36,606 bases of DNA. Origin: a bacterium. GTDB lineage: Bacteria > UBP6 > JAFGXH01. The stretch's first letter is position 1. Every line of letters starts with the position of its first letter. Below the pieces are notes generated by a model. That model did not search any database and was not told the origin of the DNA. It was given only the letters and a program-made list of their open reading frames with translations. The DNA is taken from positions 1 through 36,606 of the forward strand of contig JAMOQH010000122.1 of NCBI GenBank assembly GCA_027064085.1. Reading direction: 5' to 3'. Made by a program: the position numbers and the translations under genes. Positions 1 to 36,606 of this stretch are shown one piece after another.

Positions 1-2
1 GG

Positions 3-1496
3 TCAAATCATGCAAAATATAGACAAAAAATCATGGGTGAAATTGCAAATGCATCTAGATCTAGTAAATTTAACTTGGATAGATATAAAAAACATGAAGA
101 AAGTCTATTCATTGTTAAATTTAAATTTGAGAAAATTGGAGCATCAAAAATGCTTGGAATAAGCCCTAGAATTTTACAAAATGCTAGTAAAAATGGTCCT
201 TATTATAATCTAGGCTCATTAAAAGGTGGCCATGGTGATTTCAAAAATGGTATGATTTATCCTATAAGAAAAAGAGGCGCAGCTGCAGAAGGTCGTTCAA
301 TTGGGCCATGGGGAGATATTATAGCCTCTGATAAAGGATTTCAATTAACTCTTGAAATAGGCTTTGGAAATATTGCAGGGATCATAGACTTAGGAATGAA
401 ACAAAGTATAGGCTTTGGTACCTATATGTGGTCAGATAATAATGGTGGTAATTATTGGAGATGGGCATCACCAGATCGAAATAATACAGGAATTTGCTGG
501 AATTTTGGAAATAATAGAAATGATGCTTGTATGGATAGGCAAAGGTCCAACTTATATAACCCTTCAAAAGCATATATAAGAATACCTTTCAGAGTATGGG
601 ATTTTCTTCCAGGTAGTTTGCAAAGTCTTATTTCCACAATTAGATATGGTCTCCCACCTCTTGGCTGTAAGTTCAGTGAAGGTGTTAATGTAAGAGATTG
701 GCATAAAGACCACTTCGGACCTAACGATAAAGGTGCTTGGCCTAGATGTCGTAATAGAGGTTCTTGTCACTGGCCAACTTATTGGGGTTGTTGTAAATCG
801 ATTCCTGCAATTGCTTGTTATGTGGAATGGATTGCTCATAAAAGGATTCCAAATCATGAAGTTGTTCACCATAAGAAAAATGCTCAACAATATTATTTTG
901 GTGTAGCTCCTTATGTTAAATTTAATCCAGACGAGGATAGAAAAAAAGACTATAACCAACCTTCAACATGGATGTTAATGAACTTAGCACCGGGTAATTT
1001 TCTTACAGGTAATCCATGGAATTTTACTCAAAATAATGATATTCTAGGTACTAGTAAGGCTAGTAGTTCAAGTGATAGAGGTGGAAATTGGAGCCAACAT
1101 AAGAAAAATGACGCAGTAAATAAAAATTTTAATGGGCAAACAGGTCTTTCTACTAACCCTGTGATGGATGACTCAAATACCAAATACAGTGAGTTTAAAA
1201 TGTTTAATATTTTAGAACCTGGTATAAATGTTATGTCAAGAGCTAGAGTTTATTACCACAGACCAGGTAACTGGAATGAACAACCAAACTTTTTTAATCC
1301 ATACTGGAGAGCTCAACTTGCCCCTATCGCACCTAAAATAGGTGCATTAGTTGGAAGAGTTTTAAATGTTGATAGTACAACTAATAATGCAGCTAATAGT
1401 AAAGGTGGTGGTGGAATATTTAGTGGATTTGGTAATATAAAAAGTATGCTTGGTGACTTATTTGTAAATGTATTATCTAGTGTAATCACTCATTAA
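3..1496 (+). CDS. Tad-like cluster protein of unknown function, 5'-truncated by the window edge
   Basis: The reading frame is open from base 3 with no stop before the first ATG at 33, and that ATG has no convincing ribosome binding site, so the gene probably begins outside the window. The visible part (487 residues from the ATG at 33) is rich in Trp, Tyr, Asn and Cys, for example a cluster CRNRGSCHWPTYWGCC. Near the C-terminus it has the stretch YYHRPGNWNEQPNFFNPYW, then a Gly-rich and hydrophobic tail. I recall similar C-termini in proteins beside TadE-like genes of Myxococcota, but no named domain is recognised. It is followed 11 bp later by the TadE-like gene, so it is probably co-transcribed and exported as a surface or pilus-associated (TadG-like) component. 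Function is inferred from context only. Confidence 0.6.
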   Translation, partial: SNHAKYRQKIMGEIANASRSSKFNLDRYKKHEESLFIVKFKFEKIGASKMLGISPRILQNASKNGPYYNLGSLKGGHGDFKNGMIYPIRKRGAAAEGRSIGPWGDIIASDKGFQLTLEIGFGNIAGIIDLGMKQSIGFGTYMWSDNNGGNYWRWASPDRNNTGICWNFGNNRNDACMDRQRSNLYNPSKAYIRIPFRVWDFLPGSLQSLISTIRYGLPPLGCKFSEGVNVRDWHKDHFGPNDKGAWPRCRNRGSCHWPTYWGCCKSIPAIACYVEWIAHKRIPNHEVVHHKKNAQQYYFGVAPYVKFNPDEDRKKDYNQPSTWMLMNLAPGNFLTGNPWNFTQNNDILGTSKASSSSDRGGNWSQHKKNDAVNKNFNGQTGLSTNPVMDDSNTKYSEFKMFNILEPGINVMSRARVYYHRPGNWNEQPNFFNPYWRAQLAPIAPKIGALVGRVLNVDSTTNNAANSKGGGGIFSGFGNIKSMLGDLFVNVLSSVITH

Positions 1497-1507
1497 TAGA
1501 GGTTAGT

Positions 1508-2773
1508 ATGAAAAATTATAATTTAAACAGAAAAAATTATAAAAAAGCAGCAGCATTAACTGAATTTGTAATAATGACAACAGTAATGATACCTTTATTA
1601 TTATATGTAAGTTTCTTCTCTGAATTATTACAATTTAGAATGAAAATTAATGAAATGGGATATTTTGCAGCTTGGGAATTATCTGCTCATGGATTATCAA
1701 ATTATTCTAATGGAACTACCAATGGTGGTGCTTATAATGATATTGATGGTGGTGCTATGGTTTTTAAAAATGCTACTGACAAAGTAAAAAGTAAAACCTA
1801 TGAACTATATCATAATTTAGATTCTGCAGACCCTAGTAGAGCAATAGGATACATCATGATTACACCTGATCCAGATTCACTTGATGTAAAAATGGAAATG
1901 AAAAATAATATCATACCTAATGATACTCTAAATGGCACAGATTCAACAGCTGGAGGAGCACAGGGTAATGGTAGTGCAAATAGTGGAGGTCAAAATTTTG
2001 GTACAATTTTAACTAAGGTTAGTAATTTTATCAATAAAGGAATTAATTTCGTAGCAGGTAAAGCATTTGGATTTAACACAAAAGGAATAGGCTCTAAAGT
2101 AACTGCTTCTGGTGGTTTTGAAATAAGTAGCCATTTTAATTCAGATGCAGGTTCTAGAGATTCAGGTGGATTTTCAAATCATAAACTTTTACAAGATAGC
2201 ATGCTTAGTGGATTAACAACATATACTGCAAAACCATTTACTGTTTGGGTGGATACATGGGCAGTTAAATCTGGTGCAGATGTTGATAATACAGGCACAG
2301 GTAAAAAGTGTATAAATACTTGGGGAAAATTTAATTGTGATGGAGGAATATCTCCATACGCAATGCAAGTTTCTAGAATGAGTTTAATAGGAACATGGTC
2401 AGGAGGAAGAGTTCTTAGAGTTGTCGTTAACGCTATAGGTAGTGGATTTTTAGATATTTTGGGGCAAATACCTCTTATTGGTAGCATGTTTGGAGCAGAG
2501 GAACATCCAGCAGAAGCAAGAATGGTTTCAAAGAATTATTATTATAAAACTGATAAAAATCAATATAAATATGGAAATCATGTTGTGAGTATTTCCAAAG
2601 GACAATATAGATTTCAAACTTCTCCTTTGGTATACATTTTTAGATCAGGAGCTACTCCTACTGAAAAAGGCATAGTTGAATACAAACAAACTCTAGATAA
2701 AAGAAGAAATTTTTATATGGGTAATAATAAGCCTAATTGTAAATTTAATGGCATAACAGAGCAATGTCAATAG
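1508..2773 (+). CDS. TadE-like pseudopilin with a large C-terminal domain
   Basis: This 421-residue protein starts with a short polar leader ending in KKAAALTEF, followed by a hydrophobic segment (about residues 17-40). That is the layout of TadE-like pseudopilins: small residue, cleavage, Glu at about +5, then a hydrophobic helix. It is far longer than a usual TadE (about 150-200 residues). The extra part holds a Gly/Ser/Asn-rich linker around residues 135-165 and a long, presumably periplasmic domain with several Cys. The ribosome binding site AGAGG lies 6 bases before the ATG. The gene overlaps the ORF that runs into the next gene, consistent with an operon of pilus or surface-complex parts. 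Family assignment rests on the N-terminal motif and context; the large domain is unrecognised. Confidence 0.65.
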   Translation: MKNYNLNRKNYKKAAALTEFVIMTTVMIPLLLYVSFFSELLQFRMKINEMGYFAAWELSAHGLSNYSNGTTNGGAYNDIDGGAMVFKNATDKVKSKTYELYHNLDSADPSRAIGYIMITPDPDSLDVKMEMKNNIIPNDTLNGTDSTAGGAQGNGSANSGGQNFGTILTKVSNFINKGINFVAGKAFGFNTKGIGSKVTASGGFEISSHFNSDAGSRDSGGFSNHKLLQDSMLSGLTTYTAKPFTVWVDTWAVKSGADVDNTGTGKKCINTWGKFNCDGGISPYAMQVSRMSLIGTWSGGRVLRVVVNAIGSGFLDILGQIPLIGSMFGAEEHPAEARMVSKNYYYKTDKNQYKYGNHVVSISKGQYRFQTSPLVYIFRSGATPTEKGIVEYKQTLDKRRNFYMGNNKPNCKFNGITEQCQ

Positions 2774-2781
2774 GGGGAATA

Positions 2782-3570
2782 ATGAAACTTAAATATTTAA
2801 TAATTATTTCGTATATAGTTTTAGTTGCTGTATTTGGATTTTTTTATGAAAATAAAAATAGCGAATTGAAAGCATCTCCAATGAAAGTAAACTATACCAA
2901 TATAGATAATTACTACGATGTTGATATGCCTAGATATCCTGGAGTAAATGAAACTCCAATTATTGGGGAACAATATATTAACAATGCTAGAGCCCAATCT
3001 TCTTATTTTATAACAAACGATAATCCATTAGAAATCACTGCTTATTATGAAAAATATTGGACAGAGCAAGGGCTAGAGCCATTTAAAAAAATTACCCCAA
3101 ATAGTGGAAATTTATCAGTTTATGACTACAAAGATCGTGCCACTAAAACAATACTAATAAAAAAAGAGTCCAATAATAACTACAGAGTTGTTTTAACTGC
3201 TATAATTGATTCTAAAATGAAAAGAGAATTTAATGCATTTTCTGATATCCCTCAAAATAAAGGCTCTTATGGCTTTATAAGTTATGAATCAGAAGATGAA
3301 AATTATAGAGCATCTGATATTTCGTATTTTAATCATACTTCTTTTAATCAAAATGTTATTTTTTATAAAAAGGCTATGCTAGAAAATGGATGGAAATTTA
3401 ATACCGAAAGATCTCTACCAAAAGTTAACATATCTAAAACATTAGTATTTTCTAAAGGTAAAAAGGTTGCTGAAATTAATATAACTAAAAATAACACCTC
3501 TGGCTCAATAATAAGATTATTAGTTAAAGATAGAAATGTTGGCTTAATCATGACAGGAGTTAAAAAATGA
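2782..3570 (+). CDS. membrane-anchored protein of unknown function in the Tad-like cluster
   Basis: A 262-residue protein. The start is set at the ATG at 2782 because AGGGGGA sits just before it; an in-frame ATG at 2764 lies inside the upstream gene and has no ribosome binding site. Residues about 4-22 form one hydrophobic segment (signal anchor or uncleaved signal peptide), so the rest should lie in the periplasm. The remainder is a mixed polar domain with no recognised motif; two sections each carry an ITAYYEKYW- or VIFYKKAML-like helix and may be a weak internal repeat. The gene ends in an ATGA overlap with the Flp-type pilin gene, so the two are translationally coupled. It may help pilin assembly, but this is inference from position. 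Confidence 0.55.
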   Translation: MKLKYLIIISYIVLVAVFGFFYENKNSELKASPMKVNYTNIDNYYDVDMPRYPGVNETPIIGEQYINNARAQSSYFITNDNPLEITAYYEKYWTEQGLEPFKKITPNSGNLSVYDYKDRATKTILIKKESNNNYRVVLTAIIDSKMKREFNAFSDIPQNKGSYGFISYESEDENYRASDISYFNHTSFNQNVIFYKKAMLENGWKFNTERSLPKVNISKTLVFSKGKKVAEINITKNNTSGSIIRLLVKDRNVGLIMTGVKK

Positions 3571-3761
3571 GATTTATAAAGAATTTTATTAATAAGTTCA
3601 AAAGAGAAGATGGTCAATCTGTTGTTGAATACTCATTAATATCATTTATGATATTGGGTGGTGGCGTAATATTCTTACCATCGGCAATAGATGATATTGT
3701 AACTGCTTATCATATTTATATTGGCAGTTATTATTATGTTATATCAATGCCTATTCTATAA
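3567..3761 (+). CDS. Flp-type pilin (small type IVb pilin-like protein)
   Basis: This 64-residue protein has a basic leader, then DGQSVVEYSLI and a hydrophobic helix. G-QSVV-EY fits the Flp prepilin motif G(x4)EY, in which a prepilin peptidase cuts after the Gly and Glu5/Tyr6 of the mature pilin are conserved. The mature product would be about 48 residues, typical for Flp pilins. The start overlaps the upstream stop by ATGA, with CAGGAG about 10 bases before it. The gene runs convergently into the AraC-type regulator with a 6-base overlap, leaving no room for a normal terminator. No prepilin peptidase or Tad ATPase is visible in the window, so the rest of the machine must be encoded upstream or elsewhere. 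Confidence 0.7.
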   Translation: MRFIKNFINKFKREDGQSVVEYSLISFMILGGGVIFLPSAIDDIVTAYHIYIGSYYYVISMPIL

Positions 3762-4973
3762 ATCAACTTGATTTTTCTGTCTATATTTAGATGGAGTTGT
3801 TCCTACCATTTTCTTAAAAAAATTATTGAATGTAGCCTTTGAGTTAAACCCACTTTCATAGGCAATTGCAAGAATTGTTTTATTTTTATAATCAGAGCTA
3901 ATTAACATTTTTTTTGCAATTTCTATTCTATATTTGTTTAAAAAAGTATAGAATGTTTCTTTTTTATATGTATTTAATGCTTGCGATATGTATGCTGATG
4001 GTATATTTAATTCATTAGATAAAACAGTTAAGTTGAAATCATTATCTTTATATGCCTCGTTATCTTCTACAAAACCTATAATCTTTTCAAGATATACCTT
4101 CGCATCACTTTCAGATATTTTATTCATTTTATATTTTTCTTTATTTATATTTTCATCCTTATTTTTAACTATTTTCTCATCATTAAGTTTATTTATTGAA
4201 CTTTCTGTGTTTTTATCCTCTAAGTTTTCTAAATCATTTATAGTTGGCTGTAAAGATGTTTTATTTTCTTTAGTCACCGCCTCAATAGTAGGACGAGTCA
4301 CCGCCTCGTCCCTACTATTGAGGGATTTTAATAATAATAATAATAATGGAACTGTTAATAAGAGAGGAATTATAAATACTAATTGATATGATACGAAACC
4401 TATAATATTTGATACTTTGATATGAAATTTATAGATTAATAAAAAGTAAATATAATAACCTATTGATAATAAAGATAATAAAATATTAAAAATTAGAAAT
4501 ATTTTATTTTCAAAGGTTTTGATTTTATTTTTTTTGTATTCTCTCGTCATTAGAAATAACAACATAAACATAAATAAATATGCCAAAATTCTTGATACTA
4601 TATTAGAAGAAGAATCTTTAGGAATATTTACAAAATCTATTTTTTCTTTACCTGATTTTATAAAAAATGGAAACCATGTTATTAAATAATATGTAAAAGG
4701 AATAAAATAAATTAAATCTAATTTTTTAAACTTAAAATTCTCCTTTTCACTATTAGATTTAAAGTATAAATAAGATACAGGCCAATAAATAAAAAATAAA
4801 ATTGCTGAAATCATTATTATATGCGGATATTTGCTATACAAATTTGATAAATAAATTCCATTATCAAAAGAATTAAATGAAAGTATAAACAATGATATTA
4901 TTAATAATTTTTTAGAGATATTTATTTTTTTTAAGTTAAATAAATAATAAAAGAACAGGAGTATACTAAACAT
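3756..4973 (-). CDS. membrane-bound AraC-family transcriptional regulator
   Basis: A 405-residue protein. Residues about 1-210 contain six or seven hydrophobic helices, followed by a charged linker (about 215-285) rich in Lys, Glu and Asn, then a C-terminal AraC-type DNA-binding domain (about 290-400). Its two helix-turn-helix units include LTVLSNELNIPSAYISQALN and ILAIAYESGFNSKATFNNFF, and it ends with the family signature GTTPSKYR. It resembles regulators that sense a signal at the membrane; the signal is unknown. A REP-like palindrome (4273-4322) and an AAT triplet run encode residues about 208-235. No good ribosome binding site precedes the ATG at 4973. A GGGGGA about 50 bases upstream could instead serve a non-canonical ATT/ATA start, so the N-terminus is uncertain. 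It sits 66 bp after the yhaM-like gene on the same strand. Confidence 0.85.
   Translation of the reverse strand: MFSILLFFYYLFNLKKINISKKLLIISLFILSFNSFDNGIYLSNLYSKYPHIIMISAILFFIYWPVSYLYFKSNSEKENFKFKKLDLIYFIPFTYYLITWFPFFIKSGKEKIDFVNIPKDSSSNIVSRILAYLFMFMLLFLMTREYKKNKIKTFENKIFLIFNILLSLLSIGYYIYFLLIYKFHIKVSNIIGFVSYQLVFIIPLLLTVPLLLLLLKSLNSRDEAVTRPTIEAVTKENKTSLQPTINDLENLEDKNTESSINKLNDEKIVKNKDENINKEKYKMNKISESDAKVYLEKIIGFVEDNEAYKDNDFNLTVLSNELNIPSAYISQALNTYKKETFYTFLNKYRIEIAKKMLISSDYKNKTILAIAYESGFNSKATFNNFFKKMVGTTPSKYRQKNQVDL
4273..4322. repeat. REP-like palindromic element inside the AraC-type gene
   Basis: Arms at 4281-4297 and 4305-4322 are inverted copies differing by one missing G, separated by a 7-base loop TCACCGC. 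The 11-mer GTCACCGCCTC occurs twice, at 4273-4283 and 4297-4307. The stretch is much more GC-rich than its surroundings. The core, GTAGGGACGAG on one arm, resembles the widespread GTAGGGACG-type dispersed palindromes of bacteria. It is read in frame as part of the linker of the regulator (EAVTRPTIEAVT). Whether other copies exist in the genome cannot be seen here. Confidence 0.6.
4327..4350. repeat. AAT triplet microsatellite (poly-Leu tract)
   Basis: About six consecutive AAT/TAA triplets, read on the minus strand as a run of six Leu codons at the end of the last membrane helix of the AraC-type regulator. Changes of one repeat unit would stay in frame, altering helix length rather than switching the gene off. 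Confidence 0.6.
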
Positions 4974-5039
4974 AGATGATAAAAATGATAAATTTTTAAA
5001 AATTGTAATTATAGTTTTAATATTTCCCCCAACTCAATA

Positions 5040-6137
5040 TCAAAATAATGATTTAGGTTGTTTTTTATCCTTTTCTGTAAGCTTAGACTGCTTTATTTTA
5101 CCATTTTCTAACTCTAAGTATCTTCTTCTTTGTATAATATCATTATCTTTTAATTTTGATATATCATCAGAAGAATTAACAGCATAATTACTGTCAAGAT
5201 TTTTTAAAAATGGAGACCAAACTTTATCCTTATTTTTATCATCAAGATAAGGAATATTATTTTTAAGCATATTAATTTTTGAGTCTAGTTCATCTGCCGA
5301 ATGCACAATAAATGCTTCCATACTCATTGCTGTTTTAGGAGAACCAAATTCAAGACGCCCTTGATGAGCAAGTATTATATGCCCTAGATGCATTTTCACC
5401 TTATATGGAAATCCTTCTATTAAATTAGCCATATCATTCATTAACTGATAACCAATAACAACATGCCCAATTAACTGCCCCTCTGTTGTATATTTGAACC
5501 CCTTTTCATAATCTAACTCATAAATTTTACCTATATCATGAAGCAATGCTCCTGCGATCACTAAATCTCTATTTATTGGTATATCTAACTCATCTCTATA
5601 ATGAGTAACCATTTTATTACATAATGAAGTTACGCTTAATGAATGCTCTAATAAACCTGATAGAAAAGCATGATGTAATTTTACCCCAGCAGGAGACATT
5701 TTATAACTTTCTAATATATAAGCATTACTAAAGAGCTTATTTAACAACTTTTTAATATATTTACCCTCTAAGGAGTTTATAAAATCAAAAAGTGTTTCAA
5801 CCATTTCATCTAGGTCAAATTCAGAAGATTGAACAAACTGCCTTAAATCAATATCTGTACCATCAATTTTTTCAGTATGCTTAACAACTATTTGTAAATT
5901 ATCCCTATAGCTATTCACGATACCTGTAACTTTTATAAAATCACCTTGGTCAAAATTATTATATTTTTCAACATTATCCCACATTCTACCTTCAATTACC
6001 CCAGTTTTATCAGATAATTTAAGAGTCATGTATTGTTTATTATTTTTAGCCATTGGAGTAGCTTTTTCGACAACTAAAAAAATTTGGTCTGCTAATAAAT
6101 CATTTTCCTTAAGCTCGTTTATCCAAAGTTTTTTCAT
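5040..6137 (-). CDS. yhaM: YhaM-family 3'-5' exoribonuclease (OB-fold plus HD domain)
   Basis: A 365-residue protein. Residues about 15-90 form an OB-fold nucleic-acid-binding domain (KQYMTLKLSDKTGVIEGRMW, then GDFIKVTGIV). Residues about 150-300 form an HD phosphohydrolase domain with HH155-156, H165, the HD pair H200-D201 (GALLHDIGKI), H225 and a later SADELDSK. This is the architecture and near the length of YhaM (about 314 residues), which degrades RNA and single-stranded DNA from the 3' end in a metal-dependent way. The C-terminus has about 50 extra charged residues ending KKQPKSLF. The gene follows nusB by 16 bp with an AGGAGTAAAAGT-type site before the ATG, so an RNA-metabolism role inside the rib-nusB operon is plausible. 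Confidence 0.85.
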   Translation of the reverse strand: MKKLWINELKENDLLADQIFLVVEKATPMAKNNKQYMTLKLSDKTGVIEGRMWDNVEKYNNFDQGDFIKVTGIVNSYRDNLQIVVKHTEKIDGTDIDLRQFVQSSEFDLDEMVETLFDFINSLEGKYIKKLLNKLFSNAYILESYKMSPAGVKLHHAFLSGLLEHSLSVTSLCNKMVTHYRDELDIPINRDLVIAGALLHDIGKIYELDYEKGFKYTTEGQLIGHVVIGYQLMNDMANLIEGFPYKVKMHLGHIILAHQGRLEFGSPKTAMSMEAFIVHSADELDSKINMLKNNIPYLDDKNKDKVWSPFLKNLDSNYAVNSSDDISKLKDNDIIQRRRYLELENGKIKQSKLTEKDKKQPKSLF

Positions 6138-6153
6138 ACTTTTACTCCTCCTA

Positions 6154-6573
6154 CTAATTGTTTATAGCAATATTGTCTAAAACGGCATTTATAAACTTCA
6201 CATCTTCTGTGCTTCCATATTTTTTTATAATATGAATAGCTTCTGTAATTGCAAGCGGTGTATCTATTTGTTCTATTTTTATTTCATAAACTGCCAATCT
6301 TAAAACAGATAATACAACTTTCCCTAAACTTTTAACGGAAAAATCAATACTATCATCAATTAAATTATCAATTTCACTTAAATTTCTTAAAATTCCATTT
6401 AATAATTCTAATAAATATTTATCTTTTGATAAAGACTTATATATTTCATTTTCATAATTTTTTAAATAATTAGGAATATCTTTTTCTTCATTAAAATCAA
6501 GAGAAAATAAAATCTGTATCGTTCTTTCTCGGCTATCTCTTCTTGTTATACCATATTTCTTTTTCTTAGGCAT
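6154..6573 (-). CDS. nusB: transcription antitermination factor NusB
   Basis: A 139-residue all-helical protein of normal NusB length. It begins with a basic segment, RRDSRERTIQILFSLDF, the typical NusB helix 1. The C-terminal core LGKVVLSVLRLAVYEI, then TPLAITEAIHIIKKYGSTED and FINAVLDNIA, is close to textbook NusB. NusB binds boxA RNA with NusE (ribosomal protein S10) and supports processive rRNA transcription. The site AGAGGAAAAATG sets the start. The gene lies 7 bp after ribH, reproducing the ribH-nusB pairing common in bacteria, and is followed by the yhaM-like gene. Confidence 0.95.
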   Translation of the reverse strand: MPKKKKYGITRRDSRERTIQILFSLDFNEEKDIPNYLKNYENEIYKSLSKDKYLLELLNGILRNLSEIDNLIDDSIDFSVKSLGKVVLSVLRLAVYEIKIEQIDTPLAITEAIHIIKKYGSTEDVKFINAVLDNIAINN

Positions 6574-6580
6574 TTTTCCT

Positions 6581-7045
6581 CTATATTTGTTTAAATAAAT
6601 CTATCATTTCTATTACTGTCATTGCAGCTTCACTTCCTTTATTTCCTGCTTTACTTCCCGCTCTTTCTATTGCTTGGTCTATGTTATCAGTGGTAAGTAC
6701 TCCAAAACCTAATGGAGTTGTGTAAGTAATTGATAATGTTGCAAGCCCCTTAGAAACTTCTGCAGAAACATAATCAAAATGAGGAGTTGCACCTCTAATT
6801 ACTGCTCCTAATGCAATAACACCAATATATTTACCAGATTCTAACACTTTTTTTACCATAACAGGCATTTCAAATGCTCCAGGAACTTTATAATGCTCAA
6901 TTTGAGTTTCATCAAAATTATGCCTTTTTAAAGCATCAACAGCTCCTTCAACTAGCCTTTCTACCACAAAACTATTAAATCTTGCGGAAACAATTGCCAT
7001 TTTACCTTCGTTTTTTTGTAATTTTCCTTCATAAGTTTTTATCAT
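6581..7045 (-). CDS. ribH: 6,7-dimethyl-8-ribityllumazine synthase
   Basis: A 154-residue protein of standard length. It joins 5-amino-6-ribitylaminouracil with 3,4-dihydroxy-2-butanone 4-phosphate, the step before riboflavin synthase. Diagnostic motifs are ARFNSFVVERLVEGA near the N-terminus, VPGAFEMPV, GAVIRGATPHFDYV (with the catalytic His region) and, near the C-terminus, GVLTTDNIDQAIERAG and GNKGSEAAMTVIEM. AGAGG lies 5 bases before the ATG. It is 12 bp downstream of ribE and 7 bp upstream of nusB. No ribD or ribBA gene is in the window, so the earlier steps are encoded elsewhere. Confidence 0.97.
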   Translation of the reverse strand: MIKTYEGKLQKNEGKMAIVSARFNSFVVERLVEGAVDALKRHNFDETQIEHYKVPGAFEMPVMVKKVLESGKYIGVIALGAVIRGATPHFDYVSAEVSKGLATLSITYTTPLGFGVLTTDNIDQAIERAGSKAGNKGSEAAMTVIEMIDLFKQI

Positions 7046-7057
7046 ATTATCCTCTAA

Positions 7058-7657
7058 TTATAATTTAAAATTTGGAAATTTTTTAAAATGAAATAAATAC
7101 TTTGCTATAAAATCATACTCTATATTTACAATATCGCCTTTTTTTAATGTTGAAATATTCGTTTCTTTAAAAGAATGTGGAATTATAACAAGCGTAAAAA
7201 TATTTCTATCTGAATTTGTAATTGTTAAACTAACACCATTAACGGAAATTGAACCAGTAGGCACTAAATAAGGTGCTGATTCTACAGAAACATTTATCTT
7301 AATTTCCCAAGCTTGGTCTTTTTTTACTATATTTTGAATTTTTCCAGTTTCGTCAACATGCCCCTGAACAATATGCCCGTCAAGAGGGCTATTAAGAGTT
7401 AAGGCCTTTTCTAAATTAACCAATTGCCCCGTTTTATAGTTTGCAAAAGCAGTTTTTTTAAGAGTTTCGAAAGATAAATCAAAGCTATATATATTAGATT
7501 TAATTGAAGTAACGGTTAAACACACTCCATCTATGGCAATACTATCACCAATTAAGACATTATTTAATGAATCTGATTTTATATATAACTGATAAGATGT
7601 TGCTAATTTTCTTATATTTTGTACTATTCCTTGATTTCTTATTATGCCAGTAAACAT
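7058..7657 (-). CDS. ribE: riboflavin synthase, alpha subunit
   Basis: A 199-residue protein that converts two 6,7-dimethyl-8-ribityllumazine molecules to riboflavin. It has the family's tandem lumazine-binding domains. Domain 1 starts MFTGIIRNQG with GDSIAIDGVCLTV; domain 2 carries SPLDGHIVQGHVDETGKI and GSISVNGVSLTI. The frame is open 28 codons further upstream, but AAAGGAG lies 5 bases before the ATG at 7657, and MFTGII is the universal N-terminus, so this start is used. It is the first gene of ribE-ribH-nusB-yhaM. No FMN riboswitch signature is visible in the roughly 220 bp upstream; a TATAAA-like box near 7685 may be the promoter. Confidence 0.96.
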   Translation of the reverse strand: MFTGIIRNQGIVQNIRKLATSYQLYIKSDSLNNVLIGDSIAIDGVCLTVTSIKSNIYSFDLSFETLKKTAFANYKTGQLVNLEKALTLNSPLDGHIVQGHVDETGKIQNIVKKDQAWEIKINVSVESAPYLVPTGSISVNGVSLTITNSDRNIFTLVIIPHSFKETNISTLKKGDIVNIEYDFIAKYLFHFKKFPNFKL

Positions 7658-7839
7658 AAACTCCTTTCTAATACTCATATAATTTATAGTTTTTAGTAAA
7701 AAAAAGCAATGATTTTTTACAACTTCAACTTTGCAAAGCAAATTTTCCGTTGATTTTTAAGCTAAAATCTTAAAAATGATATAATCGATAAAAAAACATT
7801 AGTTTAATAAGCTCTAAGAATTTGCAGAATATATAAAAT

Positions 7840-7845
7840 TATGAT
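7840..7845 (+). promoter_or_regulatory. possible -10 box for the giant EGF lipoprotein gene
   Basis: TATGAT stands 32 bases before the ATG at 7878. No convincing -35 at 16-18 bp is seen, so this is only a candidate. Confidence 0.3.
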
Positions 7846-7877
7846 AAAATATCAAATTGATTTTTATTGAGGAATCT

Positions 7878-10800
7878 ATGTATAAAATTTTATTTATTTT
7901 TATTATAATCTTTTTTATCTCTTGCGGTAAAAACACCATAGAAGAAAGCCATGTTTGCTTAACTAAAAGTGATTGTTTACAAAATTATGAATGTAAATTT
8001 GATACTAGCAATGGTAAGGATTATGGTAAATGTATCAAACTGGATAGCTGTACAACAGATGATGACTGTTATGGTAATTTAATTTGTAATAAAGATAAAA
8101 AATGTAGTTCTATTAGTTTTAAAATTAAATCAAGCGAATTAGATTCTGCAAATAGAGGTATTGAATATTCTTCTCAAATCATATTTGAAGGCTTAAAAGA
8201 TAATAACTTTTATTTTGAAGCAATAGATAAATTACCTTTAGGATTAAGTTTATCTGATAGTGGCTTAATTACAGGAACCCCAACAAAATTAGGTGAATAT
8301 AAATTTAATGTTAGACTATATGGCCATGCTAAAGGGGAAACTATTTATTTTAATACAAACTATATAGAAAAACTTTTAACAATGAAGGTTCTAGGTGAAG
8401 TTTGTGACCCGAATCCATGTCAAGGGCTTAATAAAACTAAATGTTCTGAAGATACAACAACTGATTTAGGATATAAATGTGATTGTGATGATAATTTTAT
8501 TTTAGATGGAAGTAACTGTGTTGCAGATATTTGTAATAATCCTAGTAATCCTTGTACGGAAACTAATAAAACCATTTGCAATCCTAATGAAGACAATAGC
8601 GACTATACTTGTTTATGTGATGAAGGTTTTTATAGCAATGAAGCAGGTAACTGCATTGTTGATTATTGCAATACTGAAACAAATCCCTGTACTGAAGAAA
8701 ATAGAACCAAATGTGTTAACGATGAAGAAGAAACAATTGGTTATAAATGTGAATGCGATGACGGCTTGATTGAATATGAAGGAGTTTGTATTGAAGATAT
8801 TTGTGCAAATAATCCATGCACAGATAGTGTAAAAAATATATGTGTAATAGATTTAAATGAAGAAAACAACTATAAGTGCAAATGTAAAGCAAATTTTTAT
8901 GAAGCTGAAAATGGAAGTTGCTATTATGACTCATGTGATGTTTTAAAGCCATGTAATACTCAGGCTCATATAGATTCATACAAAACTAGATGTATTAATG
9001 AGGAAAATTCTTATACTTGTGAATGCGATGACAGATATGATGTCGATGAAGCAGGTAACTGTTATTTTAATCCTTGTAAAATTAATCATTGCAGAGATCC
9101 GTATAAATCAGTTTGTGTTGCAACTGGAGCAGGTGAACAAGACTATGAATGTCAATGTGATCAAGGTTATGCTCTTACTCCTAATAATAAATGCTATTTA
9201 ATTGGTGATTTATGTGAAACAGCAATAGATACTCAAGCTAGTACCAACTACACCGGTGACACAACTTTTATGCACGCTGATTATGTTGCTACTTGTGGTT
9301 CTTACGCTCAATCAAATGATAGTGTTTATAAGTTTACACTTACTGAAGCTAAGTTAATTACAGCAACTCTAATAACATCAGAAGATGCTCCATATCATCC
9401 AGTTATTCATATTAAGGATAGTTGTGAAAATGATTCTAATCAAATGGCTTGCTCTGATAGAGATGGAGAAAATATTAATACAGCTAAAATCGATAAAAAA
9501 TATCTAGAAGCAGGTACATATTACATATTTGTTGATGGTTATGCAGTTACTAATATGGGAGCTTATACTTTAAATTATGAGTATAGTGACCCTTGTTTTC
9601 AAGATTCTGATTGCTCAAACGATAATACTACATTTTGTGACTTAGACAGTCATATTTGTAAGGAAAATAAATGTATTAATAATCCTTTAGCTTGTGACAA
9701 TGGAACTTGCAATAGGCTTGATGCAACTTGTAAGTGTGATGAAGGTTATATAAATAGTGATGATTTTACTTGTGTTACGGATCCTTGTTATAATACCCTA
9801 TGTACAGAGAATTCGACTTGTGTTGTTAGTGATGATTTAAATTCTTACGAATGTAAGTGTAATGAGAATTTCTTGAAAACTAATAATGGTTTATGCTTGC
9901 AAAATCCATGTATGCCAACAAATACTTGCACAGAAACACATAAAAAGAAATGTACTTATAATCTTTTAGATGATAGCATAGAAACAGTTTGTTCATGTGA
10001 TGATAATTATATAGAAGAGAACGGTACATGTGTTGCAACAATAGCAGATTCATGCCCTGGAGTAACTCTTCCTGCAAATACTACCCTAACAGGGGACACA
10101 ACAACATTACACAATAACTATACTTCAAAAACAAACAGTGCAAAAGGCCCTGAGGCTGTTTATAACTTTAGGCTAGATAAATTATCTCATGTTACTATTA
10201 CTATGGGTTTTACAAGTACAACTACTTGGGATCAGTATTTGCATCTAAGAAAAAATTCTTGTACAGACAGCACAGCACAGGTTGCATATTCTGACCACTA
10301 TTCAGATCCAGAGGTAATTGAGGAAGATTTAGAAGCAGGTACCTATTATGTTTTTGCAGATGGTTATAGTGAAACTAAAAAAGGCCCATTTACTATTTTA
10401 TTAAATATAGAACCACTATGTTCTACTAATAGTGATTGTATTGGAGAGCATCAATTATGTAATACTACTTCAAACAGATGTGAATGTGAAATAGGTTTTG
10501 GCTTTAGTAACGATATGACCTGTTATGAAACTTGTATGCAAATCGGTGAAGAATACTTTTGCTCTGACCCATTATATGAATGTAATACCGATGAAGGCTT
10601 ATGCTATAAAAGAACAGAATGTGAACCTACATGCACAGAAAATTCACATTGTAATCTAGATAATTTAGAATGTGACTGTAATGAAGGATTTATTAAGAAC
10701 GAAACAGGAGAATGTGTAACTGATTTATGTTTGGCTAATTCCGTTGACTGTAATGGTGAAAATGTTTTTTGTAATGGTGTAATAGGTGAATGTACTTGCC

Positions 10801-12236
10801 ATGAAGGTTATGAAAATTATATTGCTGGAGTAGGCTGTACTGAAGATACTAATCCTTGTACTCCTCTTGCTTCTCAATGCACAGAAACTAATAAAACAAA
10901 ATGTATTCCAACGGGAACCGGCGATAATGACTATATTTGTGAATGTAATGATGGATTTATTGAAAATAATGATGCAACTTGTATTGATAATGCTTGTGAA
11001 CCTAATCCGTGTGGAACAAACTCAGTTTGTAATCTAGATTCTAGTTTTCATTCTGTTTGTTCATGTAAGGCTGGTTTTGAATATAATGTAAATAATATTT
11101 GTCAAGAGATTAAGGGGAACACTTGTAGTTCTCCTAAATTAATTGATTTAGCAGACTTTAGTGATTCAATTACAGATTCTCTAACAAATTCACAAACTTT
11201 AAGTTGTCAAATAACTGAAAACAAAGATAAAATTTATCAGTTTACGGTAGATTCCGATACTATTCTGTCTGTTGACCTAACAACAAATGATTTTAACTAT
11301 GTTTTAGCTATATCAAAGGGTTGTGAAAGTGATTTTATTGAATTATCGTGTGCAAACAGTATTTCAAATCTAAATTTAACAGCAGGAACATACTACTTAC
11401 ATGTTAAATCAGATAATATTGGTAACTTTGATATTAATTTTACTGTAAATGAATCTCTATATTTAGTAAAAAACACTCTTTTGGATGCTGTTTTAAATAA
11501 AAACTACAATGAAGTGATTCATGTTGGTGGTGGAGTTTCTCCATATAATATTGAATTGAAAGCAGGTGAAAATCTTCCTATTGGTTTGAATTTATCACAA
11601 AATTATATATCAGGAATACCATCAGAAATAACTTCTGATGACAATAGTTTTATAATTACTGTAACTGATGCAAATAATACTTCAAAAGATTTTACAGTTA
11701 ATTTATCTGTTGTTGATGATTCTACACCTCTAAAACCTAAAAAAGGAGATTTATTAATAAATGAAGTTTACTATAAAGTAAATAATGATGTTAATAATGA
11801 TGGAACACTTGACATTGATGATGATGAATTTATAGAAATCGTTAATATTTCATATAAAAACTTAAACCTTGACGGATTATCTATATGGGATAGCCTTAAT
11901 TACTCATACAGACATAATTTTACCGAAATTTTAAATTCAGGAAATGCAATTGTTATATTTGGTGGCGGTGACTTATCAAATATGTCAGAAAATAATGTTA
12001 CTTTTGTTATAGCAACTTCAGGTACATTATCATTAAAGAACTCAAGTGATAAAGTGAGAATTATTGATGAGAATAATAATGAATTAGAATCAATAACTTA
12101 TACATCAAATGGAGTAAATGGCTCAATAAACAGAAATCCTGATTTAACAGAGTCTTCATTTGCACCTCATACAGAAGTTAGTGAAAACGATGCTCTTTAT
12201 TCGCCTGGTAAAAAAGCTAATGGTGATTCTTTTTAA
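7878..12236 (+). CDS. giant multidomain lipoprotein with EGF-like, PPC, Ig-like and lamin-tail domains
   Basis: A 1452-residue predicted lipoprotein. The start is the ATG at 7878, since GAGG lies 5 bases before it; a TTG at 7857 has no site. The signal peptide ends at lipobox FFIS-C16. In order: a short Cys-rich region; a putative-Ig (He_PIG) domain about 78-150 with LPLGLSLSDSGLITGTP; six EGF-like modules about 176-444; a PPC-type beta-domain about 454-570; three EGF-like modules; a second PPC about 726-848; five EGF-like modules; a third PPC about 1079-1193; a second He_PIG about 1193-1280 with LPIGLNLS and ISGIP; and a C-terminal lamin-tail-like domain about 1288-1450 starting KKGDLLINEVYY, with Asp-rich NNDGTLDIDDDE. 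All parts suggest calcium-binding adhesion or protein binding at the cell surface. No enzyme motif is seen. Monocistronic. Confidence 0.85.
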   Translation: MYKILFIFIIIFFISCGKNTIEESHVCLTKSDCLQNYECKFDTSNGKDYGKCIKLDSCTTDDDCYGNLICNKDKKCSSISFKIKSSELDSANRGIEYSSQIIFEGLKDNNFYFEAIDKLPLGLSLSDSGLITGTPTKLGEYKFNVRLYGHAKGETIYFNTNYIEKLLTMKVLGEVCDPNPCQGLNKTKCSEDTTTDLGYKCDCDDNFILDGSNCVADICNNPSNPCTETNKTICNPNEDNSDYTCLCDEGFYSNEAGNCIVDYCNTETNPCTEENRTKCVNDEEETIGYKCECDDGLIEYEGVCIEDICANNPCTDSVKNICVIDLNEENNYKCKCKANFYEAENGSCYYDSCDVLKPCNTQAHIDSYKTRCINEENSYTCECDDRYDVDEAGNCYFNPCKINHCRDPYKSVCVATGAGEQDYECQCDQGYALTPNNKCYLIGDLCETAIDTQASTNYTGDTTFMHADYVATCGSYAQSNDSVYKFTLTEAKLITATLITSEDAPYHPVIHIKDSCENDSNQMACSDRDGENINTAKIDKKYLEAGTYYIFVDGYAVTNMGAYTLNYEYSDPCFQDSDCSNDNTTFCDLDSHICKENKCINNPLACDNGTCNRLDATCKCDEGYINSDDFTCVTDPCYNTLCTENSTCVVSDDLNSYECKCNENFLKTNNGLCLQNPCMPTNTCTETHKKKCTYNLLDDSIETVCSCDDNYIEENGTCVATIADSCPGVTLPANTTLTGDTTTLHNNYTSKTNSAKGPEAVYNFRLDKLSHVTITMGFTSTTTWDQYLHLRKNSCTDSTAQVAYSDHYSDPEVIEEDLEAGTYYVFADGYSETKKGPFTILLNIEPLCSTNSDCIGEHQLCNTTSNRCECEIGFGFSNDMTCYETCMQIGEEYFCSDPLYECNTDEGLCYKRTECEPTCTENSHCNLDNLECDCNEGFIKNETGECVTDLCLANSVDCNGENVFCNGVIGECTCHEGYENYIAGVGCTEDTNPCTPLASQCTETNKTKCIPTGTGDNDYICECNDGFIENNDATCIDNACEPNPCGTNSVCNLDSSFHSVCSCKAGFEYNVNNICQEIKGNTCSSPKLIDLADFSDSITDSLTNSQTLSCQITENKDKIYQFTVDSDTILSVDLTTNDFNYVLAISKGCESDFIELSCANSISNLNLTAGTYYLHVKSDNIGNFDINFTVNESLYLVKNTLLDAVLNKNYNEVIHVGGGVSPYNIELKAGENLPIGLNLSQNYISGIPSEITSDDNSFIITVTDANNTSKDFTVNLSVVDDSTPLKPKKGDLLINEVYYKVNNDVNNDGTLDIDDDEFIEIVNISYKNLNLDGLSIWDSLNYSYRHNFTEILNSGNAIVIFGGGDLSNMSENNVTFVIATSGTLSLKNSSDKVRIIDENNNELESITYTSNGVNGSINRNPDLTESSFAPHTEVSENDALYSPGKKANGDSF

Positions 12237-12250
12237 TAAATTAAATATAC

Positions 12251-12296
12251 AAATTGGTAAATAAAAAAACAATTAGTATTTTAATTATCAATTTTT
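12251..12296 (+). terminator. possible intrinsic terminator after the giant lipoprotein gene
   Basis: AAATTGGTAA (12251-12260) can pair with TTATCAATTT (12285-12294) with one G-U pair, followed by a short T run. The stem is AT-rich and the loop is 24 bases, so it is weak. Confidence 0.3.
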
Positions 12297-12301
12297 TAAA
12301 C

Positions 12302-12328
12302 TTGACAATATTTTACAAAAACTATAAA
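12302..12328 (+). promoter_or_regulatory. likely promoter of asnS
   Basis: A perfect -35 TTGACA (12302-12307) is followed after 15 bp by TATAAA (12323-12328). The spacer is slightly short. The leader to the asnS ATG is about 35 bases. Confidence 0.5.
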
Positions 12329-12368
12329 TTGTATATCTGATTATTATCCGTCTTGAATAGGAGAAAAA

Positions 12369-13790
12369 ATGGATTATTTTAAGAGAAGCAGAATAAAAGC
12401 TTTACTTACAGAAGGAAAAGAAAAAAATGATGTAATGATTTTGGGCTGGGTTAGAACTAAAAGAGTTAGTAAAAATGTGGCATTTTTAGAAATAAATGAC
12501 GGAAGTGGTTTAAAAAATATACAGGTTGTAATTGAGGCTACTGATATCGAAAAATTTAATTTATCATCAATAAATACAGGTGCTTCTGTGAAAATTATGG
12601 GAAACCTTGTAAAATCACTTGGAAAAGGACAATCTGTTGAAATGCAACCAACAACTATTGAATTACTTGGCTCTGCTCCAGAAGATTATCCTTTACAAAA
12701 AAAGCGTCATTCAAACGAATTTTTAAGAGAAATAGCTCATTTAAGGCCAAGAACTAACCTTTTTGGTGTAATTAACAGATTCCGTTCTAAAATGGCTTAT
12801 GCTGTTCATAGTTTTTTTCAGGGACAAGGTTTTTATTATGCACATACTCCTATTATTACAGCAAATGACGCAGAAGGAGCTGGTGAAACCTTTCAAGTTA
12901 CTACATTAAATTTGCAAAAATTATTAAATGCAGACCCTAAAAAAGGTAATGGAATTATTGATTATTCTCAAGATTTTTTTGCTTCTCCTACAAATTTATC
13001 GGTTAGTGGTCAATTAGAAGCAGAAATATTAGCAACTGCATTAGGTGATGTTTATACATTTGGTCCTACTTTTAGAGCTGAGAAATCAAATACAACTAGG
13101 CATTTATCTGAATTTTGGATGATAGAACCTGAAATGGCATTTGCAGATTTACAAACAGATGCTAAAATGGCTGAAATGTTTTTAAAATATTTAGCTCAAT
13201 ATGCACTTGATAATTGTCAAGAAGAAATGGAGCTATTTAATAAATTTGTTGATAAAACTCATACTAGAATTTTAACTCTTGAAAATATTGTTAAATCTGA
13301 TTTTGAAACAGTTACCTATACAGATGCAGTTAAAATCCTAGAAAATGCAAAAAAGAAGTTTGAATTTCCTGTAAAATGGGGTATTGATTTACAATCAGAA
13401 CATGAAAGATATTTAACAGAAAATCACTTTAAAAAACCTGTTGCCGTTATTGACTATCCAAAAGATATTAAAGCTTTCTATATGCGTCTTAACGATGATG
13501 AAAAAACAGTTGCCGCAATGGATGTTTTAGTTCCACAAGTTGGTGAAATTATAGGTGGAAGTCAGAGAGAAGACAGATACGATTATCTTGAAAGGGCAAT
13601 GATTAAAAATAATATCCCAATGGATAACGAACATGGTTTAGGTTGGTATCTTGAACTTAGAAAGCACGGCTCTGTTCCTCATGCAGGTTTTGGATTAGGA
13701 TTTGCAAGATTATTAATGTACTTTTCAGGTGTTAGTAATGTTAGAGATATTATCCCATTCCCAAGAACACCAAAAAACGCTAGATTTTAG
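12369..13790 (+). CDS. asnS: asparagine--tRNA ligase
   Basis: A 473-residue class IIb aminoacyl-tRNA synthetase of normal AsnS length. Residues about 20-100 are the anticodon-binding OB-fold (MILGWVRTKRVSKNVAFLEI). The catalytic core follows, with class II motif 2 FGPTFRAEKSNTTRHLSEFW around residues 231-250 (motif Arg at 236) and motif 3 GFGLGFARLLMYFSGVSNVR near the C-terminus, ending in DIIPFPRTP. The NTTRHLSEFWMIEPEM wording is typical of AsnS rather than AspRS. AGGAG stands 7 bases before the ATG. The gene is alone between the EGF lipoprotein and the methyltransferase and has its own TTGACA promoter. No T-box leader is visible in the short upstream region. Confidence 0.97.
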   Translation: MDYFKRSRIKALLTEGKEKNDVMILGWVRTKRVSKNVAFLEINDGSGLKNIQVVIEATDIEKFNLSSINTGASVKIMGNLVKSLGKGQSVEMQPTTIELLGSAPEDYPLQKKRHSNEFLREIAHLRPRTNLFGVINRFRSKMAYAVHSFFQGQGFYYAHTPIITANDAEGAGETFQVTTLNLQKLLNADPKKGNGIIDYSQDFFASPTNLSVSGQLEAEILATALGDVYTFGPTFRAEKSNTTRHLSEFWMIEPEMAFADLQTDAKMAEMFLKYLAQYALDNCQEEMELFNKFVDKTHTRILTLENIVKSDFETVTYTDAVKILENAKKKFEFPVKWGIDLQSEHERYLTENHFKKPVAVIDYPKDIKAFYMRLNDDEKTVAAMDVLVPQVGEIIGGSQREDRYDYLERAMIKNNIPMDNEHGLGWYLELRKHGSVPHAGFGLGFARLLMYFSGVSNVRDIIPFPRTPKNARF

Positions 13791-13843
13791 TTATTTATTC
13801 TCTTAAACTCCCTATATGTTTTTATGAATTTAACATATTCAAT

Positions 13844-13864
13844 AAATAAACCTTATTTTTTTTT
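13844..13864 (+). terminator. possible weak intrinsic terminator after asnS
   Basis: AAATAA, a three-base loop ACC, then TTATTT and six more T. The stem has no G-C pair, so it is listed with low confidence. Confidence 0.25.
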
Positions 13865-13945
13865 AATGGTAATAAATCGGAGAAAATAATTAAACCTAAG
13901 TAATTGAATAAATTATACTACATTTAACTTTTATGGAGATTAATT

Positions 13946-14548
13946 GTGAATAGATTTGATAAAAATGCTAAAAATTGGGAAAATGACCCAAGAAAATTAA
14001 AACAAACAGAAATTATAATAAATAATATAAAAAAATACTTAAACTCAACTGATATAGCTATGGATTATGGAACGGGAACAGGATTAATTGCCTACTCAAT
14101 TAAAGATTTAGTAAAAAAAGTTATTGCAATTGATAATTCTGAAGGAATGCTTAAAGTTTTGAATGAAAAGATAGCTAAAAATAATGTTAGAAATATAAAA
14201 GTATTAAATAAAAATTTAGTAACAGATTCTTTTAAAGAAAAAAAAGGGAAATTTGATGTAATAATTATAACTATGACTTTACATCATATAAAAGATATTA
14301 GAGATATTTTTGATAAATTTTATTCTCTCCTAAAAGAATCCGGATATCTAATAATAGCAGATTTATTTACTGAAAATGGCTCTTTTCATAAAGATAACAC
14401 GAATGTAGCACATTTTGGCTTCAGTAAAGATTTTTTATTACAAGAATTTAAAAATACTAATTTTAAACTAATAGAATTTAAGAATTTATTTAATTTTGAT
14501 AAAAATGCTAAAAATTATGATATGTTTTTGAGTGTTGTTAGAAAGTAA
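13946..14548 (+). CDS. class I SAM-dependent methyltransferase
   Basis: A 200-residue protein. It starts at GTG 13946, with GGAG 8 bases upstream. The N-terminus RFDKNAKNWENDPRK is typical of small UbiE/BioC-like methyltransferases. SAM-binding motif I is AMDYGTGTGLIAYSI (about residues 38-52), followed by motif II-like VIAIDNSEGML and post-motif VIIITMTLHHIKDI (about 103-116). The C-terminal half continues the Rossmann fold with ESGYLIIADLF. The substrate cannot be told from sequence. It is convergent with the DUF438 gene, separated by only 14 bp, and probably has its own promoter near TATACT at about 13912. Confidence 0.85.
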   Translation: MNRFDKNAKNWENDPRKLKQTEIIINNIKKYLNSTDIAMDYGTGTGLIAYSIKDLVKKVIAIDNSEGMLKVLNEKIAKNNVRNIKVLNKNLVTDSFKEKKGKFDVIIITMTLHHIKDIRDIFDKFYSLLKESGYLIIADLFTENGSFHKDNTNVAHFGFSKDFLLQEFKNTNFKLIEFKNLFNFDKNAKNYDMFLSVVRK

Positions 14549-14562
14549 ATAAAAATAAATGT

Positions 14563-16569
14563 TTATTCCCAATCTAATAGTCTTTGTTCTCCTTCAAGAC
14601 TTCGTACAGTTTTAGCATCATAAGTAATTTCAAGAACGCCTTTATAATTTCCTTTATTATCACGCACAGCAAAGTATTGAATATAAACAAATTTATCTTT
14701 AAAATTTATCCAAAAATTTGCTTCATTCTTTTCTCCTTTTTTAAAAGCATCAATAATTTTTTCTACAATGTGAACGGATTTAGGTGGATGACAATATTTA
14801 ACTTGCCTTCCTATTATTCCTGCACTTCTAGGAAAAACACGGTCTTCTCCTTTGTTGTAATATCTCACTTCATCATTTTCATCAACATAAGTAACATCAA
14901 AAGGCATATATTTAAATATTAAATTAATTTGTTCTGGAGTAATAGAACCAATCTCTAAGTTTATTCCACCAATAGGAGAATTTCCCTTAGCTTTTTTAAT
15001 ATAAGGAATTGCTTTTATTTCTTCTTTTTTTCTCTCTTTATCTTCATCACTAAATTTACTTGGATGTTTCCAGTTTGGATTCCATTGTATAGGACTATCT
15101 ATTAAACAATACCCAACCTCTTCTTCACCTTTACGAATTTCTATCCACTCTTCATTAGAAATTAACTCTAAGCTTGTTTTCCAAAGAATTTTTTCTTCTT
15201 TAAAAATCATATCTTCTATCTCAAGAAACAACTTCTCCTGATTGTCAAAAAATTCTTTATAATTTTTATCATTCAATAAATTCCTGTTAAATTTTATTAA
15301 TTTACGAACATTATCATGCATTGACCACATAACAGTAGAAGGTTTATCAAAACCCTTTGTTTCCAAATAAGGAAATAGTTGATTTTCTTTTCTTACATAA
15401 TGAATATTTATTTGCCATAATTTATTATAAGCATCAATCCAATATTTATGATTAACATTTTCCAAATCAATATTTTCCTGAGCTTTTCTTAATTCTGTTA
15501 ATAACTCTTTTATTGCAATATTTTCTTTTATAAAACTATCTAAGGGATGACCTTCTTCTAAACCTTTAATTTTAGACTTTTCTAATGATTTTTTAAATAA
15601 CATCAGCAAATCAGTTACTTTTTGCTCAAAAACATCATCAGAAACACCTAACTCATCTAATTTTTGTTCTGCAAGAGCAAATTCTCCAGCTGTAATATTT
15701 CCTTTTAATTCAATTTTAAATCTTTTTTTCAATTCGTCAAGAGTAGCCTTTTCATTAAAAAAATCTGTAATAATACTTAAAATAGATGCTAATCTTTCAG
15801 GAGAAGAGTTTAAATATGATCCCATCTCTCCCTTTGCTTCCCAATTTTTAGGAGGGGTTTCTATTAACCAACCAATTTCATCTTCTCCTTTACGAATTTT
15901 TTTGAAATCTTCATTTGTTAAAAGCCTCGTTGCAGTAGGATATAACACCTTTTCTTCTTTAACAATCATTTCTTTGGCTTCCTTGATTAAAACTGGCAAT
16001 ATTGTTTTAGCAGTTTTTTCATCTTTTTGATTTACTGATGACAAAAATCTTTTTGCTAAACTACGAATTTCATCATGTAAACTCCACATTATGGAACTTG
16101 GGTGATTAAACCCACGTTTTTCAAGAAAAGGAAACAGTTGGTTTTCTTTTCGCAAATAATGAATATCTAAATCGGAAAATAGCTTAGCAATAAGCACCCA
16201 ATCGGAATATAAATTCTTAAAACTATTTTCTGCATTCAGCAATTTTAAAGCTCTGTCGCAAAAGGCTTTTATATGCTTGTTTTCTTCCATAAAAGTATGA
16301 ACAGGATGTCCTTCACCGAACTCCGATAGATCTTTTGATGGAATTTTTTCTTTTATAATTTCATATATCCTCTTTTCAATTTCCAAATGTTGTTTAGCAT
16401 CAGCAAACACTTTTTCATCTTCTAGTTGTTGAGCAACCTCTGTAACTTCTTCGGTTGATATTTCAGGAATATAATCCATAAATACCTTAATTAATTTATC
16501 GGCTTGTTCCATTTCGTTTTTTGCCAATAAAGTCATAATCTGTTTTAATAATTCTTTTTTATCTTTCAT
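14563..16569 (-). CDS. DUF438-hemerythrin-PAS protein with a tandemly duplicated hemerythrin unit
   Basis: A 668-residue protein. It contains two similar halves, each a helical DUF438-like segment followed by a hemerythrin-like four-helix bundle. Unit 1 (about 1-235) has EGHPVHTFMEENKH, HYLRKENQLFPFLEKRGF, MWSLHDEIR and EEKVLYP. Unit 2 (about 250-500) has DELKKRF, EGHPLDSFIKENIA, HYVRKENQLFPYLETKGF, MWSMHDNVR and EEKILW. A C-terminal PAS-like domain (about 545-668) carries GRQVKYCHPPKSVHIVEKI and ends GEQRLLDWE, as usual for DUF438 proteins. His/Glu residues could bind a di-iron site, so an oxygen- or nitric-oxide-related sensing or repair role is inferred. Family members usually have one hemerythrin unit. 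AAGGAG lies 5 bases before the ATG. It is co-transcribed with the 48-aa gene upstream behind a Fur-like site. Confidence 0.9.
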   Translation of the reverse strand: MKDKKELLKQIMTLLAKNEMEQADKLIKVFMDYIPEISTEEVTEVAQQLEDEKVFADAKQHLEIEKRIYEIIKEKIPSKDLSEFGEGHPVHTFMEENKHIKAFCDRALKLLNAENSFKNLYSDWVLIAKLFSDLDIHYLRKENQLFPFLEKRGFNHPSSIMWSLHDEIRSLAKRFLSSVNQKDEKTAKTILPVLIKEAKEMIVKEEKVLYPTATRLLTNEDFKKIRKGEDEIGWLIETPPKNWEAKGEMGSYLNSSPERLASILSIITDFFNEKATLDELKKRFKIELKGNITAGEFALAEQKLDELGVSDDVFEQKVTDLLMLFKKSLEKSKIKGLEEGHPLDSFIKENIAIKELLTELRKAQENIDLENVNHKYWIDAYNKLWQINIHYVRKENQLFPYLETKGFDKPSTVMWSMHDNVRKLIKFNRNLLNDKNYKEFFDNQEKLFLEIEDMIFKEEKILWKTSLELISNEEWIEIRKGEEEVGYCLIDSPIQWNPNWKHPSKFSDEDKERKKEEIKAIPYIKKAKGNSPIGGINLEIGSITPEQINLIFKYMPFDVTYVDENDEVRYYNKGEDRVFPRSAGIIGRQVKYCHPPKSVHIVEKIIDAFKKGEKNEANFWINFKDKFVYIQYFAVRDNKGNYKGVLEITYDAKTVRSLEGEQRLLDWE

Positions 16570-16582
16570 TTTATCTCCTTTT

Positions 16583-16729
16583 TTATTTATTGTGAAGCTT
16601 TTTCATTTTATTAAAGAACTCATTTGCAATATATTGAATATTACTTTGAATATCTCTGTTGTTGTTTTTTGATAAATACTCACTAAAATCTGTAACTTTT
16701 CCCCTTAATTCATTTAAAGTATCTGTCAT
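16583..16729 (-). CDS. 48-residue protein of unknown function, first gene of the hemerythrin operon
   Basis: The start at 16729 is chosen because GGGAGG stands 5 bases before this ATG; the frame is open 18 codons further, but those codons lie in the promoter leader. The product begins MTDTLNELRGK and is charged and probably two helices, without Cys or signal peptide. It has no recognised family. It ends 13 bp before the DUF438 protein gene and shares its promoter and palindrome, so it may be a partner or a leader peptide for it. Confidence 0.6.
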   Translation of the reverse strand: MTDTLNELRGKVTDFSEYLSKNNNRDIQSNIQYIANEFFNKMKKLHNK

Positions 16730-16757
16730 TATTACCTCCCATAAAACCGATACACCA

Positions 16758-16780
16758 ATAATGAAAATCATTTTCATTAT
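16758..16780. promoter_or_regulatory. perfect 23-bp palindrome, probable Fur (metal repressor) box
   Basis: Arms ATAATGAAAAT and ATTTTCATTAT flank a single central base. The inner TGAAAATCATTTTCA fits the 7-1-7 Fur pattern TGATAATNATTATCA with one change per arm. It covers the predicted transcription start of the 48-aa/hemerythrin operon, an ideal place for repression. Fur is the best guess by sequence; a related metalloregulator is possible. Confidence 0.65.
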
Positions 16781-16784
16781 CAAT

Positions 16785-16812
16785 ATAATAACCTTATTTA
16801 CCTTTTTGTCAA
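16785..16812 (-). promoter_or_regulatory. strong sigma-70-type promoter of the 48-aa/hemerythrin operon
   Basis: On the minus strand, TTGACA (16812-16807) is followed after 16 bp by TATTAT (16790-16785). The expected start, about 7 bases further, lies within the Fur-like palindrome. Confidence 0.7.
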
Positions 16813-16857
16813 GTTTTTTATTTTTTTATTCGTAATTACTTTCAGATAGTTAAGTAA

Positions 16858-17610
16858 CTAAAACACATTCTCTTGCCCTAACCTATAGATAGCCAAATCG
16901 TATTTTAAAGGGTCATTTTCATCAAATTCTTTAAGAGAATTTGTTAATTCTATTGCTGCAGTTAAATCAGCTTGTTTTCTTTTTAAAAGCCCTAATTTAA
17001 GGCCTATAGAATGTAAATGAGTATCAAGAGGAATTATTAAATCTTTTTTATTAACTTTACTCCATAACCCTAAATCTATATTATCATTCCTTACCATCCA
17101 TCTTAAAAATAAATTCCATCGTTTATAAGCGGAACCACCTTTTAATTTTACTTTATTTGAGCCAATTAAAAAATTATATCCCCGACTTCTATAAGGATTT
17201 ACTTTATAAATCTCCGTTATAATATTTGTAATTCCATCAATAACATTATTTTCTTTTTTATAAGCACTATAAAAAATATCTTCTAAAGTATTTTGTTGTT
17301 TTAATCTATTTAACGAAATAAATATATTTTCAACATCTTCTTTTTTTTGTAATCTATAATAAATACCCTCAAATTTTTTTTCTAATTCAGTTTCATTTTG
17401 ATTAAGTAAAGAAAAGTCTAAAGTTTTTAAGAATTTTACTATTAATGATGCTCTTCCATAAGCAAACATAGAGCAAATTAAAGCAGAATATTCATCTTTA
17501 TTTTCATAAACAACTAGTAAAGGGTCTGGTTTTTGCTCTGTTATCTCTCCAACGATATCACGATTTTGAGCTTCTTTATTTAAAAACAATACTATTTCTT
17601 TTTTATTCAT
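16858..17610 (-). CDS. TIGR02757 (DUF2400) family protein
   Basis: A 250-residue protein. The family signature is clear: DPLLVVYENKDEYSALICSMFAYGRA near the N-terminus, then GGSAYKRWNLFLRWMVRNDN, IDLGLW, LIIPLDTHLHSIG and a C-terminal FDENDPLKYDLAIYRLGQ. The family is widespread, about 250-260 residues long, and its biochemical function is not established to my knowledge. Its helical makeup suggests a relation to the HhH-GPD glycosylase fold, but this is an inference. AAGGAG stands 5 bases before the ATG. It is a single gene: the next gene on this strand has its own promoter, and the region upstream of it is non-coding. Confidence 0.9.
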   Translation of the reverse strand: MNKKEIVLFLNKEAQNRDIVGEITEQKPDPLLVVYENKDEYSALICSMFAYGRASLIVKFLKTLDFSLLNQNETELEKKFEGIYYRLQKKEDVENIFISLNRLKQQNTLEDIFYSAYKKENNVIDGITNIITEIYKVNPYRSRGYNFLIGSNKVKLKGGSAYKRWNLFLRWMVRNDNIDLGLWSKVNKKDLIIPLDTHLHSIGLKLGLLKRKQADLTAAIELTNSLKEFDENDPLKYDLAIYRLGQENVF

Positions 17611-17997
17611 AAACTCCTTTTGTTTCTATAAATAAAAAATATAACATATTAAATTCATAAATTCTATTTTAAAAAACCATACTACTCTTATTTGTAGGTC
17701 AGCTATAATTTGTAATTTCACAAAAACTACATATTATGAATTACATTCTCCACTTGCACATTTAAATAAAAGAAGTTATACTCTTATTAGGAGACTTAGA
17801 TGAAATAATATTAAAAACCCTTATAGCAGTATTAGAAAATAATATGCTTGCAAGCGAGGTAAAGATATTATAGAATATCACAAATATCATAAATTTAAAA
17901 AAGTATTTTTTTTTAAATTACGAATCTCAAGTAGGCAAAAATACATTTGCAAAATATTCAATAAACCGTTATTATAAAAAACTTTTTAGGAGGAAGT
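17611..17997. other. 387-bp intergenic region with possible coding relics
   Basis: No intact gene is seen. An imperfect inverted repeat, TGTAATTTCA (17711-17720) and TGAATTACA (17737-17745), could form a hairpin. From about 17770 to 17872 a frame without start codon reads like protein (LLLGDLDEIILKTLIAVLEN), then stops. Another frame continues open to about 17970 with EYHKYHKFKKVFFF. This could be the remnant of a frameshifted gene or chance. The downstream end holds the promoter of the next gene. Confidence 0.35.
17947..17975 (+). promoter_or_regulatory. likely promoter of the EGF/beta-propeller lipoprotein gene
   Basis: TTGCAA (17947-17952), a 17-bp spacer, then TATTAT (17970-17975). It lies 22 bp before the ATG, next to the AGGAGG site. 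Confidence 0.55.
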
Positions 17998-19563
17998 ATG
18001 AAATTTACATTTTTTTTATCTTTATTAATGCTCTCCATTTTTATTCTATCTTGTAATAATGATAATTCTACATCTAATATTGACAATTGTAAAAATAATC
18101 CATGTGCAAAATCTCAAATTCCCCATAAAACTGTTTGTGAACCTACAACAGATAGCTTTACCTGTATTTGTGAAGATGGATATCAATTAGATGGTGATAC
18201 TTGTAAAGAAAAGACTATAGATTTGTGTAAAGATAAACAATGTGAAGAACATTCTAGTTGTAAAGTAATAAATAATTTAGCTCAATGTGTTTGTAATGAA
18301 GGTTATACAAGAGGAGAAAATAATTGTGAAGAAATAAAAGAAAATAATTTTCATAAAGTATGGTCTGATAATACTTATACTGAAAACAGTGGAATTTCAT
18401 TAACTATGGACAAAGAACAAAATATCATAGTGGCAGGATATACTTCCAGCAAGCTCGTTTTTGATGAAGAAAAACAAAAATATATACCCACAGAAGCAGA
18501 TACAACAGTTAGAAAATACTCATTAAATGGTGATTTAATATGGGAAAAGGTATGGCATGACGAAATTTATGATAATCCTGTTGGTATCGTTACTGATAAA
18601 AATAACAATATTTTTATTGCAGGAGAAAAAGGCAGTGAAGATTTCAAAGTTTTTTTAATAAAAATATCTCCTGAAGGTAATAAAGTCTGGACTAAAGAAT
18701 GGAGTTGTGAAAATGGATTACTTGTTTGGGATTTAGATATTGATAATGAAGACAATATGTATATTACAGGAAGAGTTTATAGTCATTTTAACAATACTTC
18801 GTCAAAGGGTGGCATTAGTGATAGCTTTTTAATCAAAGTAAAAGACAATGGAAGTAGTGCCAAAGAATTATGGCTAAAACAATGGGGAACTGATAAAATG
18901 GACGAAGGAAAAGCTATTTTCATAAAAAATGATAATATTTTTGTTTTAACAGAAAACAATGGAGATTCTGATATCCCCGATGACCAAGGAAGTATTAAGT
19001 GGGACTTTAATATTACCCAATTTGATAAAACAGGTAATATTTTAAGTGAACATAACTGGATGAAAGGACTTATAGATACTTATGTAGTTGATTTTTTAAT
19101 TGATGAAAACGATAATTATTATATTGTTGGAGATAGCCCTAAAAATTTTGATGGGCATATAAATAATGGTGATAATGATATTTTTATAGTAAAACTAAAT
19201 AATAATTTCAGCAAAGTTTGGAGTAAATTAATAGGTAGTGAATACTATGATACAATTAACTCTATTACGATGGATAATGACAATAATATATTATTAGGCG
19301 GACACAGTTACGGCTCTATGGGCGGATACTCAAACGAAGGACAAGGAGTTGAAAGTGATAGCCTGTTAATTAAAATAACTAATAACGAAATTACTAAATA
19401 TAAAATGTTTTCTTCTGTAAACAGATTAGCAGGTGATTCTATTATGAAAATTATTACAAATAATAATAATTTAATTTTTACAGGTGTAGAAAATGCTGAT
19501 TATATAGGTGATACACAAAATTTAAAATCTAGTGGTTACTTAATTAAACTTACTGATTTTTAA
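17998..19563 (+). CDS. lipoprotein with two EGF-like domains and a beta-propeller
   Basis: A 521-residue predicted lipoprotein. The signal peptide ends at lipobox FILS-C19, and AGGAGG precedes the ATG at 17998. Two EGF-like modules follow (about residues 30-110), with CICEDGYQLDGDTC and CVCNEGYTRGENNC. The rest (about 120-520) consists of repeated blades of the SBBP type, for example YSLNGDLIWEKVW, IFIAGEKGSEDFKVFLIK, MYITGRV and NILLGGHSYG. Each repeats the pattern 'conducts a value ... time-resolved path ... glycine turn'. This suggests a surface-exposed protein- or ligand-binding propeller. It shares EGF style with the giant lipoprotein and the one at 30802-31551. It abuts the convergent helicase gene, with stop codons on adjacent bases. 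The ligand is unknown. Confidence 0.8.
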   Translation: MKFTFFLSLLMLSIFILSCNNDNSTSNIDNCKNNPCAKSQIPHKTVCEPTTDSFTCICEDGYQLDGDTCKEKTIDLCKDKQCEEHSSCKVINNLAQCVCNEGYTRGENNCEEIKENNFHKVWSDNTYTENSGISLTMDKEQNIIVAGYTSSKLVFDEEKQKYIPTEADTTVRKYSLNGDLIWEKVWHDEIYDNPVGIVTDKNNNIFIAGEKGSEDFKVFLIKISPEGNKVWTKEWSCENGLLVWDLDIDNEDNMYITGRVYSHFNNTSSKGGISDSFLIKVKDNGSSAKELWLKQWGTDKMDEGKAIFIKNDNIFVLTENNGDSDIPDDQGSIKWDFNITQFDKTGNILSEHNWMKGLIDTYVVDFLIDENDNYYIVGDSPKNFDGHINNGDNDIFIVKLNNNFSKVWSKLIGSEYYDTINSITMDNDNNILLGGHSYGSMGGYSNEGQGVESDSLLIKITNNEITKYKMFSSVNRLAGDSIMKIITNNNNLIFTGVENADYIGDTQNLKSSGYLIKLTDF

Positions 19564-20931
19564 CTATTCTTTTATCCAAACAGGGAATTTTTTACCTTTT
19601 ATTTTCGTATTCTTTATTTTTGTAAAATTTTCAGTTACTATGTTTTTATTAACAGCAATATAAGATTGCTTTTCATATATATCAATTTTACCAATATATT
19701 TACCCCCAATTCCAGTTTCTTTGGTTAAAGCACCCAATATATCCCCTCTTCTTATCTTGTTCTTTTTACCACCTTCTACTACAATAGTTGTATTTTGGGC
19801 TATAAGTTTATAGTTTTCTGTTTTTACAAGAGAGCTTGTGTCATTAAATATTCTATTATCATTTTTATAATTTTCTGCTTTATAACTTTCTCTACTTGTA
19901 TAAAGAGTAAAAGCTATTCCAGTTTCTCCAGCTCTACCTGTTCTACCTATTCTATGAGTATAGGTTGCTTCATCATGAGGTAACTCATAATTTATAACCA
20001 TGGCTAAACCTTTAATATCTATACCCCTTGCAGCAACATCAGTTGCAACCATAATAGCACAAGATTTATTAATAAATTGTATCATTACATCTCTTCTTTG
20101 GTATTGTTCTAAGTCTCCATGTAAAGCCAAAGCATCATGTCCTTGTCTTTTTAAAAATTTTGCTATATTTTGCGCCTCTATTTTAGTATTTGTAAAAATA
20201 ATCACATTTTCGGGTCTATAAGTATCAAAAATTCTTGAAATTGTTGATAGTTTTTTAGTTTGTGGTTTTTCAAAAAAATATTCTATTATTTTATTTGGTT
20301 TTTCAGTTGAAATTGTTTGAATATTTATCGCATCTTTTTGTATAGAAGAACCTAAACTTATAATCTCAGGTGGATAAGTTGCAGAAAAGAACAAAGTTTG
20401 CCTTTTTTGGGGAGCATATCTTATAACTTTTGTAATTTCTTCAATAAATCCCATATCAAGCATTCTATGGGCTTCATCAATAACCAAAGTGTTTAAAAAT
20501 TCCAGATTAAATGAATTTTTATTGAGATGCTTTAATATTCTTCCGGGAGTACCAACAACAACATGAGCCCCATGTTTTAAGGATTCTACTTGTGGTTTAA
20601 ATGCTACACCTCCACATAATGTTAATATTTTAATATTACTAGTAAATCTTGCTAATTTTCTTAATTCTATTGTAACTTGGTCTGCAAGTTCACGGGTAGG
20701 ACAAAGAATTAATGCCTGTGTTTTAGGGTTTTTAATATCTAATTTATTTACCACTCCTATCCCAAAAGCTACTGTTTTTCCGCTTCCTGTTTTAGCCTGT
20801 GCAATTACATCTTTATTTTCTAATATAAAAGGCAATGCTTTTGCTTGTATATCTGTCATATTGTTAAATCCAAGTTCATTCAAATTTTTTATCATTGCTT
20901 CCGGGATTTTTAATTTTGAAAATTTCTTCAT
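19564..20931 (-). CDS. dbpA: DbpA-like ATP-dependent RNA helicase
   Basis: A 455-residue superfamily 2 RNA helicase. The Q motif region FNNMTDIQAKALPF precedes Walker A (AKTGSGKT, residues 46-53). Motif Ia PTRELADQ, GG, TPGR, motif II DEAH (152-155), motif III SAT (183-185), motif V TDVAARGID and motif VI HRIGRTGRAG follow. The C-terminal domain (about 370-455, KIRRGDILGALTKETGIG ending KGKKFPVWIKE) is a DbpA-type RNA-binding domain, which in E. coli recognises hairpin 92 of 23S rRNA during 50S assembly. Motif II reads DEAH instead of DEAD. GGAG lies 5 bases before the ATG. The gene is probably transcribed on its own or from thiG read-through; a hairpin lies between the two. Confidence 0.88.
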   Translation of the reverse strand: MKKFSKLKIPEAMIKNLNELGFNNMTDIQAKALPFILENKDVIAQAKTGSGKTVAFGIGVVNKLDIKNPKTQALILCPTRELADQVTIELRKLARFTSNIKILTLCGGVAFKPQVESLKHGAHVVVGTPGRILKHLNKNSFNLEFLNTLVIDEAHRMLDMGFIEEITKVIRYAPQKRQTLFFSATYPPEIISLGSSIQKDAINIQTISTEKPNKIIEYFFEKPQTKKLSTISRIFDTYRPENVIIFTNTKIEAQNIAKFLKRQGHDALALHGDLEQYQRRDVMIQFINKSCAIMVATDVAARGIDIKGLAMVINYELPHDEATYTHRIGRTGRAGETGIAFTLYTSRESYKAENYKNDNRIFNDTSSLVKTENYKLIAQNTTIVVEGGKKNKIRRGDILGALTKETGIGGKYIGKIDIYEKQSYIAVNKNIVTENFTKIKNTKIKGKKFPVWIKE

Positions 20932-20945
20932 TTTACTCCGTCCTT

Positions 20946-20979
20946 AGTGGGAAGACAAGCTTCGCTTGGCTAAACCACT
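20946..20979. repeat. nested inverted repeat between thiG and the helicase gene
   Basis: An inner hairpin CAAGC-TTC-GCTTG (20956-20968) lies inside an outer pair AGTGG (20946-20950) and CCACT (20975-20979). It is more GC-rich than its surroundings and immediately upstream of the helicase ribosome binding site. It could be a dispersed repeat, a regulatory leader structure, or a terminator without a T tract. Confidence 0.4.
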
Positions 20980-21015
20980 GCTTGTAATAAACTTATTTTA
21001 AGGTTATGAAAAGCT

Positions 21016-21792
21016 CTAACCTAAAAAACCAGTTAAGGGTGATGAGGCATTTGCATATTTACTACTAATAGCTATTCCTGATAAATAGGCCATTCTTCCC
21101 GCTCTAACAGCTAATTTAAAAGCTTCGCCCATAATAATAGGATTTTCTGCTGTTGCAATTGCAGTATTTACCAGTACGGCATCAGCTCCCATTTCCATAG
21201 CTTCAATAGCATGACTTGGCTTACCAATCCCAGCATCTACGATTATAGGTAATTTGGCTTCTTCTATTAATATTCTTATCATTTCTTTAGTCATTAATCC
21301 TTTATTAGTTCCTATTGGAGCCCCTAACGGCATTATTGCAGCTGCACCAGCATCTTCAAGTCTTCTCATATCAATTAAATCGGGAGCAACATAAGGTAAA
21401 ACAATAAAACCTTCACTTGCTAATATTTTAGTAGCTTTAATTGTTTCAAAATTATCGGGCAATAAATATTTTTGGTCGTTTATTACTTCAATTTTAATAA
21501 AGCTACCCATTCCTGCGGCTTTTGCAAGCCTAGCTATTCTTACAGCTTCTTCTGCATTCCTTGCCCCTGATGTATTAGGTAAAAGAGTTACCTTTTTTCT
21601 ATCAATATAATTTAAAATATTTTCTTCATTACCGTTTAGATCCACTCTTCTTAATGCAACAGTAATTATTTGCGTTTCACTAGCATTTATAACATCAGGA
21701 ATAATCTGTTTTGATGAAAATTTACCTGTTCCAGTTAGTAATCTACTACTAAATTCATGTCCTTTTAATACTAATTTATCATTTTTATTCAT
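21016..21792 (-). CDS. thiG: thiazole synthase ThiG
   Basis: A 258-residue TIM-barrel enzyme that forms the thiazole phosphate of thiamine from deoxyxylulose 5-phosphate, dehydroglycine and ThiS thiocarboxylate. The substrate-binding core reads [12 protein letters not shown] at the N-terminus, [27 protein letters not shown] with the Schiff-base Lys100, [54 protein letters not shown]. Length is standard. GAGG lies 8 bases before the ATG. It is the last gene of thiS-thiF-thiG and starts 2 bp after thiF. The usual source of dehydroglycine, ThiH or ThiO, is not in the window. Confidence 0.97.
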
Positions 21793-21794
21793 AA

Positions 21795-22418
21795 TTACAC
21801 CTCGTATTTGTCTTGTAATAATCTTATTACCATATTTGCTTGATGATTTGCTGTTATTGCTACTCTTGATGCTAGTAATCCATTTTTATCATTAGCTTCA
21901 TGCTTAAAATCACCACTGATATATAAATATTTGCCCAATTTTTTAGTTTGTATTATATTAGCAGAAAAATCTCCAGCCATACCAACACCAGAAACTATAT
22001 ATTTTTTATTTCTTATAGCATAATCAACAATTTCTTCTTTATTTTTAGCTTTATCAAATGCTTCAACAATTACATCACAATCTTTAAATATATCAAAATT
22101 ATTTTTATCTAAATAATGATTATATTTTTCTATATTTATATATGGATTAATGTTTTTTAATTGTTCTTCTAGCGCATCAACTTTAGACATTCCAATATGT
22201 TTGTAAAAATAATATTGTCTATTTAAGTTACTATATTCAACTTTGTCAAAATCAGCAATTATTAAATTATTAATACCTGTTCTTATAAGAGCGACTGCAA
22301 TATTTGAGCCTAATCCCCCTACTCCAGCAATTCCCACAGTTTTATTTTTTGTTTTATTAATTAACTCCTTAGGCAATCTTTTAAATGCTTCGCTAATAAA
22401 AACTTCTTCATTTAACAT
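21795..22418 (-). CDS. thiF: ThiF family 2 sulfur-carrier adenylyltransferase
   Basis: A 207-residue E1-like adenylyltransferase that activates the ThiS C-terminus. The ATG at 22418 overlaps the thiS stop as TGATG; an in-frame TTG one codon earlier is less likely. Residues about 28-38 carry the ATP-binding [11 protein letters not shown]; the Asp and Arg of [13 protein letters not shown] are the expected nucleotide-binding residues. The protein has only one Cys (in FKDCD) and no zinc-binding CxxC pairs, matching the shorter 'ThiF family 2' (TIGR02354) rather than E. coli ThiF. Its position between thiS and thiG fixes the pathway role. Confidence 0.9.
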
Positions 22419-22615
22419 CAACCACCCCCTACAAATGTAACAATTTCAAGTTTATCATTAGGGAATAACTCTTTATTGTAATTATCTTTTGTTATAATTT
22501 TCTTATTTAATTCAACTACAACGGGTTTATCTGATAAACCTAATTCTTTTAAAAGTTCTAAAATGATTAACTTTTCTTTAAAATTTTTATTTTCCCCATT
22601 TATTATTATATTCAT
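22418..22615 (-). CDS. thiS: sulfur carrier protein ThiS
   Basis: A 65-residue ubiquitin-like sulfur carrier. The ATG at 22615 is preferred to an in-frame GTG four codons upstream because GAGG lies between them, 6 bases before the ATG. The sequence starts MNIIINGENKNF and ends VTFVGGG; the terminal Gly-Gly is adenylylated by ThiF and turned into a thiocarboxylate, the sulfur donor for ThiG. Length is typical. It is the first gene of thiS-thiF-thiG. No TPP riboswitch signature is seen in the AT-rich leader. Confidence 0.92.
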   Translation of the reverse strand: MNIIINGENKNFKEKLIILELLKELGLSDKPVVVELNKKIITKDNYNKELFPNDKLEIVTFVGGG

Positions 22616-22871
22616 ATTATTCCTCACAAAATATATACCTAAGCTATATCAAATTATAGATAAAATGTGAAGTTTTTATTTTATTTAAAAAATTAAAATA
22701 AAAATATTATATTTTCATTAATTGAAGATAAATTAGAATAAATTATAGTATTTTTCGTCAAATATGAATACAGCAATATTTTACTATTACTGTTATTATG
22801 AAAAAAGAACTATAATATTGACGAAATATTAAAAATGTTTTATAGTCTTTTATACTTTTTTTTGGGGAAAG
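22616..22871. other. divergent intergenic region, about 256 bp, AT-rich
   Basis: It separates thiS (minus) from the protease operon (plus). TTTTCGTCA (22752-22760) is repeated in inverse form as TGACGAAA (22819-22826), about 58 bp apart. The second copy overlaps the -35 of the downstream promoter, so this pair could be an operator. No gene or tRNA is seen. Confidence 0.4.
22818..22846 (+). promoter_or_regulatory. likely promoter of the HtrA/M16 operon
   Basis: TTGACG (22818-22823), a 17-bp spacer, then TATAGT (22841-22846). It lies 25 bp before the first ATG. Confidence 0.6.
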
Positions 22872-23774
22872 ATGAAATACATAATCATATTTTTTATAAC
22901 TTATAATATCCTGGGAACTACAGAATTTTATTTAAAAAATAATGCAATGATTAAAGGAGATGTAATAAGAGAAAATGATGAAAACACATTAGTTGATATT
23001 GGTTATCAAATAATTTTAATACCTAAAAAATCTATAATAAAAACTCAAAAAACCTATAATAAAAACAAAATTACTATTAAAAGTGATTCTACATTTTTTA
23101 AGCAAAATAAAAATATCAAGAAACAAAATATTAAAAATCTAGTTCCTAAACTCGGAGAGGCTGTTGTTGTTGTAAACACTCCATCAGGATTAGGAACAGG
23201 TTTTATAATTAATGAACAGGGATATTTAATAACAAATTACCATGTTATTGAAAAAGAAAAAAACTTAAAAGTAACAATGTTTATCCAAAAAAATAAAACT
23301 GTTGAAACAATAGTTTATAAAAAAATAAAAATAATAGCTTATAATCCATTTTTAGACTTAGCATTATTAAGAATAAATGATATTCCAAATAAAAAGTTCA
23401 AATATGTAAATTTTGGTAATATAAATGAAAACAAAGTTGGTGATACTGTTTTTGCAATAGGTACTCCATTAGGCTTAGAGCGTTCTGTAACACAGGGAAT
23501 AATATCATCATCAAGCAGAAACTACAATGGCATTTTATATATACAAACAACAGCACCTATAAATCCAGGTAATAGTGGAGGCCCCTTATTTAACTTAAAA
23601 GGAGAAGTAATAGGAGTTACAAATATGGGTTATGTCTTTTCTGATGGATTAGGATTTGCTATACCCATTGATTATGTAAAGCATTTTTTAAAAAATAGGG
23701 AATCATTCTATTATAATGAATATAATTACAATACTGGTTTTAGGTATTTAGAACCACCTAGAAAATCTAAATAG
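22872..23774 (+). CDS. secreted trypsin-like (HtrA-type) serine protease without PDZ domain
   Basis: A 300-residue protein with an N-terminal signal peptide (about residues 1-16). A small basic domain follows (about 18-60, containing IKGDVIRENDENTLVDIGYQ). The trypsin-like S1C domain (about 90-270) has GTGFIINEQGYLITNYHV with His124, NPFLDLALLRI with Asp162 and NPGNSGGPLF with Ser235, so the catalytic triad is complete. It ends soon after the protease domain and therefore lacks the PDZ domains of DegP/DegS, an unusually short form. GGGG(A) precedes the ATG by about 5 bases. It is the first gene of a four-gene operon with a DUF3352-like protein and two M16 proteins. A role in envelope protein quality control or processing is inferred. 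Confidence 0.85.
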   Translation: MKYIIIFFITYNILGTTEFYLKNNAMIKGDVIRENDENTLVDIGYQIILIPKKSIIKTQKTYNKNKITIKSDSTFFKQNKNIKKQNIKNLVPKLGEAVVVVNTPSGLGTGFIINEQGYLITNYHVIEKEKNLKVTMFIQKNKTVETIVYKKIKIIAYNPFLDLALLRINDIPNKKFKYVNFGNINENKVGDTVFAIGTPLGLERSVTQGIISSSSRNYNGILYIQTTAPINPGNSGGPLFNLKGEVIGVTNMGYVFSDGLGFAIPIDYVKHFLKNRESFYYNEYNYNTGFRYLEPPRKSK

Positions 23775-23781
23775 GAGGAAT

Positions 23782-25449
23782 ATGAAAATATTTTTTTTAA
23801 TATTTATAACTATCAATGTCTTTACTTATGATTTTTCAAAAGACTTACCTAAAAATACTTTGTTTTACCTTACAGTTAGAGATTTTAATGGCTTAGAACA
23901 AAAATCAAGCAAAACTTCATTAGGAAATTTTTATAAATCTAAAAATTTTAAATCTATAGAAAACAACTTAAAAAAAATTGCTTCATTAATTATTTATAAT
24001 GAAGAACAAGATATGAATAAAATAGAAAGTTTTTATAAAAACTTTAAAAAACTAACATTTAATCCTTTTGCATTAAGTGTAGGATTCTCAAAGCTTTTTA
24101 AACCACAATATGCATTATTAATTAAGGGAAAAGAGCTTGATAAAACTTTTGAAATACTATATAGGGATTTTTTAAAAAAAGATTTTAAACAAGCTAATAT
24201 TAAAATAAAAAAGGAAATTTATAAAAATATAAAAGTAAATATTCTAGAAATTAAAAGAAAAATCAAGAGTAAAAAAAATATTTATAAAAACTATAAAAGA
24301 TCTGTAAAAAAAGAAAAGAAAATAATTGTTTATGCAGTAATTAATGACAAATTGATTATAACAAATTCTAAAGAGTACATGAATCTTATTATTTCAACAA
24401 TAAAAAATATAAATACTCCTAAATTATCGAATAATTTAACTTTTAAAAACAATAATCAAACATATAGAAAGTCTGATTTTTATATGTTTCTTAATGTTAA
24501 AACAATGTTGAAACTTGCATCTATAGATAAAGATACAAAACAACTAATTAATAATTACTCCTTAAATAAATTGGAGTCACTAATTTCTTATTTTGAATTC
24601 GAGAACAATAGTTATAGTGTTTTTATAAAATTAATATCTACAAATACACTTCCTGCAATAATTAAAGATGTATTATTTAAAAATACAACAATAAATATAC
24701 CACAATTCATACCAGAAACATGTTATAGTTTTAATGCAATAAATATAGATTTCTCTAAACTCCTTGCATTAACAAATAAATTTCATACAGAAAGAGAAAA
24801 TAGAAAAGTTAAAAAATTTGAAGCACAATTAGGAATAACACTTAAAGATGTGGCAAATTCTTTTGGTAAAACATTATATTACTTAAGTTTTTTTAAAAAC
24901 AATAAGGATAATGGAATTATTTTGTTTACCTATGATAACCCTAACTTTTTACTAAAATTAATAACAACTCTTGGAAATAATCCTATAGTAGGTATGACTG
25001 AAAAAAACTATCTTGATGGTAAAATAATTACAGCATCAGGAAATTTTAGTATGATAGGCTATGCCTTAGGCTACAAAAATAATAATTTTATATTTGGTAA
25101 CACAATAATAGTAAAAGAAATGATGCAAAAAATGACAGGTAGTAGTGGGCTATTTTACAATACTAAATTTTATAAAAATCTAATTTCTGCGATGTCAGGA
25201 CAACAAAGTGCGATTAGTTTTACTAAAACATCAACTTCTATTTTTAATATAGTAAAAGAATTTCAGAAAACTTTTAAAAAAAAGTATGAAATGGCCTCAG
25301 ATAAAAAAGAAATGAAGATATTGAAAACGATTAAGAGCATTGTTAATTCACTTACTCAATATTCAATTACTGACTTAAACAAATACTTTAGCTACTCTCT
25401 AGCAAAAATTTATATTGATAAAAATGAATTAGTTTTAAAAATCAAATAA
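23782..25449 (+). CDS. exported protein of unknown function, DUF3352-like
   Basis: A 555-residue protein with a signal peptide (about residues 1-15). Its start TYDFSKDLPKNTLFYLTVRDFNGLE and later elements such as FNPFALSVGF, IPQFIPETCYSFNAINIDFSKL and TGSSGLFYNTKFYKNL recall DUF3352-type secreted proteins of planctomycetes and deltaproteobacteria, but that match is from memory and modest. It has a very Lys/Asn-rich middle and no enzyme motif or further membrane helix. AGGAGG stands 5 bases before the ATG, and the gene starts 7 bp after the protease gene. It may be a periplasmic substrate-binding or regulatory partner of the proteases in this operon. Confidence 0.6.
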   Translation: MKIFFLIFITINVFTYDFSKDLPKNTLFYLTVRDFNGLEQKSSKTSLGNFYKSKNFKSIENNLKKIASLIIYNEEQDMNKIESFYKNFKKLTFNPFALSVGFSKLFKPQYALLIKGKELDKTFEILYRDFLKKDFKQANIKIKKEIYKNIKVNILEIKRKIKSKKNIYKNYKRSVKKEKKIIVYAVINDKLIITNSKEYMNLIISTIKNINTPKLSNNLTFKNNNQTYRKSDFYMFLNVKTMLKLASIDKDTKQLINNYSLNKLESLISYFEFENNSYSVFIKLISTNTLPAIIKDVLFKNTTINIPQFIPETCYSFNAINIDFSKLLALTNKFHTERENRKVKKFEAQLGITLKDVANSFGKTLYYLSFFKNNKDNGIILFTYDNPNFLLKLITTLGNNPIVGMTEKNYLDGKIITASGNFSMIGYALGYKNNNFIFGNTIIVKEMMQKMTGSSGLFYNTKFYKNLISAMSGQQSAISFTKTSTSIFNIVKEFQKTFKKKYEMASDKKEMKILKTIKSIVNSLTQYSITDLNKYFSYSLAKIYIDKNELVLKIK

Positions 25450-25463
25450 TCTAAAGGAGGAAT

Positions 25464-26771
25464 ATGAAAATTTTAGGTTTTATAATATTACTTTTTACAA
25501 TTACAACTTACAGTAAAAGCAATATTGAAATGAACATTGAAAACTTCAAACTTGATAATGGGTTAAATGTTTATTTAAGTAAAAATAGTGAATCCCCAAC
25601 TGTTGCAATAACTTTATATTATAAGGTTGGATCAATTAACGAACTAAAAAATAAAACAGGATTTGCCCATTTATTTGAACACATGATGTTTCAGGGTACC
25701 AGAAATGTAGAAAAAACAGAACACTTTGCATTACTTCAGAAAGTTGGTGGAAAAGCCAATGCTTTCACAACAAAAGAATACACTGCATATTATGATATTG
25801 TTACAGCTAACCAACTAGAATTAGCGTTATGGTTAGAAGCAGATAGAATGGAAAATTTATCTGTAAACTATCCCAATTTTAAAAACCAATTAGAAGTAGT
25901 CAAAGAAGAAATGAGAATGAGATATTTAAACTCTCCTTATGGAAACCTTGTAAAAACTTTAGATAGAAATGCACATAAATTATGGAATTATCAACATTCT
26001 GTTATTGGAAGCATGAAAGACCTTGACTCTTCTGGTGTAGAATATGCAAAAAGTTTTTTTAAAAAATATTATAATCCTAATAATGCAGTTTTAACTATTG
26101 TTGGAGATATTAATAAAGATGATGCTAAAAAACTTGTAAAAAAATACTTTGCTAATATTAAAAATCAATCAACCAATTATAGTTTAAAGAATAAAAAAGG
26201 GAAAAAAGGGAAAAAACTAACTACGATAGAAGATAAACTTGCAAAATTTCCAGCAATAGGCATTGCCTATCAAGCTCCATCTAAAACGAATTTAAAAGAA
26301 TATTTTGCTATGAAAATGCTTGAAACAATTTTATTTAATAATGATTCTTCTAGACTATATAGGCTATTAATAAAAGATAAAGAACTTGCTGTATCCATTT
26401 ATGGTGGCATCAATAACTTAAAGAGTGACAACTTATTTTATATCTTTTCAATGGTTAAAAAAGGAAATGTTAAAAAAGTTAGAAACTTAATATTTAAAGA
26501 AATCAAAAATATTAAAAAAAAGGGTATCACAGAAGTAGAACTTAAAAAAGCAAAACTTAGTTTTAAAACAGAATTTATTTTTCATTTAGAATCAAATATA
26601 TCAAAAGCTCTTATGATAGGAGAATTTTCTGCATTATATGGTTCCCCTGATGAGATTAAAAATTTATTATCAATAATAGATAGCATTACAGTTAAAGATG
26701 TTAAAACCATTGCTAATAAATATATGAAAAAAGAATTTTTAACTGAAGTTGATGTTAAATTAGCTAAATAG
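25464..26771 (+). CDS. periplasmic M16 family zinc peptidase, catalytic subunit
   Basis: A 435-residue protein with a signal peptide (about residues 1-18). It has the inverted zinc-binding motif HxxEH: His69, catalytic Glu72 and His73 within GFAHLFEHMMFQGT, and a Glu (148/149) about 75 residues further as third ligand. This is the M16B (processing-peptidase-like) pattern. A second M16 C-terminal domain spans about 190-370, with NPNNAVLTIVGDI and SSRLYRLL. Bacterial M16B proteins usually work with a non-catalytic partner encoded next door, and that partner is the next gene. AGGAGG precedes the ATG. It likely degrades or processes peptides in the periplasm. Confidence 0.92.
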   Translation: MKILGFIILLFTITTYSKSNIEMNIENFKLDNGLNVYLSKNSESPTVAITLYYKVGSINELKNKTGFAHLFEHMMFQGTRNVEKTEHFALLQKVGGKANAFTTKEYTAYYDIVTANQLELALWLEADRMENLSVNYPNFKNQLEVVKEEMRMRYLNSPYGNLVKTLDRNAHKLWNYQHSVIGSMKDLDSSGVEYAKSFFKKYYNPNNAVLTIVGDINKDDAKKLVKKYFANIKNQSTNYSLKNKKGKKGKKLTTIEDKLAKFPAIGIAYQAPSKTNLKEYFAMKMLETILFNNDSSRLYRLLIKDKELAVSIYGGINNLKSDNLFYIFSMVKKGNVKKVRNLIFKEIKNIKKKGITEVELKKAKLSFKTEFIFHLESNISKALMIGEFSALYGSPDEIKNLLSIIDSITVKDVKTIANKYMKKEFLTEVDVKLAK

Positions 26772-26782
26772 CGAGGTAAATA

Positions 26783-29089
26783 ATGAAAAAATTTATATTA
26801 TTAATAATGTCACTAATACTCATGAATAGTTGTGGAATGTTAGGAACTACAACTAAACCATTGAAAAAATCATATTTAACTGTTGAAGTAGATATACCTG
26901 ATAGAGGCATGGCTATTTCAGAATTAAATAAAGAAGCAATTTCTATTTTAAGTAAAACGAATTTAAGTAAGCCTGTAAATTTTGAATACAAGAAATTTTC
27001 AGGAAATGATATTATTATTTTTAAAAATTCAGAAAACGCCAATATAAACCCTATTAAAATAGAAGGTAGTGCAAATGGATATAAAGCTAAATACTTAATT
27101 ACACATACAGGAGTTCAATTATCTAAACTAAAAGGAAATAAATTAGTAAAAATAATTGCGAAAGGTAACTCTTTGTCTTCCGCAATAGAAACAGGAATAA
27201 AAAATATACTTCAAAAAGAACTTAAAGAAAGTCAAGTTATAAATATTTCTGGTAAATTAAATATTGTAAATATTTTTAATGTTAATTATGGAGTTAAAGA
27301 TATTACCGTTGATTTCAGCATTGCTTATACATTTAAAAATAATGGTAACTTAACTGCAGCAGATAGAGCAAATTTTTATGCAGAAGTTGGAATAACAGAA
27401 TACTATAAAAAGCATACAGGGAAGGCATATTCTATGGCCGAAAAAGGCATTAATACATATAAAAAATGTGATAAATGTCTTTATTTAAAAGGAATATTAA
27501 ATCTTAGAGATAAAAATTATGATAGAGCTATTTATAATTTAGAAAAAGCCTATGAATATAATAAGGATAATATATATTACTGTCAAAAATTACAAAAAGC
27601 TTATACTGAAATATATGAATTAATAAATACATCAACAGAACAAGGAAAAAAATATAAAAAAGAAGTTCAAGCAAAAGCATTTGCTATTGCTGCTTACATT
27701 GGAAGACATTTTAATCCTGATGGAAGTGTTTATATTAAACATAAACCACCATTTTCATCAAAAACTTTAAAATTTAACCTTCCTAATGTAAAAAATACTA
27801 ATTTAAAAAATGGATTATTAATTTCTGAACTTGTAAAAAACGAACTCCCTCTGTTTAATATAACTATAGGCTTTAATTTTGGTTCAGTTGATAACCCTAA
27901 AGGAAAAATGGGAATGATAGATTCTATTTTTGACTTATTAAAAGAGGGTGTAGAAGGTAAATCCTCTAAAGAAATTGCGAATTTTATAGACGATAATGGT
28001 TTAAGCTTATCTACAGGAGTTACAAATGATTATTCAACAATAACTTGTTCTTCACTAACTGAAAATGCAGATAAATGTATCGAGTTATTAGACTTACTTG
28101 TTAAAAAAGCTAGTTTTCCAAATGGAGAATATAAAAAATATATGAAAAAAAGAGTTGAGTACTATCATGCAAATACAGCAAATGCATCTTATCTTGCAAA
28201 TAAACTTCTATATAGATTAGTTTTTGGTAAACATAACTATGGATATTATGATGCAACATTAAAAACTCTCAGTAACATTAAATTAGATGATATTAAAGCC
28301 TTTTATAAAGATTATTTTAATCCTAAAAATGCTTATATTGTTATTTCAGGTAAGTATAGTAAAGAAGTACTAAACAATATAAAATCTAAATTCAATGATT
28401 GGAATTTGGGAAAAATAATAGAAAAAACAGCTAAAACTACAATTAAACCATTAAAAGAAAATAGACAATTAATTTATGTTATTGATAGACCTAGCTCTAA
28501 ACAAGTAGTTATTTCTTATGGCCAAACGGCTCCTTCTTATAGTTCTAAAAACACCTTAGCTCTTTACATGGGAAATTTAATTTTGGGTGGAAGTGCAAGT
28601 AGTAGATTATTTATGAGATTAAGAGAAAAAGAAAGCTTAACTTATGGTGCTTATAGTAATATTTCAGCTAAACGTGAAGCAGGACTTTTTAAAGCAGGAT
28701 TATCTGTTAGAAATGAAGTTGTTGGCAAAGCTGTTTCATCATTATTAGATGAATTAAAGAAATTTAAAGAAAAAGGAATTATCAAAAAAGAACTTAGTGA
28801 TAAAAAAGGTTTAGAAAATGGTGCATTTGCAATGAAACTACAAGGATTTGGTTACATATCTATGCTCATAAAATCAAAAATGTTTAAGCTCCCTAAAAAT
28901 TACTTTGAAAACTATCTATCTAATTTATCAAAATTAACAGTTAAAGATATTAATAATGCTGTTAAAAATATTATCACTCCAAATAAAGGAATAATTGTAA
29001 TTGTTGGAGATAGTAAATCTTTTATAAGTCAATTAAAATCATTTGGGCAGGTTGTTGTTTTAGATGAAAATCTTAAAGTAAAAAAATAA
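26783..29089 (+). CDS. lipoprotein with TPR-like region fused to a non-catalytic M16 domain
   Basis: A 768-residue predicted lipoprotein with lipobox LMNS-C17. Residues about 30-190 form an unrecognised domain; about 195-275 look like tetratricopeptide repeats (AIYNLEKAYEYNKDN); about 320-768 form a complete M16 pair of domains (LPNVKNTNLKNGLLISEL, SSRLFMRLREKESLTYGA). At the place of the zinc motif it reads GMIDSIFDLLKEG (about 377-389) without the His residues, so it is presumably inactive and acts as the partner of the M16 peptidase encoded just upstream (11 bp). The lipid anchor plus TPR would place the heterodimer on a membrane and add a docking surface. Such a TPR-M16 lipoprotein is longer than the typical partner (about 430-500 residues). 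GAGG lies 6 bases before the ATG. Confidence 0.85.
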   Translation: MKKFILLIMSLILMNSCGMLGTTTKPLKKSYLTVEVDIPDRGMAISELNKEAISILSKTNLSKPVNFEYKKFSGNDIIIFKNSENANINPIKIEGSANGYKAKYLITHTGVQLSKLKGNKLVKIIAKGNSLSSAIETGIKNILQKELKESQVINISGKLNIVNIFNVNYGVKDITVDFSIAYTFKNNGNLTAADRANFYAEVGITEYYKKHTGKAYSMAEKGINTYKKCDKCLYLKGILNLRDKNYDRAIYNLEKAYEYNKDNIYYCQKLQKAYTEIYELINTSTEQGKKYKKEVQAKAFAIAAYIGRHFNPDGSVYIKHKPPFSSKTLKFNLPNVKNTNLKNGLLISELVKNELPLFNITIGFNFGSVDNPKGKMGMIDSIFDLLKEGVEGKSSKEIANFIDDNGLSLSTGVTNDYSTITCSSLTENADKCIELLDLLVKKASFPNGEYKKYMKKRVEYYHANTANASYLANKLLYRLVFGKHNYGYYDATLKTLSNIKLDDIKAFYKDYFNPKNAYIVISGKYSKEVLNNIKSKFNDWNLGKIIEKTAKTTIKPLKENRQLIYVIDRPSSKQVVISYGQTAPSYSSKNTLALYMGNLILGGSASSRLFMRLREKESLTYGAYSNISAKREAGLFKAGLSVRNEVVGKAVSSLLDELKKFKEKGIIKKELSDKKGLENGAFAMKLQGFGYISMLIKSKMFKLPKNYFENYLSNLSKLTVKDINNAVKNIITPNKGIIVIVGDSKSFISQLKSFGQVVVLDENLKVKK

Positions 29090-29749
29090 TTAAAATACTG
29101 CTGGTAAGCCAAATAAAGACATAAAAAGTCTAATTATCATAAAAATAGGTTTTACAATATAGTCAATTGCTCCAGTAAACACTAATAATATTAATAAAAA
29201 GAAAAATAATTGTCCGTTCTGTTCCATAAAATCAGCATACTTATCTGGCAATAACCACTGTAATATTTTACTACCATCTAATGGAGGAACAGGTAATAAA
29301 TTAAAAAACGCTAAACCAAAATTCATCATAATAAAAATTATTAATATTTGAAATAATTGAGGAGAAATATTTGCTCCCATAGTTATTAACAATATTTTTA
29401 ATATTATCATCACAAGAAATGCAAATAAGAAATTTGAAGCAGGACCTGCTAATGAAACCAACATATAGCCTGTTCTCTGAGTTACCTTTCTTGTATATAA
29501 TAAAGGATTTGTTGGAACAGGTTTTGCCCAACCTAAAAATGGGATTCCTGTGCCTATTGAAAGTAATGGCAATAAAATTGTACCAAAAATATCAATATGA
29601 GACAATGGATTTAAATTTAAGCGACCTTGCCTTTCTGCAGTATCATCACCTAATAATTTTGCTGCTAAAGCATGAGAATATTCATGTACAGTTAATGAGA
29701 GTATCATAGGTATTAAAATCATTACTGCTTTTACAAAAAAGTTATCCAT
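29090..29749 (-). CDS. site-2 protease family (M50) integral membrane metalloprotease
   Basis: A 219-residue protein with about five or six membrane helices. Zinc site residues are visible: HEYSH (His22, Glu23, His26) in the first helix and PVPPLDG (Asp158) near the C-terminal helices. GWAKPVPTNPLLY in between is typical of the short YwhC-like M50 group, which lacks PDZ domains. It cleaves membrane-spanning or signal-peptide substrates; the substrate is unknown. The ATG overlaps the stop of the DnaJ gene by one base (TAATG), so the two are coupled. It ends one base after the convergent M16 gene, 29089. Confidence 0.9.
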   Translation of the reverse strand: MDNFFVKAVMILIPMILSLTVHEYSHALAAKLLGDDTAERQGRLNLNPLSHIDIFGTILLPLLSIGTGIPFLGWAKPVPTNPLLYTRKVTQRTGYMLVSLAGPASNFLFAFLVMIILKILLITMGANISPQLFQILIIFIMMNFGLAFFNLLPVPPLDGSKILQWLLPDKYADFMEQNGQLFFFLLILLVFTGAIDYIVKPIFMIIRLFMSLFGLPAVF

Positions 29750-30663
29750 TATTTTTCTTCCAATATTTTAGTAATCTTTTTTATTTGCTTATCTGTTAAA
29801 TCTGTTGGTATATTGATTTCTGTTTTAATAAGCAAGTTCCCTTTTGTATTTTTCTTTCTAACACCAAACCCAGGTATTTTAAATATTTTACCACTACCTG
29901 TTTTCGGAGGGATTGTTAATGCAATTGTTCCCCATAAGGTTTGTACATCTAATTTTCCACCATTTAAAGCCGTTTTTAAATCTAAAAATAAAGATTTATT
30001 TAAATTATCACCATCTATTTTATATTCAGTATTATTATAAACTGAAATTTCAATAATTAAATCTCCTGCTTCTCCTCCATTTGGAGAGGCATAACCTTGC
30101 CCTTTTAATTTAATTTTTTGACCATTTTTAATACCTTGAGGAATTTTAACTTTAATTTCTTTACTTCCTTGAAGTCTTATACTTCGTTCTCCACCTTTAA
30201 TAGCTTCTGAAAAGGGTATTTTTAGTTCCGTTTTAATATTTTGACCTCTTGTTGCTTGCTGATGAAAGCCACCAAAGCCACCTTGTTGCTGTCCACCAGA
30301 AAAACCACCACCAAATAAATCACTAAAAGAAAAGCCTCCACCGCCTTTTCCACCAAAAAGATCACCAAAAATATCTCCTAAATCTGAAAAGTTATCACTG
30401 TTAAAGCCACCAAATCCACCACTTGCTTCATAACCTTTTTCAAAATTATCATGCCCCATTCTATCATATTTTTTTCTTTTTTCAGGGTCTGACAAAACAT
30501 CATAGGCAACAGTAATTTCTTTAAATTTAGCCTCTGCGTTTGGATTATCTTTATTTTTATCGGGATGATACTTCATTGCTAGTTTTCTATATGCTTTTTT
30601 TAATTCTTTAGCATCAACATCTTTGCTTACTCCCAACATTTCATAATAATCTTTTTTTGCCAT
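29749..30663 (-). CDS. DnaJ-class co-chaperone lacking the zinc finger (CbpA-like)
   Basis: A 304-residue protein. The N-terminal J domain (about 3-70) has the HPD motif (33-35) in [11 protein letters not shown] Gly/Phe-rich linker follows (about 80-140), then the two-part C-terminal peptide-binding domain (about 145-300, with [11 protein letters not shown] and [17 protein letters not shown]). No CxxCxGxG zinc finger is present, as in type II (CbpA/DnaJB-like) proteins. It would stimulate DnaK ATPase and hand over clients. GAGG precedes the ATG by 5-6 bases. It is in an operon with the M50 protease, linking a co-chaperone to a membrane protease. A TTGAAA/TAATAT promoter lies about 30-60 bp upstream. 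Confidence 0.9.
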
Positions 30664-30693
30664 AAATACCTCATTAATTATCCATACAAATAC

Positions 30694-30721
30694 ATATTAA
30701 GCACTCTTTTTTTATTTTCAA
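30694..30721 (-). promoter_or_regulatory. possible promoter of the DnaJ/M50 operon
   Basis: On the minus strand, TTGAAA (30721-30716), a 16-bp spacer, then TAATAT (30699-30694). The leader is about 25 bases. Confidence 0.45.
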
Positions 30722-30801
30722 GATTTTTTATATAAATTTAACTATTTAATTACTTTTCAGTTTCATATTTAAATATATTCTTACTCACCACGAATGTAAC
30801 C

Positions 30802-31551
30802 CTATTCAGCTTCGCAACCTTTTCCATCTTCTGTAGTTTTAAAGCCTTGATTACAAGTACAAAGAGCATTGCCTTCATCATCGGTGTCACATGTTCCTTG
30901 ATAATTACAGGTAACACCTTTACAAGGCGATGAAATTATCTCTGTTGATTTAACACACACATACATACCCTTTAGAGGATGCCCTTGTAATTGAATAGGA
31001 CTTACACAATTATAGTTTTCAGGACAACCTATCGCAACACATTTACCTTGTTCTGAACACTCAAGTCCTGTATCACACATACCTGTAATATTCTGGGGGC
31101 TACATTTTGTATTTTCAAGAACACAGTTTCCTTGAAGATATACTTCATTAGGTTGGCAAATTGATTGACAATTTCCAGACTCATTACATTTTTTACCTTC
31201 AGGACACAAACCACTTAAATTTTCAGGAGAACAAGTTTTTGCAATTTCATAACAAACGGCATCTACACATTTTTCTGTAGATTTACAAATAACATCACCT
31301 ATTTTAGTAGTTTCATTATAACAAGTTCTTTTGGGACCACATTTTTGAGTACAATAAGAACCATTTCCGTCATAAGAGATGCATAAAGCATCGCTATCAA
31401 GAGTCATACAATCTAAATTTTTCTGTTCAATTTTAGTAACATGCTCTGATGTAGGCTTTAAAAGAGCACAATTATCACCTAATTTTGCATTATTTTCACA
31501 ACTAATTGCTAAAAAAACTAAAATAAATATAGTTATTTTTAATAATTTCAT
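30802..31551 (-). CDS. Cys-rich EGF-like lipoprotein
   Basis: A 249-residue predicted lipoprotein. The ATG at 31551 is chosen because GGAGG stands 8 bases before it; an ATG five codons upstream has no site. Lipobox is LAIS-C18. About 25 Cys follow. Two similar units, CSPENLSGLCPEGKKCNESG and CSPQNITGMCDTGLECSEQG, flank a short linker, and the C-terminus is one EGF-like module (about 210-248) with CTCNQGF. It appears to be a disulfide-rich surface protein like the other two EGF lipoproteins in the window. It has its own strong promoter in front and no partner gene on the same strand. Confidence 0.75.
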   Translation of the reverse strand: MKLLKITIFILVFLAISCENNAKLGDNCALLKPTSEHVTKIEQKNLDCMTLDSDALCISYDGNGSYCTQKCGPKRTCYNETTKIGDVICKSTEKCVDAVCYEIAKTCSPENLSGLCPEGKKCNESGNCQSICQPNEVYLQGNCVLENTKCSPQNITGMCDTGLECSEQGKCVAIGCPENYNCVSPIQLQGHPLKGMYVCVKSTEIISSPCKGVTCNYQGTCDTDDEGNALCTCNQGFKTTEDGKGCEAE

Positions 31552-31576
31552 AACGATAGCCTCCATTAACTGATGT

Positions 31577-31605
31577 ATTATATATATTTTTTAACAATTT
31601 TTCAA
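31577..31605 (-). promoter_or_regulatory. strong promoter of the Cys-rich EGF lipoprotein gene
   Basis: On the minus strand, TTGAAA (31605-31600), a 17-bp spacer and a perfect TATAAT (31582-31577). It starts right after the stop codon of the upstream transglutaminase-like gene, so the lipoprotein can be expressed independently of the stressosome operon. Confidence 0.65.
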
Positions 31606-31606
31606 C

Positions 31607-32779
31607 TTAAAATGCATTTTCAAAATTTATATAGTTAATATCTAAAGGAATTATAATTATTCCATACTTACTTTCCTCTCCTAATTTTAAATAATTTAAA
31701 TTAATAAAAGCCTTTTTATTAACAGGATCAAAAGCCTTAATTGAATTAGATGATTGATATTCCACCCATGAATGATATAACCATCTTCCTTTTTTGGGCT
31801 TATAAATTAAACCATATATTTTTTTAGCATAAAATCCTAATTTTCTCAAAATCCCTACTGAGACTTCTGAAAACTCAGTACAATCACCTTTTTTTATCGT
31901 TAAAATCTCTCTAATTGACATTTTTTTTGAAATATCTTGATATCCTATTTCTTTGTGTAAAGCAGTTATTAAAAAAGGAATTAAAGCATCAAGCTTTTGG
32001 TATTTATTTAAATTATATCTTTTTATAAAGTCATCAAGCAAGGGCTCTACTTTTGAGTATAAAGCTTTTTTTTGTTGTTTTATATTATTTTTCACTAAAT
32101 TATTGTTAGTTAAAATACATTTTACTTTTTCAGCTTCTTTTTTACATTTTTGCCTTAAATCGCTTGGTGGTATAATTTCTGAATCAAATGAAATTACATA
32201 TTTAGCCGGATATTCTTTTTTTATTTTTTGGGAATTAACTTCTCTAAACCTTAAAACATTAAAATAATATATTTTATTGGGTATTTCATCTAATTTCTGG
32301 TATTTAAACGGAGATGCATAATAACCTTTTGCTGTTTTATGAATTTTCAATTCACTTTTATCAATTAATTTAGCTATACTAGGATAATAAACTTTTTTGT
32401 AATTATCTAGATTATTAAACAAAAAGGGATATATTAAATTTTTGGAACTTATTTTTCTCTTAAAGTTTAAAGATGGAGATGAATATATAACTAAATCTCC
32501 TTTTCTTAACATTTTAACTTCGTGAATAGACTTTTTATTTCCATTTTTTATATATATTTTACAAGAATAATTTTCATTTTTTTGAGTGCAAAGACCAACT
32601 ATCTTATTTTTGGCTAGAATAGAGTACATTTTATCATATTTTTTTGTATTTTCTCCATTTACATCTCCTAATTCAGGAGTAAAAAACTCCTCTTTATCAT
32701 AATAATTATTAATTGAATATTTTATTATTATTACCGTAAATAACGATGCTAATATTATAGCTATTTTTAAACCCCTCAT
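31607..32779 (-). CDS. membrane-anchored transglutaminase-like (papain-fold) protein
   Basis: A 390-residue protein. Residues about 4-22 form one membrane anchor; the rest should be periplasmic. A transglutaminase-like core near the C-terminus has all three expected catalytic residues: Cys300 in KKGDCTEFSEV, His336 in LYHSWVEY and Asp351 in AFDPVNKKAF. Residues about 40-290 are unrecognised. In bacteria such domains act as proteases, amidases or crosslinking enzymes; the reaction here is unknown. The ATG overlaps the stop of the TPR gene by ATGA. It is the last gene of the stressosome operon, suggesting an envelope output. Confidence 0.75.
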   Translation of the reverse strand: MRGLKIAIILASLFTVIIIKYSINNYYDKEEFFTPELGDVNGENTKKYDKMYSILAKNKIVGLCTQKNENYSCKIYIKNGNKKSIHEVKMLRKGDLVIYSSPSLNFKRKISSKNLIYPFLFNNLDNYKKVYYPSIAKLIDKSELKIHKTAKGYYASPFKYQKLDEIPNKIYYFNVLRFREVNSQKIKKEYPAKYVISFDSEIIPPSDLRQKCKKEAEKVKCILTNNNLVKNNIKQQKKALYSKVEPLLDDFIKRYNLNKYQKLDALIPFLITALHKEIGYQDISKKMSIREILTIKKGDCTEFSEVSVGILRKLGFYAKKIYGLIYKPKKGRWLYHSWVEYQSSNSIKAFDPVNKKAFINLNYLKLGEESKYGIIIIPLDINYINFENAF

Positions 32780-33495
32780 CTTCTACTCTTTAAAAGAGGT
32801 CTCATTTTTTTCTTTTTTTTCTTTTTTAAATTTAAAGATTTAAGAAATTCTTTTAGCTTTTCTTTTTCATTATATTTCTTATAAAATCTAATTAAATATT
32901 TAGTTGCATAATACTTATCCTTTGAATTCTTATAGAAAACGACTAACTCATGTTCAGCTTTCTCTAATTCATTAATTTTTTGATATAATATTGCTAAATT
33001 AACTCTCTGAAGCTCATCATGATACTTATTTACAAGCACATTATAGTATTTTATTGCATTTCTATAATTATTTTTTCTATTTTCAATTAATGCAAGCCTA
33101 TTTATAGCTCTTTTATTATTTTTTATTTTAAGAAGATATATCCTAGCTTTAATATAATTTTCCTCTTCAAAGTAAATATCGCCTAAAGCATTTATTAACT
33201 CTTGATTATTAGGTTTTTCTTTAATTGCATTTTTTATAATATTTTCAGCCTTTGATATTTCACCTATTTTTTTATAAAGAATACCTAAGTCAATAAATAA
33301 AGAAACAGAATGATTAGATTTAGTTAACTCTTTATAGTACTTTAAAGAGTTTTTATAGTGTCCATATTCTTTTAATAAAGAGGCGAGTTTTATTTCTGAT
33401 TTAAAAATTTCTTTTTTAGAGTATATTTTAGAATATAATGCTTTAGGGCTAATAAATGTTAATACTATAAACATAAAAAAGATATTTTTTATCAT
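32776..33495 (-). CDS. exported tetratricopeptide-repeat protein
   Basis: A 239-residue protein. A signal peptide or anchor covers about residues 1-22. Residues about 30-215 show repeated helix pairs of TPR type, such as YYKELTKSNHSVSLFIDLGILYKKIG, IKEKPNNQELINALGDIYFEEENY and KYHDELQRVNLAILYQKINELEKAEHEL. The C-terminus is strongly basic (KKKKKKMRPLLKSRR). It should be a protein-interaction scaffold in the periplasm. It overlaps by ATGA both the GGDEF gene before it and the transglutaminase-like gene after it, so these three are translated as a coupled set. Confidence 0.75.
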   Translation of the reverse strand: MIKNIFFMFIVLTFISPKALYSKIYSKKEIFKSEIKLASLLKEYGHYKNSLKYYKELTKSNHSVSLFIDLGILYKKIGEISKAENIIKNAIKEKPNNQELINALGDIYFEEENYIKARIYLLKIKNNKRAINRLALIENRKNNYRNAIKYYNVLVNKYHDELQRVNLAILYQKINELEKAEHELVVFYKNSKDKYYATKYLIRFYKKYNEKEKLKEFLKSLNLKKKKKKKMRPLLKSRR

Positions 33496-34397
33496 TTTTC
33501 TAACTCACCACTTAAAACTGTTTGATTTCTACCATTTTCTTTTGCAAAATACAAAGCATCATCAGAATCAGTTATTAACTTACTTATCAACATATTATCC
33601 GTGTATTCAGAAATACCAATAGAACAAGTAATAGTATTAACTATTTCAAAAACATTATTCGCAATAATATTTCTAATTTTTTCAGCAACTTTTTTAGCAT
33701 CTAAAGCACTAGTTTCAGGCATTAACAATACAAATTCTTCACCTCCCCACCTTGCAAAAACATCAGATTTTCTTATATTTTTGGCAATTAAAGAACTAAA
33801 TTCTACTAAAACCCTGTCCCCAACCAAATGCCCAAAATTATCATTAACATGCTTAAAATGGTCAATATCAAATATTGCAAATGATAAATTAATTTTGTAT
33901 CGTTTCGCTCTAGCCATTTCCCTTTCTAACAATTCATTAAATTTATTTCTATTAAAAACATTAGTCAAGTTATCATAATATGCCTTCTTTTTTAATTCGT
34001 GATTCATTTCTAAAAGGCTATTCCTTGTAACAGAAATCTTGTTAATTTTATCTATAATTTCTTTATTTAATTTAAAATTATTAGCTAATATTACCTTGTA
34101 CTTATTAACTATAAAATTATTTTTTTGTATATACTCAAAATCATCAAAAATTCCATCTATAATTTTAATATCTTTTTTAGATTCAACATATAAATAAAGC
34201 TCCTTATCCATAATAGATATTTTTATACCAACATTTATCATATCAAAGTAATTTGAAAAAAAAGATATAATTGAAACTCTTTTGTAGCTATCTAACTTAA
34301 ACAACTCTAATATTTGCAGTAATCTATTAATTAAATCGTGTTTGCTTGAAGGTTTTAAAAATACTAATTCCTTCTCTTTTTTCTTATTCAAGCTCAT
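33492..34397 (-). CDS. diguanylate cyclase (GGDEF) with a stressosome-linked N-terminal domain
   Basis: A 301-residue protein. The C-terminal half (about 135-300) is a GGDEF domain: DNLTNVFNRNKF, FDIDHFKHVNDNFGH, active-site GGEEF (218-222) and, at exactly five residues before it, the inhibitory I-site RKSD (209-212). It should therefore make c-di-GMP with product inhibition. The N-terminal half (about 1-130) has no recognised fold; in the comparable Moorella operon the N-terminal part of the cyclase is bound by the stressosome switch kinase, so a similar role is inferred. The ATG is only one base after GAGG; a TTG two codons later is better spaced and may be the true start. It overlaps the RsbX-like gene by 14 bp. 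Confidence 0.88.
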   Translation of the reverse strand: MSLNKKKEKELVFLKPSSKHDLINRLLQILELFKLDSYKRVSIISFFSNYFDMINVGIKISIMDKELYLYVESKKDIKIIDGIFDDFEYIQKNNFIVNKYKVILANNFKLNKEIIDKINKISVTRNSLLEMNHELKKKAYYDNLTNVFNRNKFNELLEREMARAKRYKINLSFAIFDIDHFKHVNDNFGHLVGDRVLVEFSSLIAKNIRKSDVFARWGGEEFVLLMPETSALDAKKVAEKIRNIIANNVFEIVNTITCSIGISEYTDNMLISKLITDSDDALYFAKENGRNQTVLSGELEK

Positions 34398-34971
34398 ACC
34401 TCATCAATAATCCTAATGCATCATCAATATTCCTTTCTTTTTTGATTATCATATCCAAAATATTGTCTAGTTTTTTATTATATACAAAATACTTACTTAA
34501 AGATATATTACTTTTAATACCATCAGTATGAAACAATAAATACTCTTTATTTTTTAATATTCCTTTTTCTTTTTTTATTTTCATAGGTAAATATATTCCC
34601 ACAATACCTTCTTGAGTCTTAAGCACTTCTATATAACCTTTATTATCTACTTTTTTTACAGAAATATTTCCAATACAAGAATACTCATATTTAGCGGTTT
34701 TTGTATTAATTTTACCAATTAATACAACAGCTCCATTACCAGTAAGTTCTTTGTTTATTTCTAAAAAAATTTTTTCAAAATCTAGAATTTCAATCCCATT
34801 TTCAACTATATTCTTTAATCTTTTAGCATTAAAAAAACATTTTCTAGTTCCATGTCCAGCTATATCAATTACAGAAAAAAACAAACAATCATTTACCTTT
34901 TTAATGAAATATGTATCTCCACTTGTTTGATAAGTAATTAAGGGTATATGTTTAATAGCAAATTCTATCAT
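34384..34971 (-). CDS. rsbX: RsbX-like PP2C/SpoIIE-type serine phosphatase
   Basis: A 195-residue protein, the size of RsbX rather than RsbU. PP2C-like metal-binding residues are visible: SGDTYFI (Asp19), VIDIAGHG (Asp36) and LLFHTDGIKS (Asp150), with NGAVVLIGKI between. No N-terminal RsbT-binding domain is present. RsbX dephosphorylates RsbR and RsbS to reset the stressosome. The ATG follows directly on the rsbT stop, so translation is probably coupled. Position between rsbT and the GGDEF gene fits the module order known from Moorella. Confidence 0.82.
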   Translation of the reverse strand: MIEFAIKHIPLITYQTSGDTYFIKKVNDCLFFSVIDIAGHGTRKCFFNAKRLKNIVENGIEILDFEKIFLEINKELTGNGAVVLIGKINTKTAKYEYSCIGNISVKKVDNKGYIEVLKTQEGIVGIYLPMKIKKEKGILKNKEYLLFHTDGIKSNISLSKYFVYNKKLDNILDMIIKKERNIDDALGLLMRYELE

Positions 34972-35352
34972 TTATTTCTCAAGCTTTAGTTTTACAATAA
35001 TTTTTGTACCTTTACTACTAGTTTCAATATCCATTTTATGGCTCAACCTTTTTACACTAGGAAGTCCTAAACCCAAACTTTTACCACTAGTAAATCCCTC
35101 TTTTAAAGCTAAATCTATATCTTTTATTCCTGGTCCATTATCTATTGCAATTATTGTTACGATATCTTTATTAATTTCAAATTTAATTTTACCCTTATTT
35201 GCATATTTTAAAATATTTGTAGCTAATTCAGAAACTATTATAATTACAGTATCTTTATTCTTTACTTTTAAGTCATTTAAAATTTTTGTGATTTTAGAAA
35301 TAATTATTTGATGTTCAATTCTATTTTTTATATTAAAAATTTCACTTATCAT
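34972..35352 (-). CDS. rsbT: RsbT-like serine kinase of the stressosome
   Basis: A 126-residue GHKL ATPase. N-box residues Glu42 and Asn46 lie in SELATNILKY; the G1 box is DNGPGI (71-76); the Gly-rich lid is GFTSGKSLGLGLPSVKRL (86-103); GT near the end (115-116) completes the fold. Wording and size are those of RsbT, which phosphorylates RsbR and RsbS and then leaves to activate its output partner. No histidine-kinase domain is present. The ATG overlaps the rsbS stop by ATGA. Confidence 0.9.
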   Translation of the reverse strand: MISEIFNIKNRIEHQIIISKITKILNDLKVKNKDTVIIIVSELATNILKYANKGKIKFEINKDIVTIIAIDNGPGIKDIDLALKEGFTSGKSLGLGLPSVKRLSHKMDIETSSKGTKIIVKLKLEK

Positions 35353-35678
35353 TTTTTAACAACCTTATCCAAGTTCAAATAAATTTTAGCATTTATTTGA
35401 ACATCTAAGTTTGATAAAAAATATGCTGTTTCTGCCTGAATACCAGCAATAAATGTTTTAATATCATACATTTTGAAAAAATCAATAATTTTATTAATAA
35501 AAGAAACTGTAGGCTCATCCATAATTTGGTATGAATTCAATTCTAATATAACATTACTAAATCTATCCTTTCCATTGCTTAAAATTTGCTTAAAAAAGCC
35601 TAGATTTTCATTTTCTATTGGCTTTAAAGCAATTATTAAATAATTATTAGAGATATAATAATGATAACTACTTGTCAA
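35349..35678 (-). CDS. rsbS: RsbS-like STAS protein with the phospho-serine replaced by Glu
   Basis: A 109-residue single STAS domain, RsbS-sized. It begins at a TTG codon; AAAGGA 6 bases before it supports this, and the start overlaps the rsbR end by 11 bp. A gapless comparison with B. subtilis RsbS (from memory) pairs VILELNSYQIMDE with VVIDLTSVDMIDS and continues to AGIQ/TGIQ. The phospho-acceptor Ser59 corresponds to Glu55 here. Thr57 and Ser59 of this protein lie close by. It should co-assemble with RsbR as the stressosome core. Alternative: a more general anti-sigma antagonist, but the rsbR/rsbT neighbours favour RsbS. Confidence 0.82.
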   Translation of the reverse strand: MTSSYHYYISNNYLIIALKPIENENLGFFKQILSNGKDRFSNVILELNSYQIMDEPTVSFINKIIDFFKMYDIKTFIAGIQAETAYFLSNLDVQINAKIYLNLDKVVKK

Positions 35679-36510
35679 GATAATCCTTTGCTTTAGCTAT
35701 TGCAGCTCTTAAAGTTGAAGTAGTATTTAATTCTTTTAAATCTATACCTAAATTAACAATTGCTTCTGCAACATTTGGATTCATACCTGAAAGAATTGCT
35801 TTTCCGCCCATCAACCTAACAGCCTTTGATATTTTAATTAAATGAGATGCTACTGCAGTATCAACAACATTTATTGCTGTAATATCAAGAATTACCATTT
35901 CTGACTCTTTTTGTTTAATATGGCTCAATATTTTTTTCATAATAGAGTATGACTTTTCGGAATCGATATAACCCATTAAAGGTACAAGCATTACATGTTC
36001 CATGATATCAAGCATTGGTACCTCTAGCTCCATTATTAATTCATATTGTTCATTAATTAGTCTTTCTTTCTCTACTACAAAAATATTAAACATATAAAAA
36101 TTAATTTGGTCAAACATCATATCTGTAAAAAATAATTCATCCGTCATTTGTTTAGTATTGTTACCTTCTAATTTAGTTAACATTATCTCAAATGAAATTG
36201 TTTTTAATGATGTAATCATTTTCATTGTTATATTTGATGAAATATTTAATTTAGCTTTTTGTTCAACAAAATTTTTTAAAAAAATAATTATCTCATTATT
36301 CTCATCATTAAGCATTTCAGCGTAATTATCTGAGCTTAAAGAATCTAGCATTAAATCGAAAAACTTTTGTAATTCTTTTTTAAATTCATGAAGATCAACA
36401 AAATCAATATCAATATCTTTAGAAATAAGTTTTTTCTGATATTCCAACCATTTATCCAAAATTAATTCTTTATTCTTTAAAAATATTTCTTTAGTAATTC
36501 CTAATTTCAC
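35668..36510 (-). CDS. rsbR: RsbR-like stressosome sensor protein
   Basis: A 280-residue protein. The start is a GTG at 36510, with GGAGG 6 bases upstream; the frame is open slightly further but without a site. Residues about 1-150 are helical (ILDKWLEYQKKL) and resemble the RsbRD-type sensor domain. A linker helix leads to a C-terminal STAS domain (about 163-280): ELEVPMLDIMEHVMLVPLMG, ILDITAINVVDTAVASHL and GMNPNVAEAIVNLGIDL. The Thr of VVDT (218) corresponds to phospho-Thr171 of B. subtilis RsbRA; the position of Thr205 is Ala250. It is the first gene of the stressosome operon and the likely signal input. The input signal is unknown; no haem- or flavin-binding motif is apparent. Confidence 0.88.
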   Translation of the reverse strand: MKLGITKEIFLKNKELILDKWLEYQKKLISKDIDIDFVDLHEFKKELQKFFDLMLDSLSSDNYAEMLNDENNEIIIFLKNFVEQKAKLNISSNITMKMITSLKTISFEIMLTKLEGNNTKQMTDELFFTDMMFDQINFYMFNIFVVEKERLINEQYELIMELEVPMLDIMEHVMLVPLMGYIDSEKSYSIMKKILSHIKQKESEMVILDITAINVVDTAVASHLIKISKAVRLMGGKAILSGMNPNVAEAIVNLGIDLKELNTTSTLRAAIAKAKDYLDK

Positions 36511-36525
36511 AAGCCACCTCCACAA

Positions 36526-36606
36526 ATAAGCACATATATAGTTTTAGTTATTTTGAAGTTTTTAGCAAGTTATTCTCTTATTTTTAAGATAAAATATCAA
36601 ATAATA
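36526..36606 (-). promoter_or_regulatory. probable promoter region of the stressosome operon
   Basis: Upstream of rsbR on the minus strand is an AT-rich leader with TATATA at about 36535-36540, which could be a -10. No clear -35 at the right distance is seen, and the window ends 66 bases further. The assignment is tentative. Confidence 0.25.

Follow-up and report, generated by a model that had tools for sequence, protein, structure and literature searches.

Organization of the locus

The window (the whole stretch of DNA that was analysed, 36,606 nt) contains a run of four same-strand genes coding for an HtrA-type serine protease, a DUF3352-like protein and two M16-type proteins (Table 1). ORF coordinates confirmed the tight spacing reported in the initial annotation, with intergenic gaps of 7, 14 and 11 nt; the flanking genes on either side are on the opposite strand. 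Export of the four products was judged by eye from their signal peptides. The run had also been described as standing behind one good promoter. Beyond chance level this found no support: the region has 54 promoter-like sites, TTGACG-17-TATAGT being one of them, versus 64.6 +/- 8.8 in shuffled sequences. Pfam matches to Rsbr_N, S1 and SLATT in the window genes were sub-threshold and were disregarded.

Table 1. Features of the four-gene run (positions refer to the window)
Feature	Position	Strand	Remarks
Candidate sigma-70-like promoter TTGACG-17-TATAGT, upstream of HtrA gene	22818..22846	+	10/12 matches; not above chance
PDZ-less HtrA-type serine protease (gene 1)	22872..23774	+	300 aa; Trypsin_2 2.2e-31
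HtrA small N-terminal segment LKxGxxIxGDILKE..VDIGxxVxxIP	22920..23039	+	alignment; mean column identity 0.54
HtrA trypsin-like protease domain, aa 98-272	23163..23687	+	mean column identity 0.72
HtrA conserved C-terminal tail, aa 273-296	23688..23759	+	mean column identity 0.75
DUF3352-like exported partner protein (gene 2)	23782..25449	+	555 aa; outside-family profile match, E 1.4e-24
M16 zinc peptidase active subunit (gene 3)	25464..26771	+	435 aa; Pfam M16 and M16_C; HXXEH aa 69-73
M16 inactive-type subunit, lipoprotein (gene 4)	26783..29089	+	768 aa; Cys17; TPR-like helices N-terminally; M16 region aa ~335-760

An HtrA with a tail in place of PDZ domains

The gene 1 product shares an exported trypsin fold and an intact triad with the HtrA/Deg proteases DegP, DegQ and DegS (MEROPS S1C); residues H124, D162 and S235 were invariant in 24 of 24 aligned HtrAs, as in a trypsin-like domain with a His-Asp-Ser triad. 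Unlike those proteases, it lacks PDZ domains and has in their place a conserved 24-residue tail along with a small N-terminal segment. The earlier statement that this HtrA is PDZ-less was borne out: Pfam gave no PDZ match in the window protein besides its Trypsin_2 hit, and PDZ was absent from the Pfam families matched (E <= 0.01) by 24 HtrAs with the tail (tail-HtrAs). In the PDB the protein matched best, over its protease domain, the entry 1l1j, ‘heat shock protease HtrA’ (1.6e-31); it scored under every NCBIfam HtrA cut-off listed (for TIGR02037, 168.7 bits versus 416.2 required).

The tail, with a consensus of about NRxAFxYDxxNPNTGFxYLxPPR, closes the protein at the position where PDZ domains come next in canonical HtrAs, and is conserved on par with the protease domain. 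Orthologues with 61-62% identity were seen in the sister genomes of the window’s family (G001 and G002), and a tail of the same kind is present in HtrAs of Planctomycetota. As the window genome encodes a second, ordinary HtrA with two PDZ stretches, the tail-HtrA is an additional one.

In a tree of 42 HtrAs the three proteins of the window’s family grouped together (SH-aLRT 100), apart from seven outgroup HtrAs. The base of the tree lacked resolution, with long branches flagged; both transfer and old inheritance are therefore compatible with it.

The DUF3352-like partner is coupled to the tail-HtrA

A profile built from 53 partner proteins, all from outside the window’s family, matched gene 2 over nearly its full length (Z = 1000 for the E-value in Table 1), while every other window ORF had E >= 9; hhalign gave 99.5%. 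The label ‘DUF3352-like’ given to gene 2 at the outset proved right by way of relatives: Pfam DUF3352 (PF11832) was matched by 24 of 33 members of the partner family (E <= 0.01), whereas the window protein itself had no match at E <= 1. Against solved structures the partner profile yielded only matches of E 0.23-0.24; an AlphaFold model of the partner, made from three sequences, had a mean pLDDT of 41.5 and was discarded.

The gene coupling recurs widely. In G001 and G002 the tail-HtrA and DUF3352-like genes are adjacent, with a 4-nt overlap. A member of the partner family lay within 1000 nt downstream of the tail-HtrA, on the same strand, at 64 of 82 loci (62 of 80 with G001 and G002 left out), a count made with a profile trained on 53 of those 64 proteins; a profile-free count by BLAST clustering found the partner beside the tail-HtrA at 59 of the 82. 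Two peptide patterns gave 220 loci, the best 80 of which became L061-L140, so that nearest relatives are over-represented among these. In a second census, which covered 197 genomes from a single phylum (inferred to be Planctomycetota, since the HtrA of G299 groups with Gimesia), the partner was directly downstream of the tail-HtrA at 26 of 53 places, and 8 of 51 tail-HtrA genomes had no partner match.

The outside-family profile, built without the sequences in question, also matched the partner gene by the tail-HtrA at L122 (2.7e-68) and L132 (3.3e-67), both from records named Verrucomicrobia, and the one at L145 of G179 (7.1e-23), which is truncated at a contig end and accompanied by an HtrA of different background. 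A profile from three sequences missed the partner of G299, which the larger profile finds; thus absences outside the window’s family carry little weight when based on the three-sequence profile or on the equally weak profile of the lipoprotein N-terminus (see below).

The partner profile had no match at 18 of the 82 loci. Three of these (L074, L078, L121) have <520 nt of sequence beyond the HtrA; of the next genes scanned at others, three are unrelated, being of SurA/PpiC type (L130), TIM barrel (L087) or GH10 (L102), that of L091 is unassigned, and that of L093 is a diverged DUF3352-like relative. No partner was seen near the tail-HtrAs of L157-L159. Conversely, no tail-HtrA was found near the lone DUF3352-like genes of L146-L150, L162 and L163, and DUF3352-like proteins occurred in 57 of 146 genomes without a tail-HtrA; these proteins are therefore not exclusive to the pairing.

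The M16 genes form a separate pair

In the gene 3 product, residues H69, E72, H73 and E149 were invariant in four of four aligned sequences; by eye, neither HXXEH nor the distal Glu was seen in the alignment of gene 4, which matched M16_C (5.6e-31) and a degenerate M16 N-domain (0.0044), and had chain B of 3amj, ‘zinc peptidase inactive subunit’, as its best PDB match (7.4e-29). Judging from these residues and matches, the pair is probably an ordinary active/inactive M16 heterodimer in which the inactive partner is a lipoprotein. As in M16 heterodimers such as 3amj, a gene for an active HXXEH subunit is followed by one for an inactive-type subunit, the two being adjacent in 3/3 genomes of the window’s family. 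What differs is that the inactive-type subunit is a lipoprotein with an extra N-terminal region of ~300 aa, so far observed in the window’s family alone: it was found in the three family genomes among 386 searched, plus one weak match, and a scan of genome contigs with the M16 lipoprotein revealed no relative.

The M16 partner had been proposed to be a lipoprotein fused to TPR-like and unknown domains. The lipobox-type Cys17 (invariant in 3/3 homologues) agrees with a lipoprotein; for the TPR-like part there are a sub-threshold TPR_2 match (0.017) and, among solved structures, weak matches of the N-terminus to the LapB TPR (best E 0.028). An AlphaFold model of the lipoprotein from three sequences was discarded (mean pLDDT 39.4).

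The initial annotation saw in the four products one membrane-docked processing machine that includes the M16 lipoprotein. The short gaps in the window genome speak for it; yet in each of the two sister genomes one contig carries the M16 pair, which has neither an HtrA nor a DUF-like gene next to it, and another contig the HtrA/DUF3352-like pair, and no M16 gene was found at 102 other loci around tail-HtrA or partner genes (flanks of a few kb, two loci counted twice). We regard a single machine as very improbable. The quartet is not conserved, but genes 1 and 2 recur together in different phyla as a separate pair. The four genes look like two separate conserved pairs, the M16 pair standing beside the HtrA pair only in the window genome as far as seen.

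An FG-GAP propeller as third component

FG-GAP family genes adjoin, interrupt or fuse with the HtrA/partner pair. The typical product is an FG-GAP beta-propeller of ~750 aa, its gene often divergent from the tail-HtrA. At four loci (L093, L154, L155, L156) the propeller is fused in frame to the C-terminus of HtrA, the usual place of PDZ; at L154 Pfam confirmed both domains. At the other three the fusion is followed by a diverged DUF3352-like gene (hhalign 98.1%), with weak single-sequence scores (1.9e-5, 7.7e-4, 0.046) and no match to Pfam DUF3352. Loci L151-L161 were picked for odd gene layout, so the propeller share there is that of a non-random sample.

In the census, tail-HtrA was present in 51 genomes, the propeller in 46 and both in 44; that is, tail-HtrA occurred in 44 of 46 genomes with a propeller versus 7 of 151 without one (p 6e-34, kinship of genomes ignored). 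The seven tail-HtrA genomes without a propeller match are not firm absences, as only about five FG-GAP candidates per genome were scored.

The window genome has its propeller at G000:C188:64318-66477, unlinked to the HtrA pair; it matched FG-GAP_3 (PF13517) with 85.7 bits (cut-off 26.9) and the planctomycete family over positions 47-782 of 783 (E 1.3e-89). All three components were present in 3/3 genomes of the window’s family, the propeller being unlinked and in one full-length copy in each; no propeller was found in 58 other genomes at E <= 1e-30.

One could suppose that related lineages simply co-inherited envelope proteins that act separately; the census genomes are indeed related, and the p-value carries no correction for phylogeny. 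Nevertheless, the four in-frame fusions, the recurrence of proximity in varied gene orders (propeller within 5 kb of the tail-HtrA at 35 of 53 places) and the presence of tail-HtrA and propeller in the window’s family but, at the thresholds used, of neither in 25 other genomes of its phylum make such an account quite improbable. The association of HtrA, DUF3352-like protein and propeller is well supported.

A proposed three-component protease module

HtrA proteases are the textbook case of PDZ-controlled proteolysis. We suggest, at slightly better than even odds, that the locus holds two neighbouring, evolutionarily separate envelope-proteolysis units: a three-component HtrA module with partners in the role of PDZ, and an M16 heterodimer. 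The tail-HtrA would serve in quality control or protein processing in the envelope; the propeller, the DUF3352-like protein or both may dock in trans on the protease and its tail, and once docked would assume the substrate-recognition and activation role held by PDZ domains in DegP and DegS. The M16 heterodimer, anchored via the lipid on its inactive subunit, would act on its own account. Of the two sources of substrate selection proposed earlier, the DUF3352-like protein fits these findings; the comparisons gave no support to such a role for the TPR-like lipoprotein.

The DUF3352-like protein might instead be a periplasmic inhibitor or a dedicated substrate of HtrA, with the propeller a cell-surface anchor and no PDZ substitute. 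Two-gene coupling and the internal duplication of the partner are as compatible with an inhibitor or a substrate as with an adaptor, and lectins and integrin domains are among the solved FG-GAP relatives, which suits anchoring. On the other hand, DUF3352-like proteins that occur without a tail-HtrA must, at least in part, have other jobs, and a propeller fused behind protease and tail suits a regulatory or binding domain; we consider this alternative unlikely.

Carried further, the proposal of partners in the PDZ role leads to a more tentative one, to which we give somewhat less than an even chance: a widespread, undescribed envelope protease complex, in which two dedicated partners, a DUF3352 protein and an FG-GAP propeller of integrin type, would dock on the conserved tail and govern in trans an HtrA that has lost its own PDZ domains, a Planctomycetota counterpart of DegP/DegS control shared by, or exchanged with, the candidate phylum. 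If so, a large natural group of PDZ-less HtrAs, which keep a tail and are inherited along with two partners, would illustrate the assembly of the same control from separate parts, DUF3352 would obtain its first functional setting, and Planctomycetota a testable envelope quality-control system.

The HtrA/partner/propeller module, common to many Planctomycetes, is apparently undescribed; neither a description of it nor the name DUF3352 was found in the open-access literature searched. In Streptomyces avermitilis NP_825221.1 (PMC2605481) a trypsin-like domain is followed, on its C-terminal side, by FG-GAP repeats for which ligand binding was suggested. That case is one actinomycete protein, and the part of the paper dealing with it mentions neither a tail nor a DUF3352 partner nor a module of three genes.

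The neighbours of tail-HtrA genes are suggestive of envelope biogenesis: isomerases of SurA and PpiC type are encoded upstream in G002, and LptF/LptG made up 17 of 100 upstream neighbour proteins scanned.

Two gene pairs in place of one machine

The initial annotation had presented four tightly spaced genes as a four-part machine. Their ORFs are indeed closely packed on one strand (see table), with opposite-strand genes bordering the row on either side. Pfam identified the first product as a trypsin-like protease with no PDZ domain, as had been claimed, made no assignment for the second (555 aa), and found both M16 domains in the third and M16_C with a degenerate M16 N-domain in the fourth. 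The proposed good promoter was not borne out (54 promoter-like sites versus 64.6 ± 8.8 by chance), and neither was the machine. In G001 and G002, the two same-family genomes compared with the window's genome G000 (3.65 Mb), the genes are split between contigs: the gene for the active M16 subunit (53% and 51% identity to the window's) adjoins one for a 753-aa M16 lipoprotein (39%), with no HtrA or DUF-like neighbour beside this pair, while on another contig the PDZ-less HtrA (62%) adjoins a relative of the 555-aa protein (25%) with a 4-nt overlap. As the pairs are on different contigs in the sister genomes, adjacency holds for each pair (3/3 family genomes) but for the full row only in 1/3. No M16 genes were seen near tail-HtrA or partner genes in 102 other loci (flanks of a few kb; two places, L056/L061 and L057/L062, are counted twice). 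The HtrA/partner genes and the M16 genes are two pairs, not one machine.

Coordinates of features in the window, its genome and compared loci (L)
Feature	Location	Strand	Remark
ORF 1, tail-HtrA	window 22872-23774	same for ORFs 1-4	7-nt gap to ORF 2
ORF 2, partner	window 23782-25449		14-nt gap to ORF 3
ORF 3, M16 active	window 25464-26771		11-nt gap to ORF 4
ORF 4, M16 lipoprotein	window 26783-29089
Propeller gene of G000	G000:C188:64318-66477		E 1.3e-89
G179 HtrA and partner	L145 784-2325
Isomerase after tail-HtrA	L130 6231-7640
PpiC-type and SurA-type genes, G002	L062 3062-4983	same as tail-HtrA
Cys-rich exported protein	window 30802-31566	-
Cys-rich exported protein	window 7857-12236	+
Cys-rich exported protein	L033 5310-7649
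Cys-rich exported protein	L034 15058-17682
~121-aa ORF	L033 11561-11926
~121-aa ORF	L034 10801-11184

A conserved tail in place of PDZ

The last ~25 residues are nearly identical in all three family HtrAs. Scanning named species genomes with the last 57 residues of the HtrA produced 220 loci; the best 80 of these comprised 75 with planctomycete names, 2 that are G001 and G002, 2 under the name Verrucomicrobia and 1 under Alphaproteobacteria. A tail-HtrA was not found elsewhere in the window's phylum, beyond its family. Public records named Anaeromyxobacter dehalogenans (L062) and Alphaproteobacteria (L125) both hold the module; the former name looks wrong, since L062 is the same contig as that of G002.

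A 24-member alignment showed a signal sequence, a small N-terminal segment, a linker, the protease with invariant catalytic triad and the tail; there were no PDZ families among the members' Pfam matches. Mean column identity was 0.75 in the tail versus 0.72 in the protease domain (23 rows, L145 left out), so the tail is conserved as well as the protease itself. The window's tail-HtrA lacks PDZ, whereas a 479-aa HtrA also encoded in G000 has two PDZ stretches.

The DUF3352-like partner

Among 82 tail-HtrA loci (the best 80 of 220, with L144 and L145), 59 had downstream genes of one BLAST cluster, 56 of them immediately next. A six-frame profile search of these loci found the partner family on the same strand within 1000 nt downstream at 64/82 (62/80 without G001 and G002). 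The profile, trained on 53 partners of which none came from the window's family, matched the window's 555-aa protein over nearly full length (E 1.4e-24) and its two family relatives (1.9e-20 and 1.2e-19); no further window ORF scored better than E 9. An hhalign comparison of the family with this protein gave 99.5%, against 0.5% or less in four control alignments. Outside the training set, it also detected a partner after the tail-HtrA in two Verrucomicrobia-named records (2.7e-68, 3.3e-67) and in G179 (7.1e-23, cut by a contig end). Although a supported branch separates the HtrA of G179 (L145) from the other tail-HtrAs, this protein has a very similar tail and its gene is followed by a partner-family gene; thus tail and partner go together on another HtrA background, and may have moved or arisen together.

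The name 'DUF3352-like' suits the family, with 24/33 members reaching E ≤ 0.01 against Pfam's DUF3352 model (2.1e-19 at best), but the window's protein is itself unassigned by Pfam. An hhalign self-comparison pointed to an internal duplication in the family (185 columns, 93.8%). At L130 a SurA/PpiC-type isomerase directly follows the tail-HtrA, and the partner-family search there was empty.

An FG-GAP propeller as third component

A divergent gene of ~800 aa with 'DxNGDG'-type repeats (FG-GAP_3 in Pfam) is located 5' of the HtrA at nine loci; at G454 the tail-HtrA runs in frame into such repeats. The FG-GAP family was present in 18/103 sources scanned, some of which had been chosen for odd gene layout: 9 genes are divergent 5' of HtrA, 3 lie between HtrA and partner, 2 are upstream on the same strand and 4 are C-terminal HtrA fusions (L093, L154, L155, L156). 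The genes following the fusions in L093, L155 and L156 matched the partner family as a three-sequence alignment (98.1%), with weak single-sequence scores and no Pfam DUF3352 match in any. The three window-family genomes each carry a single propeller gene of nearly full length, and the contigs give no sign of linkage; none was found at E ≤ 1e-30 in 58 other relatives, including 25 of the window's phylum (best 3.1e-22).

A survey of the association covered 197 genomes from one phylum, that of G299, which is assumed to be Planctomycetota since the G299 HtrA groups with Gimesia. Tail-HtrA was found in 51 of them (at 53 places); 100 gave partner-family hits and 46 propeller hits. Propeller and tail-HtrA were found together in 44 genomes (Fisher p 6e-34, with no correction for relatedness), which represent 21/24 of the families that have tail-HtrA; tail-HtrA and partner were found together in 43 genomes (p 1e-8). 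The propeller, fusions counted in, lay within 5 kb at 35/53 places. The partner was directly downstream at 26/53 and divergent at 3.2-3.7 kb at 6/53; further examination of 8 of the remaining 21, G454 among them, revealed a downstream partner by profile at two (G457, G555), a diverged relative after a fusion at two (G500, G458) and no partner nearby at G448, G465 and G572.

Setting and possible function

LptF/LptG was the commonest Pfam family among the 100 upstream neighbour proteins scanned, of 125 listed (17/100, L063-L140), along with FG-GAP (8/100) and parvulin-type isomerases (6/100); in G002, PpiC-type and SurA-type genes precede the tail-HtrA. The LptF/LptG and isomerase neighbours therefore suggest a setting in outer-membrane or envelope biogenesis. 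Exported proteins rich in Cys, some of them bearing EGF-like or similar motifs, are encoded in the window and in two compared loci, and large Cys-rich lipoproteins recur in the window's family of genomes.

PDZ domains serve substrate binding and activation in HtrA proteases. In tail-HtrA their position is occupied by the conserved tail and, in four loci, also by a covalently attached propeller. An economical inference is that the propeller and the DUF3352-like protein would do in trans the job that PDZ does in cis.

Among top-ranked open-access papers no title or abstract described the module, and no paper there concerned DUF3352; most subscription papers fall outside such a search. In the parts consulted, neither a survey of PDZ proteins (PMC6411480) nor one of bacterial integrin-type propellers (PMC3192720) mentions it. 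The nearest precedent is one trypsin-FG-GAP protein of Streptomyces avermitilis (PMC2605481, seen in part), which shares this pairing with the HtrA::FG-GAP fusions.

The M16 pair

HXXEH and the distal Glu are invariant in the alignment of the active subunit. In the PDB the 768-aa protein is best matched by 3amj_B, the inactive subunit of a heterodimeric zinc peptidase (7.4e-29). It had been described as a lipoprotein with TPR-like domains: Cys17 is invariant in 3/3 homologues, but the TPR match is sub-threshold. Its N-terminal ~300 residues were matched in 3 family genomes of 386, plus one weak match (2.5e-6), by a three-sequence profile that distant relatives may escape. The window's genome has a second M16 gene pair, on contig G000:C131. 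In G001 and G002 an ORF of ~121 aa was observed 5' of the M16 pair, 86% identical between the two.

Follow-up and report, generated by a model that had tools for sequence, protein, structure and literature searches.

A bacterial stressosome operon with a diguanylate cyclase gene, an RsbS lacking the switch serine and a probable RsbT-like domain in place of RsbU_N

Gene content and limits of the operon

The minus strand of the window (the whole 36,606-nt stretch of DNA analyzed here) carries, from position 36510 down to 31607, seven closely packed open reading frames (Table 1). All seven are present where the sequence-only reading had placed a run of overlapping or abutting genes; the six junction distances along the run are -11, -4, 0, -14, -4 and -4 bp, i.e., between -14 and 0 bp throughout, and the Pfam domains agree with the assignments, being, in gene order, RsbRD_N plus STAS, STAS (a weak match), HATPase_c, SpoIIE, GGDEF, TPR and Transglut_core. 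The RsbR gene starts with a GTG codon at 36510, with GGAGG six bases ahead; because the contig starts only 96 bp upstream of this gene, further genes of the operon may lie upstream. At the other end, the gene that follows the transglutaminase-fold gene, 40-55 bp further on, encodes an EGF-like cysteine-rich lipoprotein, and an 11-of-12 match to a sigma-70 promoter (31605-31577) is located directly behind the last stop codon of the seven-gene run. The location of this match ahead of the EGF-like gene suggests that the transglutaminase-fold gene probably closes the operon.

Table 1. Features of the operon and its downstream border
Feature	Positions	Strand	Remark
RsbR: RsbRD_N sensor domain and STAS, both phosphosites present (IDS, VVDT)	35668..36510	-	
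RsbS: stand-alone STAS, Ser59 replaced by Glu (MDEP for canonical DSF)	35349..35678	-	
RsbT switch kinase, intact N, G1 and G2 boxes	34972..35352	-	
RsbX PP2C phosphatase, best solved relative 3zt9	34384..34971	-	
Cyclase N-terminal domain, aa 1-136: probable RsbT-like GHKL domain without ATP motifs; not RsbU_N	33990..34397	-	
Diguanylate cyclase: GGEEF active site, RKSD I-site	33492..34397	-	
TPR protein, secreted: signal peptide, C-terminal MRPLLKSR	32776..33495	-	
Transglutaminase-fold protein, N-terminally anchored, Cys-His-Asp conserved	31607..32779	-	
Sigma-70-like promoter of next gene, TTGAAA-17-TATAAT	31577..31605	-	consensus match only

The RsbR protein aligns with the solved RsbR structures (E = 5e-27); used as a query for named relatives, it retrieved none. 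Its serine in IDS and threonine in VVDT are equivalent to T171 and T205, so that both positions hold phosphorylatable residues. The RsbT protein falls within the RsbT profile set and retains intact ATP-binding boxes (SELATN, DNGPG and LGLGLP), and RsbX keeps the aligned aspartates; the best solved relative of the latter (3zt9, E = 4e-11) is annotated as SpoIIE, and we take it to be MtX of Moorella. In the cyclase, the I-site precedes GGEEF by five residues. The kinase, the phosphatase and the cyclase all look active and are predicted to be so.

No sigma factor or RsbW gene was found within the window, and although the genome encodes several sigma-70 factors, none scores above the SigBFG cut-off, which bears out the initial observation that the locus has neither sigma-B nor RsbW. 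Elsewhere in the genome, there are a STAS/HATPase pair (C156), a STAS gene with a HATPase-like neighbor (C51) and a GAF-PP2C gene (C22). The genome further yields 16 GGDEF and 8 PilZ domain matches, and the latter indicate that c-di-GMP readers exist in this organism.

The RsbS switch position and the cyclase N-terminus

In Moorella thermoacetica, the genes for RsbR, RsbS, RsbT and RsbX are followed by a gene for a GGDEF cyclase, and there is no sigma-B cascade. The first five genes of the window operon show this same order, as the sequence-only reading had stated, and so does the locus of Sporotomaculum syntrophicum L171; the absence of a sigma-B cascade and the proximity of the window RsbX to 3zt9 complete the likeness to the Moorella system. 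The Moorella cyclase MtG, however, has the architecture RsbU_N-GAF-GGDEF (PMC12143880), whereas the window cyclase contains neither RsbU_N nor GAF, a glutamate occupies the switch position of the window RsbS, and the TPR and transglutaminase-fold genes extend the operon. Thus, of the earlier proposal that c-di-GMP is controlled here as in Moorella, the gene order and the GGDEF output stand but the mechanism as such does not, given the cyclase without RsbU_N and the RsbS without the phosphoserine.

Alignment of the window RsbS with RsbS of Bacillus subtilis (6jhk) and with YtvA places MDEP opposite DSF. All 17 RsbS proteins of the first comparison set carry serine at the switch position; in the larger set of 88 sequences, which includes the named genomes, serine is found in 74, another 13 contain A, R, Y, H, F, K or V, and the window protein contains E. 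A degenerate STAS protein from a Halobacteriovoraceae MAG (L102) likewise has glutamate at this position, so that, together with the 13 other scored RsbS proteins lacking serine, it tempers any claim that the window protein is unique. Given these 13 stressosome proteins, the glutamate rules out the canonical switch but not membership in the family. Each non-Ser locus for which RsbR was scored has an RsbR that retains serine in IDS/LDS and serine or threonine at the second site, and the same holds for the window. In B. subtilis, negative charge at S59 reduces the affinity of RsbS for RsbT, phosphorylation of this serine correlates with RsbT release, and S59A still signals (PMC3944199), and in the RsbS of Vibrio brasiliensis, the B. 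subtilis sites are not conserved (PMC4976288). The signaling by S59A and the V. brasiliensis protein indicate that a stressosome can still function once the serine is lost. On sequence grounds, then, the operon contains RsbRST-type stressosome genes for which the canonical RsbS phosphoswitch is excluded.

Many solved cyclases match the window cyclase from residue 105-144 onward, and among the sequences compared, its GGDEF domain and those of the PAS-GGDEF proteins from both same-family genomes are reciprocal best matches (48% identity) that group together in the tree (support 88/89), with different N-termini. The best NCBIfam match is SiaD; its score of 182.8 bits falls short of the cut-off, 290, and the match spans only the linker and the GGDEF domain. 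A profile built from 12 RsbU N-termini gave 76 bits for the Sporotomaculum L171 cyclase, the positive control, but 1.1 bits for the window cyclase, which ranked 69th among approximately 200 shuffles, and Pfam RsbU_N, detected in the L171 protein (E = 2.5e-22), is absent from that of the window; RsbU_N was therefore rejected. Profiles for STAS and RsbX-like domains gave no signal with the N-domain either, nor did a direct comparison with the RsbT profile, and a search of 386 genomes returned no credible homologs. In its sequence, the cyclase N-terminus is different from the MtG type.

Vibrio vulnificus and V. brasiliensis encode RSTX without sigma-B, adjoined by c-di-GMP or two-component outputs that mostly lack RsbU_N (PMC9237108); these features and the non-canonical RsbS sites of V. 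brasiliensis are reminiscent of the window, but the Vibrio RsbR is a heme-globin protein whereas that of the window has RsbRD_N. The SiaABCD pathway of Pseudomonas aeruginosa similarly combines a PP2C phosphatase, a HATPase kinase, a STAS protein and a GGDEF cyclase; the window operon differs in having an RsbR/RsbS core with stand-alone RsbT and RsbX, besides the sub-threshold SiaD match. With the B. subtilis RsbRST-RsbU-sigma-B pathway, it shares homologs of RsbR, RsbS, RsbT and RsbX but not RsbU, RsbV, RsbW, sigma-B or the RsbS phosphoserine.

The Ser-less class and a candidate coupling domain

The window RsbT has a very long branch in the tree built from 104 RsbT sequences, where it belongs to a clade of four (97/86) nested in a clade of nine (96/90), with clade-mates from Aeromonas, Synechococcus, Halieaceae, planctomycete and gemmatimonadete loci. 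Every member of the nine-sequence clade for which RsbS was scored lacks the switch serine in that protein, and the enclosing group of 19 (91/81) contains all 13 non-Ser loci. The window fits this Ser-less class both by its RsbS without the serine and by its RsbT, which lies inside the clade on a long branch.

The output proteins that adjoin RsbT in the non-Ser loci have in common an N-terminal domain of approximately 130 residues. Profile comparison relates this family to RsbT (Prob 97.7%, E = 2e-12), but the N-box asparagine and the G-box residues are missing, i.e., the ATP-binding motifs are gone. Such an RsbT-like domain was found in 13/13 non-Ser loci versus 22/74 Ser loci (Fisher test, 1.4e-6, with kinship ignored and several near-copies included), and because the 13 loci are related, the association may stem from a few events. 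Conversely, RsbU_N is present on adjoining outputs in 0/13 non-Ser and 21/74 Ser loci, a difference that weighs little since many of the 21 are from Bacillaceae. Outputs bearing the RsbT-like domain include hybrid histidine kinases and, in the planctomycete locus, a GAF-HD-GYP c-di-GMP hydrolase with the motif HHxxxDGTGYP, so that the class touches c-di-GMP on the hydrolysis side, too.

The N-domain of the window cyclase matches this family marginally (4.3 bits; 25th of approximately 890 and 34th of 1956 in comparisons with shuffles), and single-sequence hhalign places the two in register with P = 0.043. In a leave-one-out test, the output of L102, a true neighbor of its RsbT, also went unrecognized by the family profile, which indicates that divergence can mask kinship to this family. 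An AlphaFold model of the window N-domain generated with the family alignment, which may steer the result, has a pLDDT of 82, a pTM of 0.74 and the topology E-H-H-E-E-E-E-H; its five best Foldseek matches in the PDB are to RsbW, SpoIIAB and the RsbW domain of the RsbU/RsbW protein Rv1364c (prob 0.98-0.99, E 0.03-0.07, TM approximately 0.5). A single-sequence model of the full-length cyclase was discarded (pLDDT 43.5), and comparison with a viral structure library gave no convincing match. We consider it likely, from this marginal sequence match and alignment-guided model, that the N-domain is an RsbT-like domain devoid of ATP-binding motifs.

More generally, there is, in our estimate, about an even chance that a catalytically dead RsbT-like domain, fused to outputs as different as histidine kinases, HD-GYP hydrolases and the cyclase of this operon, is a second general output coupler of stressosomes besides RsbU_N, and that in a widespread Gram-negative branch it is tied to the loss of the RsbS phosphoserine, with the signal passing through RsbR phosphorylation and pseudokinase docking instead of through phosphorylated RsbS and the release of RsbT to RsbU_N. 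We found no description of such a coupler in the literature searched, which lay mostly outside subscription journals.

Origin of the operon, signal output and alternative readings

The seven genes had been read as a unit to be sought in related genomes, but this order is not conserved even within the same family, an outcome that the sequence-only reading had itself listed as refuting. Across the 28 phylum genomes searched, including the present one, RsbT of the window type was found nowhere else, the matches being a different ATPase in another neighborhood, and the last two genes of the run are located elsewhere in the relatives, so the seven-gene order was rejected as a conserved unit; among the genomes searched, one only carries the operon. 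The TPR orthologs of the same-family genomes (35% identical and also ending in MRPLLKSR) sit behind genes for a Flp-type pilin, TadE/TadG-like proteins and a NUDIX protein, in Flp-pilin/Tad-like operons, and the remainder of such an operon, without the TPR gene, lies at 1-3761 of the window, 29 kb away. The transglutaminase-fold orthologs occupy two different neighborhoods in these genomes, with no stressosome. Because the orthologs of both genes are found outside stressosomes, their position here is lineage-specific, and the absence of the RsbT from the phylum relatives searched, combined with the kinship of the cyclase catalytic domain, TPR and transglutaminase-fold genes to host genes, suggests that the operon was assembled in this lineage, upon a variant stressosome.

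The reading that we favor, at somewhat better than even confidence, is that the operon encodes a stressosome from a variant class, with the minimal set RsbRSTX, and that a dead RsbT-like domain replaces RsbU_N in coupling it to its output, the diguanylate cyclase; c-di-GMP is the likely output of the operon. Under this scheme, RsbR would sense the signal within the RsbR/RsbS core, RsbT would phosphorylate the retained Ser/Thr sites of RsbR, and RsbX would strip the phosphates, whereas RsbS, with its fixed glutamate, would serve as a scaffold and no longer as a phosphoswitch. We infer that the cyclase uses its pseudo-RsbT domain either to dock on the STAS core or to pair with RsbT, and that the phosphorylation state of RsbR would thereby decide whether the cyclase is held or is free to dimerize and make c-di-GMP, up to a limit set by its I-site. 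Readers of the product may be encoded elsewhere in the genome and include some of its eight PilZ proteins, and the TPR and transglutaminase-fold proteins, acquired from host loci, would be effectors or passengers on the common transcript.

A plain Moorella-type mechanism, with free RsbT binding and activating a cyclase N-terminus that is an unrecognizable RsbU_N, would account for the gene order shared with Moorella and Sporotomaculum and for the closeness of RsbX to 3zt9. It appears unlikely because the score of the N-domain lies inside the shuffles under a profile that readily detects the Sporotomaculum cyclase, the predicted topology is no helical bundle, and RsbS has no serine at the site where, in B. 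subtilis, phosphorylation correlates with the release of RsbT (PMC3944199). That loss could instead mean that the glutamate is a constitutive phosphomimic, leaving RsbT always free and the stressosome locked on, with the cyclase controlled by transcription only or constitutively active; S59D correlates with the active response in B. subtilis (PMC3944199), and the degenerate RsbS of L102 is a second case of glutamate at this site. Yet RsbX and both RsbR phosphosites, which would be superfluous in a locked system, are retained, and other members of the class have Ala, Val, Phe, His, Arg, Lys or Tyr instead, pointing to loss of serine and not negative charge as the common factor, so we regard a locked system as improbable.

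The sequence-only reading had also proposed that the output acts on the envelope. In the corresponding alternative, c-di-GMP or the stressosome would have the TPR and transglutaminase-fold proteins, made from the same transcript, as direct targets, consistent with the overlapping genes, the signal peptides or anchors, the retained Cys-His-Asp triad and the location of TPR orthologs within Flp-pilin/Tad-like operons. However, in the same-family genomes the two genes lie apart from each other and from any stressosome, and a Pfam search found no c-di-GMP-binding domain in either protein; direct action of this kind therefore seems quite improbable. What persists of the envelope proposal is a faint hint, drawn from the signal peptides and from the ancestral pilin-operon context of the TPR gene, the sole specific pointer to the cell surface.

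Most downstream proteins of stressosomes, including those of V. vulnificus, lack RsbU_N, and no binding of RsbT to the two-component target was detectable (PMC9237108). The operon in the window joins a stressosome to a cyclase, lacks both the RsbS phosphoserine and RsbU_N, and probably relies on a dead RsbT-like coupler. A pseudo-RsbT domain common to RsbU_N-less outputs and tied to the loss of the RsbS phosphoserine would offer a concrete answer to how these proteins relay the signal, and the window would represent a case in which such an output is c-di-GMP synthesis. The comparison with relatives also illustrates how genes of host type, here those for a cyclase catalytic domain, a TPR protein of a pilin operon and a transglutaminase-fold protein, can come to share an operon with a stressosome.

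Surroundings of the operon and other partner-switching genes

The gene directly behind the stressosome operon (Table) has its own predicted strong sigma-70-like promoter. At the other end of the window lies a gene set matching a same-family Flp-pilin/Tad-like operon, which also contains a NUDIX gene and the TPR gene; in the window, the TPR gene is located 29 kb from this set, inside the stressosome operon. Elsewhere in the same genome, the genes of L223, L224 and L225 constitute a partner-switching set separate from this operon, and no sigma gene was found beside the RsbV/RsbW-like pair in L223.

Features with their coordinates
Feature	Position	Remark
TadG-like, TadE-like, 268-aa protein, Flp-type pilin	window 1-3761	pilin 3567-3761
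Cysteine-rich EGF-like lipoprotein	window 30802-31551	directly behind operon
RsbV/RsbW-like STAS-HATPase pair	L223:3622-4418	window's own genome
GAF-SpoIIE phosphatase	L224:2621-4189	window's own genome
STAS gene adjoining HATPase-like ORF	L225:3033-3930	window's own genome
Degenerate RsbS-like STAS, Glu at switch site	L102:5534-5857	Halobacteriovoraceae MAG
Output protein, RsbT-like domain + GAF + HD-GYP	L104:2455-4083	domains checked
Output protein, counterpart of L104 protein	L120:5881-7509	domain check made in L104

RsbT relatives in other genomes

RsbT matches in same-phylum genomes (L031-L034) are due to a small RsbT-like ATPase encoded beside a ~460-aa gene (G001, G003); it sits in a different gene neighbourhood and is not the stressosome kinase. 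RsbT of the Halobacteriovoraceae locus L102 is 52% identical to the window RsbT over the best segment, with a histidine kinase encoded downstream and no RsbX seen at the locus.

RsbT-RsbX fusions and HD-GYP outputs

A single open frame spans RsbT and RsbX in L104, L112, L120, L124, L125, L131, L135, L142 and L152, and likewise in many Bacteroidota loci. The 356-aa protein of L135, with HATPase_c followed by SpoIIE (Pfam), is a predicted fused kinase-phosphatase. Judging from the HD-GYP output, checked in L104, the stressosomes of L104 and L120 would be tied to c-di-GMP hydrolysis.
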